From: Spirochaetales bacterium
Lineage (GTDB): Bacteria > Spirochaetota > Spirochaetia > UBA9216
Reading direction: 5' to 3'
Assembly: GCA_016342585.1 (NCBI GenBank)
Contig: JAEINK010000004.1
Location: 95,779 to 159,778, forward strand
DNA length: 64,000 nt
Position 1 is the stretch's first letter. Every line of letters begins with the position of its first letter. A model generated the notes under the pieces. That model was not told the DNA's origin, did no database searches, and worked only from the letters and a program-made list of their open reading frames with translations. A program made the translations under genes and the position numbers. Below are positions 1-64,000 of the stretch, in pieces.

Positions 1-1
1 G

Positions 2-712
2 ATCAAAATCGATGATATCGATAGAAAGACGGCCCCCGGTTTTCGTCGTGCTTCCATGGACATTCAGCCTCCATCGACGGTTATTCTTGATATTACCCCA
101 TCCGAGGATGAGATTCTCGCCTCCATGAAGAAGAAAAACCGTTATAATATACGGCTTTCCGAAAAGAAGGGTGTTGTTATCCGTGAGGCAGGGATAGAAG
201 CGCTTCCCCTCTGGTATCATATATATGAGGAGACGGCGAAGCGGGACAAGATTGCCCTTCATGAGTATGATTATTATGAAAAACTGTTTAAACTGGCCCT
301 TGAGCGCCAAAGTAAATACCCGGATATTCGCCTGTTTCTTGCGGAGATCGAAGGGGAGGTGGAAGCCGGGATTATCATTTCCATCCAGGGGAATCGTGCG
401 ACTTACCTCTATGGTGCCTCATCAAGCAGAAAAAGAAACTTTATGCCTTCCTATGGGCTTCAGTGGGCTGCCATCCGGTGTGTAAAGGCGGCGGGCTGTA
501 CTGAATATGATCTCTATGGTATTCCTCCTACAGAGGATCCTGAGCACCCCATGGCAGGGCTTTACCGGTTTAAAACCGGTTTTGGCGGGCATATTCTCCA
601 CAGACCCGGTTCCTGGGATTTCCCAGCCGCCCCCATGATGTATGGGGCCTACCGTCTCGCTGAGAGACTTCGGGGCTGGTACTATCGGAAAGTAAGGAAA
701 CGGGGGCGATAA
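2..712 (+). CDS. FemAB/FemX-like peptidoglycan bridge aminoacyltransferase (GNAT fold), 5' end cut by window
   Basis: Frame is open from base 2 upstream of the listed ATG; motifs KKKNRYNIRLSEKKGV and YDLYGIP...LYRFKTGFGG typical of the FemAB family. Confidence 0.8.
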   Translation: MKIDDIDRKTAPGFRRASMDIQPPSTVILDITPSEDEILASMKKKNRYNIRLSEKKGVVIREAGIEALPLWYHIYEETAKRDKIALHEYDYYEKLFKLALERQSKYPDIRLFLAEIEGEVEAGIIISIQGNRATYLYGASSSRKRNFMPSYGLQWAAIRCVKAAGCTEYDLYGIPPTEDPEHPMAGLYRFKTGFGGHILHRPGSWDFPAAPMMYGAYRLAERLRGWYYRKVRKRGR

Positions 713-760
713 GTCCCTCTACGGGCCTGATACCCCTCTCACGGGTAATGAAAGAGAGGT

Positions 761-2188
761 TTACAGAGCCTTTACGAGTTCTCTGAACTGGTTTCCCCTG
801 TCAAATTCATTAAGAAACATTCCGAAAGAGGCACATCCGGGAGAAAGGAGTACTACTGGTGATTTCCCTTTTCTTGCTTCATCTAATGCAGATTTAACGG
901 CATCGTCAAAGGCCTCTTTCAGACTTCCATAGACACCCCTTGGATTCATACCCTCCAGGGCCATCGTTTTTTCGAATTTTTCACGCGCTGTACCATCCAG
1001 GAGAAAAACTCCGGCAGTCTTGTCGAAAGAACCTTTCAGCGGAGTAAAATCCAGATCCTTGTCTGTTCCACCGGTGATAAGAAAGATAGGGGCTGTAAAG
1101 CTTGCCAGGGCAGCTTCGACCGCATCGGGGATAGTGGCCGCCGAATCGTTGAAATATCGAATACCATCCTTTTCTCTGACAAGTTCTAACCTGTGGGCGA
1201 TGCCGGTAAAACCCGAAAGAGCCTTTGCTGTCTGGTTTTCATCTTCACCAAAGATACTGAGCATGGCAGCGGCCACAAGGAGATTCATCCGGTTGTGGGG
1301 ACCCGGAAGGCTTAGAGTTTCAGGAAGTATTTTCAAGTTTTTACCATTGAACCTTAAAAACCCCGTTTTCTCCTTAAGCCATGCCCCTTCCACACCTTCC
1401 GGAAGTGGGGAGGCTGAAAAGAATAGAACTTTCCCGGCTGTCTCCCGGGCAAACCGCCTGCCTGTTTCCTGATCAAAATTACATATTGTATACTGCTCTT
1501 TACTCTGGTTTTTGTATATATTGGTTTTATCGAGAATGTAGGACTCCATTCCCCCATAACGATCCTGATGATCCTTCAGTATGTTGGTAATAACGGAGAT
1601 TTCAGGTCTCAGAATACTTCTTCCGTCCGGATCCTTCAGTTCCGCTAAATCCGCCAGTTGCCATGAAGATAATTCAAGCACTACGGGATCATTCGATGCA
1701 TTCCACTCTTTTACGCTTTTTTTCTCAAAGAAAGAGAGGGGCGAAATTGTGATATTGCCCCCAAGCCTCGGGTCCCTGTATACGGACTGCAGGGCATGAA
1801 AAACAGCCGATGTGGTGGTGGATTTCCCTTTACTCCCCGTAACTGCCAGAATTGGTCGTTTATTCAATCTGAGAAAAACAGATATATCTGTTTCAATGTT
1901 TCTACATAGCTTTAGATACTTTGAGGTTGGCGGGACGGCCGGATTTTTCAATACCATATCCGCATTTATAAAATCCTCATCCCTGTGTTCTCCCAATATG
2001 TACTCAATATTAAAATCCAGTAGAGATGTTAAGGAATTTTCAAGAACATCTCTATTGCGGAGGTCAGTTACGACAACCTTTGCTCCCCGGGAGGCAAAAA
2101 AACGGGCTGTAGCGGCCCCACCTCCGTGAAGTCCGAGGCCCATAACCGTTACCCTGAGTCCTGCGATATCTTTTTCACTCGAAATCAA
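761..2188 (-). CDS. murD: UDP-N-acetylmuramoylalanine--D-glutamate ligase
   Basis: GLHGGGAATARFFA N-term, AVTGSKGKSTTTS P-loop, Mur ligase body and C-term LLSPGCASFGMF. Confidence 0.95.
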   Translation of the reverse strand: MISSEKDIAGLRVTVMGLGLHGGGAATARFFASRGAKVVVTDLRNRDVLENSLTSLLDFNIEYILGEHRDEDFINADMVLKNPAVPPTSKYLKLCRNIETDISVFLRLNKRPILAVTGSKGKSTTTSAVFHALQSVYRDPRLGGNITISPLSFFEKKSVKEWNASNDPVVLELSSWQLADLAELKDPDGRSILRPEISVITNILKDHQDRYGGMESYILDKTNIYKNQSKEQYTICNFDQETGRRFARETAGKVLFFSASPLPEGVEGAWLKEKTGFLRFNGKNLKILPETLSLPGPHNRMNLLVAAAMLSIFGEDENQTAKALSGFTGIAHRLELVREKDGIRYFNDSAATIPDAVEAALASFTAPIFLITGGTDKDLDFTPLKGSFDKTAGVFLLDGTAREKFEKTMALEGMNPRGVYGSLKEAFDDAVKSALDEARKGKSPVVLLSPGCASFGMFLNEFDRGNQFRELVKAL

Positions 2189-3119
2189 TGGTGAACTCCT
2201 TCATATCAAACTCGTTGAGGAATGGAGTTACTTTAAGGTTTTTCCATGGTTCTGTCCACGCAGGAGGAACCTCTTTTTTTATCGCCTGAAAAACCGGATT
2301 TGATTCTGAAAAGTTGTCCTGCTTCATGGCGGCCTCAATCCTCTCCATCCTTGGTTTAAGGAAATGGGCGCTTTTAATAAGCATGAGCAGATGTTTTTTT
2401 CTCCCTTCAACTGAAAGGTTTACCGGTGTGTGACAGATCGTCTTGTGTCGGCAGCTGAATGGATAGTAGGGGTAATTTCGCTGCCCCTGGGGGAGAAAGA
2501 GTTTTGTGAAGAATTTTGTTAATTCCGCGTCGATCCAGATCCCCTGGACAAGGTACCCTTTTCCTCTTTGGCCTATCCAGGTTTGGGATATATTTTGTTC
2601 CAGAATGAATGCGGGAGGTTTTTCCTGGGAAAGAATTGTATTGATAGGGATAATGTCACACTCAATAAATATATTTCTCGTCCTGTATTCTGCTGTCTGA
2701 TCGTTGGTCGCCTGAGTTAATATAATACCCTGACCCGGTTTATGTTCAAGGTCGATCTTCATAAGATAGAGATAGCTGTTTCCATTTGCCCTGTAAACCT
2801 GAAAAAAACTCATTCGAAGGTTTTCCGCCGGATTAAAGAAATATTTCAAACCGTGGAATACTTCGGGAGCCAGTGGGATTACTCCCTTTAGCACTGTTTT
2901 TATTTTTTCAAGGTATATCTTATCCGGAATTGTCTGGGAAACCTCATGATGAATTTTGAATGCCGGTATTGTGAACTCATCATCAAGGTGAAGGAAAAAC
3001 TCTTCATTTTGATTGAACCGACAGCTGTAATGGGTCGATCCAAGGCTCAATTCTTCAATTATGCCTGATATTTCAGAATTTCGGTAGTGCAACTGTATTT
3101 TCTTACCTGGTGTACTCAT
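2175..3119 (-). CDS. Conserved hypothetical protein; N-terminal part possibly PilZ/YcgR-like
   Basis: Long ORF; internal ATG at 3119 (MSTPGKKIQLHYRN) preferred because the upstream part overlaps a divergent promoter and small ORF; ends 14 nt inside the murD start. Confidence 0.6.
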   Translation of the reverse strand: MSTPGKKIQLHYRNSEISGIIEELSLGSTHYSCRFNQNEEFFLHLDDEFTIPAFKIHHEVSQTIPDKIYLEKIKTVLKGVIPLAPEVFHGLKYFFNPAENLRMSFFQVYRANGNSYLYLMKIDLEHKPGQGIILTQATNDQTAEYRTRNIFIECDIIPINTILSQEKPPAFILEQNISQTWIGQRGKGYLVQGIWIDAELTKFFTKLFLPQGQRNYPYYPFSCRHKTICHTPVNLSVEGRKKHLLMLIKSAHFLKPRMERIEAAMKQDNFSESNPVFQAIKKEVPPAWTEPWKNLKVTPFLNEFDMKEFTIDFE

Positions 3120-3178
3120 CACTAAAACTATATCCACTCTGGGAAATGAAATCAATACAAATTTTATCATCCACGGAC

Positions 3179-3208
3179 TTGACTTAACCGGGACTAAATT
3201 GGCATAAT
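3179..3208 (+). promoter_or_regulatory. Sigma70-like promoter for the small ORF at 3253
   Basis: TTGACT (3179-3184), 18-nt spacer, CATAAT (3203-3208). Confidence 0.5.
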
Positions 3209-3252
3209 TGCATAGCCTGTATAAAGGCAGTACTGAAGGAAGGAGTAGAGCT

Positions 3253-3342
3253 TTGCCCTGCGGAAGAAAACGAAAAAGGCATAAAATTGCCACTCACAAA
3301 CGAAAGAAGAAGCTGAGAAAGAATAGACATAAGAAGAAATAG
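3253..3342 (+). CDS. 29-aa AURKAIP1/COX24-domain-like basic protein (putative small ribosomal protein)
   Basis: TTG start 7 nt after AAGGAG; translation M-PCGRKRKRHKIATHKRKKKLRKNRHKKK-stop; resembles the short COX24/AURKAIP1 proteins; not in the supplied ORF track. Confidence 0.75.
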   Translation: MPCGRKRKRHKIATHKRKKKLRKNRHKKK

Positions 3343-3353
3343 GAAATAGATAG

Positions 3354-3392
3354 GGTTTTTATATTGTTATAAAAACCATATTTATTTTTTTA
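3354..3392 (+). terminator. AT-rich hairpin followed by T-rich tract, possible terminator
   Basis: GGTTTTTAT-ATTGTT-ATAAAAACC then catatttattttttt, just after the 3253-3342 ORF. Confidence 0.45.
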
Positions 3393-3641
3393 ATCTCTTT
3401 TAAGAAGGACTCCTTTAAAGGAAAACTTTTTCTAAGGAGTTTCTTTTTATTCCCACGCAAAATGAGAATAGTTAATATTTTAACTGTTTTTTTACTATCT
3501 GACTATTGGATGGTTGAGCGAAGGGGAGAAGGGTGTTTGACCCCTCATTGAGTATCTCATGCAATAACCCTCTTGTTTAATTGAATATTCCTGTTTAAGG
3601 TTTATTTGTTAACGGAGGGTTTTCTTCGTATCTGATTGGTT

Positions 3642-4079
3642 TTAGTCTTCGTTATCCGGGGATTCTTTCAACAGGAATTCAAACTCCTCCATTGAGACTT
3701 GTTCTGTATCACCCGAATTTTCCGATTCGGCCAGGAGTATCTCTTCAAGTATATCTGCCTCTTCTTTAAAGAAGGTGGCAAAATTATTGTCGTCATCTCT
3801 GGGTATATACCCTTGATTTTCTAATTGAATTGACAATTTTTCAGCCCTGATATTGGCAATCATCAGGTTTCTGAGGTTTTCAGGTTTTTTTAATGTATGG
3901 GCGGAATTTTCAAGCTGACCTCTGATTTGTGACAAAGCGTCTTTGATGAAAGTCAAATCATGTTTGAATTGTCCTGAGAATAAATCCGGATCAATATCCA
4001 GAATGGCACTTCTCTCTAGAAGCTTAGTCCTTTCAGTTATGATAAAAAGATTATCATCATAATCTGTCATTTTTGTCAT
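3642..4079 (-). CDS. Hypothetical acidic protein, 145 aa
   Basis: Intact ORF between convergent and divergent neighbours; no family recognised. Confidence 0.6.
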   Translation of the reverse strand: MTKMTDYDDNLFIITERTKLLERSAILDIDPDLFSGQFKHDLTFIKDALSQIRGQLENSAHTLKKPENLRNLMIANIRAEKLSIQLENQGYIPRDDDNNFATFFKEEADILEEILLAESENSGDTEQVSMEEFEFLLKESPDNED

Positions 4080-4203
4080 AGTAAAAATCTCCTGCCCGTT
4101 AATCTCAAAGTGAGCGGTAAAGTATACCTCCTTTATTCTCGGTCTGATATCCCTTCAACTTGACATCGAAGGTTGCTCTATGTTAGTTTACCATGACCTC
4201 TTT

Positions 4204-4223
4204 ATCCGTCGAAATCGGCGGAT
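4204..4223 (+). promoter_or_regulatory. Hairpin in rpsF 5' UTR, candidate S6:S18-type leader
   Basis: ATCCGTCG-AAAT-CGGCGGAT, 8-bp stem (one G-T pair), CCG box, 25 nt before rpsF ATG. Confidence 0.4.
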
Positions 4224-4248
4224 CATTAAAAGTCCACAAGGAGGAAAC

Positions 4249-4530
4249 ATGCGTAATTATGAGGCTGTTTTTATTTTCTTGCCCGAAGACGAAAGTTATA
4301 AGTCAGGGCTTGAAGCTGTAAAGGAAGAGCTTAAGAAAGCTGAGGCTGTCATTTCTAAAGAGGATGACATGGGTACTCGAGAGCTAGCTTATCCTATTAA
4401 AAAAGAAACCCGCGCCCATTACTACTGTTTCTATGCTGAGATTAAGCCAGAAGCTATAATCGGCATTGAAAAAGCAGTTAAGCTTAACAAAAATGTACTC
4501 AAGTATCTTTTTGTTAGAAAAGACGACTAG
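4249..4530 (+). CDS. rpsF: 30S ribosomal protein S6 (bS6)
   Basis: MRNYEAVFIFLPED...; SD AAGGAGG; followed by ssb and rpsR. Confidence 0.93.
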   Translation: MRNYEAVFIFLPEDESYKSGLEAVKEELKKAEAVISKEDDMGTRELAYPIKKETRAHYYCFYAEIKPEAIIGIEKAVKLNKNVLKYLFVRKDD

Positions 4531-4612
4531 GCAAAAACTTTAGTTTTCAGGGTAGAGGTTCCGTTGCTGTGGGAGCACGGATTTAGAAAAATAAATAACG
4601 AGGGGCGAACTG

Positions 4613-5131
4613 ATGGCGAACGATATTAACCATGTAGTATTAGTTGGAAGACTGACTCGTGATTCCGAGTTGAGATATACAAACTCCGGACTCGCGATTG
4701 CGAAATTTTCTATTGCTGTAAACCGAAGGAAGAGGTCTGGTGAGCAGTGGGAAGATGAAGCCAGTTTTTTTGATATTACCTATTTTGGCAAGGCTGCCGA
4801 AGCGGTTAATCAGTACCTTACCAAGGGTAAGCAAATTGCCATTGATGGTGAGCTCCGACAGAATCGGTGGGAACAGGATGGTCAGGCCAGGAGTAAAGTT
4901 GAAGTAGTTGCCAATAATGTACAGCTACTTGGCGGAACAGGAGGGGCCGGCGGAAACGGTGGTACCTCAAGCGGCAGTACGGGAAATCCCGCTTATTCGG
5001 GTGGAAATCAGAGTAGCGGCAACCAGAATGGTGGCGGTTATAACGGCGGAGCCCAGGGTGGCGGATACAACTCATACAACCAGGGTGGTTCTCCTCCAGC
5101 AACCGATTTTGAAGATGATATTCCATTTTAA
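4613..5131 (+). CDS. ssb: Single-stranded DNA-binding protein
   Basis: NHVVLVGRLTRDSELRYT N-term OB fold, Gly/Asn-rich linker, acidic tip DFEDDIPF. Confidence 0.96.
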   Translation: MANDINHVVLVGRLTRDSELRYTNSGLAIAKFSIAVNRRKRSGEQWEDEASFFDITYFGKAAEAVNQYLTKGKQIAIDGELRQNRWEQDGQARSKVEVVANNVQLLGGTGGAGGNGGTSSGSTGNPAYSGGNQSSGNQNGGGYNGGAQGGGYNSYNQGGSPPATDFEDDIPF

Positions 5132-5146
5132 TCTTAGGAGAAAGCT

Positions 5147-5536
5147 ATGTCTGCGGACGAAGTAAAAGATACAGCTCCGGAAAGAAGTGCACCTGCTGAG
5201 GGTGGTACTCCCAACCGGGAAAGAAGCTACAATAATGACCGGGGAGCCGGTGGTGATAGAGGTGCCGGTGGTGATAGAGGTGCCGGTGGTGATAGAGGTG
5301 CCGGTGGTTTTAGAGGCAGAGGAAAGGGATTTTTTCGCAGAAAAGTTTGTAAATTCTGTGTTCAGAACCTGACTGTTGATTATAAAAACCCCGACAGCTT
5401 AAGACGTTTCGTAACTGAACGAGGGAAAATCCTTCCTCGAAGAATTACCGGAACTTGTGCAAAGCATCAGAGAGCAATGGCTAAAGAAGTCAAAAGATCC
5501 AGAGTTCTCGCTTTACTACCTTTTGTAAAGCAGTAG
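5147..5536 (+). CDS. rpsR: 30S ribosomal protein S18 (bS18) with repetitive Gly/Arg-rich N-terminal extension
   Basis: [54 protein letters not shown] core. Confidence 0.93.
5243..5314 (+). repeat. Four tandem 18-bp units inside rpsR
   Basis: ggagccggtggtgataga / ggtgccggtggtgataga x2 / ggtgccggtggttttaga; encodes GAGGDR repeats. Confidence 0.95.
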
Positions 5537-5539
5537 GGA

Positions 5540-6538
5540 TTGAGTTTAGACGGTAAGGAGAATATGGATTTAAAGATTTGGGAACGGAAGGATGTAAAGT
5601 TTTGGTTACTTTGTCTTCTTTCTTTAATAGTTTCTCAGGTCGGTCTTGTTTTTCTTGTATATCTGGTTCCTCTTCATATTATATTTAGAAGATGGGGTGC
5701 CAGGGAGTTTTGGATAGCCGCAGGAGTTGTGTCTGCCGGAATCATCCTTATCAGCTATATCTTTCTCCGGGGGATTGAAGAACCCGGACTTCAAAGACTT
5801 TACCTCTCTTTGGAGATAGGAGTGAGACTCATGTTCCTTTTGGGGCTTGGGATCATGCTGGATGACAGAATTGTCAAGGTTGCCGGGATATACAGATTTC
5901 TGATCGCTTCGGCGGTTGTCGGGATCATAGGGATTATGATCTTTCAAGGGTTTTTCAATAATGATCAATTTTCAGCGCTGATATTGGCTGAATTTGATAG
6001 AATGGGACAGATGTTTCAGGCAGGAAATGAGATCGAGGGCGGCTTCGATGACGCCATTATTGCTGATGTCTTCTCCGGTCCGGAGATGATGGAGACAGTG
6101 AAATCGGTTTTCATGAGTTCCTTTGCGTCATGGTTTTCTTTTGGTCTTCTCTTCTTCTGGAGAGTGGGTGAAGGGATTAATGCCATGTTAAATAAGGTTG
6201 CTCCTGTAAAGCTCAGGGATTTTCATGTTCCTAAAACTTTACTGTGGCCTGTGCTGATTGGCTGGTTTCTTGTAATAATCCAATTCGTTTTGCCTCTGGG
6301 CCGAGCGGGTATGGTATTCTGGAACGTGGCACTCATTCTTTCGTTGGTTTATGCCCTGCAGGGAGTTGCTATCCTTCAGACTTTGATGGTTAGATTCAAG
6401 ATTCCCCGGGGGTTACGGTTTTTGACGGCAATGGTTTTAATATCCTTGTTGCTTCAACCGGGACCAAATGCGGTCGTGATGGTTATTGTACCTGCTCTTG
6501 GAATATCTGAGACTTGGATCAGATTTCGAAACAATTGA
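5540..6538 (+). CDS. YybS/DUF2232-like polytopic membrane protein
   Basis: Multiple hydrophobic segments; position between rpsR and rplI; start may be 5564 (MDLKIWERK). Confidence 0.6.
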   Translation: MSLDGKENMDLKIWERKDVKFWLLCLLSLIVSQVGLVFLVYLVPLHIIFRRWGAREFWIAAGVVSAGIILISYIFLRGIEEPGLQRLYLSLEIGVRLMFLLGLGIMLDDRIVKVAGIYRFLIASAVVGIIGIMIFQGFFNNDQFSALILAEFDRMGQMFQAGNEIEGGFDDAIIADVFSGPEMMETVKSVFMSSFASWFSFGLLFFWRVGEGINAMLNKVAPVKLRDFHVPKTLLWPVLIGWFLVIIQFVLPLGRAGMVFWNVALILSLVYALQGVAILQTLMVRFKIPRGLRFLTAMVLISLLLQPGPNAVVMVIVPALGISETWIRFRNN

Positions 6539-6553
6539 TAGGAGTTTAGAGAC

Positions 6554-7213
6554 GTGAAAGTAATACTAAACCAGGATGTGCATAATTTAGGTGAAGAGGG
6601 AGACATTAAAGATGTTGCTCCCGGTTATGCCCGAAACTACCTGATTCCTCAGGACCTGGCTGTTCTTCATAACAAGGCAAATGTTGCTCTTTTTGAGCAC
6701 CGAAGAGCCGCTATAGAGAAGAGAAAAGAGGAGAAGAGGCTTGCTGCACTCTCCCTTAAAGAACAGCTTAATGGAATTGAGCTTACAATCGAGATGACAT
6801 CCGGAGAAACCGGAAAACTTTTCGGTTCTGTTACCAGCGCAAATGTTGCGGAAGAACTGCAGAAGCAGGGACACCAGATTGAGAGAAAAAGAATTGAGCT
6901 CCCAGAGCACGCTCTCAAGAATGTCGGTACATACGAATTCAAGATTAAACTTTACGACAGTCATGTTGCCGAGTTGACTTTGATCATCACAAGTCCTGAA
7001 TCACGGAAAAGAGCAGCCGAAATGGCCGCTGCCAAAGAGGCTCCCGCTGTAAGTCAGGCTCATGATGAGTATGATGATGACGATGAAGCTCCTGATTCTG
7101 AAAATGCGGATTTAGAAGCCGCGGCAGCAGAACTGGAAGCGGAAGAGGCTGCAGCTGCAGTTAACGTAAACGATGATGCCGAAGCGGAAGATTCTCCCGC
7201 CGAGGACCTTTAA
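6554..7213 (+). CDS. rplI: 50S ribosomal protein L9 (bL9) with acidic C-terminal extension
   Basis: GTG start; MKVILNQDVHNLGEEGDIKDVAPGYARNYLIPQ; Ala/Glu/Asp-rich tail. Confidence 0.95.
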   Translation: MKVILNQDVHNLGEEGDIKDVAPGYARNYLIPQDLAVLHNKANVALFEHRRAAIEKRKEEKRLAALSLKEQLNGIELTIEMTSGETGKLFGSVTSANVAEELQKQGHQIERKRIELPEHALKNVGTYEFKIKLYDSHVAELTLIITSPESRKRAAEMAAAKEAPAVSQAHDEYDDDDEAPDSENADLEAAAAELEAEEAAAAVNVNDDAEAEDSPAEDL

Positions 7214-7230
7214 ATAACGGGGCCTGACCT

Positions 7231-8556
7231 ATGGTCCCGGCCTCTTTAAAGGATAAAGTACCTCCCCATAATGACGAGGCAGAGAAGGCTACCCTTGGTG
7301 CCCTTCTCCTTGACTCTGAATCTCTGGGGACGGTGCTTGGTTTTCTCCGTGCTGATGATTTCTATAAGTCGGCTCACGGAAAAATATTTCAGGCTATCAT
7401 TGATCTCTTTAATGATGGTGAACCAATCGATTTAATAACAATAACCGAGCGATTGCGTACCGAGGGGAATCTTTCTTCCTGTGGCGGTGCGGGTTATATT
7501 TCCACTCTTACCTCTGTTGTCCCTACAAGTGCCAATGTCGAGTATTATTCTAAGATCGTTCAGGATGCGAGTGTAAGGCGTATTCTTTCCAGGACGGCGA
7601 ATGAGATGATCGCCTCTGCTCATGATGATACCATGGAGAGTCGGGAGATTATCGAAGAGGCAGAACGGAAGATTTTCGAGATTACGGATAAACAGCAGAC
7701 TGCAAAATACAAGTGTGCCAATGAAATCGTACGGGCTACCGTGGAATCCATTGAAAAGCTTTATCATAACAAGGACTCCTATACGGGAGTACCCAGCGGA
7801 TATCCCGATCTGGATACCTATACAAATGGATTTCAAAAGTCGGAATTTATTGTGATCGGAGCTCGTCCATCGGTAGGAAAGACAGCCTTTGCTCTCTCTA
7901 TGGCGGCAAATATTGCCGTAAAAAAGAAGAGATCACTGGCCTTCTTTACCCTGGAAATGTCAGATCAGGCGCTGATGCAGAGGCTTTTAGCCTCAGAGGC
8001 CAGGATTCGATCTGAATCCCTGCGATCAGGAATGCTCAGGCCTTCGGATTTCAGTGCCTTAACCGAGGCGGCCGGACGGATATATGAGGCTCCTCTATAT
8101 ATCGATGATACACCCAATATGAAACTTCTCGATCTCAGGGCGCAGGCGAGACGGATGAAGTCCCGTGAAAATGTAGAGATTATAATGATTGATTATATTG
8201 GATTGATCGCACCCGAGTCAAAAAGTAACGTTCCAAGACATGAACAGGTGGCAGAGATTTCAAGATCTCTTAAGGCACTGGCACGTGAATTGGAGATTCC
8301 TATCGTATGCCTTTCCCAGGTTGGACGTCAGTCGGAAGGTAAGGCCCCGACTCTTGCGGATTTAAGGGAGTCAGGATCCATTGAGCAGGATGCGGATGTT
8401 GTTATGTTTCTGCATAGAGAGAGGGAACAGGATGCTTCAAATATTGAAACACAACTTATTATTGCAAAGCAGCGAAATGGTCCTATTGGGACTGTAAATT
8501 TAGCCTTCATACCTCAGTATACCCGTTTCGAATCCATCTCCAGGAACTCCTCCTGA
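7231..8556 (+). CDS. dnaB: Replicative DNA helicase
   Basis: PPHNDEAEKATLGALLLD N-term; GARPSVGKTAFALSMA Walker A; DLRESGSIEQDADVVMFLHRE. Confidence 0.97.
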   Translation: MVPASLKDKVPPHNDEAEKATLGALLLDSESLGTVLGFLRADDFYKSAHGKIFQAIIDLFNDGEPIDLITITERLRTEGNLSSCGGAGYISTLTSVVPTSANVEYYSKIVQDASVRRILSRTANEMIASAHDDTMESREIIEEAERKIFEITDKQQTAKYKCANEIVRATVESIEKLYHNKDSYTGVPSGYPDLDTYTNGFQKSEFIVIGARPSVGKTAFALSMAANIAVKKKRSLAFFTLEMSDQALMQRLLASEARIRSESLRSGMLRPSDFSALTEAAGRIYEAPLYIDDTPNMKLLDLRAQARRMKSRENVEIIMIDYIGLIAPESKSNVPRHEQVAEISRSLKALARELEIPIVCLSQVGRQSEGKAPTLADLRESGSIEQDADVVMFLHREREQDASNIETQLIIAKQRNGPIGTVNLAFIPQYTRFESISRNSS

Positions 8557-8705
8557 TCGATTGGGTTTTGTTTAATAATTGTCCTGAAATGAAGTGGGCG
8601 AGAATGAGCAATTAGGGCTTCAGCAAATTTAAATTATAACCGAAAATTTATATTGAATGGAAGATTCCATTATACTTCTACTATAAACCGTATTAGGGAG
8701 ACAAT

Positions 8706-9002
8706 ATGAGTCTGCGTGAAGAGTATGATTTTGAATACCTTGTAAATGAATCGGAGAATCTGGTATTTGAGGAGCTTGATGCTCAGCTGGAAATGAAGGA
8801 AAGGGCAAATGTATGCCGGTGTCAGGATTGTATTCTTGATATGGCTGCTCTGGCATTAAATTCAATGAAACCGCAATACAGGGTTTCACTTCTCGGGAGT
8901 GTCTATGCTTCTTCCCTCCATATATCAAGTGCGAGGGAAGAGGCCGAAAAGTCTGTGAAGATGGCTATCGATAAGATATCTTCGAATCCTTCCCATAACT
9001 GA
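8706..9002 (+). CDS. ComFB-family protein
   Basis: CRCQDCILDMAALALNSMKPQYRVS resembles the Cys-rich ComFB core. Confidence 0.75.
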   Translation: MSLREEYDFEYLVNESENLVFEELDAQLEMKERANVCRCQDCILDMAALALNSMKPQYRVSLLGSVYASSLHISSAREEAEKSVKMAIDKISSNPSHN

Positions 9003-9055
9003 CTTTCGCTTTGAGGGTATTCAGTAAGTTTGATTATATAAAGTGGATTATTTAT

Positions 9056-9097
9056 TGAAAAAGGCTGTCTGATTATATTCGGACAGCCTTTTTTTGT
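9056..9097. terminator. Intrinsic terminator, potentially bidirectional
   Basis: aaaaaggctgtc ... gacagccttttttt inverted repeat between convergent genes. Confidence 0.85.
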
Positions 9098-9136
9098 TTG
9101 CCTGTATGCCGGGAAAAGTAGATTATTTAAATTACC

Positions 9137-11179
9137 TTATTTTATGTTCTTCCTGAATCTGAAGGTTGATAATTTTCTTCGGCTTACCCCATCGTAAATG
9201 TTCAGATATTTTTCACCTTCGGGTGAAGCCAGGAATGTTTGATCCGGGAAGATGGCCGCCCAGGAGAGGTCTGTGAACAAATAGAAGGTGAAGAGTTCTT
9301 CACCGGAAGCTTTGTTCCAGAAGGTGAGACTGCCGTCGGTGTTCAGACCAATCAGGAAGCTGTCCAGAATCAGCATTTTCTTCGGACTGTCTCCTGTATC
9401 TTCAAAAGGAGTGAATCCTCCCCAGTAGAGCATGTTTATGCCGCCGCTTGTCAAGGCGGTGAAAATCCTTGTTCCCCCCTCTTCTATCAGCATAGAGGCG
9501 TCAAGATTTTCTCCCAAAGCTGTGAGGATTGTCTCTGAGCTGTTGAAATCCCCTCCCGTGTGTTTTCGTAGTACAGTCCGCAATCGGTTCCGTCTCTCTT
9601 CGATTCCAATGGAGTAGATATTCCCCGTGACAGGGTCAAATGAGAGGTGTGAGGTTAAACGATTGTTATCCTCTATGTCAACGGTTTCGCCGGTGGTGGT
9701 ATTGATATGGAGCAATGGGGTCGGAACTCCTGAACTCTGGCTTCTTCCTCCCAGGATATTGCCTTCTGACGTAAAACACACTGTTCGCAGGCCAAAGGAA
9801 GTGAATTTGAAATCGAATTCCTTTGTATCAAGATTCAATATGACACACTCTCCGTTTTTATCCAGCGTAAGCACTTTACCATCCTGATAATTAATTTCGG
9901 TAAAGGAGTAAGGATAGTTATCATAAAATTCTGTAATCCCGTTGTCGGGGGAGAATACGGCAAGGGTCCCTGTGGGGGCCTCACTGGTCCAGAGGATAAA
10001 CTCGTTATTATCAAGGACATCCACACCCGGAACTCCCTGGAAAGGGAGTTCATATGTATTCAGAAGTGGTGTCCCGGATAGTATCGAACTGAAATCTGAA
10101 AAAACATGGGGTTCAACAAGAAGCATGTTATCGCTTGAGGTGAGAAGAAGACCCGCATCGTTTATGGCTGCATCATTAATCTGGAAAAGATTTAAGTTTG
10201 AAAAGGGAGATAACTCTTCGGTTGCAGAGTTGAAAAGAAAAATATTTACATCCGAATCTGCCATATAAATTTTTCCATTTTCTGCCGAAAGACCGCTTAG
10301 CTTTCTGATGTCGAGATTTGTGAACTTCTTGGACAGAATGAGTCTGTTTCTGGTGTAATTATAAATTGATAGTATATACCCCCGTGAACTCCTTGAATAA
10401 ACATAGAGGTGTTCAAAGTCAGGGGTAAAGGTTATGAAATCAATATCCTCAAGATCGTGTGACGAAACAGGATTTCCCGATAGAAGATCTATCAGCATTA
10501 TCTCTTTCGAGTTCGAAGCTGCCATATATCTTCCGTTATCAGTGAAAACCGGATTTTCAAGATTTGGAATTGTGGGAACCCTCTTTTTGAGCACCGAATC
10601 TTCAACTCCCCAATACTGAATATAACCGGAAGGACTGTAGGTCAGTATTGTTTTTTCACTTGCGGATATAAATGCTGTAGAGACAATGCCAAAGCCTTCC
10701 GTGAGGTAGGGGAGGGTTGAACCAGATTCACTATCGATAAACGTCAGGCTTTTCCAATTTGTTATTCCGTAGACAATAAAACTTCCGGTTGGAGAGTATT
10801 GGAGGAATAGGGGGATTTCCGGGAGTTTCACACTGTAGAGTTGAACTCCCGTTTCCCAGTTATAGACAATAAGTATGAAGGAGTTCAGGTTATCCGATGT
10901 GACTATTGCAACTTCTGGTTTCGTCGGATGAAGCGCTGTTAACCTGATGGGGTTGCGTGAAATCTTCTCGTTATACACAAGGGCTTTGTTGTCAGGATTC
11001 CAAATCCTCATTGTTCCATCCTCGGAACTGCTGAAAAGAAAATCTGAATTCTGACTATATATTAATGAAGTTATGGGTTCATTATGTCCTGAATTTATCA
11101 GGATCCTCGAGTTTTCATCGGCTGCAAGCGGAAAAAAATGAGTTAAAAGGATAATAAGTATTAAAAGTTTTTGTTGCAT
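9137..11179 (-). CDS. Secreted WD40/beta-propeller repeat protein
   Basis: N-terminal signal-like segment; HNEPITSLIYSQNSDFLFSSSEDGTMRIWNPDNKALV WD repeat. Confidence 0.8.
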   Translation of the reverse strand: MQQKLLILIILLTHFFPLAADENSRILINSGHNEPITSLIYSQNSDFLFSSSEDGTMRIWNPDNKALVYNEKISRNPIRLTALHPTKPEVAIVTSDNLNSFILIVYNWETGVQLYSVKLPEIPLFLQYSPTGSFIVYGITNWKSLTFIDSESGSTLPYLTEGFGIVSTAFISASEKTILTYSPSGYIQYWGVEDSVLKKRVPTIPNLENPVFTDNGRYMAASNSKEIMLIDLLSGNPVSSHDLEDIDFITFTPDFEHLYVYSRSSRGYILSIYNYTRNRLILSKKFTNLDIRKLSGLSAENGKIYMADSDVNIFLFNSATEELSPFSNLNLFQINDAAINDAGLLLTSSDNMLLVEPHVFSDFSSILSGTPLLNTYELPFQGVPGVDVLDNNEFILWTSEAPTGTLAVFSPDNGITEFYDNYPYSFTEINYQDGKVLTLDKNGECVILNLDTKEFDFKFTSFGLRTVCFTSEGNILGGRSQSSGVPTPLLHINTTTGETVDIEDNNRLTSHLSFDPVTGNIYSIGIEERRNRLRTVLRKHTGGDFNSSETILTALGENLDASMLIEEGGTRIFTALTSGGINMLYWGGFTPFEDTGDSPKKMLILDSFLIGLNTDGSLTFWNKASGEELFTFYLFTDLSWAAIFPDQTFLASPEGEKYLNIYDGVSRRKLSTFRFRKNIK

Positions 11180-11181
11180 TA

Positions 11182-11778
11182 TTATTCTTCCTCCAGGACT
11201 GAAATTTTAGAAGATGAAATATAGGGGGGCGTTAGAATCAGTCTGAAAAGTTCAGAATCGCTGTTCTTTTTCATAGTTTCCAGGGTGTCGTTGTAGACAG
11301 ATATGGGAATCCTGGAGACGGCAATTTCGTCTTCCCGGAGGCCGATGATATGAAAAATAAGCTGGTCACTCTCCCTGTGATCAAAAAGTATGGAAATTTC
11401 ATCTGAACCGGCTTTTTTTCTGAGGTAATACTTCAGAGCTTCAATAGCACCGTCGTTGATTCCCTCTGCATTCAGTTTGAGTTTTTCGAGTAACTCTGGA
11501 AAACCGATAACAAGTCTGGGGGCCGGGCAGTTTTTTTCACCGAAAAGGTATTCATTCCGCTCTTTTTCAGCAATGAAAAAAAGGTCCAATCCATTTTCGG
11601 AAGAAATAAGTCTGACCGAAAGTTCCGGCTTGAGGATACTTCCGCAAAGGTCACATTTTATGGATTGAAATGTTCCCTCCATGATTTGTTCTCTGTATTC
11701 GGGGTTTATATCCAGATTAATGGATTCTGGAAAATCACTCTCAACAATATTGTCACAGTGACACTGTATTTTTCTCAT
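11182..11778 (-). CDS. CpXC-domain protein
   Basis: MRKIQCHCDNIVE...IKCDLCGSILKPE: paired CxC and CxxC motifs typical of CpXC proteins. Confidence 0.65.
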   Translation of the reverse strand: MRKIQCHCDNIVESDFPESINLDINPEYREQIMEGTFQSIKCDLCGSILKPELSVRLISSENGLDLFFIAEKERNEYLFGEKNCPAPRLVIGFPELLEKLKLNAEGINDGAIEALKYYLRKKAGSDEISILFDHRESDQLIFHIIGLREDEIAVSRIPISVYNDTLETMKKNSDSELFRLILTPPYISSSKISVLEEE

Positions 11779-11792
11779 ATGAATACTTCTCC

Positions 11793-13157
11793 TTAACGGT
11801 TAAGAAAGAAACTGATGTCGTTAAATGTTGTAAATAATATTAACACAAGGAGGAGGACAAGACCAACCATTTGGTATCTGTAAAAATATTTCGGGTTAAT
11901 TCCTTTCTTTTTGAACATCGAAATAAAGTTTACAAGTATCATTCCCCCGTCCAGCATTGGAATGGGCAAGAGGTTCATGAAGAAGAGGGCTACACTGATG
12001 AGGCTCAGAAATCTGAAAAAAGATGTGAGTCCCTGGGCTATCCCCTGTGTGAAACCTCTTGTTGCCACCTCTCCTACGAAATAGGTTATTCGGATCGGAC
12101 CAGAAACAGCTTCGTTTAAATCTATCCCTTTGAAGAGGAGTCCCATACTCTTGACTGTAAGAAACAGGGTCTGGAATGTATCATTGGTCCCTTTGGCGAT
12201 GGCCTTAAAGGGATTTAAGGTTCTTGAGAGAACCTCAATTGTCTGAAAACCGATCCCCATGGAGGCTTGACCTGATTCTGTGTAGTGAGGGATGAGATCT
12301 GTTTGAAATAATTCAGATCCTCTTTTTATCTTCAGCTTCAACTTTAAGGGATTAGACTGCAAGAGTTCAATAATATCAAGTTGCTGCTCGATAACTCTCC
12401 CATCAACTTCAATAATGTCATCACCAACCATTAGGCCTGCAATATCTGCGGCAGACTCCGATTCGATATAACCGATTTTGGCAGGTACCCAGGCCGAAAC
12501 CCCAATACGCCCGAGACCTGTTTCGGTATCCAACTCCGGAGTGACCGTAAGGATCTTCTCGAAACCATCCCTTTCTACCGTAATTGCCAATGGTTTCCCC
12601 GGGGATGGGGCTATTACATTCTGAAAGTCAGAAAAATTAGTAATCTCTCTGTTATCTACCTGGATTATCCTGTCCCCGGTCTCCATTCCTCCACGATCGG
12701 CTGGATAGAGGATATCCTCTCCTTCGAAGGCGTAATCGCTGGCCATTACAATTTTGTTTTCGTATGTCCAGGTTGAGAATCCAATCATCCAGACAACAGC
12801 CATTATGAATATTGAGAAGATAAAATTACCGAGAGGGCCTGCAAAGTAGGTGAAAATTCTGATTCCGGGGTGAACACCAAATAGTGACCCCTTTTCCCTG
12901 GGAATTTCATCCTCTTTATTATCAAGCGCTGTCTGAAATATCTTTTCACCCTTCATTCGGCAGTATCCACCCATGGGAATGAGGGAGATTAGGTATTCTG
13001 TTCCTCTCCAGGTGAAACCAGCTATTTTTTTGCCCCAGCCAATAGAGAAGGCTTCAACCTCTATTCCACCGGCCTTAGCACCGAGTAAATGGCCGAATTC
13101 GTGGACGAAAACAACAATACTCAGGCCTAAAAGGCCAATAATTATATTTAAAAACAT
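11793..13157 (-). CDS. rseP: Site-2 protease-type RIP metalloprotease
   Basis: VVFVHEFGHLLGAK metal site, PDZ region, LLPIPMLDGG motif. Confidence 0.93.
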   Translation of the reverse strand: MFLNIIIGLLGLSIVVFVHEFGHLLGAKAGGIEVEAFSIGWGKKIAGFTWRGTEYLISLIPMGGYCRMKGEKIFQTALDNKEDEIPREKGSLFGVHPGIRIFTYFAGPLGNFIFSIFIMAVVWMIGFSTWTYENKIVMASDYAFEGEDILYPADRGGMETGDRIIQVDNREITNFSDFQNVIAPSPGKPLAITVERDGFEKILTVTPELDTETGLGRIGVSAWVPAKIGYIESESAADIAGLMVGDDIIEVDGRVIEQQLDIIELLQSNPLKLKLKIKRGSELFQTDLIPHYTESGQASMGIGFQTIEVLSRTLNPFKAIAKGTNDTFQTLFLTVKSMGLLFKGIDLNEAVSGPIRITYFVGEVATRGFTQGIAQGLTSFFRFLSLISVALFFMNLLPIPMLDGGMILVNFISMFKKKGINPKYFYRYQMVGLVLLLVLILFTTFNDISFFLNR

Positions 13158-13172
13158 TTAAACCCCGATTTC

Positions 13173-14015
13173 TTAATGAAGGTAATCCATTAAGTAGTAG
13201 TAGAACGGTGCGCAGAAAAGGAGGCTGTCTATGGAATCCATGACCCCCCCCCGACCCATGAGAATTGTCCCTGAATCTTTCACTTCTCCGCTTCTTTTCA
13301 GTGCTGATTCAATCAGGTCCCCGGCAACTGCCAGGAGTCCAATTAATAATCCGGTGAAAAGTGTGATAACAACCCGACCGCCAAAGAGATCCGGAAAAAT
13401 CCAGGCCATAAGGAAGGCGGCTCCAATTGAACCGGAAAGGCCGCCGATAAATCCTGCCACAGACTTGTTTGGACTGACCTTGAATAGCCCTCTGTTATTT
13501 TTTCCAAACAGGACGCCAAAAATATAGGCAAAACTGTCATTTGAAAAAACGAGGGCCAGAAACGTAAGGATTATGGGCGGATACATATCAAACGATGAAA
13601 TTTTAATCATGTAGGATACAAATAATCCCGGATATATTAATACAGTTAGATAACCGGTGAAACGGTTGATCACTCCCATGAGGTCTTCTCTTTTGTGTAG
13701 AAACCCCTCTCTCAGCAGGATGGCCGCCGATGTGAGAATGATAACAGGCAGAAGTAATTCTACCTGTATGTTAAATACGAGGGTAAGGTAAACCGCAATA
13801 CCCGGAAGGAAGCTTACGATCCCGCTTCCCAGGAGATGAAGTTTGAAACCACGGTTGTTAAGGATTCTGGCCGTTTCTCTCCCACCCCAGAATGAAAAGA
13901 AGAGTATGACTGCGTTTATAACAAGATTATTCATCCAGGGCATAAAGAGGATGATCACCAGTAGTGCCGGGATAAATACACCCGCTAATATAAGTCTCTT
14001 TGTTAAATTATTCAA
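13173..14015 (-). CDS. cdsA: Phosphatidate cytidylyltransferase
   Basis: Polytopic; C-term SALKRSGEVKDSGTILMGRGGVMDSIDSLLF signature. Confidence 0.93.
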   Translation of the reverse strand: MNNLTKRLILAGVFIPALLVIILFMPWMNNLVINAVILFFSFWGGRETARILNNRGFKLHLLGSGIVSFLPGIAVYLTLVFNIQVELLLPVIILTSAAILLREGFLHKREDLMGVINRFTGYLTVLIYPGLFVSYMIKISSFDMYPPIILTFLALVFSNDSFAYIFGVLFGKNNRGLFKVSPNKSVAGFIGGLSGSIGAAFLMAWIFPDLFGGRVVITLFTGLLIGLLAVAGDLIESALKRSGEVKDSGTILMGRGGVMDSIDSLLFCAPFYYYLMDYLH

Positions 14016-14722
14016 TTTACTCCACCAAACCTTCTGTCCCTGCCCGCATAAAGCTGGAGGGCTTTTTCGAGATCCTTTTCCGTCCAGTCGGGCCAGAGTG
14101 TATCTGTAAAGATATACTCTGAATAGGCTGAGCCCCAGAGGAGAAAATTACTTAATCTTTTCTCGCCTCCGGTTCTAATTATAATGTCAGGTTCCGGTAA
14201 TTCAGGATTATCAAGACATTTTGCTATTATTTCTTCATCGACAGGTTTACCCGGATTTTCACTTATCCATTTGTTAATCCCCCGAACGATCTCATTACGT
14301 CCTCCGTAATTGATGGCAAGGTTGACTGTAAGTCCCGGGAAGTCGGCCGTATCTCTGATGACATCGATAATATCTTTGCTTACATCTTCGGGAAGACCCG
14401 AAAGATCTCCTGAATGTACGACCCTGATTTTATTTTCCCTGTAAAAATTCCACTCTTTCTTTAAATGAGAACCGATGAGCTTCATTAAAAAAGAGACTTC
14501 TTCTGTGGTTCTTTTCCAGTTTTCTGTAGAAAATGTATAAAGAGAAACAAAGCCGATACCAAGGTCTGAGGCGGCTTTCACAACCCTTTTAGCCGCTTCA
14601 AGACCCTCTTTATGACCGAAAGTCCTCGGTTTGTTCCGTGCAACGGCCCATCTTCCATTGCCATCCATAATAATGCCAATATGGAGGAAGTCGGGTCTCT
14701 TTTCAGGTATCGAGTTTGACAT
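14012..14722 (-). CDS. uppS: Isoprenyl (undecaprenyl) diphosphate synthase
   Basis: HIGIIMDGNGRWA ... YTFSTENWKR ... IRTGGEKRLSNFLLW. Confidence 0.96.
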   Translation of the reverse strand: MSNSIPEKRPDFLHIGIIMDGNGRWAVARNKPRTFGHKEGLEAAKRVVKAASDLGIGFVSLYTFSTENWKRTTEEVSFLMKLIGSHLKKEWNFYRENKIRVVHSGDLSGLPEDVSKDIIDVIRDTADFPGLTVNLAINYGGRNEIVRGINKWISENPGKPVDEEIIAKCLDNPELPEPDIIIRTGGEKRLSNFLLWGSAYSEYIFTDTLWPDWTEKDLEKALQLYAGRDRRFGGVN

Positions 14723-14727
14723 GAAGA

Positions 14728-15282
14728 TTAGATCTCCATGATCTCGTTTTCTTTCTCCTGGAGAACTTCGTTGATATCCTTAACGAATTTGTCGGTGAGC
14801 TTCTGAATTTTATCGTTTCCGGTTTTTTCATCATCTTCGCTGATTTCACCGGCTTTACAGCTCTTTTTAAGGTCGTCATTGGCTTCCCGTCGAATATTTC
14901 GAATAGCAACACGACTTTGTTCAGCCAAATTCTTGGCGATTTTAACAAACTCTTTTCGTCTTTCTTCTGTTAATGGTGGAATATTGATCCTGATAACCTT
15001 GCCATCGTTACTTGGATTAACGGAGAGCTCAGATTTCTGGATAGCCTTCTCTATTTCATTTAACAAGTTTTTTTCCCAGGGTTGAATAACGACAAGCCGG
15101 GCTTCAGGAACGGAGATGGTCGCTACCTGGCTTAAAGGAGTCGCTGTTCCGTAATAATCTACTTTAACCTGATCAAAGAGTGCGGCCGAAGCTCTTCCTG
15201 TACGGATGGTTTTAAAATCATCACCAAGAGCAGCCAGGCTCTTTCCCATTTTATCCTCTGCTTTCTTTAGAACTTCCTGCAT
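14728..15282 (-). CDS. frr: Ribosome recycling factor
   Basis: RTGRASAALFDQVKVDYYG ... LTEERRKEFVKIAK. Confidence 0.96.
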   Translation of the reverse strand: MQEVLKKAEDKMGKSLAALGDDFKTIRTGRASAALFDQVKVDYYGTATPLSQVATISVPEARLVVIQPWEKNLLNEIEKAIQKSELSVNPSNDGKVIRINIPPLTEERRKEFVKIAKNLAEQSRVAIRNIRREANDDLKKSCKAGEISEDDEKTGNDKIQKLTDKFVKDINEVLQEKENEIMEI

Positions 15283-15421
15283 TGTAATCTCCTGAATTTG
15301 GAATATGTCGGCATTTTAAACCTGCCTGATACTTCTCTCAAAAAGATATCATAAATAAGGTTTTGAAAAAAGTCGATGTAAGCAGAAAAATACTGGAAAA
15401 TATTTCAGTATTCATCAACTT

Positions 15422-15462
15422 TTAAAAAAAGCTGTCCCATTCGATGAGACAGCCTGTTTTTA
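15422..15462 (-). terminator. Intrinsic terminator downstream of tsf
   Basis: Minus strand: ggctgtctcatcgaatgggacagcttttttt. Confidence 0.75.
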
Positions 15463-15469
15463 TTGGTTT

Positions 15470-16309
15470 TTAGAGTTCTTCACCAAGTTTGTAGAAAATA
15501 TAATCACTTATTGCGATTTTCCCACCCAGTTCTTTTCCAAGAGCGGCGAGGACTTTCTCTACAGACTGTTTTTCGTCTTTTACAAAACCCTGGTTTAAGA
15601 GACAGATTTCGGCCAGGTGCTTATTCAGCTTACCCTGGATAATGCCCTTTAGGATCTTTTCGGGTTTATCGAGTTTTGCGGCCTGAGTTGTGAAAATCTC
15701 CTCCTGTTCTTTCAGGTAATCGGCGTTAACCTTATCCCTGGAGAGGTAAAGGGGGTTGAATGCTGCAACATGGAGAGCCAGGTCGAAGGCAAACTCTTTT
15801 ACCTTGGCATTTTCAGCAATCTCTTTGGAATCGGCTTCCAGTTTTACGATTACACCGATTTTAGAGCCATGAACGTAATCAACAACAACTTCATTTTCAG
15901 AAAATTCAATGTACTGAAGTCTTCTCAAGGAGATGTTCTCCTTGATTTTAGCGATTGTTCCCTTCACATCTTCTTCAAGCTCGGGTGTAACTGATGTAAT
16001 TCCGTTATTTACAACCTTTTCAACAAGGGCTTCTCCTGTGTTGATGAAATTTTCATTCATGGCTACAAAGTCGGTTTCACATGTAAGTTCAATTATGGCG
16101 GCTTTGCCTGCCTTTATTGAGGTAAAAATCTTTCCTTCGTTTGTTGCTCTGCCGCTTCTCTTGGCAGCAGCAGCAAGACCTTCTTCCTTAAGCAGTTTTT
16201 CAGCTGCCTTGAAGTCTCCCTCGGCTTTGATCAGGGCATTTTTACAGTCCATCATTCCTGCGCCGGTGGTATCTCTTAGTTTCTTAACATCTGCTGGTTT
16301 AATATCCAC
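15470..16309 (-). CDS. tsf: Elongation factor Ts
   Basis: VKKLRDTTGAGMMDCKNALIKAEGD; ELTCETDFVAMNENF. Confidence 0.97.
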   Translation of the reverse strand: MDIKPADVKKLRDTTGAGMMDCKNALIKAEGDFKAAEKLLKEEGLAAAAKRSGRATNEGKIFTSIKAGKAAIIELTCETDFVAMNENFINTGEALVEKVVNNGITSVTPELEEDVKGTIAKIKENISLRRLQYIEFSENEVVVDYVHGSKIGVIVKLEADSKEIAENAKVKEFAFDLALHVAAFNPLYLSRDKVNADYLKEQEEIFTTQAAKLDKPEKILKGIIQGKLNKHLAEICLLNQGFVKDEKQSVEKVLAALGKELGGKIAISDYIFYKLGEEL

Positions 16310-16395
16310 TTCTTCTTCCTCGCGTAATTCTCTCTGTAAATAAACTCCGGATCTCCCCGGAGTTTTCTAAACTATATATATGTAAAAGCTATGAA

Positions 16396-17301
16396 TTAAG
16401 CTTTTTCTTCTTCTTTCTTGGGATCATAGTCGGCAAACTCTTCTGCTTTAAATGCTTCGTCAGAACTTTTGTCATCCTTTTTGAGAGCATCGCCCAGGGG
16501 AACGGTTTCAACATCATCGCCGAAAGTTACCATTTCTTCTTCAGCAACGGGCTCTGCAGAAACTTCATCATCAGGTGCATCATCATCATCCTGGAGGGTT
16601 TCGATAACTTCAAGACCGATTTCATTGTCTGCTTCCACGACGGCATTGGCAATGATCTGGGTAAATAGGGTGATAGCTCTGATAGCATCATCATTTCCGG
16701 GGATCGGATAATCGATTCCTGTGGGGTCACAGTTGGTATCAACAACAGCAATGATGGGGATTCCACATCTTCTGGCTTCAGCAACCGCAATGGCTTCATT
16801 TCTGGTATCGATAATGAAGATGATTCCGGGGAGGTCCTTCATATCTTTGATACCACCGAGGTTTTTCTCGAGCTTTGCTTTTTCTTTGTTGAGTTTTGAT
16901 ACTTCTTTTTTGGTGAGACTGTCGAAAGTACCATCAACTTCCATTTTCTCAATCTTCTTGAGTCGGTGAATAGATCTTTTGATGGTTTCGAAGTTTGTAA
17001 GCATTCCACCCAGCCATCTGTTATTAACGTAGAACATTCCGCATCGAGCTGCTTCTCTTTCTACGGCCTGCTGAGCCTGTTTTTTGGTTCCTACGAAAAG
17101 AACGGTTTTGCCTTCGTGAACAATTTTCCGAACGACTTCGTATGCTTCCTTGATGGAAACAATTGTTTTCTGGAGATCAATGATGTGAATTCCATTTCTT
17201 TCGGCGAAGATATACTTCTTCATCCTGGGATCCCATCTCTTGGTCTGATGTCCGAAATGTACACCGGACTCCAGTAAATTCTTCATGGTTACAACTGCCA
17301 C
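16396..17301 (-). CDS. rpsB: 30S ribosomal protein S2 (uS2) with acidic C-terminal extension
   Basis: [30 protein letters not shown] start at 17301. Confidence 0.97.
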
Positions 17302-17332
17302 AGTTGTCCTCCTATGGCCACCTGATAGTGGC
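17291..17332 (-). promoter_or_regulatory. Structured rpsB leader/start region, candidate S2 autoregulatory element
   Basis: Start codon lies in the loop of acaact-GTGGC-agttgt; upstream gccac-tatcag-gtggc hairpin whose gccac arm could pair with the GTGGC loop. Confidence 0.35.
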
Positions 17333-17453
17333 TGCCTTCTCTTAATCTCGAATTCTGATTGCCCTTGTTAAAAACAAAAGAATTTCAGAGTTTTCATCAC
17401 TGATGTTTGACCAGCAAAGAATAACTCATCCATTTACAGAAAACGGAAATTCC

Positions 17454-18116
17454 CTAATACATAGGGTAGTTATTACTATGTAATATGCCATAAAGAGCCT
17501 TTATTGGCAAGCCCACTACATTGGAGTAGGACCCCTTTATTGTGTCGGCGAGGCAGGCTCCCTTATTCTGGATCCTGTAGGCACCGGCAGCGTCTTCCCA
17601 CTCGCCTGTATCAAGATACCAGCGGATATCGGAAGTGGATAATTTCGAGAATTTAACCCTGGTCTTAACCACTTTTGTTACGATTTTTCCATCGGGCAGG
17701 GCAAGGGCAAGGCCTGTTACCACCGTCTGGGTTCGCCCGGAGAGGAGGGTAAGTATGGATTCAGCATCCTTCCTGTCCTTCGGTTTACCAAGTAACCGCG
17801 GGTAGATCAGGTGGAAACCCGGAAAGGATGTTGTCCCAGGCTTTTTACTGTGACTAATTGTTTTAATGGTAACAAAGGTGTCAGCCCCCAGGGCCCATAC
17901 ACCTGGATACACCCTAAGGAGGGATTCAACTTTCCCTTTAGCCAGTCTTTTCGCCTCCTCCTCAGGACTGTGAGCGACAAAAGTCTCGTCAATATCCTGG
18001 GGGAATGCCTTATAGTTCACTCCCATCTGATCCAGGAGGAGTTTACGTTGGGGGGAACCTGATGCCAGGTATAGCACTCCTTCAGCAGGGGTGGGTGGGG
18101 TTAAGTCTTTATTCAT
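17454..18116 (-). CDS. Maf-family nucleotide pyrophosphatase
   Basis: LYLASGSPQRKLLLDQMG; ALGADTFV; AGAYRIQNKGACL. Confidence 0.9.
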   Translation of the reverse strand: MNKDLTPPTPAEGVLYLASGSPQRKLLLDQMGVNYKAFPQDIDETFVAHSPEEEAKRLAKGKVESLLRVYPGVWALGADTFVTIKTISHSKKPGTTSFPGFHLIYPRLLGKPKDRKDAESILTLLSGRTQTVVTGLALALPDGKIVTKVVKTRVKFSKLSTSDIRWYLDTGEWEDAAGAYRIQNKGACLADTIKGSYSNVVGLPIKALYGILHSNNYPMY

Positions 18117-18349
18117 AGAGATTTAAAAAGGAGAACCGAACCGGTAATCCCCGCAATAGAACCTGGATTGAATCGAATGAAAAAGCTTATAACACCAAGG
18201 TCAAAACCTATGGGGTGTGTTGTCAGGCTGAATCCGGATCCGCTTAAGACGATGAGCCTTTCCAGGATATCCCAGGTGAGGGTTCCTATAATCAAACCCA
18301 GGAATATGAAAATAAGCAGGGGGTTCAGGTTCTTCTTTATGAGCTTCAT
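18113..18349 (-). CDS. Small membrane protein, DUF4321-like
   Basis: 78 aa with two hydrophobic segments and DUF4321-like FNPGSIAGITGSVLLF ending; overlaps maf start. Confidence 0.6.
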   Translation of the reverse strand: MKLIKKNLNPLLIFIFLGLIIGTLTWDILERLIVLSGSGFSLTTHPIGFDLGVISFFIRFNPGSIAGITGSVLLFKSL

Positions 18350-19120
18350 TTATTTAATTTCCAGTTTAACCGGGCAGTGATCCGAGCCCATCACCTGCTC
18401 CATGATGGTTGAGCTTTTGATTTGTTCAGAAAAATCTTTATTCACACAGAAATAGTCGAGTCTCCATCCGATATTTTTCTCCCGGGCATGAAAACGATAG
18501 GACCACCAGGTATACTGGTTCGGTTCCTGGCTAAATTGCCTGAAAGTATCCACCCAGCCTTTTTCAGTGAAAACATCCATCCACTCCCTCTCCTCCGGGA
18601 GGTATCCGGGGTTCTTTTCATTCCTTTTCGGGTTAGCAAGGTCGATTGGTTTATGGGCTATATTGTAGTCGCCTGTGATAATAACGTTTTTACCGGATTT
18701 TTCAAATTCCGAACACTTTTCAAGGACGGCATTACAGAATCTGAGTTTATAATCCAGCCTTTTGCCCTCCGGTTGACTGTTGGGGAAATACGCTCCAAGA
18801 AGGGTGAAGTCCGGAAATTCGAGGAAGAGGGCTCGTCCTTCATCATCAAATTCCGGTATATCTATGGGAAAAACGGAAATCGGCTGGCCGAAACTGTTTT
18901 TGACATACATGACAACACCGCTGTATCCCTTCTTCACGGCCTGAACCCAGTAGGAGGTGTATCCTTCCGGGTTGATAAATTTTTCAGTGAGTTGTTCTTT
19001 TTGAGCCTTTGTTTCCTGAAGGCATAAGATGTCAGGAGACTCCTCTTTTAGAAATTTATAGAGCCCCTTGGTTTCGGCAGCTCTAATTCCATTTACATTC
19101 CAGGATATTATTGTTTTCAT
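18350..19120 (-). CDS. xth: Exodeoxyribonuclease III / AP endonuclease
   Basis: MKTIISWNVNGIRA; ILCLQETKA; ITGDYNIAHKPIDLANPK; GSDHCPV. Confidence 0.95.
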   Translation of the reverse strand: MKTIISWNVNGIRAAETKGLYKFLKEESPDILCLQETKAQKEQLTEKFINPEGYTSYWVQAVKKGYSGVVMYVKNSFGQPISVFPIDIPEFDDEGRALFLEFPDFTLLGAYFPNSQPEGKRLDYKLRFCNAVLEKCSEFEKSGKNVIITGDYNIAHKPIDLANPKRNEKNPGYLPEEREWMDVFTEKGWVDTFRQFSQEPNQYTWWSYRFHAREKNIGWRLDYFCVNKDFSEQIKSSTIMEQVMGSDHCPVKLEIK

Positions 19121-19237
19121 GTTTTAAAATATACAAAAATCCCGGCGGGTCTACAATCACCCTGGAGTGATTCGTAGCAATGGTTTCTTTTATTTCTTTA
19201 ATAGTACAAGATGTTATTGTTTTGATAATCTTAATTA

Positions 19238-19284
19238 TACAAAAAGAGCTGATCAGGATTTATACCCTGTCAGCTCTTTTTAAT
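19238..19284. terminator. Intrinsic terminator
   Basis: aaaaagagctga tcaggatttataccctg tcagctcttttta inverted repeat. Confidence 0.75.
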
Positions 19285-19300
19285 ATTCTAAACTTTAATC

Positions 19301-21358
19301 TTACTTATCGCCAACAAGTGCGGTAACTAAACCATAGCTGTCATAGTGATCCATGAACATCTCGGTAATCTGGCTTGATGAGAGGGAGAAGTTATCTGCA
19401 GTAGGAGCCTCTTCAACAAGTCCCTGATTGTAAGATTCAACTCCGGCATCAGAACATTTCAAACTGACAAGACTTTCCGCTGTAGACTGTTTTTTATTAC
19501 TGCTGAAGGAAGAGGTAAACAGAGTTTCACCGCTGTGGACATTCACCAGTTCGATCGTGTAATTCATGGTCACATTAGCCGAGATGGATTCATATGTCCT
19601 TGAAAAAACAACATTATTTAGAATTGATTCATAGGAGATCTCAGGATCTGCATGCCACTCTTCCCAAACCAGGGCTTCGGCATCCGCATCATTTAAGGAA
19701 TCATCCTGATTCATTTTCAGGATTTTCGCTGTTACCAACAGACCTTTGAGTGCCACGATTTCTGCCTTATTATCATTGTATGTGCCATCATTATTCCTGA
19801 TGACATCCCTGGTCTCTTCTTCGACACGGCTTTCATTCTGTTTGTTGATGATTTCCGGGGTTCCGCTTGTTATTTTAATCACATAATCAAGCCCCAATTC
19901 TTTCGCTTCATTTATAGACGAGGAGGCACTTAAAGCAGCAATCGCACGCTGATAGCTGCTTTGAAGATCATACCAGGGGGTAATATCCTTAGTTGTACAG
20001 ATCTCCCAGGCTTTTGTATTTGCTCTTTTTGTTCTGAAGGAGTAGGAAGACTCTGAATCGATAGCCCTTTCTTCCTCTGAATTGAACCAATAGTGGTTGG
20101 GATTCCTTGAAAAAGAGTCATGTAAAGAAGCCTGTATAGCATTATCGAGATCATTGGGAAGGTTTTCGTCGAGAAGGGCGACAACACGGATTTTGGATTC
20201 ATCATTGAAAATCATCCATTTTCTCAGTAAATCTTCGAGGTCGAAACCATCTAAATTTCTGGCAGAAACAAGATTAACTATCCTCCAGAACTCATCGGAA
20301 GTCACCTGATCTTTTTCAGTGTTTTGAGTCGGAACCGCCCCATTAACTCTTTCATAGTAAAGAGCCGCTGCTTTACCGGCATATTCGTTCATCTGGGCAC
20401 TGACCGCATTTTTATCATTGGTGAATTCATAAGCTGAATTGGCAATCCAGAAAGCATCCATATAGGCTTCAGCTGTATCGGCTTCGGCGATTTTATCCGC
20501 CTGATTAAAGACCAGATCATTGATCTTCTCGCCGAAAGCCTTTTTTAGATCCCGAACCCTTTCGTTGTTCATTGTTGCTCTTTCAGCTTTAGTCAGTAAA
20601 AGAGTCAACCCGTCGAGAGCATTATAATCCATCGTTGACATTTGGGCTTCCACTATATCCAGATAAGCTTCCACAATTTCATCATTTGTCTGTTCCTGAA
20701 TCTCCTTATTGGCCTCATCATATCGTTCCACATGGCTGTAATAGTCACTTGAGGCCAGGAAGGTCTCAACTAAATGAAAGCGCATATCTTCAGCAATATC
20801 ATATTCGCCGCTTTCCAGTCGGCTCGTGATCTGACTTTTGGTCTTTTCAATTACAGCCAGTTGCTGCTGTACTATCTTATCACTGTAATCTCTCATAGGA
20901 ATTTCCACTGTTTGTGTGATTTTAGGAATCGGAACAATCAGTTTATTGAAAAAGTTCAAGGCAAAACGATGGAAAACGCGTGGGTCTGTTCCATCATTAA
21001 TCCCTTTATAGAAATTATCCATATCCATATACATGAAATAAAGTTCTTCCATGGCTTCCAATGAATCATTGGTTTCATAGGCAGCAATCGCTGCATCCGC
21101 AGCCTGGATAGCTTCATCATAATTCTTTACTATAAAGCCATTAGGTTTTTTGTATAAATCGCTTTCACCTACAGCTTTCCCTATCTTGTTCAAAACCGTA
21201 ATATACTGGGGTTCTGTCTCTTCAACAGCATTTTTTGCGCTATTATAATACATGCTACCATTGGTGATCATACCAGCTGCCATGGATACACAACCGGTTA
21301 AGCTGGTGAGATAGACTCCTGTGATAAAGAGTAGAATAATTTTTATTTTTTTCATCAA
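19301..21358 (-). CDS. Large putative lipoprotein, unknown function
   Basis: MMKKIKIILLFITGVYLTSLTGCVSM: signal peptide with lipobox LTGC. Confidence 0.7.
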   Translation of the reverse strand: MMKKIKIILLFITGVYLTSLTGCVSMAAGMITNGSMYYNSAKNAVEETEPQYITVLNKIGKAVGESDLYKKPNGFIVKNYDEAIQAADAAIAAYETNDSLEAMEELYFMYMDMDNFYKGINDGTDPRVFHRFALNFFNKLIVPIPKITQTVEIPMRDYSDKIVQQQLAVIEKTKSQITSRLESGEYDIAEDMRFHLVETFLASSDYYSHVERYDEANKEIQEQTNDEIVEAYLDIVEAQMSTMDYNALDGLTLLLTKAERATMNNERVRDLKKAFGEKINDLVFNQADKIAEADTAEAYMDAFWIANSAYEFTNDKNAVSAQMNEYAGKAAALYYERVNGAVPTQNTEKDQVTSDEFWRIVNLVSARNLDGFDLEDLLRKWMIFNDESKIRVVALLDENLPNDLDNAIQASLHDSFSRNPNHYWFNSEEERAIDSESSYSFRTKRANTKAWEICTTKDITPWYDLQSSYQRAIAALSASSSINEAKELGLDYVIKITSGTPEIINKQNESRVEEETRDVIRNNDGTYNDNKAEIVALKGLLVTAKILKMNQDDSLNDADAEALVWEEWHADPEISYESILNNVVFSRTYESISANVTMNYTIELVNVHSGETLFTSSFSSNKKQSTAESLVSLKCSDAGVESYNQGLVEEAPTADNFSLSSSQITEMFMDHYDSYGLVTALVGDK

Positions 21359-21571
21359 TAACTCCTTTAGTATAGACGTTCATTTTTGAAACTTCAGGTC
21401 GTCTGAATAAAAGTTTCCAGCCTAGTCTAAAGAGCTATTCTTAAAATAATCTTAAAAAATTGGATGCTTTTTCGTAATATGAGTTTTTTCGTACAGAAAA
21501 GAATAATATTTACACATTTTCGTTCTAAAAGCGTTTTCCTGTTTTAAACTGTATTTATTTGGAATATTGGA

Positions 21572-22798
21572 CTATTCATACCTCAGCGCTTCGTGGGGGA
21601 TGAGTTTACTGGCCCTTATGGCAGGATAAAAACCCGAGAGGAGGCCGGTAATCAGGGAGAGCAGGATTGAAAAGGCTGCCACCTGCGGATTGATCACCGC
21701 CGGCCATTTTGCGAAATGACCAATGAGGTTGGCAGCAAGAGCTGCCAGGCCAAGGCCTGCAAGACCACCGCCGCCGCATAGAATGAGCGTTTCTATCAGG
21801 AACTGCATCTGTATATGCCAGTTCTTGGCCCCGATAGCCTTTCGGATCCCGATTTCTCTGGTTCTCTCTTTTACCGAAACGAGCATTATATTCATGATGC
21901 CTATGGCGGCCACCAGGAGGGCAATGCCCGCCAGAACAGCTACCCCTATGGTTACCGTGCCGACAACCGTATTGATCATATCCAGCTGCTCTTTCATGCC
22001 TATAATCATGAATTTATCGACCCTGTCATCCCACTTTCCATGGTTTTTCGCAAGAATTTTCAGGATATCCTGCTTGGCTGCAGGGATATCATCCATGGAA
22101 TTGGCTTTACACATTAGCTGGTAGTAGTTACCATCTCCTCCAAAAAGTCTTTTAAAGATCGAGATGGGGACCACAATAGCATTATTATACTCATCATCCG
22201 GATTGGAGAGACTGATTGTCTCAGACTTCTCCATATTGGCAAGAACTCCGATGATTTTGATAGGAACGCCGAAGGCTGTAATATATTTCCCTACAGCCGA
22301 TTCTCCCGGGAAGAACTCCTCCTGAATGAGGTTCCCTACAACGGCAACCTTCGCCCGGGCATCAACTTCCGAGTCGGTAATGATTCGTCCTGCCTGAAGT
22401 TCATACTCAACATAGTCGATGTAGTTACTGTTTGTACCTGTTACGGAGAGTTGCTTTTCGATGCTCCCCGCCTTTATGAGGGTTCTGCGGGAATCCATGG
22501 GAGCAATGGCATTTATATGGGTGCCGTACTCTTCCAGATCATCGAGATCTTTCTGGGTCATCTGCTCAATTTCGAAAGCCGTGTTCAGACTGCGATCCTG
22601 CCAGTTCGGAATAATAATGAGGCTGGTGGGGGAGAGACCTTCAAACTCCTTGAGGATGATCTGTTTTCCCCCTTCACCCGCTGCGATTACAGTAATAACA
22701 GAAGCTATTCCAATGACTATACCCATAAGGGTGAGTATGGTTCTTGATTTATTGGATATGATAGCTGTTATTGCTTCGGCTAAAAGTGTTTTAAACAT
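21572..22798 (-). CDS. MacB-type ABC transporter permease
   Basis: SNKSRTILTLMGIVIGIASVITVIA; C-term ERTREIGIRKAIGAK. Confidence 0.92.
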   Translation of the reverse strand: MFKTLLAEAITAIISNKSRTILTLMGIVIGIASVITVIAAGEGGKQIILKEFEGLSPTSLIIIPNWQDRSLNTAFEIEQMTQKDLDDLEEYGTHINAIAPMDSRRTLIKAGSIEKQLSVTGTNSNYIDYVEYELQAGRIITDSEVDARAKVAVVGNLIQEEFFPGESAVGKYITAFGVPIKIIGVLANMEKSETISLSNPDDEYNNAIVVPISIFKRLFGGDGNYYQLMCKANSMDDIPAAKQDILKILAKNHGKWDDRVDKFMIIGMKEQLDMINTVVGTVTIGVAVLAGIALLVAAIGIMNIMLVSVKERTREIGIRKAIGAKNWHIQMQFLIETLILCGGGGLAGLGLAALAANLIGHFAKWPAVINPQVAAFSILLSLITGLLSGFYPAIRASKLIPHEALRYE

Positions 22799-22807
22799 AT
22801 GTTCTTC

Positions 22808-24100
22808 CTATATATCCGATCTTAACGCATCGATGGGCATGAGTTTCGACGCCTGGTAAGCAGGATAGATCCCAAATATCAGACCGATTATTGTGGAGAT
22901 GGAAAGGGCCCCCAGAATTATTGTGGCCGATATCATGAATTTCCAGTCCAGGATTGAACAGGCTATCGCCGCAAGACCCGATCCAAAAAGGATTCCTGTT
23001 CCTCCACCAAGAAGGCAGAGGGTGATCGCTTCTATGACAAATTGCGAGAGTATATCCCGGGCCCTTGCTCCTACGGCCATCCTCACCCCAATTTCCCGGG
23101 TACGTTCGGTGACTGCCACAAGCATTATGTTCATGATTCCTAAACCACCGACAACAATGGATATGACGGCTATGACAAGAATTAAAATTGATACAATATT
23201 TAATACTTTATCTACCATACCAATATAGGAATCCATCCTCTCAACCCGGAATCGGTCTTCCTCCCGGATCTTTCCATATTTACCATCCAGATAGTGGAGA
23301 ATCCTCTCCTCAGCCAGGTCTACGTTTTCCGGGGTATCGAATTTCATGAGATAGACCCAGTATTTTATATCCGGGCCGCCCCATATCCTTGAGGCAAGGA
23401 GGTTTTGGGGAATGAATACAGTATTGTTATCCGAACCATCGCTTAAGAAACCCTGACCCATTCTCTCGGTTACCCCGATAACCGTGAAGTTTCTATCTCC
23501 CACTCTGATAATCTTCCCAAGGCTGGAATCCGATCCTTTCTCTGAGGTTGGTACTGAACCTGAACCTGAATCTGAATCTGAACCGGAACTCATGGTGGAT
23601 GTCACCTCATCACTGAAGAGGGTGGATTCGATATCCGGCCGGATAATGCAGACATTCCTCCGATGGGTAATATCATCCTCCATAAAATTTCGCCCTTTTT
23701 CGATTTTTACGGCAAAAAGTTCGAAATGGGCGGGATCTACTCCCATTATAGTGGTGTAGGTGGAGTTCCCCTTGTATGAAACCGAACTTGTATTATCGAA
23801 AATTGTCCCGCTGCCTACAATTCCCGGCAGGGCGGAGTTAAAATAGGCCAGATCCCTTTTCGTCAGCAGGGTCCTTTGTTCTCCGGAGGCATAGGCATGC
23901 CAGTCGGGTTGAACCCAGAGCAGGGTGGAGCCGTATTGTCCCATCTCCGAGTTGATCGAATCTCTGAAGGCCAGGCCGACTATTGAGATGGCGATGAGAC
24001 AGCCTACACCAAAATTAATTCCCAGCATGGTAAGGAAACTTCTAATCTTGTTTCCACTGATGACATCAAATGACTGTCTGATTCCCTCTGTTATATTCAT
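22808..24100 (-). CDS. MacB-type ABC transporter permease
   Basis: GNKIRSFLTMLGINFGVG; ERTREIGVRMAVGAR; Ser/Asp/Gly linker in the periplasmic part. Confidence 0.92.
   Translation of the reverse strand: MNITEGIRQSFDVISGNKIRSFLTMLGINFGVGCLIAISIVGLAFRDSINSEMGQYGSTLLWVQPDWHAYASGEQRTLLTKRDLAYFNSALPGIVGSGTIFDNTSSVSYKGNSTYTTIMGVDPAHFELFAVKIEKGRNFMEDDITHRRNVCIIRPDIESTLFSDEVTSTMSSGSDSDSGSGSVPTSEKGSDSSLGKIIRVGDRNFTVIGVTERMGQGFLSDGSDNNTVFIPQNLLASRIWGGPDIKYWVYLMKFDTPENVDLAEERILHYLDGKYGKIREEDRFRVERMDSYIGMVDKVLNIVSILILVIAVISIVVGGLGIMNIMLVAVTERTREIGVRMAVGARARDILSQFVIEAITLCLLGGGTGILFGSGLAAIACSILDWKFMISATIILGALSISTIIGLIFGIYPAYQASKLMPIDALRSDI
23555..23584 (+). repeat. Five 6-bp tandem units in the permease gene
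   Basis: tgaacc tgaacc tgaatc tgaatc tgaacc; encodes the SDSDSGSGS-type linker on the minus strand. Confidence 0.85.
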
Positions 24101-24104
24101 TTAA

Positions 24105-24866
24105 TTACTCGTGTTTGACAATAGCGTCTTTAAGACCGTCTTCTTCAAGGTTGGCCGCCAGGCGATACTCTTCCGCGGCATCTTTTGGATTTTCTATCTG
24201 CTCATCGCCGACAATCTTACCATCCTTCAGGTGAATGATCCTTTCGGCGTGGAGGGCGACATCCATTTCATGGGTAACCATAACTATGGTTGCTCCCTCC
24301 TGATGAAGCTTCTGAAAAAGAGCCATTATATTCAATCCTGTTCGGGAATCCAGGTTTCCCGTAGGTTCATCGGCGAAGATGATGGAGGGATCGTTCACCA
24401 GGGCCCGGGCGATGGCAACCCTCTGCCTCTGTCCTCCCGAAAGTTCATTGGGTTTATGTTTAGCCCTGTCGGTAAGCTCCACCTTTTCAAGGGCCTCTGC
24501 TCCCTTCCTTTTTCTCTCTTTTTCGGAATCTCCCGAATAGAGAAGGGGGAGTTCCACATTCCTTACGGAGGTCATCCTGGGTAAGAGGTTGAAGGTCTGA
24601 AATACGAATCCGATCTTCTTGTTTCGGATATCGGCAAGTTGTCTGTCGTTTAGATCCGATACATCCTTTTCATCCAGGTGATATGTTCCGTCGGTTGGAC
24701 GGTCGAGGCAGCCTATTACATTCATGAGGGTCGATTTTCCCGATCCGGAGGCCCCCATGATGCATATAAACTCATGCTCTTTTATAGTCAAATCGATACC
24801 GTCCAGGGCTTTTACTTCAATTTCACCCATGGTATAGACCTTGGTTATACCTTTAAGTTCTATCAT
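24105..24866 (-). CDS. MacB/LolD-type ABC transporter ATPase
   Basis: [47 protein letters not shown]. Confidence 0.95.
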
Positions 24867-24874
24867 TTTGCCGT

Positions 24875-26209
24875 TTAGTCCTTATCTTCCTCATTATCCT
24901 GATCATCAGAGACACTCTCTTCCTCCAGTTCGACTTCCATACCATCTGAAAGGCCTGGAACCTTGGATGCAACAATCTTCATCTCGGGATTTAACCCGCT
25001 TATAACTTCGACTGTTTCGATCCCTAAAATTCCGGTTTCGATAATTTGCTTCTTCAGCAGGAAGATCCCGTTCTCCTCTGTTTCTTCAAGAACCCAGACA
25101 TACTTCTCACCATCTTCTATTGAATAGGCCTCCACGGGGATAGAAGGGACCCCGTTTTTCTCTTCAACCAGTATGAAGATAGAACAGCTTGCCCCGATAA
25201 CAGCAAGATTTTCCTCATCACCGGTGATGGAAACCTTGATTTCACAGACTCTTGAATCTCCTATCTTGCGAATAATCGGACTCATACGTTTAACCCTTCC
25301 CTCAAGCTCCCGGCCAATAAAGGAGTCTGATTCGATCCTTGTCTCCTGGGAGAGGTCAATGAAAGAGAGATCAACCTCATCAATGTAGGAGAGGACTTCC
25401 AGATCATCCGTATTATGGATGGTGGCTATCAGGGCCCCGGCGGAGAGTACTCCCCCGTCCTCGACAGTGAGGGTGGTGACTACCCCCGGGATAGCGGCCC
25501 TGAAGGTATAGTTCTCCAGGGTGGAGGCGAAGGTTCGAACCGAAAGGCGGGCCTGCTTAACCTCTGTAGACCCTTCGATAATCTCTTCATCGGTGGATTG
25601 GGCGTTTCTTTCGTTATCGGAAGTGCTCACCTCGGTCCGGGGATCCTCCAGCTCACGCCCCTCCCTGAAATTGACCCTTTGACGGGCCGCTGTAAGGGAC
25701 TGCTCGGCAATCCTGTAGGCATCACGACGGAGTCGTAATTCTTCATTACTGGCCGATCCTATCTTATGGAGTTCCTCTGTGCGGAGGTAATCCCTTTCGG
25801 CTTGTTCAAAACCGGTAAGAGCCTGGGTGTAGGCTGTCCTCAATGTGAAAAGCTCCTCCCGTATCTGTCGCCTTGTTGCCTCAAGGGTGGCGAGGGAGTT
25901 CTGATACTGAAGGGTCATATCTTCATGTTCCACTTCGAGGAGGATATCCCCCTTTTTTACCACATCACCGGCTTCAATATGGACTTTATTTATCTTTCCC
26001 GTAACGAGAGAGACTATCTGTACCGACTCTCCGGATATGATTTCGCCATTAGCTGATACTTCTCTCTTAAAATCCTCTAAAGTAACCTCTACCGGGGAAA
26101 CCTTTATCAGTTTTGTCTTGTTTTTGCCTATGATGCCGATTGTTACAAAAGCGGCTATCAAAATAATTACAGCTATAATAATCAGTCTCTTTTTCATTAC
26201 TCTTTTCAA
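24875..26209 (-). CDS. HlyD/MacA-type periplasmic adaptor
   Basis: N-terminal [41 protein letters not shown] lipoyl-like hairpin. Confidence 0.9.
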
Positions 26210-27678
26210 TCCTTCCGCAGTATTTCTGCTTTACTTAAATCCTCTCCCTGATAGGCAAGGAGCTGGAGGTAATACAAGTTTGTATTGATTCTATTCTGCT
26301 GGACACCCAGGAGCACATTCTCCAGGGCGAGCTGCAGTTCGGATAGATCCTTCTTTGTTATCTGACCCAATTCGAAATCGAGAACACCCCTATCGTATTC
26401 ATATCTGGCCGCCTCCTCCTGGAGAAGGTAAAGCTCTTCCAGCTGTTTTGATCTTTGAATTGACCCAACTAAATTAATAGTCTGATTTTCAAGCTGCAGC
26501 ATCCGGGCCGATAGGGTGGCATCCAGTCCCGAAAGATCTGCCCTCATTTTTTCCAGATTATTCCGGTAGCTTCCTCCATCATAGAGGGAGGCACTCAAAC
26601 TCAAGGTGATGGAAAAGAGTGAGGATGAATCTTCATTATCTCCCAGGCCGCTGCTCTTATTCCAGCTCCCCCCTAGATTAAGGGTGGGGGCGTGATTCTT
26701 TTCAGTCGATACAATGGCCGAATTCTGGAGTTCGATAGCATTCTGCAGCTGTCTCGTTTCAGGGCTCTCACTCCGGACTTTCATGAGGACCTCTTGAAGA
26801 TCTATCTCCGGTTCCTTAAGGCTGTGGATCTCCGGGGAGATTTGAGGATCGGATGAGAGACCATAGGTCGCTGTAAACAAGCCTTTTCTCGCCTCAAGAA
26901 TCTGTTCCGCCTCCAGGAGATCTGTTTCCGACTGAAGCAGGAGGGATTGAGCCTGGTAGAGGACTGATTTTGTCCAGAGTCCCATTTCATACTCGGTTTC
27001 AACCCTTTTATAGCTTTCTCGATCTTTTTCAAGCCTTGTTTTTATAAGCTCAAGGGAGTAGATCGACTGCTTTAACCCATAAAAGTCGGTTATTGCACCT
27101 ATAACCAGCTGATTCCCCGTATCGAGAACCGATGCCTGGCTGTTCTCAAGGTTTTTCTCAATCGCCGTTTTTGCCGCCTGATAGGCTTTTCCAAAGTAGA
27201 GGGGCTGATTAATCCCGGCGGTTATGGTTGTACCATTTGACCATGAGGGATCGGAGGAGCCGGTACCGCCCCCTAGGGATGGGGGTAGCTGATAATCATT
27301 TATCCGCGCCATCTCAACTGAATTTCCAACCGAAGCGGTAAAAATTCCAGCTGTGGGTAGGAGCTGAGTCACACTGATTTCCGGGCCTATACTCAGGCCA
27401 TCCCCCGCCTGACTCAGCATGGTCGCTGAATCGGGTGTTTCGCTGGAAGATCCCGAATATGTTACAGGCAGTGAACCCGATATGGAGGGGTAGAGGGAGG
27501 AGAGAGACGCTCTGTACTGACTGGCGGCAGCCCTGGCCGAGGATTGATTACCCTGCCAGACGGGACTCTCCTTTTCCAGTGCGTCGATAAGGGTAGAAAT
27601 CGTAAACTCATCGGCTGACAGGATGGGTATACTTATTCCTATAATTAGTATTGTGAGTAGTATTTTTCTGACTTTCAT
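26206..27678 (-). CDS. TolC-family outer membrane efflux protein
   Basis: Signal peptide from M at 27678 (MKVRKILLTILIIG); repeated coiled-coil OEP pattern. Confidence 0.85.
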   Translation of the reverse strand: MKVRKILLTILIIGISIPILSADEFTISTLIDALEKESPVWQGNQSSARAAASQYRASLSSLYPSISGSLPVTYSGSSSETPDSATMLSQAGDGLSIGPEISVTQLLPTAGIFTASVGNSVEMARINDYQLPPSLGGGTGSSDPSWSNGTTITAGINQPLYFGKAYQAAKTAIEKNLENSQASVLDTGNQLVIGAITDFYGLKQSIYSLELIKTRLEKDRESYKRVETEYEMGLWTKSVLYQAQSLLLQSETDLLEAEQILEARKGLFTATYGLSSDPQISPEIHSLKEPEIDLQEVLMKVRSESPETRQLQNAIELQNSAIVSTEKNHAPTLNLGGSWNKSSGLGDNEDSSSLFSITLSLSASLYDGGSYRNNLEKMRADLSGLDATLSARMLQLENQTINLVGSIQRSKQLEELYLLQEEAARYEYDRGVLDFELGQITKKDLSELQLALENVLLGVQQNRINTNLYYLQLLAYQGEDLSKAEILRKD

Positions 27679-27695
27679 AGTTACCTTTTTATTCT

Positions 27696-28454
27696 TTAAA
27701 CAATCAGGGTCATAATTAACCCGATAATTATGTAACACAGGATATACACTAAAGTGACACCACCGGCTTGTTTTTTATCCAGGTTTCCTGCGGATTTCAG
27801 ACCGGCATAAATAAAGATGAAATAAATCCAGTTGAAGATATCCGTCAGGGTATCCATAAGGAAGTAACCGACAGAACCAAGGGTTTCAGCGGAGAAGAGG
27901 GCTGCAAGACTGACCTGGGATGTCAGGGCTAACTGAAGAGCACCTGTGTCCTGTACCTGATTAAGGATCCTTGTGTAATTCCCCGAGAGGGTTATCCCGT
28001 TTTTAACAAGGCCATGGATAACCGAGATAATTCCGGCATAAATCAGAATTTTCATGGCCATTTTATATGTTACCGCTCCTTTGAAGAGCTTTGATGCGAC
28101 CATTATAAGGAGGCTGGAGATAAGAAGGATGGCGATAAAGGTTATTATTCCTCCGCCAAAAGCAGAGGCTATTGTGATATTTTTTACCATGGGAGATGAA
28201 AGCTGCTCCCGCATGGCCTCCTGCTGCTCATTGCTCATCTCCTGACCTTTCTCTGCCATGGCTGCGATCTGGCTCCGTACAATGGCCTGGCCATAGGCTT
28301 CACTTTGCATAATGGGCATTAGCATGGCGATACTCCCTGCTAGTAATATCACCAATACCAGCAGGGGAAGGAGTATTCTGGTTTCAGCTGTAACTTTTTT
28401 AAAACCTTCAAAGGGGCTGAAAATAATATCTTTCCATAATAAAATTGATTTCAT
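27696..28454 (-). CDS. Yip1-domain-like membrane protein
   Basis: Five-TM-like hydrophobic profile with N-term IIFSPFEGFKKV. Confidence 0.65.
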   Translation of the reverse strand: MKSILLWKDIIFSPFEGFKKVTAETRILLPLLVLVILLAGSIAMLMPIMQSEAYGQAIVRSQIAAMAEKGQEMSNEQQEAMREQLSSPMVKNITIASAFGGGIITFIAILLISSLLIMVASKLFKGAVTYKMAMKILIYAGIISVIHGLVKNGITLSGNYTRILNQVQDTGALQLALTSQVSLAALFSAETLGSVGYFLMDTLTDIFNWIYFIFIYAGLKSAGNLDKKQAGGVTLVYILCYIIIGLIMTLIV

Positions 28455-28648
28455 AACTCGCTCCTGTTCATTTTTTTTTCTTCATTTGTTTTCGTCAAAA
28501 CCTTACACGCTTCTCTTCCGAAAGTGGGACAAATATATGACCATAAGGATCTCTGCCCAGCTTGCTCCGGCCTGTTGATTCTCTTTGATTTTATCACCAG
28601 ATTGGTAATAAATCCAATTTTTTATAGGCGGCCGATCACGTTGTTGCA

Positions 28649-28709
28649 ATATTAGTGTACTAATATGATAGTACACATAGATATTATCATGAAGTTCCAA
28701 TTCGGTCAA
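28649..28709 (-). promoter_or_regulatory. Promoter plus operator-like dyads for the Yip1-TolC-MacAB operon
   Basis: Minus strand TTGACC (28709-28704), 17-nt spacer, TAATAT (28686-28681); perfect dyad gtgtacta-N6-tagtacac (28655-28676) and atattagt-N2-actaatat (28649-28666) just downstream. Confidence 0.65.
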
Positions 28710-28868
28710 GCCTATTCAATTCCGGATAAAAAGCTTTTTTTATGAGGGTTCGTTCTGTGAAGATTTTAATTTTTAAGTCCACTTGCTCCCCCTTTTTTGT
28801 CTATTTTTAATACAAGGGGGAGGGGAATTTATTCATTTTATTTTATTTTTTTTGGTAAAAAGTAATGA

Positions 28869-29627
28869 TTAGATAAGTGCTTTCACTACAGCGTGAGCTG
28901 CCTCTTTCAAGGGGATCTTTTTTTCTATGGCGGTGTTCATGGATTCGAGGATGAACGTTCCCACAATCGATGCATCACAATGGGGGGAGAGGAGTTCTAT
29001 CTGTTCTTTTGATCTGATGCCAAACCCGGCCATGACCTTCACTTTAAAACTCTTAAGGTTGTTCAGGAAATCCAGGTTGGATTGATCAATTGTTGTATAC
29101 TTTCCAGTGATCCCGGCCCTTAAGGCGGTGTATATCCAGGCTGGTTTTTCTTCCATGATCCGGGAGACTCTTTCTTCTGTTACGGTGGGAACAATTACCG
29201 GAACGATTTCGATCCCCGCTTCTCGTCCGATTCTGTAAAGTCCCTCGTCACTGCCCGGTATGAGATCCGGAATAATCAATCCCTTAACCCCCAGGCTTTT
29301 CGCTTTTAGTATGAAATTTTCTATACCCAAACGAAAAAGTATGCTCCCATAGCTCATAATGTAGACAGGGGTATCTGACTCCTCGATCAGGCTTTGGATA
29401 AGATTGAATCCCTCCTGAACCTTGAATCCTGCTTCCAGAGCCTGTCTGCAGGCAAACTCGATTATTGGGCCGTCGGCCGATGGATCGGAGAAGGGAAACT
29501 GGATTTCAAGGGCGGCAGCTCCACCTTCTATAAGTCCCCGACCAATTTCAAGTGAGCTTTTCATATCCGGATACCCGGCCACAAAATGGGTTATCAGGGC
29601 GTTCTTATGCGTATTCTTATTTTCCAT
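28869..29627 (-). CDS. trpA: Tryptophan synthase alpha subunit
   Basis: FVAGYPD; LEIQFPFSDPSADGP; GLIIPDL; MAGFGIRSKEQ. Confidence 0.95.
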   Translation of the reverse strand: MENKNTHKNALITHFVAGYPDMKSSLEIGRGLIEGGAAALEIQFPFSDPSADGPIIEFACRQALEAGFKVQEGFNLIQSLIEESDTPVYIMSYGSILFRLGIENFILKAKSLGVKGLIIPDLIPGSDEGLYRIGREAGIEIVPVIVPTVTEERVSRIMEEKPAWIYTALRAGITGKYTTIDQSNLDFLNNLKSFKVKVMAGFGIRSKEQIELLSPHCDASIVGTFILESMNTAIEKKIPLKEAAHAVVKALI

Positions 29628-30837
29628 GGATTCTCTCCCTCTCTTCATCCAGAAATTTCAGCCAGCTCTCTTTATCCAGGGCGGGGGCAGAAATGAAGAT
29701 ATCCTTGTCTCCCCGGCCGGACATGTTTATGATTAGATTCTCTTCCTGTTTCATCTCTTTTGCAATTTTCATGGCTGCTGCTCCGGCATGGGCCGATTCC
29801 ATGGCAAATATAATTCCTTCGGTTCTGGCGAAAAATTTCAAAGCCTTAAGGGTCTCCTCATCGGTGGAACTTGTGAACTCTATCCTGCCTGTCTCACCCA
29901 GGTGGGCCAGCTGAGGGCCGATCCCCGGATAATCCAAACCGGCCGAGATAGAATGAGTCGGTTCCACCTGACCGTCTTCATCAAGAAGAAAGCAGCTTTT
30001 GTACCCCTGAACGATCCCCGGGGATCCCATGCCGGACATTCGTACGGCGTGTTCTCCCGAGGCTTTCCCCCTACCACCCGCTTCAACACCGACAAGCCTT
30101 GGTTTATCTCTGTCGATGAAGGGTGAGAAAAACCCTATGGCGTTTGAGCCTCCACCCACACAGGCCACCATTGTGTGGATTGGAAACTCTGCCTGCTCTT
30201 TGACTTCCTCACCAATAATTGACTGAAAACTCCTTACCATCTCGGGATAGGGGGCGGGACCAAGGGCTGAGCCCAGAAGATAGTGGGTGTCAGTGAAACT
30301 TGAGGTCCAGTCCCTGAAGGCCTGGTTAACAGCGTCCTTCAGCGTCCGTGAACCCGATTCGACAGGGATCACTTTTGCTCCGAATAGCTCCATCCAGAAA
30401 ACATTCGGGTGCTGACGTCTGATGTCTTCACTCCCCATATAGATCTCGCACTCAAGACCCAATCGTGCACAGGCCGAAGCGGTGGCAACGCCATGTTGAC
30501 CTGCTCCTGTTTCGGCAATTATCCTGGTTTTTCCCATTCGTTTGGCAAGGAGAGCCTGTCCCAGGGCGTTGTTAATCTTATGGGCCCCCGTATTGGCAAG
30601 TCCTTCCAGTTTTATATAAATCGTAGCGCCACCAAGCTCTTTTGAGGCATTTTCGGCCTTTAAAAGCGGAGTGGGCCTTCCTGTAAAATGTTTATGAAGA
30701 TCCGATAACTCTTTTTTAAAATCCGGATCATCGATTACCTTGCGGTAGGACTCTTCCAGTTCCATCAGGGAGGCTCTTAGTACCTCCGGCACATATCTGC
30801 CACCGAAATTTCCGAAATATCCTTTTTTATCACTCAT
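29617..30837 (-). CDS. trpB: Tryptophan synthase beta subunit
   Basis: FGGRYVPEVL; LEGLANTGAHKINNALGQ (PLP lysine); ETGAGQHGVATA. Confidence 0.97.
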   Translation of the reverse strand: MSDKKGYFGNFGGRYVPEVLRASLMELEESYRKVIDDPDFKKELSDLHKHFTGRPTPLLKAENASKELGGATIYIKLEGLANTGAHKINNALGQALLAKRMGKTRIIAETGAGQHGVATASACARLGLECEIYMGSEDIRRQHPNVFWMELFGAKVIPVESGSRTLKDAVNQAFRDWTSSFTDTHYLLGSALGPAPYPEMVRSFQSIIGEEVKEQAEFPIHTMVACVGGGSNAIGFFSPFIDRDKPRLVGVEAGGRGKASGEHAVRMSGMGSPGIVQGYKSCFLLDEDGQVEPTHSISAGLDYPGIGPQLAHLGETGRIEFTSSTDEETLKALKFFARTEGIIFAMESAHAGAAAMKIAKEMKQEENLIINMSGRGDKDIFISAPALDKESWLKFLDEERERIHGK

Positions 30838-32257
30838 AAAAAGCCGCCTTTTCAAATAGTTGATCGAGTTTTGTATGATCCTTCACTCCCGGGGATAACT
30901 CCACGCCGCTTGAGATATCTATAAGCTCCGGTTTGAAGCGGTTGAGTATCCCTTTAATATTCTCCGGGTTTAATCCGCCGGCCAGCCAGAGGGTTCCCTT
31001 TTCCGAAACCCTGTTTACCAGGCTGGGATCTATCTGTTTTCCTGTCCCACCGTGGGCCGCCGGGCTGAAGGCATCGATGAGTTTTGCCCGGGACGGGTAG
31101 GAAGACATCCTCTCTATATCCTGCATTCCTTTCAGTCTGAATGCTTTATAACCGGTGATTCCCCCTATTTGTTCCGCCGTCTCTTCACCATGGAATTGTA
31201 TTGCGTGGAGAACACCATCTTCCAGCATCTTTATAATCTCATCCGGCAGGGGAAGGCCAGCCTTGAGTACAACAACTCCTACCTTGAGTATATTATCATC
31301 AATGCAGGTTTCAATGAACTCCCGATTGGTTTTTCTTGGTGACTCGGCCAGGATGAAACCCGCCATATCGGCACCAAGGGAGACAACTTTATCAAAATCA
31401 TCTTTTTTTGTTATACCGCATATCTTTATAAGGGGTTTTGCGTATGTGAATCCTTGATATAACCTTTTCCAGAACCCATATTTTTTCTCATTTTCTTTCC
31501 TATGATTAAAACAATCCAAAAGAATCCCCGGAAAATCGGGGTTTTTAACGGCCGCTTCACCAACCAGAACCCCTTCAAAGCCTGTTCCGGCAACAAATTC
31601 GCCATCGGCTCTTTCCAGGACCCCCGATTCATAGATCACTGAAGTCTCCCAGTTAATAAGGGTTCGGATCCTTAAAGGGGTCATAGGATCAATCTGGAAG
31701 GTCTTAAGGTTGCGGCTGTTTATACCAACAAGGGCTGGTTTCACCACCGTCGCTTTTGCCGCATCGGCCTCATCGTGAATTTCAACCAGGGGTGTCATTC
31801 CCAATTCGACCGCCTTTTCATACATGGCTTTAAGCTTCTCGGTGGAGAGGAGGGAGGTAATAAGAAGTACAGCATCGGCCCCGAAAAGATAGGATATTTC
31901 GATATCCCGTACATCGACCAGAAAATCTTTTCGTAAGACAGCTAAATCCGGGTATAGGGCTTTAACATCCTGGAGATCCTTCAATGAACCCCGGAAGTAG
32001 TTCTCTTCCGTTAATACCGAGAGATTCCTGATCCCCGCATCCCTGTAACGGGTGGCCGTTTTCAGGGGATTAAGCATAAGATCGATATCCTTTTTTGAAG
32101 GTGAACACCTTTTTATTTCACAGATTACCGGGGAATCTTTCAGGAAGGGGGTGAGGGGAACACACCTCTCGGCTGGAATCTCAAATCCTCCAGCAGGTCC
32201 CCGCTCCTTGATATCCTCGATTCGCTTTCGGGTTATTTCCATCCTTATGTCGATCAT
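30830..32257 (-). CDS. trpCF: Bifunctional indole-3-glycerol phosphate synthase / phosphoribosylanthranilate isomerase
   Basis: TrpC: CEIKRCSPSKKDI, LRKDFLVD, VGINSRNLKTFQID; TrpF: KICGITKKDDF, QFHGEE, LAGGLNPENI. Confidence 0.95.
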   Translation of the reverse strand: MIDIRMEITRKRIEDIKERGPAGGFEIPAERCVPLTPFLKDSPVICEIKRCSPSKKDIDLMLNPLKTATRYRDAGIRNLSVLTEENYFRGSLKDLQDVKALYPDLAVLRKDFLVDVRDIEISYLFGADAVLLITSLLSTEKLKAMYEKAVELGMTPLVEIHDEADAAKATVVKPALVGINSRNLKTFQIDPMTPLRIRTLINWETSVIYESGVLERADGEFVAGTGFEGVLVGEAAVKNPDFPGILLDCFNHRKENEKKYGFWKRLYQGFTYAKPLIKICGITKKDDFDKVVSLGADMAGFILAESPRKTNREFIETCIDDNILKVGVVVLKAGLPLPDEIIKMLEDGVLHAIQFHGEETAEQIGGITGYKAFRLKGMQDIERMSSYPSRAKLIDAFSPAAHGGTGKQIDPSLVNRVSEKGTLWLAGGLNPENIKGILNRFKPELIDISSGVELSPGVKDHTKLDQLFEKAAFYE

Positions 32258-33864
32258 TTTGCCTCCGCAAGTTTATTACTTTCAAAAATGATCTCGGAAA
32301 CCTTTTTCTTTACTATACCCGATTCAAGGGCTTCCTTTGCCAGTCTGTATCCTGCCTCAATTGTACCGGCGACCATTCCAGTGTAGAGGGCGGCCCCGGC
32401 GTTTAAAAGGCAGGCCTGCCTGACGGCTTCAGAACCTGTTCCCTCAAGGAGTTCTCTGGCCATTTTTACGTTTTCGGCGGCATCTCCTCCTTTTAGTTCG
32501 GCCAGAGATATACCGGTGATGCCGAGACTTTTTGGATCGAAAATTTCATCACTTTCGACTCCATCCTGATCGATGAAGAAAATCCTTGTGGGTGCCGAAG
32601 GGGATATCTCATCAAGACCATCCTCACTTGCCAGGGTCATAACCCGGGAGACCCCCAGAATCTTAGCCGCCCTGGCCATTACCGGGCATAGCTCCTTATC
32701 ATAAACTCCTATTATTCTGAACTCGGCATCGGCGGGGTTAACCAGGGGGCCCAGGAGGTTCATGATGGTTTTTATACCCAGCTCCTTCCTGACCGGGCCT
32801 GCAAATCTCATGGCAGAGTGGTAGAACGGTGCATGGAGGTAGGTAAAAGAGGATTTTTCAAGGAGTTTTACAGCACCTTCGGGTGAATAATTAAAATTAA
32901 TGCCTAATTCTGTATAGAAATCCGAACTGCCGCTTTTTGAGCTGACCGCTTTGTTTCCATGCTTGGCTACCGTTCCGCCGGCAGAGGCTACTATTAATGC
33001 TGTAAATGAGGAGATATTAAAGGTTCCCAGACCATCGCCCCCCGTCCCACAGGTATCTATGACAGGGATTGAGCTTTTGATGGATGCTTTTTTCATCTGG
33101 AGGACAGAGGCACAGGCCGCGATCTCTTCGGATGTAATCCCCTTCATATTAAGACCCATGAGTACCGCCGAAGTGAAGGTATCATTTAAACTTCCATCGG
33201 TGAGTTCATCCATGAAATCTGTCATCTCATCTGTAGTAAGATCTTCTCGATTCTGGAGTTTTGTAAGGATGAGTTTTTTGGGGAGGGGTTCTCTTTTATA
33301 GTGGAGGAAGTTTATTATAAGTTTTTCTCCAGCTTCCAGGGAGCCAAGGGATTCAGGATGAAACTGAACACCCTCGACGGGATACTCCTTATGGCGTATC
33401 CCCATGATTTCCCCATCCCTGCTTTCGGCAGATATTTCAAAACAATCCGGAATATTCTGTCTGTTTACGGCCAGGGAGTGATATCGTGTGAAGATTTCTG
33501 TTGTTCCCAGGTTTCTGAATAATCCCCGCCCATCCAGGGAGATAGCTTCTGTTTTTCCATGAACAATGTTACGGGAAGAGATGATCTCTCCGCCAAAAGC
33601 CTGGGCGATGGTCTGATGACCAAGACAGATGCCAAGAATCGGTATTTTTCCTGCAAAATGGCGCACAGCTTCCAGGGATATTCCCGCATTCTCGGGTCTA
33701 CCAGGGCCGGGAGAGATGATCAATGCTTCGGGGGACATCTCGATGACCTGCTCAAGACTAACTTTATCACTTCGATGAACCGCCACCGGTTCTGTACTAT
33801 GCTTGGTTACGAGTTGAAACACGTTATATGTAAAAGAATCGTAGTTATCCAGTAATAATATCAT
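32254..33864 (-). CDS. trpGD: Bifunctional anthranilate synthase component II / anthranilate phosphoribosyltransferase
   Basis: TrpG: LLLDNYDSFTYN, SPGPGRP, GICLGHQTIAQ, QFHPES; TrpD: DTCGTGGDGLGTFNIS, KHGNKAVSSKSGS; start M at 33864. Confidence 0.95.
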   Translation of the reverse strand: MILLLDNYDSFTYNVFQLVTKHSTEPVAVHRSDKVSLEQVIEMSPEALIISPGPGRPENAGISLEAVRHFAGKIPILGICLGHQTIAQAFGGEIISSRNIVHGKTEAISLDGRGLFRNLGTTEIFTRYHSLAVNRQNIPDCFEISAESRDGEIMGIRHKEYPVEGVQFHPESLGSLEAGEKLIINFLHYKREPLPKKLILTKLQNREDLTTDEMTDFMDELTDGSLNDTFTSAVLMGLNMKGITSEEIAACASVLQMKKASIKSSIPVIDTCGTGGDGLGTFNISSFTALIVASAGGTVAKHGNKAVSSKSGSSDFYTELGINFNYSPEGAVKLLEKSSFTYLHAPFYHSAMRFAGPVRKELGIKTIMNLLGPLVNPADAEFRIIGVYDKELCPVMARAAKILGVSRVMTLASEDGLDEISPSAPTRIFFIDQDGVESDEIFDPKSLGITGISLAELKGGDAAENVKMARELLEGTGSEAVRQACLLNAGAALYTGMVAGTIEAGYRLAKEALESGIVKKKVSEIIFESNKLAEAK

Positions 33865-33865
33865 T

Positions 33866-35275
33866 TTACACCTCAATTCCTGCGGCCAGTGCTGTGGCCC
33901 GGAGTTTTTCATTGGTCTCTTCCAGCTCCCTTTCGGGTGTTGAATCAAAGACTATACCGCCTCCCGCCTGGAGGTAGAGCAAGTCTCCTTTTTTCACACC
34001 GCTTCGGATGGTAATGCATGTATCAATGTCGCCGTTGGCATCGAAGTATCCTACAAGACCGGCATAAAACCCCCGGGGCTCTTTTTCGATTCTGGAGATA
34101 GTCTGGATGGCCTGTATTTTTGGAGCCCCCGAGACTGTCCCTGCCGGGAAGGTGGCTCTGATAACATCTGCTGCGTTTTTATCTTTAGCCAGTTTCCCCT
34201 CGACCTGGGAGACAATATGCATAACCTGGGAGTATTTCTCGATTATCATTTTTTCGGTAACTTCAACCGAACCAACAGTGCAAACCCTTCCCAGGTCATT
34301 GCGTGCAAGGTCTATAAGCATGAGGTGCTCAGCCCGCTCTTTCTCATCTGAAAGAAGCTCTTCGGCCAGGGCAATGTCTTCACCAATGTGTTTTCCCCTC
34401 TTTCTGGTTCCTGCAATTGGCCTGATTGTGACCTTGTCGCGTTTGACCTTCACATGCACCTCCGGGGAGGCACCATAGAGTTGATACTCCCCAAAATCCA
34501 GGTAGAACTGATAGGGGGAGGGGTTTGAGTTTCTCAAGGACCTATAGGCTTCCATGGCTGTTTTCTTTGTTTTAATTGTGAGCCGTCTGGAGGGGACAGC
34601 CTGGAGGAGATTCCCCTTGATGATCTCTTCACGAACTGTCCGGACAGCATCCTTGTACTCCTCATCCTTCTCCTTACTTGTCAGGAGGGTTGCTTTCGCT
34701 TCATCTTGTTTTTCCATGAGGTAGTTGAAGTTCAAATCTGCCAGGCTCTCCTCTACTGTAGAGAGTTCTTTTTCAAGGTCCAGTTCGTATCCGGGGTAGT
34801 TCAGGACTAAAATTATAATTTCATCGGTATAGTGATCAAAAATAATAAAGGTTGAACCGAATATAAATGCCGCTTCGGGAAGGTTCAGGGGATCCTTCCT
34901 GTTTTCTATATTTATATCATCACAGTATTTACAGAATTCAAAGGATAGAAAACCCACACCGCCGGCCGGGTAGGGGAACTCGTAGTTATGTTCCCCATGT
35001 TTATCGGCGAAGTAGCTAAGCACGGGTAGAATGTCTGTACCCTTATGATTGACCTTTTTTGTTTTACCGGCAGGCTCTTTTAAAAAGACTTCACCACCCC
35101 TCTGTTCTATAGTAAATATCTCTTTAACAAGGAGGATGGAAAATCTCTCCTTTCCCTTGGTCAGAGAGGATGATTCCAGAATAATCTTTGCATTGAGTTT
35201 TCTTGCCAGGCCGCAGGGGGTGTATCTCTCCCCGGGGAGCCGTTTTATCAAATGGGTTTTCAAATTTTCCTCCAA
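33866..35275 (-). CDS. trpE: Anthranilate synthase component I
   Basis: QAVPSRRL; RPIAGTRKRG; DLARNDLGRVC; FPAGTVSGAPK; a TTG at 35263 with SD GGAGG is an alternative start. Confidence 0.95.
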   Translation of the reverse strand: MEENLKTHLIKRLPGERYTPCGLARKLNAKIILESSSLTKGKERFSILLVKEIFTIEQRGGEVFLKEPAGKTKKVNHKGTDILPVLSYFADKHGEHNYEFPYPAGGVGFLSFEFCKYCDDINIENRKDPLNLPEAAFIFGSTFIIFDHYTDEIIILVLNYPGYELDLEKELSTVEESLADLNFNYLMEKQDEAKATLLTSKEKDEEYKDAVRTVREEIIKGNLLQAVPSRRLTIKTKKTAMEAYRSLRNSNPSPYQFYLDFGEYQLYGASPEVHVKVKRDKVTIRPIAGTRKRGKHIGEDIALAEELLSDEKERAEHLMLIDLARNDLGRVCTVGSVEVTEKMIIEKYSQVMHIVSQVEGKLAKDKNAADVIRATFPAGTVSGAPKIQAIQTISRIEKEPRGFYAGLVGYFDANGDIDTCITIRSGVKKGDLLYLQAGGGIVFDSTPERELEETNEKLRATALAAGIEV

Positions 35276-35313
35276 TTCACGTTTCTATCAGAAGTAACGT
35301 ATCTATACAAAGA

Positions 35314-35342
35314 AACATATAGAAAATTATCCTTTCTGTCAA
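35314..35342 (-). promoter_or_regulatory. Candidate trpE promoter
   Basis: Minus strand TTGACA (35342-35337), 17-nt spacer, TATGTT (35319-35314). Confidence 0.5.
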
Positions 35343-35442
35343 TAGTGAAGCTGAAATGGGGTTTCCGGTAAATATGACTAATTTAGTTAAATTTAAATTA
35401 TAAGTAAAAATGTAAAAAATGACCATAATTTAAATTATTAAT

Positions 35443-35470
35443 TTGACATATCGAGTAATCGTGGTAATAT
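35443..35470 (+). promoter_or_regulatory. Candidate promoter for the sugar ABC transporter operon
   Basis: TTGACA (35443-35448), 16-nt spacer, TAATAT (35465-35470). Confidence 0.65.
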
Positions 35471-35538
35471 ATCGCAAATAACAATAAAAGACATAATATA
35501 CAAAATTAAATATGTCTAAAGGATAGGAGGTATCCAGA

Positions 35539-36489
35539 ATGAAAAAAGCTACACTTATGATGTTAGTTGCAGTATTTATGATTTGTTCTTTCGGTGCATT
35601 TGCAGGAGGACAGCAGGATGGTGGAGACGACCAGATTAAGATCGTATATTCACAGATTGACCTTGTAAACCCGTTTTTTATCTCAAGACTCGAAGGTGCC
35701 AAGGCTAAAGCCGAGGAACTTGGTGTAAAACTCATTGTAGATGATGCTCAGTGTGATGTGGCTAAACAGGTTTCATCCATGGAGAATTATATTTCTCAGG
35801 GTGTTGATGGAATCGTTATTATTACAGTTGATACAACTGCCATGATAGATGTTGTCGCCCAGGCCACCGAAGCAGGAATTCCTGTTTTATCGGTAATCAC
35901 CCTTGTTGAAGGTTCTTCTGCCAATTGTGTTCTCGATGAGTATCAGTTTGGTTTTCAGGCAGGAATCAATGCCGGTGAATGGGTTGTAGAGGAACTCGGA
36001 GGAACTGCTGATTGTGCAATCCTCGGTTACCCCGATATGCCCCAGAATAAATACCGGATTGATGGAATGCGGGATGGTCTCCACTCCGTTGCTCCCAATG
36101 CCAATGTTGTTTCAGACAACCAGTCTGCCAACAATACTGCCAATGGTATGAAATGTACTGAAATCCTTCTTCAGGCAAACTCGGACCTGGAAGTTATTAT
36201 CTGTCATTCAGATGCTGTTGCCCTCGGTGCCTACGAAGCCGTTATGGCTGCCGGTAGAGATAGTGACAGATTTTTCATAGGTGGAATTGATGCCACACCT
36301 CCCGGTCTAGATGCCATGAAAGAGAAAGGCATTTTCAGAGCCAGTGTTGATATGATGCCCTACGCCGAAGCAGCTCATGACATTGAAATGGTGATGGACC
36401 TTATCGCTGGAAAAGAAGTTGAAGATCATCCCATCGATTTTGAAAGAGTTACCTGGAAGAATCTAGATGAGTATCTTGCTGGAAAATAG
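35539..36489 (+). CDS. Sugar ABC transporter substrate-binding protein (ribose/galactose type)
   Basis: Signal peptide; IVYSQIDLVNPFFISRLEGAKAKAEELGVKLIVDDAQ; periplasmic binding protein fold. Confidence 0.92.
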   Translation: MKKATLMMLVAVFMICSFGAFAGGQQDGGDDQIKIVYSQIDLVNPFFISRLEGAKAKAEELGVKLIVDDAQCDVAKQVSSMENYISQGVDGIVIITVDTTAMIDVVAQATEAGIPVLSVITLVEGSSANCVLDEYQFGFQAGINAGEWVVEELGGTADCAILGYPDMPQNKYRIDGMRDGLHSVAPNANVVSDNQSANNTANGMKCTEILLQANSDLEVIICHSDAVALGAYEAVMAAGRDSDRFFIGGIDATPPGLDAMKEKGIFRASVDMMPYAEAAHDIEMVMDLIAGKEVEDHPIDFERVTWKNLDEYLAGK

Positions 36490-36519
36490 TTCAGCTGATT
36501 TTTCGTAACCTATTTTTTA

Positions 36520-36541
36520 AGCCGCCGGATACTCGGCGGCT
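36520..36541 (+). terminator. Intercistronic hairpin between binding protein and ATPase genes (attenuating or mRNA-stabilising)
   Basis: agccgcc-ggatactc-ggcggct without a following T-tract. Confidence 0.5.
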
Positions 36542-36564
36542 GTTAGTATTCAGAGGAGTTTATC

Positions 36565-38055
36565 TTGGCCGATAATATAATACTTGAGACCAGGAATATT
36601 AGTAAGGGATTTCCGGGAGTCCAGGCATTGAATGATGTTGGATTCTCTCTCCGAAGAGGTGAAGTTCATGCTCTTATTGGAGAGAATGGCGCCGGGAAAT
36701 CTACTTTTATTAAGATTCTTACAGGGGCTCACCAGCCTGACAGTGGAAAGATCATCCTTGAAGGGGAGGATATTTCCAATTTAACTCCCCATTCGGCTAT
36801 GAATTACGGGATTTCCGCTATTTACCAGGAATTCAACCTGGTTCCATATTTAACTGTTACAGAAAATATGTTCTTCGGAAGAGAAGTCACAAAATCATCT
36901 TTCCTGAATATGGAAAGCATGAATAATTCCGCTTCCGAAATCTTTAGTTCCATGGGAACCGAGCTCAATCCCACAATTCAGGTGCGTGACCTGAGTGTTG
37001 CCTATAAACAGCTCGTTGAGATAGGCAAGGCAGTGAGTCAGAAATCCAGGATTTTAATCTTTGATGAGCCCACTGCTGCTTTGACAAACAGCGAAACCGA
37101 GAATCTGTTCAAGCTGATAAAACAGCTTCAGGCAGAGGGCGTTTCGATCATCTATATATCTCATCGTCTCGAAGAGCTTCAGGAGATTGCCGATCGAATT
37201 ACGGTTTTCCGCGATGGAACCTATATCGATACGGTCAATATAGAAGAAACCGATCGAAATAAACTCATCAGCCTGATGGTAGGTCGTGAGCTTGGGGTTG
37301 ATTTCCCAAGACCGAAACCCTCCACCGATGATATTATTCTTGAGGTCAAAAACCTGAATACACCTGACTTTCTCAAGGATGTGAATTTTAAATTAAGGAA
37401 GGGTGAAATTCTTGGTTTCGGAGGACTTGTTGGTGCCGGTCGTACCGAGGTGGCCCGGGCACTTTTTGGTCTGGATTCGGTTGATTCCGGAGAGATCTTC
37501 ATGCATGGAAAAAAGATCAATAACAATAAACCTGCCGCGGCTATAAGTAATGGTATTGGTCTCATTCCCGAAGACAGGAAGGAACAGGGTGTGCTGCTTA
37601 ACCTCTCCATCAGGGAAAATATTGGTTATACCTTTATTGACAGGATCACCGACTGGATATTTGTGAACAAGCGAAAAGAAAAAAAGCTGGTCGATGAGTA
37701 TCAGAAGAAGTTGTCGATTAAATGCTCCTCTGTTGAACAGAAAGTGTCCAATTTAAGCGGTGGTAACCAGCAGAAAGTTGTTCTTGCCAAATGGCTCGCC
37801 GGGGATTGTGATGTACTCATTTTTGATGAGCCGACCCGTGGAATCGATGTTGGGGCTAAACAGGAAATTTATACTCTTATCAAGGAACTTGCCGAATCAG
37901 GTAAGGGAATAATCTTTATATCATCGGAAATGCCCGAACTCATAGGTATGTCGGAACGGATTATCGTCATGCATGAGGGAGTCATCGAGGGTGAACTTGA
38001 TGCCGGAAATGTGAGTCAGGAAAGAATCCTGGATCTTGCCTCCGGAAATAATTAA
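36565..38055 (+). CDS. Sugar ABC transporter ATPase, duplicated (RbsA/MglA type)
   Basis: TTG start; GENGAGKSTFIKILTGAHQPDSG; second half LSGGNQQKVVLAKWLA, DEPTRGIDVGAKQEIY. Confidence 0.95.
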   Translation: MADNIILETRNISKGFPGVQALNDVGFSLRRGEVHALIGENGAGKSTFIKILTGAHQPDSGKIILEGEDISNLTPHSAMNYGISAIYQEFNLVPYLTVTENMFFGREVTKSSFLNMESMNNSASEIFSSMGTELNPTIQVRDLSVAYKQLVEIGKAVSQKSRILIFDEPTAALTNSETENLFKLIKQLQAEGVSIIYISHRLEELQEIADRITVFRDGTYIDTVNIEETDRNKLISLMVGRELGVDFPRPKPSTDDIILEVKNLNTPDFLKDVNFKLRKGEILGFGGLVGAGRTEVARALFGLDSVDSGEIFMHGKKINNNKPAAAISNGIGLIPEDRKEQGVLLNLSIRENIGYTFIDRITDWIFVNKRKEKKLVDEYQKKLSIKCSSVEQKVSNLSGGNQQKVVLAKWLAGDCDVLIFDEPTRGIDVGAKQEIYTLIKELAESGKGIIFISSEMPELIGMSERIIVMHEGVIEGELDAGNVSQERILDLASGNN

Positions 38056-38071
38056 TAGGCAGGAGGGAAAA

Positions 38072-39037
38072 GTGCCAAAGAGGTTCAATTTTTTAAAATC
38101 GGTCCGTAAACATGCGATATTTTATGTTTGCCTGGCTGTTTTCATATTTTTTTCAATAGCGTCCGACGCTTTTTTGAGTCAGAACAATCTGATGAACGTT
38201 ATACGACAGGTTTCCATGTTAGGGATAACTGCCGTCGGTATGACCTGTGTAATTTTGACTTCCGGGATAGACCTGACAGTAGGTTCAATACTGGGACTGA
38301 CAGGAACTGTATGTGCGAAAATGATGGTTGAATTGGGGATGTATCCCGCATTTGCCGTTGTCGCAGCTCTAATCGTTGCCTGTCTATGTGGTGCATTGAG
38401 TGCCTTTCTAATTACTACTGTCCGAATACCACCTCTGATTGCCACACTTGGACTCATGGGAACTTTGCGTGGTGTTGTCTACATCCTTTGCGGTGGTCTA
38501 CCTGTTTATGGTTTCACCAAGGCTTTTAAGGTTATCGGTCAGGGGTATCTGGGGATCATTCCCATTCCTGCCATAATCATGATTGCCATATTTGTTCTGG
38601 GCCATCTATTCCTGAATAAGTCGAAATACGGTCGGTATATCTATGGTCTTGGTGGAAATGAAGAGGCTGCCCGTCTCTCCGGTGTTAATGTTACCGCTGT
38701 AAAATATATGACCTATATGTTTTCTGCTTTCTGTGCTGGTGTTGCCGGTATTGTCATGCTGTCTCGATTATTCAGTGCTCAGCCCACAACGGGTAGTGGT
38801 TTTGAGATGAATGTAATTACCGCTGTTGTTCTTGGTGGTATCAGTATTTCCGGAGGCGAGGGAAAGCTGAGCGGTGTTGTGGCCGGTGTTATGATAATCG
38901 GTATACTCTCCAACGGTATGATTCTGTTGAATATCGACTCATACTGGCAGATGGTTGTTCAGGGAATCGTTCTATTGATTGCCGTCGGTGTTGATCAGCT
39001 TGGAAAGGCTCTGCATCAAAAATCCAGATCAAAATAA
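38072..39037 (+). CDS. Sugar ABC transporter permease (RbsC type)
   Basis: GMTCVILTSGIDLTVGSILGLTG; GGNEEAARLSGVNV; GTG start at 38072 after AGGAGG. Confidence 0.94.
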   Translation: MPKRFNFLKSVRKHAIFYVCLAVFIFFSIASDAFLSQNNLMNVIRQVSMLGITAVGMTCVILTSGIDLTVGSILGLTGTVCAKMMVELGMYPAFAVVAALIVACLCGALSAFLITTVRIPPLIATLGLMGTLRGVVYILCGGLPVYGFTKAFKVIGQGYLGIIPIPAIIMIAIFVLGHLFLNKSKYGRYIYGLGGNEEAARLSGVNVTAVKYMTYMFSAFCAGVAGIVMLSRLFSAQPTTGSGFEMNVITAVVLGGISISGGEGKLSGVVAGVMIIGILSNGMILLNIDSYWQMVVQGIVLLIAVGVDQLGKALHQKSRSK

Positions 39038-39055
39038 TCTATAAGAAGGAAAATT

Positions 39056-39388
39056 ATGTATACTTATTGTCATTATTGTATTCCAAGTAAAACAATTCCG
39101 AAAGATGCTGTATTGGTTGAATCTCTGGGTTGCTATGTCACCGATTTTGAAAAACACCCATTAAAATTTGAGCTATTATATGTAAATGAAGATAGTGTTC
39201 TTCCAAATGAATTAAGAGATAATCCTCATATAGCCTATTATGTTGATAACTTCGATGAAATGATAGAAAACGAGAAGGTCTTATATCAGTTTGTTGCCCC
39301 GGATGGTACTAACACCAGAGTAGCCTTTTTAATGATTGACGGTGTGGTGGTTGAAATAAAAGAAGAAGATTTTTCGAAGAACTCCTAA
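39056..39388 (+). CDS. VOC/glyoxalase-like small protein
   Basis: HIAYYVDNFDEMIENEKVLYQFVAPDGTNTRVAFLMIDGVVVEIKEE matches a C-terminal VOC module pattern. Confidence 0.55.
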   Translation: MYTYCHYCIPSKTIPKDAVLVESLGCYVTDFEKHPLKFELLYVNEDSVLPNELRDNPHIAYYVDNFDEMIENEKVLYQFVAPDGTNTRVAFLMIDGVVVEIKEEDFSKNS

Positions 39389-39495
39389 AAATACGAAAAA
39401 TATATTGCCCCCGATTCCTCAAGCAAAATAAACTTTGTTTGGGGAATAATTTATTGTTGATTGTTTCATTACATCTTTTATGGCAGAATAATATT

Positions 39496-40521
39496 ATGAA
39501 AATACCAGTTCCCCGGTCAGGCGGCCTCATACTTTCCTATAAATGTACAGCCGAATGCCGTCATTGTATGTACGGCTGCTCTCCAAAGTGGAGTGCCGAC
39601 TGGATTTCCGATAAGAATCTGGATAAGACTTTAAAACAGCTCTCCAGGACTATTACCCCGGCACCGGAAGGTCCGGCTTCCATGAGTTTAAGCCGCGGCC
39701 TCCATTTTTCCGGCGGTGAACCGTTTATGAACTTCGATCTTCTCTGTCTGGCCGTGGAAAACGGGGCTGAATACGGGATTCCATCCATGTTTGTGGAGAC
39801 AAACTGTTTTTGGGCTACGGATGATGATATAGCTCTAGAGAAATTAAAAATCCTGAAGGAAAAGGGTCTGATGGGGATTATGATCTCGGTGAACCCTTTT
39901 TACCTTGAGTATATACCCTTCGAAAGAACCGAGAGGGCCATAAGATTGAGCCTTGAGGTTTTCGGCAGGAATACCATGGTGTATCAGATGGATTACTATA
40001 GAAGGTTTAAGGATTTTGGTTTTTCCGGAAAGGTTGCCCTGGAGGATTATTTTAAGTATGAGGATAAACACTCCATATTTTCAAATGTTGAGTTTTTCCT
40101 TTCCGGTCGGTCACCCTATAGTGTCGATGCCATCGCATCAGATCTCTTTCCATCTTATCCTGCGGGAACATTTTTTAATTCGCCATGCAGCCCATCTTTT
40201 ATAAGGCCCTGGCATAACCATTTCGATAATTACGGCAATTATATGCCCGGTTATTGCGGCGGTATCTCCTATGGGGATTGCCGGGAACTGGATTCGATCG
40301 TGGAAACAGAAGTCTCTCCTGAAGAATTTCCCGTACTGGATGCTCTCATGCGGGAGGAGATTGGAGAGGTTTATGTTATGGCAGGGGAACTTGGTTTTAA
40401 AGAGGCCGAAGCAGGTTATAGATCTAAATGCCATCTCTGTTTCGAGCTCCGCCGATATCTGATTGAGCATGGGGATTTCAGGGAGCTTGCGCCCCGTGAG
40501 TTTTATACACACTTTGGTTAA
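39496..40521 (+). CDS. Radical SAM protein with extra C-terminal cysteines
   Basis: LSYKCTAECRHCMYGCSPKW (CxxxCxxC), HFSGGEPFMN; C-terminal CGG, DC and SKCHLCFEL. Confidence 0.8.
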   Translation: MKIPVPRSGGLILSYKCTAECRHCMYGCSPKWSADWISDKNLDKTLKQLSRTITPAPEGPASMSLSRGLHFSGGEPFMNFDLLCLAVENGAEYGIPSMFVETNCFWATDDDIALEKLKILKEKGLMGIMISVNPFYLEYIPFERTERAIRLSLEVFGRNTMVYQMDYYRRFKDFGFSGKVALEDYFKYEDKHSIFSNVEFFLSGRSPYSVDAIASDLFPSYPAGTFFNSPCSPSFIRPWHNHFDNYGNYMPGYCGGISYGDCRELDSIVETEVSPEEFPVLDALMREEIGEVYVMAGELGFKEAEAGYRSKCHLCFELRRYLIEHGDFRELAPREFYTHFG

Positions 40522-41543
40522 TTAAGCTTTTTCCACATATTCATATACTTAATCTTGAGAGCAGATTTCTCTTCCGGGGCCAGGAAGCAGTTTTCTATAG
40601 CCGTCAGGTTGAATCTTAGATAATCTTCCTTCCCGAATCCGAAGGCCTGGCTTATCCTCAGGTACTCATCGGTCAGGCTTGTGCTGAACATGGGGGGATC
40701 ATCCGAGTTAATTGTAACTTTCAGCCCGGCAGCTACCAACTTTGGTAGAACATGTTCCGAAAGGGAGGGGTAGACTTTCAGGCAGATGTTTGAGCTGGGG
40801 CATACTTCCAGGCATATATTGTTATCGATTAGATATTTGATTAACTCCGGGTCTTCCCAGGAGCGGACTCCATGACCGAGTCTTTCTGCCTTTAGGATTT
40901 CTAGTGCCCCCCGAATACTTGCAGGGCCAGCCATTTCTCCCGCATGGGGGATAGAGTGATACCGGCTTTCAATGATTTTTTGAAAGGCTGCCTTATGCCG
41001 TTCCGGCGGGTAGCCTTCTTCCTGTCCCCCCAGCCCTAGGGCCACAATGGAGGAGTCCTGATTTTCAAGAAGCCAGTTGGCGGTGATCTCTCCTGCTTCA
41101 GAAGGTTCTGTTCTGTTAATATCCATTATAAAACGGCAATCGATGCCCAGTTCCGACAATCCCCAGATTCTTGCCCTCTCAAGGGCCGCTAATTGAGCGG
41201 AAAAGGAGATTCCCTTTTGTATATAGTGGGTATGGGGGGTGAAGGTGAACTCCGTATAGATTATATTCTGCTTCTTCTGATTTTTCAGGAACTCCCTGCC
41301 TATCAATTCGAGATCTGCGGCTGTCTGTATACACTCGGAAATCTTCAGATAAACATCGATAAAATTATCAAAATCGGTAAAGGTGTACCACTCGCAGATT
41401 TCCGCAAGGGTGGATACCGGTAGGGGAATATTATTCTTCTCTGCCAGTTTGAGCAGTGTTTCCGGATTAACAGACCCTTCCAAATGTACATGGAGTTCAA
41501 TTTTAGGCATTTTGTGTATAGTATGTGTCAGTTCCCTGTTCAT
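40518..41543 (-). CDS. add: Adenosine deaminase family protein
   Basis: KIELHVHLEGSV; SIPHAGEMAGPASI; LGHGVRSWEDPELI; TINSDDPPMF. Confidence 0.9.
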   Translation of the reverse strand: MNRELTHTIHKMPKIELHVHLEGSVNPETLLKLAEKNNIPLPVSTLAEICEWYTFTDFDNFIDVYLKISECIQTAADLELIGREFLKNQKKQNIIYTEFTFTPHTHYIQKGISFSAQLAALERARIWGLSELGIDCRFIMDINRTEPSEAGEITANWLLENQDSSIVALGLGGQEEGYPPERHKAAFQKIIESRYHSIPHAGEMAGPASIRGALEILKAERLGHGVRSWEDPELIKYLIDNNICLEVCPSSNICLKVYPSLSEHVLPKLVAAGLKVTINSDDPPMFSTSLTDEYLRISQAFGFGKEDYLRFNLTAIENCFLAPEEKSALKIKYMNMWKKLN

Positions 41544-41589
41544 GATCGATTCCTTATTAATTTTAACCTTCTATTAAGCATAATAGAAA

Positions 41590-42435
41590 TTAAAAATGAT
41601 TCAAGGATGCATCGCCGGAATAGGAGAAGAGGTGTATTTTTGTATGTTCCGGTTTATCATACATGTCTTCTTCCTCCTCCTCTTTGGTGGGAGTGTGTGC
41701 TAAATGGAGGGTATAATCTGCATTTTCCGGAATGGCAATATCAATATTTCCGGAAGATGATTCGGCGAGGATAGTTCCACCGCTTTTTTGAACTTCCGCG
41801 GTAATATCTCCGGATGATGACTGTATCTCCAGGCTTCCATTAAATCTTATATTTTCGAGAGTCTGGTCTCCGGAACTTGTATTAACCCTCAAGTTGTATC
41901 CTGAAAAACCATTTACATATGCCGTTCCAGAGGTTGTATCTACGATCAATCGAGAAGCGGGATTTCCCTGGATATGAATATTGCCGGATGAGGTCGATAC
42001 AATTAAATCCGCCAGGCTTTTTTCCGGTATACCGAGGTTTAGAACAAGATCTTCATGAATCGAACCAGTGCCGGAAAAATTAACCCTGGGCAGCTCTATA
42101 TCCATCTTTCTATTATTGGAATTGAGAAGGATGAAGGGTTCGGAGATTTCCCAACTGGATGAAATCGATCCCGCATAAAGGAGGGTCATCTCATTCCCTG
42201 TAACAGGGACGATATTTACATCCTGGGAGGTAAAATCGATCTCAATCGTATCAATATTGGTAAGAACAATTTTTCTCTCTATATTTACATCATACGTAAG
42301 GAGTGAAGCCGGTGTACGAAGGTTCAGAATAAGGCAATCCGGTCCGGCAATTAGAATGAGTATTAATAAGCCCGCCAGGGAGCCTACCGCCAGGGTTAGA
42401 AGGATTTTTATAAGGGAGGATAATTTGAGTTTCAT
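41590..42435 (-). CDS. DUF4097-like beta-strand repeat protein
   Basis: N-terminal TM; repeated TSSGNIHIQG / TSSGTAYVNG / SSGDITAEV / SSGNIDIAI. Confidence 0.8.
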   Translation of the reverse strand: MKLKLSSLIKILLTLAVGSLAGLLILILIAGPDCLILNLRTPASLLTYDVNIERKIVLTNIDTIEIDFTSQDVNIVPVTGNEMTLLYAGSISSSWEISEPFILLNSNNRKMDIELPRVNFSGTGSIHEDLVLNLGIPEKSLADLIVSTSSGNIHIQGNPASRLIVDTTSGTAYVNGFSGYNLRVNTSSGDQTLENIRFNGSLEIQSSSGDITAEVQKSGGTILAESSSGNIDIAIPENADYTLHLAHTPTKEEEEEDMYDKPEHTKIHLFSYSGDASLNHF

Positions 42436-42893
42436 TTCGCATCCTCCGATTTTGTAATAATTCTGTAATTGAGCTTGATATATTCGATTGAATATTTAAA
42501 AAGGAGGCGGGAAAGTTTGTATAACCCGATTGCCATCAGATTTCCCGTGCTGAAAAGAAAGATTCCTGCAAAAACAGCGGCCAGGTGCATGGCGGGGGAG
42601 ATTAAAACCGGGAAAAAGCTGATAACAGGAATAAAGGGTTGAAAAATTCCCATAAGGAAGAAGGTTAGTCCGATTAGTACTACGCAAATGGATGTGACAG
42701 CCAAAATAACAATAGAGCCGGCAATTATCGCAACGGGACCGAGTATCAGTATAATATTAAAAATGGCCAGTGGGATTGTGACAAGCATTGCCCTGGCCAT
42801 ACCGCCCATGCCGGTATCGACTTCCGGGCTGTCAGAGTCAGGGACCGATTGAGTCAAGTTCTTCTTCAACTTCTTCCCATTTTTTTCCAGCAT
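42432..42893 (-). CDS. DUF1700-like membrane protein, short N-terminus
   Basis: Hydrophobic segments similar to the DUF1700 membrane part; overlaps the ABC-F end, so the start may be 42809. Confidence 0.5.
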   Translation of the reverse strand: MLEKNGKKLKKNLTQSVPDSDSPEVDTGMGGMARAMLVTIPLAIFNIILILGPVAIIAGSIVILAVTSICVVLIGLTFFLMGIFQPFIPVISFFPVLISPAMHLAAVFAGIFLFSTGNLMAIGLYKLSRLLFKYSIEYIKLNYRIITKSEDAK

Positions 42894-44781
42894 CTTCCTG
42901 CTTCCTTATAATTTCTTCAATCCTATTCTGAACCTCACGGGATTTTTCTCCGTCCGAGTATACTGATGGATCAGACAATTGATTCTCCAGGTTTTTCTTT
43001 TCGTCATCAAGTTCCTCAATCTCTGAGAGCAGTGATTGGGACTCCCTTTCCAGTTTACGGAGTTTACTTTTTAGCTGTTTTTCCTCTTCTCTTGCCTTTT
43101 TACCCTGGTTTTTATCCAGGCTGGCGGTTTGGCCGCTGAAATTGGCTGCCTCTTGTTCTGCTTCTCTCGATTCTTCTCCAATTTTCCACTGGTAATATTC
43201 ATAATCCCCGTGAAAAATCCTGGGACCACTGGTATTCATTTCCAGCACCTTGGTTGCCACATTTTCAATGAAATATCTGTCGTGGGAGACGAAAACCAGG
43301 GTCCCTTCATAGGATTTCAGGGCATTCAGAAGAACATTTTTTGAGTTCATATCAAGATGGTTTGTGGGTTCATCCAATACAAGCAGGTTAACAGGGTAGA
43401 GGAGCAGTTTCAGAAGGGCGAGTCTGCTTTTCTCTCCTCCGCTTAAAACGGATACAGATTTATATATGTCGTCCCCTCGAAAGAGGAAGGCGCCTAGAAG
43501 ATTTCGCAGATCCGGGATGAGGTGAGTTGGTGCAGATAATTCCATCTCCTCGAGTACAGAGAGCTCTCCCTTTATAGTAGATTCAATATCCTGTGAGAAG
43601 TATCCGATTTTTACATCGGCTCCCGGTTTTATGACTCCATCAAAATCTTTATCCACCTCTGCAATGAGACGCATGAGGGTCGATTTTCCGGCTCCATTTT
43701 TTCCAGCTATAAGGAGTTTCTCTTCCTTTTCAATGATGAGGTCAAGATCTTTAAAAACGTTGAAATCGCCATAGGATTTCCCCACTTTTTCTATGGTAAG
43801 AACCTGCTTTCCTGACCTTGGTGGTTTGGGAAAAGAGAAGTGGATCTTTTTCATACTCTCGGGGATCTCTATCCGTGGGAGTTTCTCCAGGTATTTCACC
43901 CGACTCTGAACCTGAGTAGCCTTGGAGGCATTTGATCGGAATTTATTGATAAAATACTCTATCCGGCTGATCTCTTCCTGTTGCTGCTCGAACTTTTTAA
44001 GAAGTTCCTGTAATTCCAGTTCTCTTTTTACCAGATACCCCGAATAATTACCTTTGAATACATGCAGGTCCCCGTTAAAAAGTTCAGCAACCTCGTTTAC
44101 CGTCACATCCAGAAAGTATCGGTCGTGAGAGACCATTAAGAGGCCCCCGGAGAATCCCTGGAGAAAACCTTCAAGCCAGTCCCTGGCCTCGATATCGAGG
44201 TAGTTCGTCGGTTCATCAAGGAGAAGTATATCCGGTTTTTCAAGAAGGACCTTGGCCAGTGCAATTCTCATCTGCCACCCACCGGAGAACTCTTCACAGT
44301 GCTTTTGAAAATCTTCCCTGCTGAATCCCAAACCCTGCAGGACAACCTCAAGACTTTCTCTTCGGCTGTAATATCCACTTTCAATAATCTTTTCAGAGAG
44401 GTCGTGGTGTTCCTCTACCAGAGATTCCGTTGCCGGATCATCCTCATCGGTTTCCGAAAGCAGGTGTTCGATGCTCTCTTTTCTTTTTATATCGGGTAAA
44501 AGGAAATCCCAGGCCTTCTCCGTCTCCTCTACCAGGGGGATTCCCTGGTGCACCAGCCCGGATTGGGGGAGGTAGGAGACCCTGCATCCCCTGGATTTGG
44601 AGACTCTCCCGGAATCGGCTTTTGATAGGCCGGCGATTATCTTCATAAGGGTAGATTTTCCGGTACCATTTCCCCCCGTAAGGGCGGCTTTTTTACCGGA
44701 AGCAAGGGAGTATCCTATACCTTTAAGAAGTTCTCTATCACCAAATGCGAGTTGTATTTCAGATATCTGTACAGAACCCAT
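42838..44781 (-). CDS. ABC-F family ATPase
   Basis: Two ABC modules (GGNGTGKSTLMK, AGKNGAGKSTLMR), LLLDEPTNYLDIEAR linker, coiled-coil C-term. Confidence 0.93.
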   Translation of the reverse strand: MGSVQISEIQLAFGDRELLKGIGYSLASGKKAALTGGNGTGKSTLMKIIAGLSKADSGRVSKSRGCRVSYLPQSGLVHQGIPLVEETEKAWDFLLPDIKRKESIEHLLSETDEDDPATESLVEEHHDLSEKIIESGYYSRRESLEVVLQGLGFSREDFQKHCEEFSGGWQMRIALAKVLLEKPDILLLDEPTNYLDIEARDWLEGFLQGFSGGLLMVSHDRYFLDVTVNEVAELFNGDLHVFKGNYSGYLVKRELELQELLKKFEQQQEEISRIEYFINKFRSNASKATQVQSRVKYLEKLPRIEIPESMKKIHFSFPKPPRSGKQVLTIEKVGKSYGDFNVFKDLDLIIEKEEKLLIAGKNGAGKSTLMRLIAEVDKDFDGVIKPGADVKIGYFSQDIESTIKGELSVLEEMELSAPTHLIPDLRNLLGAFLFRGDDIYKSVSVLSGGEKSRLALLKLLLYPVNLLVLDEPTNHLDMNSKNVLLNALKSYEGTLVFVSHDRYFIENVATKVLEMNTSGPRIFHGDYEYYQWKIGEESREAEQEAANFSGQTASLDKNQGKKAREEEKQLKSKLRKLERESQSLLSEIEELDDEKKNLENQLSDPSVYSDGEKSREVQNRIEEIIRKQEDAGKKWEEVEEELDSIGP

Positions 44782-44792
44782 CGTTATTTTCT

Positions 44793-46106
44793 TTACTCTT
44801 CCATTACTCTCTCTCTGGGAGAATCCGCAGAGAAATACATGATAATTGGTGAAGGGTTTTCCCTCTCTACGATTCCTTCTTCGATGTCCTTCAGGGGGAT
44901 ATGGGTCAGTTTCAGGCCTGCATCGAGCCTGTTGTAGAAAAAGTTCACTGTGCTTGCGCTGGAAGGAGGCGTGAAATTCAAGGTTATAACCCCATCATAC
45001 TTCTCTTTGATATCACTGGCCGGGTAGTAGATGATCTCGGCGCTGCCTCGTCCATCCAGTCCCCTGGGGATTATATCGGGAACGAGTCTGCCATAATCTT
45101 CCCATATAAAATTATTAATACCTTCGAAGGCTATTGTTCCATAGGCACTGCTCTCTGCCGGTCCCATGTAGTAGAGATCCTGGAAAAGGGCTTCCTGTCT
45201 CTGTTTTTCGGTCTCTATGATTCCGGCCATACCATCGATCACAACATAGAGCTGATCAACACTGGCACCTTTGTTGTCGTAATGAACAACAAGCCTGTTC
45301 GGATTTATCACTTTAACATCCATGCCGCTCTCCCCGAAGAGGAAGCGACCCGGTTCACCTTCCAGGATTTCATCGAATTCGAAGACAAATGTATCTTCCT
45401 CGGTTACAACCGTGATGGTTTTTTCTTCCAGGTTCGGAAAAGTTCCAATCGCAGGATTGAAGCTCTCCAGGTTAATCCTTTTTTCAAGAACCATCTCCCT
45501 GAACTCAACGGGCCGGAAGGGTTTTGCAAGAAAATCGGCAATAAGGGGGTCAATTTTAAGGGTATCTTTGCGAGCGAGTCTCTCTTCCATATCGAAAATC
45601 TCAAGGTTTGCCCCAAAACAGTAGCCGGAGATGCCGTCCTCGGTAAGTACCCTGTACCAGTAATCTTCAGTGGATCCTATGGTTACCTTGGGTTCAATTT
45701 TTGAGACAACTTTTACTATCTGTTCCTCTCTGAGCTTATAAATTCTCTCAGCCGTCGATGAGGTCTCTTTTCGAACTGCCTGACCATTTTTAAGGGATTC
45801 CCCATATATGCCAAGCAGAGGAGCATAATTATCGGTAAAGATCTGAGCCTCTTCCTCTTTGTTGAAGAGATCCATCCGCCATCGGGGAAGCTCAACAACG
45901 GGAGCACCTGACTCTGTAATTATATAGGTATCTCTGATATTTGATTCAGAATAAACCGGATATATATTTCCCTGGGTAAGCGATGTATCTTCATTCCACC
46001 AGAGCAGTACGCCATATCCGACAGGTTTCTCACTGCAACCAGTGAGAATAATGAGGGTTAGTAAAACAAAGAGTTGCAATTTAAACTTAAAATTGATTTT
46101 CATCAA
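44793..46106 (-). CDS. Putative lipoprotein with SH3-like region
   Basis: LTLIILTGCSEKP lipobox; YWYRVLTEDGISGYCFGANLEIF SH3-type motif. Confidence 0.65.
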   Translation of the reverse strand: MMKINFKFKLQLFVLLTLIILTGCSEKPVGYGVLLWWNEDTSLTQGNIYPVYSESNIRDTYIITESGAPVVELPRWRMDLFNKEEEAQIFTDNYAPLLGIYGESLKNGQAVRKETSSTAERIYKLREEQIVKVVSKIEPKVTIGSTEDYWYRVLTEDGISGYCFGANLEIFDMEERLARKDTLKIDPLIADFLAKPFRPVEFREMVLEKRINLESFNPAIGTFPNLEEKTITVVTEEDTFVFEFDEILEGEPGRFLFGESGMDVKVINPNRLVVHYDNKGASVDQLYVVIDGMAGIIETEKQRQEALFQDLYYMGPAESSAYGTIAFEGINNFIWEDYGRLVPDIIPRGLDGRGSAEIIYYPASDIKEKYDGVITLNFTPPSSASTVNFFYNRLDAGLKLTHIPLKDIEEGIVERENPSPIIMYFSADSPRERVMEE

Positions 46107-46176
46107 ATCCTCCGTGTGGTTATTTTGACCATATTAGAGGCTTAAGTCAATGGATAATTGCTTGAAGAATAAGTGT

Positions 46177-47040
46177 TTAATGAATGATTACAATCCGGCC
46201 TTCAGAGAGGAGCCTATGGTTTTCTTCCAGGGACAGAAACCGTCTTATATCTTCCTCGGAAAGGATGATATCTGTGTGGTATTTGCCATAAAGCCCTCTG
46301 GCTGTTGTATAGAAAGGGTAGTCTCCAATGCGCTCAGCATAAGCTGATAAATCAGTATCTTTAATATAGGCTGCGATTCCCCTGCTTTTAAGGAATTCCG
46401 GTTTCATATTTACACTGCCGAATATTTCCCATCCCCCCTCATTGAAAATTCGAGGGAAGAAACAGGGGGTTATTTTTTCGGTCCTTGTCATCCCCTGTAG
46501 ATCCCTTTCGCCATAAACCGGCAGGGAATCTGCCGCATATATGACAATCCCAGTGAAGGGGGCGGAGGGTTCATAGGTCATGAAACTGTGAAGTGGTGTC
46601 GGATCCGCTGAGGTAACAAAGGGTTCCACCAGGAGGGGGCGAAGGGGAACCTGATACTCCATAATGAGGGCGGTTAAGCTTAAATTCATTCTTGTGGAGA
46701 TTAAATCCGCTTCATCGGCGAGTCTGTTTATGGTATGGATAAGATCCGGGTTCTGCTGAATGGCCTCTCCGAAGGTGTTGAAGGAATCCACGGTAAGGGG
46801 AAGTAAAGCCTCTCTCAGGTATCCAGGAAACTCCCTGTTGATGGATTGCAGTACCTGGTGTTTCACCAGGGGAAGGGGAGAATCCGAGTCTGGAAGGGTT
46901 GCGGTTACGGAGATCCTCAAAACCCCCGTTTCCCAGTCGATCTCGGTACTGCTTTCCACATTTTCAGTGAAGAGGGGGAGCGCCTGGAAGATTAGCAGTA
47001 TAAAGAGAAAAAGTATAACCTTCCTATATTTCATCATCAT
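46177..47040 (-). CDS. Secreted hypothetical protein
   Basis: Signal-like MMKYRKVILFLFILLIFQALPLF; listed ATG at 47085 overlaps the upstream gene, so a start at 47034-47040 is preferred. Confidence 0.6.
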   Translation of the reverse strand: MMMKYRKVILFLFILLIFQALPLFTENVESSTEIDWETGVLRISVTATLPDSDSPLPLVKHQVLQSINREFPGYLREALLPLTVDSFNTFGEAIQQNPDLIHTINRLADEADLISTRMNLSLTALIMEYQVPLRPLLVEPFVTSADPTPLHSFMTYEPSAPFTGIVIYAADSLPVYGERDLQGMTRTEKITPCFFPRIFNEGGWEIFGSVNMKPEFLKSRGIAAYIKDTDLSAYAERIGDYPFYTTARGLYGKYHTDIILSEEDIRRFLSLEENHRLLSEGRIVIIH

Positions 47041-48406
47041 CCTCCAATTCCGGTACCTGAAGCCTTGTTCCACTCCTGAGAACACCGTTTAACTCAATTC
47101 CATTATTCATGGCAAGTTCTTCCGGTGAAACCCCATAGTCTCTGGAAATGGACCAGAGACTGTCCCCTGATTTGACAGTATAGACATCCGTATAGATCTT
47201 TGCACTTGCCTCTATGCCACTCCGGTAGGGCTCTGTCTCCCTGAAGGCCGGAATAATTACCTTTTGACCTATTCTAAGGGCGGATGGGTTTGCTTCCGGA
47301 TTATATTCAATAATCATATTCACCGGGATCCCGAAATGTTCTGCAAGACCATAGAAGGTGTCACCCGAGCCGATCTTGTGAATATAGAACCGGATCAGCC
47401 TTTCAGTACTGTTTTCGAGAACCTCTCTTATAGAATCGGAATACTCGGCCGGAACCTTCAGTTGATAATTTGATAAATCAGGAGGAGTTATACCATATCT
47501 CAATTCAGCGTTTCCTGTAATAAGTCTCTCCAGTGGAACATCTGATTTTGATGCCAGAATTCGCAGATCCACCGCCTGATTAAGTTCTATCCTCTCCCAC
47601 AGTATCGGAGGGTCCCAATCAAGGGGTAATCCAAATCTTCCGGGATAGGATAATATATGGGCAGCCGCCATAAATCTTGGAACATATTGTATTGTCTCTC
47701 TGGGCAGAAGGTTTTTTTCAGCCAGGAGCCAGAAATTATCTATCCCGCTTGAGGCTATGGTTCGCTGTACCCTGCCCAGGCCGCAGTTGTAGGCTGCCAG
47801 GGCGAGGTTCCAGTCCCCAAGCTGTGAATAGTTGTATTTCAGTTTTTTTATGGCCCCCTGGGTGGACTTAATAAAATCCCTTCTGTCATCCCGCCACTGA
47901 TCTACTGTCATCTCGTAGGGGCCGATGGAGTTCATCATGAATTGCCACAAACCGGCAGCCCCCGAGGAGGAGACCACGTGGGATCTGAAGGTTGATTCTA
48001 CGGCGGGAAGAAGGGCAAACTCCAGGGGGATATCATGTTCCTGCACCGTCTCTTTTATATAGGGTAGGAAATCGCGGCTTCTTTTCTGAATTCCCGTAAT
48101 CCACTCTTTATATTCGGGAGATGAAAAAAGGTTGATATAGTAATTCACCCTCTCGGCTCTCTCCGGTTCCAGGGTATGAACCATCATTCCTATGTGATTC
48201 TGCCTTGAGGGGAGGGGTTTGGAGAGTCCTTGCCCCATATCGGGAACAGCTACTATCGGTTCTTCCGGCCATCCCGCCCCTTTTTGGATGCGATAAAGAG
48301 AGGGATTCCGGGGGATCTCCTCCTCTGATGTTCCTTCGGCTAAAACTATTGAGTAGGCTCCCGGGGAGATGAAGAGGAGAAGGAAAAATATGCATCGGAA
48401 TTTCAT
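47024..48406 (-). CDS. MltD-like lytic transglycosylase with LysM repeats
   Basis: ALLPAVESTFRSHVVSSSGAAGLWQFM, ALAAYNCGLGRVQR; two LysM modules (HKIGSGDTFYGLAEHFGIP, YTVKSGDSLWSISRDYGVS). Confidence 0.93.
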   Translation of the reverse strand: MKFRCIFFLLLFISPGAYSIVLAEGTSEEEIPRNPSLYRIQKGAGWPEEPIVAVPDMGQGLSKPLPSRQNHIGMMVHTLEPERAERVNYYINLFSSPEYKEWITGIQKRSRDFLPYIKETVQEHDIPLEFALLPAVESTFRSHVVSSSGAAGLWQFMMNSIGPYEMTVDQWRDDRRDFIKSTQGAIKKLKYNYSQLGDWNLALAAYNCGLGRVQRTIASSGIDNFWLLAEKNLLPRETIQYVPRFMAAAHILSYPGRFGLPLDWDPPILWERIELNQAVDLRILASKSDVPLERLITGNAELRYGITPPDLSNYQLKVPAEYSDSIREVLENSTERLIRFYIHKIGSGDTFYGLAEHFGIPVNMIIEYNPEANPSALRIGQKVIIPAFRETEPYRSGIEASAKIYTDVYTVKSGDSLWSISRDYGVSPEELAMNNGIELNGVLRSGTRLQVPELEDDDEI

Positions 48407-48442
48407 GGTGATATTCAGCCCCATTTTTGTATTATCCTGAAA

Positions 48443-49570
48443 TCAGTTAGACCCGGAGAAGGGTTTCTCTCCAAAATAGATCCCAGACCATTGCCATTGT
48501 CCATTTATTTCAGGATCGGCAGGAAATGAGACTCGCGTGAAGTAAAAATACCAGGTTGGAATACGATAGGACCAGCCAAAGGTTTCAAGGTAGGCCTCCT
48601 GGCTATTGGAATCATCATCAAGATCTTTGCGGTAAGAAACCCTTCTGGCCATAAACCGACCAAGAGTAGAGAAAAAGTCATCCACTTCACGTTCTGTCAG
48701 GGGAGACTGCTGATCCCAGGATTGGGTGAAAAAGTTGACCTTAGCCCTGTATTGATTAAGTCTTCTTGTATTCTTGGCATAAACCGCATACTGAATACCC
48801 CTTTTCAGCTCTTCCAGGTTTTCACTGGTCCAGTCTTTCGGATGGTAATCGTAAAACGCTATTTTATCGGTAATCTCCTGATATGCTTCCGGTGCTCCCG
48901 GAATCACGGTTTCTGGAAATTCAAGATAGTTCTTATACGCCTGGATTGAAAGGTCCCACTCTCCCAGCTGTTCATAGGTTCTGGCAAGGTTATAGTAGGT
49001 TAATCCCTGGTTAATGCTCATTGATTTCCCTGAATCTGATGATTCACTGGAAAACCTGGCAAGGAGTTCCTGAAAATACTCTACCCTGGCAGCTGGTGTA
49101 TCCACAAGCTGGGTGAGATTTGTCAGGCAGATATAGTGAATGGATTTATCCCGCACAAGGAGATCGCTGTGATTCTTTAATATCTGTTCATAGTAGTGTA
49201 CCGCAAAGGGAAATGCCCCCTCCTCCAGGTAGGTATCGGCCACAATCAGGAGGTAATACCCGTTAAAAGGATCTTCGGGATGCTGTTCCACATGGGTGGT
49301 AAGGAGGAGGTTTAATTTATCACTCCTGTTATTGTTATGAAGGTGTTTAATAAGCTGTTGTATTAGAACAAAGGAGTGTTCATAATCCTCGGAAATTTCA
49401 AGATCCGTAAGGAAGGAGTACATCTCCTCTCTCTCTTCATTGTTGCCTACGAGGTAATAATCGAGTGGATCCCTTCCGACATACTCTTTAAGCCTGTCGG
49501 TGAATCCACAGGATGTTAATTCAATCAGTAGTCCTGCCGTCAGCAGGATGAAAATTGCTTTTTTCTTCAT
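48443..49570 (-). CDS. TPR-like putative lipoprotein
   Basis: AIFILLTAGLLIELTSCGF lipobox; TYYNLARTYEQLGEWDLSIQAYKNYLE. Confidence 0.7.
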   Translation of the reverse strand: MKKKAIFILLTAGLLIELTSCGFTDRLKEYVGRDPLDYYLVGNNEEREEMYSFLTDLEISEDYEHSFVLIQQLIKHLHNNNRSDKLNLLLTTHVEQHPEDPFNGYYLLIVADTYLEEGAFPFAVHYYEQILKNHSDLLVRDKSIHYICLTNLTQLVDTPAARVEYFQELLARFSSESSDSGKSMSINQGLTYYNLARTYEQLGEWDLSIQAYKNYLEFPETVIPGAPEAYQEITDKIAFYDYHPKDWTSENLEELKRGIQYAVYAKNTRRLNQYRAKVNFFTQSWDQQSPLTEREVDDFFSTLGRFMARRVSYRKDLDDDSNSQEAYLETFGWSYRIPTWYFYFTRVSFPADPEINGQWQWSGIYFGEKPFSGSN

Positions 49571-49622
49571 CGGAAGTGATAATATCATATTTTTCAGTCT
49601 CTGTTAAATATTTATACTCTAT

Positions 49623-51644
49623 TTACAGACCGAAGAATGAGAGTTTTTTCCTTTTAATATGGCTGATTTTTCTGACTCGAATTCTAAAATCCGTTCCTCC
49701 CGGATCGGCCAGGTAGGGCCCCGAAAGGATGAGATCTTCATCCTCTTTGGAAAGGTGGCGGGGGATAATTTTATCGGTCTGGAGATCATCCTCGGGGGTA
49801 AACCAGGATATTTCCAGGTATTCATGTCCTGAAGATAGGGCTGTTTCTATCAGTCTGATTTTTCCATTGTAATCAAGACCTTTTGCCTCCCGCATATCCT
49901 TCTGAACTATCCCTTTTTTCAGTTGAGAGGGGAGGAGGATCACTTTTTTTCGTATTCGCTCTTCAAGTTCTTCCATCTCCCCGGGGGGAAGTTTCAGTTT
50001 TTCAAGCGAATCGATGAGTTCTTCTTCACCGGATGAGGTCACGGTATCATTCTGAATCTCTGTTTCATCCTCCCCGTCGATATAACCTCCCAGTTTGATC
50101 TCGGCGCCTTCCTCCAAATGCCTGTATACAGATGAGAGTTCAACCTGAAGCTGGGAAATTTTTTCAACGGGTGGAAGGGCGGTTATCCCTGTATTAAGTA
50201 AAGAGGGTTCCCATTGGTCTTTTTCCCCGGGATCCATAAGGTATAAACCCGGGGCCAGAACCTCCCTGATATAGGGCTTCAAAAAAGGGTTGTTTTCGAT
50301 AAGGGGTATCCGGGATTGATCAACTTTAAGGATAATTCCCTCGATTAACCTGACGGATCTGAACTGCTCCTGCCAGCTTTTAAGGGAAAACTCTATGTTT
50401 TGTGGAATTGCTATAGAAGAGAGATCTTCCAGAACATCCTGAAAAGCGGGGAGTTCCTTTCCCTTATGGAGTCCCCGGAAAAAACTGGCCTGATCAAGAA
50501 TGTATATTCCAACCTGATCGAAGGATTGAATGCTTAAATACCAGGCGAGGGGGAAAATCCTTTTCAATTCCACATCCGGCATAATCGTCAGTTCATGATT
50601 GGGATGGAGAGTCATAATTCCCCTGTTTAGGGTCTCCGTGTTCCCTCTTTTCAGATCCCGGCAGATTCCCAGACCATCATTCTCTTTTATCAGAATGCCC
50701 AGATCAATCAGTCGTTCAAGAATTATTTTTAGATCATTTATGGGGGGACGCCTTTCGGTAAGAAGGAGGCTTAAGATCCTTAAGACGATATCCTGTTGAT
50801 AAAGGCAATCCTCCGGCATGGATTTTATGAGACCTGTAACAATCTTTTCCCCATCCTCTTGTTTCCATGGAAATGAAAGGGTTTCGGAGAAGGTCAGGAA
50901 CTCTGCCCAAAGGGTTGTTAACCGAATGACAGGGAGATGATCCGCTATTTTTTTCCATTGAAAAAATTCCGGTTCATACTGCCTGCTGGAATTTTCTTTT
51001 ATCAGTCCTGAAGATGTGAGTACCCTGAGAAGATAGAGGGGTAATTCGTTTGAATGCTTAAAACAGGGAAAGGTATTCTGTAAATCATTGAGGCTTTTCC
51101 GGTTCAAAGTACCGTCGTTTTTTAGACCCGGTGGTCTGTGTATCAGGACCGAGAGGAAAGCGTTCAGAAAACCGTCATTTAGCCAGGGAGAACTGTCTTT
51201 TCCTTCATTCCGCCGACTTGCTGGAAAAAGATTTTCCGGTGTGACAATCTTGTCACGCAGATACTCTTCTGTTTGAGGTGTGGGGTAATAGAGTGAGTGT
51301 TTTCCTTTAAAGAGGAGGAGCCTTTCCTGAAGGTTTATGAGTCTTTGTCTCACTTCCCAGGATGACCACAGCTCCTGAAGAAGGTCGATGACAGGTGCCT
51401 CGGGCGTTCCATCGAGAAGGAATATTATGGTGAGAATCTTTTTATCAAGTTCATCAAGACCGTTGGCAATTCTTTTAAGGTTGGAGTCCTTTCCCATAAA
51501 CAGGTTGAGCTTTTCGATCATTCTGTGTTTGTTGAATGGCGTCTCAAGGTTACCGATATAATTACGCATTAAATTAAAGAACGCCTGATCCTGCAGGGTC
51601 AGCAGGCGATTGTTCCACTCTGTCTGTCGGTTCATGAGTCCCAC
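49623..51644 (-). CDS. XPB-associated hypothetical protein (helicase-associated/winged-helix-like)
   Basis: Overlaps the XPB stop; leucine-rich helical N-term and a helicase-associated-domain-like C-terminal half. Confidence 0.6.
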   Translation of the reverse strand: MGLMNRQTEWNNRLLTLQDQAFFNLMRNYIGNLETPFNKHRMIEKLNLFMGKDSNLKRIANGLDELDKKILTIIFLLDGTPEAPVIDLLQELWSSWEVRQRLINLQERLLLFKGKHSLYYPTPQTEEYLRDKIVTPENLFPASRRNEGKDSSPWLNDGFLNAFLSVLIHRPPGLKNDGTLNRKSLNDLQNTFPCFKHSNELPLYLLRVLTSSGLIKENSSRQYEPEFFQWKKIADHLPVIRLTTLWAEFLTFSETLSFPWKQEDGEKIVTGLIKSMPEDCLYQQDIVLRILSLLLTERRPPINDLKIILERLIDLGILIKENDGLGICRDLKRGNTETLNRGIMTLHPNHELTIMPDVELKRIFPLAWYLSIQSFDQVGIYILDQASFFRGLHKGKELPAFQDVLEDLSSIAIPQNIEFSLKSWQEQFRSVRLIEGIILKVDQSRIPLIENNPFLKPYIREVLAPGLYLMDPGEKDQWEPSLLNTGITALPPVEKISQLQVELSSVYRHLEEGAEIKLGGYIDGEDETEIQNDTVTSSGEEELIDSLEKLKLPPGEMEELEERIRKKVILLPSQLKKGIVQKDMREAKGLDYNGKIRLIETALSSGHEYLEISWFTPEDDLQTDKIIPRHLSKEDEDLILSGPYLADPGGTDFRIRVRKISHIKRKKLSFFGL

Positions 51645-53299
51645 TGCTCAATTGTGTATTTATACCCCTGTTCTGTCAGGAACTTCTGACGGTTGGCACC
51701 GAAGGTCTCTTCGCTTGTGAAACTGCTGACCAGGGAGTAGAAGTATGAACTCCTCTCCTTTGGCCGCAAAATCCTCCCCAGCCTCTGGGCTTCTTCCTGT
51801 CGGGATCCGAATGTGCCTGAGACCTGGATGGCTATGGATGCATCCGGGAGATCGATAGAGAAGTTGGCTACCTTTGAAACAACAAGTACCTTGATCTCTC
51901 CATTTCGAAATGCCCCGAAAAGTTCCTCTCTTTTTGAATTGGGAGTCTTTCCGGTTATGATGGGAGCATTTAAAGCATCGGATAGCTCTTTGAGCTGGGT
52001 GAGATACTGGCCAATTACCAGGGTTGGCTCTCCCCTGTGGTGTTTTAACAGATATTTAGCCACTTCAATCTTAACGGGATTTTCACAGGCGATTCTGTAA
52101 CCGGTTCTCGGTGTGGCTGTAGCATATTTCATCATTAAATCTTCGGGCAGGGGGACCCGGATCTCCTTGCAGTTGGCTTCGGCGATCCAGCCTCGTGCTT
52201 CGAGATCCTTCCAGGGGACATCATACCTTTTCGGACCTACCAGACAGAAGACCTCGTCTTCCCTGCCGTCTTCGCGGATTAATGTGGCCGTAAGACCAAG
52301 CCTTCTTATGGCCTGAATCTCGGCGGTAACCCTGAATACCGGGGCCGGGAGGAGGTGAACCTCATCGTAAATAATAAGCCCCCAGTTCTCCTTGTGGAAG
52401 ATCGGGAAATGGGGGAAGGGGTGGTTTTTGTCCGGTCTCCAGGTGATGACCTGGTAGGTTGCCACGGTAACAGGTTTTATCTCCTTGCTTCGCCCGCTGT
52501 ATTCGCCCACCTCATCTTCGGTCAGGCTCGTTTTATCGATTATCTCTCTCATCCACTGTCGCGCTGCTGCTACATTGGTGGCCAGGATAAGGGTTTTCAT
52601 ACCCAGTTTTACCATAACATCAATCCCGATGATGGTTTTTCCGGCACCGCAGGGCAGCACCAGGGCTCCAAAACCGCTTCCGGGCTTTCCATCTCCCAGG
52701 AAGGAATTGGAAGCATCTTTCTGATAATCCCGGATATTGAATGGTTTACCGGATTTCGTTGTTTCGATCAATTTTACATCGAGGGGATCTCCCGGACGAA
52801 GGGGAACCTCATCCTTGACAGGGTACCCCAGTTTGATTAGAGCCTGTTTTATTGTTCCCCTGTGAAGGAATTCAATAAGGAATCCATTTTCATAGGGAAC
52901 GAGATACTTTTGAAGGCTTTTATGACCGGGTAACTCTTTTCGGATATACTCTTCGGTGATTTCAAGATATAACTGTCCCTCTTCGGGCCCCGGATGGAGA
53001 ACAAGCTTCCCAAACCGGCTGATAGTGTCGGTTATCTGGTATTTAACATTCTCGGGAACGGGAAACCTGCTCCATTTATCGAGGGTCTCTGTAATATGAC
53101 TCGGGGTTAATCCTGCCGAAGCGGCATTCCAAAGGGAGAGAGGACTTATTCTATAGGTATGCATATGCTCGGGGGATTTTTCCAGTTCAGCAAAAGGCGA
53201 TATTTCCCCTCTGGCAACTTCAAATCCCGGGTCATGGACATCCATCATAAGGCTGTGATCACTTTGTACAATTAAGGGGGTTCCGGGGTTTTCTGACAT
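51632..53299 (-). CDS. XPB/ERCC3-type DNA helicase
   Basis: LPCGAGKTIIGIDV Walker A, IYDEVHLLPAP, LGLTATLIREDGRE, QRLGRILRPK motif VI. Confidence 0.93.
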   Translation of the reverse strand: MSENPGTPLIVQSDHSLMMDVHDPGFEVARGEISPFAELEKSPEHMHTYRISPLSLWNAASAGLTPSHITETLDKWSRFPVPENVKYQITDTISRFGKLVLHPGPEEGQLYLEITEEYIRKELPGHKSLQKYLVPYENGFLIEFLHRGTIKQALIKLGYPVKDEVPLRPGDPLDVKLIETTKSGKPFNIRDYQKDASNSFLGDGKPGSGFGALVLPCGAGKTIIGIDVMVKLGMKTLILATNVAAARQWMREIIDKTSLTEDEVGEYSGRSKEIKPVTVATYQVITWRPDKNHPFPHFPIFHKENWGLIIYDEVHLLPAPVFRVTAEIQAIRRLGLTATLIREDGREDEVFCLVGPKRYDVPWKDLEARGWIAEANCKEIRVPLPEDLMMKYATATPRTGYRIACENPVKIEVAKYLLKHHRGEPTLVIGQYLTQLKELSDALNAPIITGKTPNSKREELFGAFRNGEIKVLVVSKVANFSIDLPDASIAIQVSGTFGSRQEEAQRLGRILRPKERSSYFYSLVSSFTSEETFGANRQKFLTEQGYKYTIEQWDS

Positions 53300-53505
53300 A
53301 TCATTTGAGGTTACCCGAGCATTGCGATTGTTTCAAGTAGGCTGAGCAAACTCATTGCCATTCTTGAGGCACTTGAGCTTCCTTTCCTGCCCTGGAAGAG
53401 GTTGTTTGTGAATGTATTTCATAAAAATGTGTATGGTGATTATATCGGTTTTGATTTTAACGGCTATGCTGTTACAAGTCAGAAGATTCTGATAAGCTCA
53501 TACCT

Positions 53506-55014
53506 ATGTCTGAATTTCATCCTGCGCGTAATCCATCCCACACCAAAGTTCCCTCCTGCAGAGAGCTGAGTTTCAAGTACCCCGACTATCCGGGCCTTAA
53601 GGCTGAACAGCTGTTTGACCTTCTGGATTTTACTCCTGAGGTGGGGCGGATTAACCTCATTGTCGGTGGTGCTGATATGGGAAAAACCACCCTGGCCAGG
53701 ATCCTCATGGGGCTTATACCCCTCTTTACCGGTGGAACTCTTGGGGGTGAACTCCTCTGGGGGGGGCAGAAGGTGGATAAGATCCCCCGTGATGAGATGA
53801 TGAGGTGTGGCGGTCTGATTTTTCAAGATCCTGAAGAGCAGTTGATTTCTCCATCCTGTGAGCAGGAGGTTGCCTTCGGCCTTGAATCTCTGGGGGTTCC
53901 TGAAGAGATTATGAGGGCACGGGTTGGTAAAGCCCTTTCATGGGCCGGTCTCTCCGGGGCTGAAGATCGAAAACCTGCCAGTCTGTCCGGCGGGGAACAG
54001 AAGAGGCTTTTAACTGCCGCTCTTATGGCAATCGACCCTCATGTCTGGATCCTTGATGAAATATTTGAGGAACTTGATGAGAGTTTCAGAGAAAAACTCC
54101 TCAATTATCTTGCGGATCATAAGAAATGTGCCATTATTTTTGCGTCTAAATACCTGGACATATATTCCAGATACGATCCTGTGATTACCATTATCGAAAA
54201 TCGGAAACTTAAACCTGTGGATATTCAGTCTGCCGGTGCTCTCCTCTCGAAAAAGGGATTTACTTTTCTCCCTGAGGACTGGACGCGTAGGCCGCCCGGA
54301 TCTCCTTCCAAAGGTTCAGCCTTCCCCTCTGCTCCCAGATATCCGGGGGAGGAGCTCCTTTTAGACTTAAGGGATATAAAATTCTCATACCCCGGCGGGG
54401 GATTCAATCTTGATATTACCCGCCTTGCGTTAAGCCGGGGGGAGACTATTGCTTTTATCGGTGATAACGGCTCGGGAAAATCAACATTGGCACGGATTAT
54501 CTGCGGCCTGCTTTCTCCCTCCGCCGGGCAGATTCTTCAAGGGGATCCTGATAAATCGAACCTAGAGGCGAATAAAAAAGCCTGTACTGCCGAAAATCTT
54601 CGAAAAACCTGTGGGTATCTCTTTCAGAATCCGGATTATCAGCTTTTTCTGCCCTCAATCACCGAAGAGCTTCTTTATGGATACAAGGGGAAAAAGAGAA
54701 AGAGCATGAATGCCCGGACTGAAGAGGTGATGGGGCTTTTTAACCTTCCCTCCGGAGAGGCACCTCCTTCACTCCTGGGGTATGGTACCAGACGTAAACT
54801 TCAGGGTGCTGTAGCCTATCTTCAGGAGAGATCTATCCTGATACTTGATGAAGGGGATTCGGGCTTGAACTATTCGGATTTTTTAAAGATGGTGGCGCTT
54901 CTGAAAACCCCCGAGAGATGCCTTATCCTTATCAGCCATCAGCAGGCGGCTGTAAAGGGGATCTCGGACAGGGTCTTTAAATTTAACCGGGGACGGGTGG
55001 AGGAGGCCCCTTGA
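53506..55014 (+). CDS. ECF transporter ATPase, two fused EcfA modules
   Basis: GGADMGKTTLARI / SLSGGEQKRL and GDNGSGKSTLARI; FQDPEEQL and FQNPDYQL Q-loops. Confidence 0.9.
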   Translation: MSEFHPARNPSHTKVPSCRELSFKYPDYPGLKAEQLFDLLDFTPEVGRINLIVGGADMGKTTLARILMGLIPLFTGGTLGGELLWGGQKVDKIPRDEMMRCGGLIFQDPEEQLISPSCEQEVAFGLESLGVPEEIMRARVGKALSWAGLSGAEDRKPASLSGGEQKRLLTAALMAIDPHVWILDEIFEELDESFREKLLNYLADHKKCAIIFASKYLDIYSRYDPVITIIENRKLKPVDIQSAGALLSKKGFTFLPEDWTRRPPGSPSKGSAFPSAPRYPGEELLLDLRDIKFSYPGGGFNLDITRLALSRGETIAFIGDNGSGKSTLARIICGLLSPSAGQILQGDPDKSNLEANKKACTAENLRKTCGYLFQNPDYQLFLPSITEELLYGYKGKKRKSMNARTEEVMGLFNLPSGEAPPSLLGYGTRRKLQGAVAYLQERSILILDEGDSGLNYSDFLKMVALLKTPERCLILISHQQAAVKGISDRVFKFNRGRVEEAP

Positions 55015-55790
55015 ACTATTTTTCATCAGTAGACATCCGGCCAAGGCTGGTTGGCCTTATACTTATTTCCGTTCTCCTTTTTTTACCCGTGCAAGTATTT
55101 CTGGTTGCAGGTTTTGTGCTATTCCTTCTTCTTCTTTCCCTCTCCGCCGATGGGTTTAAAACAACCTTTCGAACTTTGGGTCGAATTTTGCCTATTCTCA
55201 TTCTCGTTACACTGCTTACTCCCCTGTTTTCCAGGTCCGGGGAGCTCTTTTTATCAATTCGCGGGATTACGATTGTTACAACCGGTGGTTTGGATGAGAC
55301 TGTGAGAATGATTAGCCGCTTTACCGGAATTACCCTTGGTTTTGCTGTTTTCTTCCACTCCACGGAAGGGGATGAACTCATCACGGGTCTTGAGTGGTTT
55401 GGACTTCCTTTTCGTGGAGCCCTGGTCATTAATCTCGCTTTAAGGTTTATCCCTGAGATGTTCAGTCTGTATGCCCGGGTTCGGGATGCTCACAGCCTGC
55501 GGGGGGGCGGAGAACACCAGAAGCGGGGGATTAAAAAGGTTCTTCATAAATTTTCCCAAACCCTTCCCCATCTCACGTCTGTACTCATACTCTCTATGAA
55601 GAAGATTACACCTCTCTCCATGTCTCTCCATCTGCGGGGGGCCGAAATATCCAAGGGGCGAAGTTCTTATCATTCGCTACCTGACGGAAGAAGGATTGTT
55701 ATTCAGTTTTTAATTTTAATCCTGATTATAGCCGGAATTACCACAACTCTTGTAATGAACCGATGGGTATGGTATAAGATGCCTGTATAA
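55011..55790 (+). CDS. ECF transporter transmembrane component EcfT
   Basis: Polytopic; LRFIPEMFSLYARVRDAHSLRGG coupling motif; overlaps the EcfA stop. Confidence 0.87.
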   Translation: MNYFSSVDIRPRLVGLILISVLLFLPVQVFLVAGFVLFLLLLSLSADGFKTTFRTLGRILPILILVTLLTPLFSRSGELFLSIRGITIVTTGGLDETVRMISRFTGITLGFAVFFHSTEGDELITGLEWFGLPFRGALVINLALRFIPEMFSLYARVRDAHSLRGGGEHQKRGIKKVLHKFSQTLPHLTSVLILSMKKITPLSMSLHLRGAEISKGRSSYHSLPDGRRIVIQFLILILIIAGITTTLVMNRWVWYKMPV

Positions 55791-55808
55791 AATAGGAGGA
55801 AATTTTTA

Positions 55809-56357
55809 ATGACCCAGGAAGATAGAATCCCCTTTGTATCGAGAGCCGCAATCCTTGGAATAATGACTGCGGTAACTGTTATTTTTACCTATGTCATTCG
55901 TATACCTATAGCCCCCACAAGAGGTTACCTGAACTTCGGAGATGTGGCCATCTATTTTGCGGCATTTACCTTCGGCCCCTGGACAGCCTTCATCGCCGGC
56001 GGGCTTGGAACCGCCTTAACCGACATTATGGCCGGTTATGCCCAGTGGGCACCCCTTACCTTTTTCGCTCATGGCCTTCAGGGGCTGGCTGCCGGAATGT
56101 TATTTAAAATGTTTTTCAAACAGGAGACGGATAATAAATATTCATTCTGGTTGGGTCTGTTTTTATCAGGGATTTCCGGGACGATCATAATGGTCCTCTT
56201 ATACTTTACTTTTGGTGCCATGATGTTTGGCGCGGGCGCTTCAGCCGTGGAGATTCCGGGAAACCTTCTTCAAAATGGAGCCGGAATTGTTCTGGGGATA
56301 CTCCTCTGGTCGGCCGTGCGTAAAGCATATCCGCCCGTGTCAAGGTTCAGGTGGTAG
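55809..56357 (+). CDS. ECF transporter substrate-binding (S) component
   Basis: Six-TM-like small protein; RGYLNFGDVAIYFAAFTFGPWTAFIAGGLGTALTDI. Confidence 0.85.
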   Translation: MTQEDRIPFVSRAAILGIMTAVTVIFTYVIRIPIAPTRGYLNFGDVAIYFAAFTFGPWTAFIAGGLGTALTDIMAGYAQWAPLTFFAHGLQGLAAGMLFKMFFKQETDNKYSFWLGLFLSGISGTIIMVLLYFTFGAMMFGAGASAVEIPGNLLQNGAGIVLGILLWSAVRKAYPPVSRFRW

Positions 56358-56360
56358 AAA

Positions 56361-57530
56361 ATGAAATCAATTCTGATTGTAGGAAACGCTGCAGAAAACT
56401 CCTTTGTGGAGGACATCAGTCATCACTTGAATCAGAATGTTGATTCTTCTGATATTATTTCCATGAAAGACTTTCTGAATAGTGAATTCTGTCCACGATT
56501 CATCGTGGGCGATTATGTGAAGGGAAAGGTCGGTGATAGTCTTGCCGGCATGAAGGTCCTTATTGTTAGTACATCCGGGAAGGAGTATTCCCGAAATGAA
56601 CTTGCCATGAGGACCTTTTTAATTGCCCGTGCAGCCAAGGATAATGGTGCAGAAAAAGTAATCCTTCTAGAACCGGACCTCTACTATTCCGCCCAGGATA
56701 GAGGGCCTCGCAAGGAGCATGGTGTTACACGAAAAGAACGGAGTGAAGAGGATTACTGGAAATTTGACGGTCAGCCCTTTTCTGCGAGGCTTTATGCCGA
56801 TCTTCTTAAAGAGTCCGGGGTTGATGAAATCCTTACTGTCCATAATCACTCCTATTCTGTAGAGAATATTTTTATGGACCGATTCTCCGGTGCATTTACA
56901 AACCTTCAACCTCAAGGACTCTATGGTGAATATATCAGAAACTCTGATATCGTTTCTCAGAATAACCTTGTCGTTTGTGCTCCCGATGCAGGCGCTTTTG
57001 AGTTTTCAAAGGGTGTGGCCGAGGCTGTAGGTATCGGTCACTCGATTATCCTTATGTGTAAAAAGAGAACCGGGGAACGATCGGTCGAGATAGCCGTAGA
57101 TCCGGAGAGTGAGCTACGGCTTGAAGATATCCGGGGAAAGGATGTCCTGGTGGTGGATGATATGGTAAGGACTGGTAGAACCATCACTGAATGCTGTAAG
57201 GTCCTTAAGACCGCCCAGCCCAGACGTGTCGTCTTTCTGGTTACTCATTTTAACTCGTCCCGGGAAGGGCGGTTTAATATGGATGATCCTTCAATTGATG
57301 AGATTGTGACCACAAGTACTATTCCTGACATCCTGAATCGTGATATTCAGGGGCGACTCCGTAAAAAACTTGTAGTGCTTAAACTGGAAAGGTGGATTGC
57401 AGATTATATCTTCCGGAACTACTCCTCGGAAGGACGAGCACTCCCGGAACCGCACTACCGGGAGGATATGTCGTCTAAAAACCCGAGATGGAAAGGTTCT
57501 TTAGGGCCTCTTTTTGTTCAGAAAAATTGA
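56361..57530 (+). CDS. Ribose-phosphate pyrophosphokinase-like phosphoribosyltransferase
   Basis: PDAGAFEFSKG; VLVVDDMVRTGRTITECCKVLK PRPP-binding loop. Confidence 0.8.
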   Translation: MKSILIVGNAAENSFVEDISHHLNQNVDSSDIISMKDFLNSEFCPRFIVGDYVKGKVGDSLAGMKVLIVSTSGKEYSRNELAMRTFLIARAAKDNGAEKVILLEPDLYYSAQDRGPRKEHGVTRKERSEEDYWKFDGQPFSARLYADLLKESGVDEILTVHNHSYSVENIFMDRFSGAFTNLQPQGLYGEYIRNSDIVSQNNLVVCAPDAGAFEFSKGVAEAVGIGHSIILMCKKRTGERSVEIAVDPESELRLEDIRGKDVLVVDDMVRTGRTITECCKVLKTAQPRRVVFLVTHFNSSREGRFNMDDPSIDEIVTTSTIPDILNRDIQGRLRKKLVVLKLERWIADYIFRNYSSEGRALPEPHYREDMSSKNPRWKGSLGPLFVQKN

Positions 57531-57548
57531 TCGATTCTTAGCTTTTTC

Positions 57549-58604
57549 TCAGTCGTTGAGTGATGATTGTTCCTTGAATAGATCTTCCAGTACCAGGGCT
57601 GCCATGGATTCGATCACTGGAATTATACGGGGACAGATGCATGGATCATGCCTCCCTCTGGTGATGATTTCTGCCGGCTTTCCGTTAACCCCCAGGGTTT
57701 CCTGAGGGGCTTCAATGGAAGATGTTGGTTTTACTGCTGCTCTGAAAAGGATCTCTTCTCCGGTGCTTATACCGCCAAGAATCCCTCCGGCATTGTTGGT
57801 CTGAAAACCATCCTCATCCATCCAGTCATTATGTTCTATTCCACTCATATCGGCACAGGCAAATCCGGCACCGAATTCAATCCCTTTAACGGCTCCCAGG
57901 GAGAGAATTGCGTGGCCAAGCAGAGCATCAAGTTTATCGAAGACCGGTTCACCAAGTCCTGCCGGAACACCCGTAATCCTGCACTCGATGATACCTCCCG
58001 TACTGTTTCCCTCATCAATCAATTTTTTTACCCGTTTTTCCATCTCTTTTGCTGCTACCGGGTCGGCCGCTCTCATGGGGTTTTTTTCTATTTCATTAAA
58101 ATTGATTGTTTTACAGGAGACTCCCGCGGCTCTGAGTGTATAGGCCGTAATCTCTATCCCACGAAGCTTAAGGAGTTTTTTGGCCACAGCTCCTGCGGCA
58201 ACCCGACCGGCTGTTTCTCGTCCCGAAGCCCTTCCGCTTCCCCTGTGATCCCTTAAACCGTATTTTTTAAGAAAAGTGAAATCGGCATGGCCAGGTCGGA
58301 AGAGATCCTTTATTGAATCATAGGCTGAAGGATCTGCATCACTGTTGTGAAGGAGCATCATTAAAGGGGTTCCTGTTGTCTTTCCTTCAAAAATTCCAGA
58401 GAAAAAGTGAACTTCATCGGACTCCTTTCTGGGAGTAGTGACATCCGATTGCCCCGGTTTTCTCCTGTCAAGTTCGCTCTGTACCTCTGTTTCGGTAAGC
58501 TCCAATCCGGGTGGGACGCCATCGATTATTACACCCACACCTGCCCCGTGAGATTCTCCAAAGGTTGTTATTTTAAAAAGTTTTCCAAAGGTGTTTCCAG
58601 CCAT
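57549..58604 (-). CDS. aroC: Chorismate synthase
   Basis: TFGESHGAGVGVIIDGVPPGL; DHRGSGRASGRETAGRVAAGAVAKK. Confidence 0.97.
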   Translation of the reverse strand: MAGNTFGKLFKITTFGESHGAGVGVIIDGVPPGLELTETEVQSELDRRKPGQSDVTTPRKESDEVHFFSGIFEGKTTGTPLMMLLHNSDADPSAYDSIKDLFRPGHADFTFLKKYGLRDHRGSGRASGRETAGRVAAGAVAKKLLKLRGIEITAYTLRAAGVSCKTINFNEIEKNPMRAADPVAAKEMEKRVKKLIDEGNSTGGIIECRITGVPAGLGEPVFDKLDALLGHAILSLGAVKGIEFGAGFACADMSGIEHNDWMDEDGFQTNNAGGILGGISTGEEILFRAAVKPTSSIEAPQETLGVNGKPAEIITRGRHDPCICPRIIPVIESMAALVLEDLFKEQSSLND

Positions 58605-58627
58605 ATTGTTCTCCTAACATTTCTATT

Positions 58628-59182
58628 TTACAGATTTTCTTCCAGCAGCTCCAGAGCCCCCATAAGGGAAGCTCCTCTAAGTTTCACAACAGTCTCTGCT
58701 GTTTCATAATAAAGGGCGCATCTTTTCTCATAAATTGTTAAAAATGATCCTTTTGGATTCTCAGGATCAAGGAAGGAGGGGATCCCCCCTCTGATTATTC
58801 TTTCATAAAGCAGGTCTGCCGACTCATCAAGAAAGATAAGTCGACCTGCTGCTTTTAGAATTTCCATTAACCCCCGGTTTTCGATGGCCCCGCCGCCTAA
58901 AGCCAGAACGATGGTCTCTTTTTCCATTATGGAGGCTGCCATTTCTCCGGCCATCAGCTCAAGTTTCTGAAAGAGATCCTTAGAGTATCTATAGATCTCC
59001 CGGCAAACGGGCCTTACGCTCTCAGGAAAGTCCCTCCCCATTTTCTGAGCCTCTTTTTCCAGTAGATCATCAAGATCATAGAAGGGTAAATTCCGTTTTT
59101 TAGCGATTGTTCTTCCAAGGGTCGATTTTCCTGTATGTTTCATCCCCATAAGGATGAGGCTGGGGCTTTTTGTCAATTTCAT
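58628..59182 (-). CDS. aroK: Shikimate kinase
   Basis: LMGMKHTGKSTLGRTIAKKRNLPFYDLDDLLE; LALGGGAIE. Confidence 0.9.
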   Translation of the reverse strand: MKLTKSPSLILMGMKHTGKSTLGRTIAKKRNLPFYDLDDLLEKEAQKMGRDFPESVRPVCREIYRYSKDLFQKLELMAGEMAASIMEKETIVLALGGGAIENRGLMEILKAAGRLIFLDESADLLYERIIRGGIPSFLDPENPKGSFLTIYEKRCALYYETAETVVKLRGASLMGALELLEENL

Positions 59183-59916
59183 GTTTCCGTCAGAAAAAAA
59201 TCACTGAAGACCATTTTATTAAAAAATCTCATATTAAAAACAATGGCAGAGATATGACCCGTCATGGTCATGGTTTCAAGTACGGCATACTCCTCTTTTC
59301 GTGTAAAGGTGAAGTTACACTTCATCTCTTTCATATAAAATGGGAGATTTGTAAACTCATAGTCCAGTTTTACTGGAAATCCTTCATTATCAACCAGAAT
59401 TTCACCAGCTGTTTCTGCACCACTTTGATAGGTATGGGTGAAGGTATAAACCGAAAATCTCGACCCCTGAAAAAAGCTTGTTCGACCGGTTTTGACGGGG
59501 ATTACATTCTCCCTCTCGGAAGGGGCCAGGGGAAGAACATTGACACCATCGAAATAGTTATCGGGGGGACCATTTTCATTGTCCATTTCCCCCTCTTCAT
59601 GTTTTTTGATCTCCCTTTCGGTGGCTTGCCGTCCATCTTTTAATGCCCGGATTAATTCCCAGTCTCCATCACTTCCTCCCGGCGGCCGAATGTATTCGGT
59701 TTCCCATCTCTCTTTTATATTCCCCCTGCGATCGAGTTCATGGGACTCCATACTCATATGGCCAGGATTCCAGATCGTTCCAGACTGGTAGAAGTTAACA
59801 GCTGAATCCCAGATAGAATCAGCGGATGAAAGGGGTTGGGCTGAAAGAAGAGCGACTGGTGTGGAAAGTAGAAGGAGGAAGAGTAGACTGCTGAAAATCC
59901 TGGTTTTGCTTCTCAT
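59179..59916 (-). CDS. Secreted hypothetical protein
   Basis: Signal peptide; no family recognised; overlaps aroK start. Confidence 0.6.
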   Translation of the reverse strand: MRSKTRIFSSLLFLLLLSTPVALLSAQPLSSADSIWDSAVNFYQSGTIWNPGHMSMESHELDRRGNIKERWETEYIRPPGGSDGDWELIRALKDGRQATEREIKKHEEGEMDNENGPPDNYFDGVNVLPLAPSERENVIPVKTGRTSFFQGSRFSVYTFTHTYQSGAETAGEILVDNEGFPVKLDYEFTNLPFYMKEMKCNFTFTRKEEYAVLETMTMTGHISAIVFNMRFFNKMVFSDFFLTET

Positions 59917-59929
59917 GATAAATCCTTAT

Positions 59930-60397
59930 TTATGATTTTTTACAGGTTAAATCTTCGAGTTTAAGACCGAATACACGGGTTCTATCCAGAACAGGGGCGG
60001 GGAAGTCATGGGAATCTCCGCCATCATGTTTTCTCATGAGGAGATTCAAGGTTCTTTTTTTTTCATCTGACTCTTTCACCGGAAAAGGGTGCCCCCAGGC
60101 GATGATACTCTCAAATCCCATTCCCCAGTCGCAAGCTTTTTCGGCCCTTTTTATCTGGAGATCAATATCGGTCTGAAAACAGATCCTTTCTCCTTTTTCC
60201 AGTAGACCCATTTTTCGACCCAGACCGGCACAATGAAAATAGATGAAGAGTTCATCCCTCTTCTTTTCCCATGCAAAGTTCATGGGAACAATGTAAGGTT
60301 CGATGGCTCCTGAAAATCCCAGTCTGCAGGCAGGAGCAAGATCAAGAATCCTTTCAATCGTTTTGAACTCTGTTATCTCTTTTTCGCTTCTCCGCAT
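59930..60397 (-). CDS. Pyridoxamine 5'-phosphate oxidase-like FMN-binding protein (Nim-like)
   Basis: RRSEKEITEFKTIERILDLAPACRLGF ... YIVPMNFAW ... YFHCAGLGRKMGLL. Confidence 0.85.
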   Translation of the reverse strand: MRRSEKEITEFKTIERILDLAPACRLGFSGAIEPYIVPMNFAWEKKRDELFIYFHCAGLGRKMGLLEKGERICFQTDIDLQIKRAEKACDWGMGFESIIAWGHPFPVKESDEKKRTLNLLMRKHDGGDSHDFPAPVLDRTRVFGLKLEDLTCKKS

Positions 60398-60408
60398 TTC
60401 ACCCCTCC

Positions 60409-61374
60409 TTAAATTCCCTCTTCCTTACCGATCAAAAAGAGGAGCAGATACTCTTCAATTGTCTTTTTGGGGCCTGCCCACTTATGTTCAGCTCTTTTTG
60501 AGGCTGCCAGGCTCCTCTCCCTGTAGTATCGCAGGAGTTCCCGGGGATCAACCTTCTGAAAATCGGGACAAAAATGTTTTCGTCCGACAATGGATTCAAT
60601 TTTTTTACTGCTGATAGAGGACATTTTTCGCTCGGTCATCTCTTTTCGAATGATAAGTATCTCTTCTGATGAGAGATTGAAGATAAACTCCTCTAATGCC
60701 ATAAAAACTTCATCATCCTCTTCATTCGCCGATAAAAACTCAAACCAGACAGGGTCAACAAACCTGGAAATCTGGTAGATTTCACTCATTCCCATCATAG
60801 AGCCGAAGGTGGGGCATAGCCGCTGCCGGGCTCTCCACATGGAGTTGAGAATGGGAACAGAGCCATTCTCAACCGGTTCCAATCGGTGATCCCACATGTT
60901 CAGTAGCTTTCGGGCGGCACCCTCTTTTAGTTCCTGGAGGGTATCCTTTGAGCCTACGATTGACAGAAGGATTTCTTCGCTCATGAGTGAAAATATATTG
61001 AATGTGATAATCTCCAGGAGACGGGATGAGTACTTTTTCAGTCGTATCCCTATTTCTGCATGATATTTTATCATGAGAAGAAAATTAATCTTGGCCCTTA
61101 AAAAACTCTTCCCCAAATCAACCTGAGTCGGGAGATAGAGGCTGTTCTCTATATGGTTTTGCGAGGTGAGCTTCCTGATAAGGGTCTCTTCACTTCTGAG
61201 CATCTTTCCGAGTTTCCCTGTCTCCTTAAGAGAAGGGTAGGAGCTTACAGCTTCTGCCAGACTTCTAAGATTCTTGATTTGAACCTCTATCTGCTCTGAA
61301 ACCTGTCCTTTTCTACGACTCAAGCCATCTATAAGTTTATCCAGCAGCTCTTCTTCTTCCTGATAAAAAACCAT
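60409..61374 (-). CDS. Hypothetical helical protein, 321 aa
   Basis: Intact ORF in a run of same-strand genes; no family recognised. Confidence 0.6.
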   Translation of the reverse strand: MVFYQEEEELLDKLIDGLSRRKGQVSEQIEVQIKNLRSLAEAVSSYPSLKETGKLGKMLRSEETLIRKLTSQNHIENSLYLPTQVDLGKSFLRAKINFLLMIKYHAEIGIRLKKYSSRLLEIITFNIFSLMSEEILLSIVGSKDTLQELKEGAARKLLNMWDHRLEPVENGSVPILNSMWRARQRLCPTFGSMMGMSEIYQISRFVDPVWFEFLSANEEDDEVFMALEEFIFNLSSEEILIIRKEMTERKMSSISSKKIESIVGRKHFCPDFQKVDPRELLRYYRERSLAASKRAEHKWAGPKKTIEEYLLLFLIGKEEGI

Positions 61375-61393
61375 TCGGTTTTCCCCTTATTTG

Positions 61394-62590
61394 TTACTTT
61401 TCCGGTTTGGGTTCAATTCCATCCCTTGGGCTAATATATATCCTTTCCGCCTCTTCTGCAGCCTTAACAAGATATTCTTCGAGTTCAATCTTTTTATACG
61501 ACTCGGAAATCCTTTCGATATCCGGAGTGATGAGGGGATGTTTAGGACTGAAGATCGTACAACAATCCTCATAGGGGAGGATCGAAGTCTCATAGGTGCC
61601 GATTTTTCTGGCAATCTTTATAATCTCTTCTTTATCCATCCCGATAAGGGGCCGGAAAATTGGAAGGTTTGAGATAGAGTTTGTAAAACCTATACTGCTC
61701 ACTGTCTGACTCGCGACCTGGGAGAGAGCCTCCCCGGTAACCAGACAGCCGGCTTCCCTGTTCCGGCAGATTATTTCAGCCACCCGGACCATTCCCGCCC
61801 GCATATGAAGGGTCGCTTCATTGGTCGGTGCTACATCGCGTATCCTGAGCTGAGCCTCGGTGAAGGGAACTATGAACAGATTTACACCACCGCAGTAGGG
61901 AGCAATGAGTTTTGCCAGCTGAATAACTTTCTCCTTGGCCTCATCAGAAGTGTAGGGGTAGGCGTGAAAATAAACAGCATCGAGTTTTAATCCTCTTTTG
62001 GCCATGAGATATCCCGCAACAGGTGAATCAATTCCTCCGGAGAGGAGGAGGGTTCCCTTTCCGGCGCATCCGACAGGAAGTCCTCCCGGTCCCCGGAGGG
62101 GTGGCCCGTAGAGGATTGCCTTATCGCGTATTTCCACATTAAGTTTCCAGTCGGGATTTTTCACATCGACTTCAAGTTCAGGATAAGCATCGAGAAGAAC
62201 TCCTCCCAGGTGGGCAGAGAGTTCGTAGGAAGTCATAAAGTATTTTTTATCAGCCCTTCTGGACTCTACTTTGAACTTTGTGCCGGCCCCTCCATCCAGA
62301 AAAGCTTTACCAAGTTTAAGAGCCTCCTGGTTTATAACCTCTATGTCCTTCTTAACCGTGACACATTTGGAAAAGGAGGTTACGCCAAATGATGTTCCAA
62401 GAACAGTCCGGGCTTTCTCTCCATGTTCCGAATCGATGGTCAGATAGAACCTTCCATTCTGTCCTGAAAATTTTGAGGGGTATCCCCTCAGTCTGAATTT
62501 TATGTGACTCTTTAATTTCTGTTCAAAAAATTTTCGGTTACCACTTTTAAGTGATATTTCGCCGATTTTAACAAGATATATTTCTTCCAT
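61394..62590 (-). CDS. thiI: tRNA 4-thiouridine synthetase (sulfurtransferase), no rhodanese domain
   Basis: VKIGEISLKSGNRKFFE; LLSGGIDSPVAGYLMAKRG PP-loop; SQVASQTVSSI. Confidence 0.95.
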   Translation of the reverse strand: MEEIYLVKIGEISLKSGNRKFFEQKLKSHIKFRLRGYPSKFSGQNGRFYLTIDSEHGEKARTVLGTSFGVTSFSKCVTVKKDIEVINQEALKLGKAFLDGGAGTKFKVESRRADKKYFMTSYELSAHLGGVLLDAYPELEVDVKNPDWKLNVEIRDKAILYGPPLRGPGGLPVGCAGKGTLLLSGGIDSPVAGYLMAKRGLKLDAVYFHAYPYTSDEAKEKVIQLAKLIAPYCGGVNLFIVPFTEAQLRIRDVAPTNEATLHMRAGMVRVAEIICRNREAGCLVTGEALSQVASQTVSSIGFTNSISNLPIFRPLIGMDKEEIIKIARKIGTYETSILPYEDCCTIFSPKHPLITPDIERISESYKKIELEEYLVKAAEEAERIYISPRDGIEPKPEK

Positions 62591-62627
62591 ATTTTCCTTC
62601 TCAAGTATCCTTCTAATGGTATAACAG

Positions 62628-63806
62628 TTACCTTCTTCTACCGGTAACTCTTCTTAATAGCTCAACTTCGTTTTCAAATATTTTGATCAGGGCTTCACAT
62701 TCGACCAGGCTTGTATCTGCCCCCCATGAGATCCTGATTGCAGAAAATGCAATATCTCGTGAGATCCCCAGACTATCGGAAACCCTGAATGTTTTTTTCT
62801 GCCTTGAGGAGCAAGCGGAACCTGTTGATACGGCCGCTCCTTTGTCATTTATAACCCTTGCAAGAACCTCTCCCGGTATTTGTGGAAAACTAACCATTAC
62901 TATCCAGGGTGAGTAACCCTCAGAAAGGGCTTTGTCCCTGGTGGGAATAATTTTTGCATTAGCCCTTTCTATAAGGTTATTAACAATAAAACGCTTAATT
63001 TCTTTGGCATGCTCCAAATCCGTTTCAAGATTTGCATATTTTTTCTCTATGGCAAGACTCAAGCCATGGATCCCCGGCAGGTTTTCCGTTCCTCCCCGAA
63101 GCCCCATTTCCTGTCCGCCCCCCCGGTTCAGCATAGCCTTCGGGTTTTTCAGGAAAAGTATACCACATCCCCTGGGTGCTCCAATTTTATGTCCTGAAAA
63201 TGAGGCGGCATCAACATCCCAGGCTGTGAGATCAATTTTCTGCTTTCCCAGGGCCTGCACACCATCTGTATGGATGAAGACCTCCTTTCCTGCATTCTCA
63301 GCACTCTGACGGAGATTCCCTACACTCTCCCTGACAGGAAGAATAACTCCCGTCTCATTATTAACGGCCATTAGTGATATGAATTCAGTCCCGATGGTGT
63401 AGGCTTTTATCAATGAATCCGGATCGATTGCCCCCTCTTTTAGGGGGGGAAGGATATTGAGTTTCCAGCCCAGGTCCTTAAGTGATTTTGCCGGTTCATA
63501 AACCGCCGCATGTTCAAATCCGGAGATGAGAATCTCTCCTGCCTGACGTCTTCGATTGAGCAGAGAAAAAATTATGAGGTTATTTGATTCGGTGCCACCG
63601 GAGGTGAAAATTATTTGTTCAGCCTTACAGTTCAGTTCTGTTGCGACCTTTTTGCGGCAGGTTGACAGGAGCTCCGATGCCTTTTTACCCTCTGAATGAG
63701 ATGAGGACGGATTTCCATAGAAATCAATTGCATCCCTCACTGTTTGTTCAAGAATTTCAGGATCAGGTTTAGATGTTGCAGCCCAGTCAAAATAGAGTCG
63801 TTCCAT
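62628..63806 (-). CDS. Cysteine desulfurase (NifS/IscS family)
   Basis: YFDWAATSKPD; TSGGTESNN; SFSGHKIGAPRGCGILF; STGSACSSRQK. Confidence 0.95.
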   Translation of the reverse strand: MERLYFDWAATSKPDPEILEQTVRDAIDFYGNPSSSHSEGKKASELLSTCRKKVATELNCKAEQIIFTSGGTESNNLIIFSLLNRRRQAGEILISGFEHAAVYEPAKSLKDLGWKLNILPPLKEGAIDPDSLIKAYTIGTEFISLMAVNNETGVILPVRESVGNLRQSAENAGKEVFIHTDGVQALGKQKIDLTAWDVDAASFSGHKIGAPRGCGILFLKNPKAMLNRGGGQEMGLRGGTENLPGIHGLSLAIEKKYANLETDLEHAKEIKRFIVNNLIERANAKIIPTRDKALSEGYSPWIVMVSFPQIPGEVLARVINDKGAAVSTGSACSSRQKKTFRVSDSLGISRDIAFSAIRISWGADTSLVECEALIKIFENEVELLRRVTGRRR

Positions 63807-63815
63807 ATCTTCAAT

Positions 63816-63844
63816 AATATAGCCACACTAAGGGCCTAGTGCAA
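63816..63844 (-). promoter_or_regulatory. Candidate promoter for the cysteine desulfurase-thiI run
   Basis: Minus strand TTGCAC (63844-63839), 17-nt spacer, TATATT (63821-63816). Confidence 0.35.
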
Positions 63845-63860
63845 GCGGTAAGCCTGTTTT

Positions 63861-64000
63861 TGCAGTTTTCCTTATGGGAACCACGAGGAAAACTATGGGA
63901 AAAAAACTATGCAGGTCCTAGTCTTTGCAGTTTTCCTTATGGGAACCACGAGGAAAACTATGGGAAAAAAACTATGCAGGTCCTAGTCTTTGCAGTTTTC
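63861..64000 (+). repeat. 65-bp tandem repeat, two full identical copies plus 10 nt, continuing past the window
   Basis: Unit tgcagttttccttatgggaaccacgaggaaaactatgggaaaaaaactatgcaggtcctagtctt starts at 63861, 63926 and 63991; internal inverted repeat agttttcct-N13-aggaaaact. Confidence 0.95.

Follow-up and report, generated by a model that had tools for sequence, protein, structure and literature searches.

A probable lineage-specific minisatellite of 65-bp units between divergent nifS and arsR genes of an uncultured spirochaete

The nifS-arsR locus and its promoters

The window analysed in this study, a stretch of 64,000 nt (G000:C2:95779-159778), ends at position 64000 with the last base of contig C2 (159,778), and its rightmost 142 nt (63859-64000) are occupied by an exact repetition with a period of 65 nt. 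Upstream of a nifS-type cysteine desulfurase gene, this array resumes at the start of a second contig, C79, and once the two contigs are joined it is located between divergent nifS and arsR genes (Table 1). The far flank, where the preliminary description had proposed looking for a nuclease, reverse transcriptase or recombinase, has none of these next to the array and bears arsR and aroB instead.

Table 1. Features of the joined locus. Positions are those of the window unless contig C79 is named.
Feature	Position	Strand	Basis or remark
thiI	61394..62590	(-)	Pfam PF02568; downstream of nifS
nifS-type cysteine desulfurase (aminotransferase class V)	62628..63806	(-), away from array	Pfam PF00266, E 3e-59
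Predicted nifS promoter, TTGCAC-17-TATATT	63816..63844	(-)	Placed by eye; -10 box 9 nt before ATG; outside array
Unit 1 of 65-bp tandem repeat	63859..63923	(.)	TRF and periodic start at 63859
Inverted repeat of unit 1, AGTTTTCCT-13 nt-AGGAAAACT	63864..63894	(.)	9 bp; unit 2 copy at 63929-63959
Unit 2	63924..63988	(.)	Same sequence as unit 1; identity due in part to the assembly loop
First 12 nt of unit 3	63989..64000	(.)	Cut by end of contig C2; array goes on in C79 (L006 1-105)
Predicted arsR promoter, TTGCCA-16-TATAAT	C79 135-162		Outside array
arsR-family regulator (ArsR-type)	C79 170-463		Right of array
aroB	C79 470-1510 (L006)		Just right of arsR

The nifS/arsR pair is not peculiar to this genome, which its relatives place among the spirochaetes. 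In four members of the same family (G002, G003, G004 and G006) the two genes are also adjacent and divergent, their matched coding regions lying 117-274 bp apart, and the divergent arrangement was found in 22 of 30 arsR loci (81-274 bp) taken from titled spirochaete records, those four included. C2, the array and C79 together thus rebuild this conserved pair, as expected if the two contigs belong together; the joined locus measures at least 328 bp from start codon to start codon. None of the 30 arsR loci contains the 65-bp array or a real match to its unit, the single 13-nt match in L158 being due to chance. The longest spacer among the relatives, that of G006 (L042:1221-1494, 274 bp), has an inverted repeat around GACGAAAAAAATCGTC that is unrelated to the 65-bp unit. 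It was also observed that aroC and a shikimate-kinase-like gene (window 57549-59182), both named from their translations, lie about 4.5 kb to the left of nifS; in the joined contigs shikimate genes flank the array on both sides, aroC and the kinase on the left and aroB on the right.

Both predicted core promoters lie outside the array and are directed away from it. The nifS call falls below the consensus threshold of the prediction tool and rests on inspection by eye together with an equal distance between -10 box and ATG in the relatives, whose nifS promoter reads TTGAAA-17-TATTAT. If this placement is right, neither the nifS nor the arsR transcript would include the array, as both predicted promoters are outside it. 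These observations agree with the preliminary description of a non-coding array adjoining a cysteine desulfurase promoter. A repeat protein encoded through the array, already thought unlikely there, was rejected: 65 is not a multiple of three, and stops occur in every frame on both strands.

Properties of the 65-bp unit

The array consists of near-identical units of tens of bp arranged head to tail, as is characteristic of VNTRs and minisatellites, and TRF reported a period of 65 with 100% matches within it. The exact 65-bp tandem described previously is therefore the same array, its start at 63861 representing another phase, and the 9-bp inverted repeat with a 13-nt loop and the duplicated AAACTATG were all found again in the unit. 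Each unit holds AAACTATG twice, and AGTTTTCCT and AGGAAAACT fold into a stem of 9 bp, inside which a second stem of 3 bp forms. Chance falls far short of explaining the repetition: not one dinucleotide shuffle of the window contained even a single copy of the 36-nt core. The hairpin itself is at most mildly unusual, because inverted repeats of at least 9 bp are carried by 10 of 982 ordinary 65-mers of the window (1%), compared with 6 of 2000 shuffles of the unit.

Contig ends and the length of the array

Within its own genome (5.0 Mb in 127 contigs), other copies of the unit were found only at the first bases of C79, which begins with 23 nt of a unit, continues with a unit altered in its last 11 nt and with the first 17 nt of another, and then passes into unique DNA. 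Exactly 77 array bases are present on C79 and 142 (77 + 65) on C2. Amongst the 74 contig ends examined, ten other pairs have exactly 77 terminal bases in common and many more share 71-76; sharing of 77 nt at contig ends is characteristic of de Bruijn assembly with k=77. In short-read assemblies of this kind a repeat region whose length exceeds k is left unresolved and contigs end on both sides of it (PMC6868369), and the tandem repeat considered here, longer than k and bounded by two contig ends, shows no notable difference from those cases. Two groups of contig ends in this genome (about 10 and 13) have as many as 77 nt in common, with TGAGTAGTTAC as the final bases, for example L074:1-77, L071:1-73, L124:1-71 and L130:1-75; they probably represent the ends of two related insertion sequences, present in high copy number, at which the assembly is interrupted.

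A k=77 graph simulated for the joined locus comprised two flanking pieces, left and right, with 77 array bases each, and a loop of 42 + 23; C2 corresponds to the left piece extended by a single pass through the loop. The simulated assembly broke at every tested array length of 184 nt or more and did not break at 119 nt. Based on the 77 and 142 array bases, the 77-nt sharing and the simulation, the periodic part of the array is at least 184 nt long (2.83 units) and is followed by a variant tail. A break at k=141, considered for the 142-nt left end, was dropped, since k=77 fits both the right end of 77 nt and the 77 nt shared at other contig ends.

The open appearance of the array is thus merely a consequence of the break that short-read assembly with k=77 makes at this site. 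The earlier impression that it is open at the window edge holds in that the array does continue, though the edge is the end of contig C2 and not merely the limit of the window. The uniformity of the units is likewise partly imposed by the assembler, as all internal copies collapse to one k=77 graph loop. Exact identity is required by the data for about 2.2 units only, enough to form the loop; to that extent the lack of variation noted in the preliminary description is real, whereas beyond it additional copies, like minor variants, would be invisible. That the repetition is altogether false, an artefact of assembly as its position between two contig ends might suggest, is very improbable, since a k=77 loop arises only when the reads hold at least 142 nt of exact period, and C79, as independent evidence, contains 1.2 exact units together with a partial copy that has diverged.

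Distribution and likely nature of the array

No relatives of the unit were detected in 59 other genomes, where matches of about 14-39 nt (E about 0.005 or worse) are attributable to chance given that so many genomes were searched. Blastn searches of phages and plasmids gave nothing, and exact scans for the unit in GTDB species genomes and IMG/VR viral contigs were empty, although records of its own genome may be left out there. The search of the genome and its relatives that had been proposed earlier thus returned the own locus only. No second exact array with a period of at least 25 was found in the 0.80 Mb of the genome sampled. An 18-bp tandem repeat (window 5246-5316, 3.9 copies, 96% match) possibly lies inside a coding sequence, as 18 is a multiple of three.

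Restriction to one locus and absence from the orthologous site in relatives are likewise typical of a VNTR, and the array is very likely a lineage-specific, VNTR-like minisatellite of small size, with no fewer than 2.83 exact 65-bp units and a variant tail, produced by local tandem duplication. This duplication, within the spacer that separates the divergent promoters of nifS and arsR, would have proceeded by slippage or unequal recombination, to which the hairpin and direct repeats inside the unit perhaps contributed, and copy number may differ between cells or strains. Any function would amount at most to altered spacing, curvature or supercoiling between the divergent promoters, for instance through a local cruciform or bend; quite possibly there is none, and the array can be explained without it.

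Comparable arrays are known from Mycobacterium tuberculosis. ETR-F/VNTR3239, upstream of fpg1, is also an intergenic head-to-tail array by a gene start, confined to one lineage and absent in relatives; in that case, copy-number variation and an effect on expression have been measured (PMC2734929). The MIRU in the senX3-regX3 intergenic region of strain H37Rv, with three identical 77-bp units (PMC4213456), is similar in unit size and number and in its position as identical tandem units in the spacer of a regulatory gene. MIRUs, however, are dispersed over several chromosomal sites, unlike the 65-bp unit with its one locus in 5.0 Mb.

The array might instead be cis-regulatory, with AGTTTTCCT-N13-AGGAAAACT serving as operators, for example for the adjacent ArsR-type repressor, and repeat number tuning nifS and/or arsR-aroB. 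Its position exactly between divergent promoters and the dyad in each unit would suit such a role, as would the correlation of upstream VNTR length with expression in M. tuberculosis (PMC2734929), and it is conceivable that the palindromic core is a genuine operator. An ArsR operator would be expected upstream of orthologous arsR genes; ArsR orthologues that are 70-72% identical, with an invariant QSQPVISQHLAVL stretch, lack such a palindrome upstream, and none of the 30 loci gave a unit match. Elsewhere in the genome, searches for the palindrome arms at up to three mismatches returned only matches with exactly three, at the frequency of the reversed-pattern control. Regulation by such operators is therefore considered unlikely. 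Less likely still is a far longer homogeneous array of palindromes, concealed in the gap that separates C2 from C79 and acting in this lineage as a protein-binding or topological insulator of the nifS from the arsR-aroB promoters.

The preliminary description had suggested that this may be the edge of a long non-coding array, whether of structured RNA repeats, of protein-binding sites or of mobile origin; the RNA and mobile-remnant readings gained no support. The unit does show a somewhat better fold than shuffled sequences (z -2.0 and -2.8) and the array may extend beyond 2.83 units; against this, no Rfam family matches the unit, no relatives were found that could show covariation, no predicted promoter on either flank reads into the array, and its right end degenerates within one unit straight into the arsR promoter region. 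An RNA array is accordingly highly improbable. A mobile-element or MITE remnant, to which the internal inverted repeat and the IS-like repeats at other contig ends might point, is the least probable of the readings: MITE and IS remnants occur as dispersed copies with terminal inverted repeats, whereas the genome holds no copy of the unit elsewhere, even at 3 mismatches of the core, and the IS-like terminal TGAGTAGTTAC is absent from it.

A perfect array at the edge of a window can thus mark a contig break, in which case the perfection of its units is partly assembler-made. Should the copy number of this minisatellite prove variable, it would be a marker for typing this uncultured spirochaete and a candidate for the tuning of expression in it.
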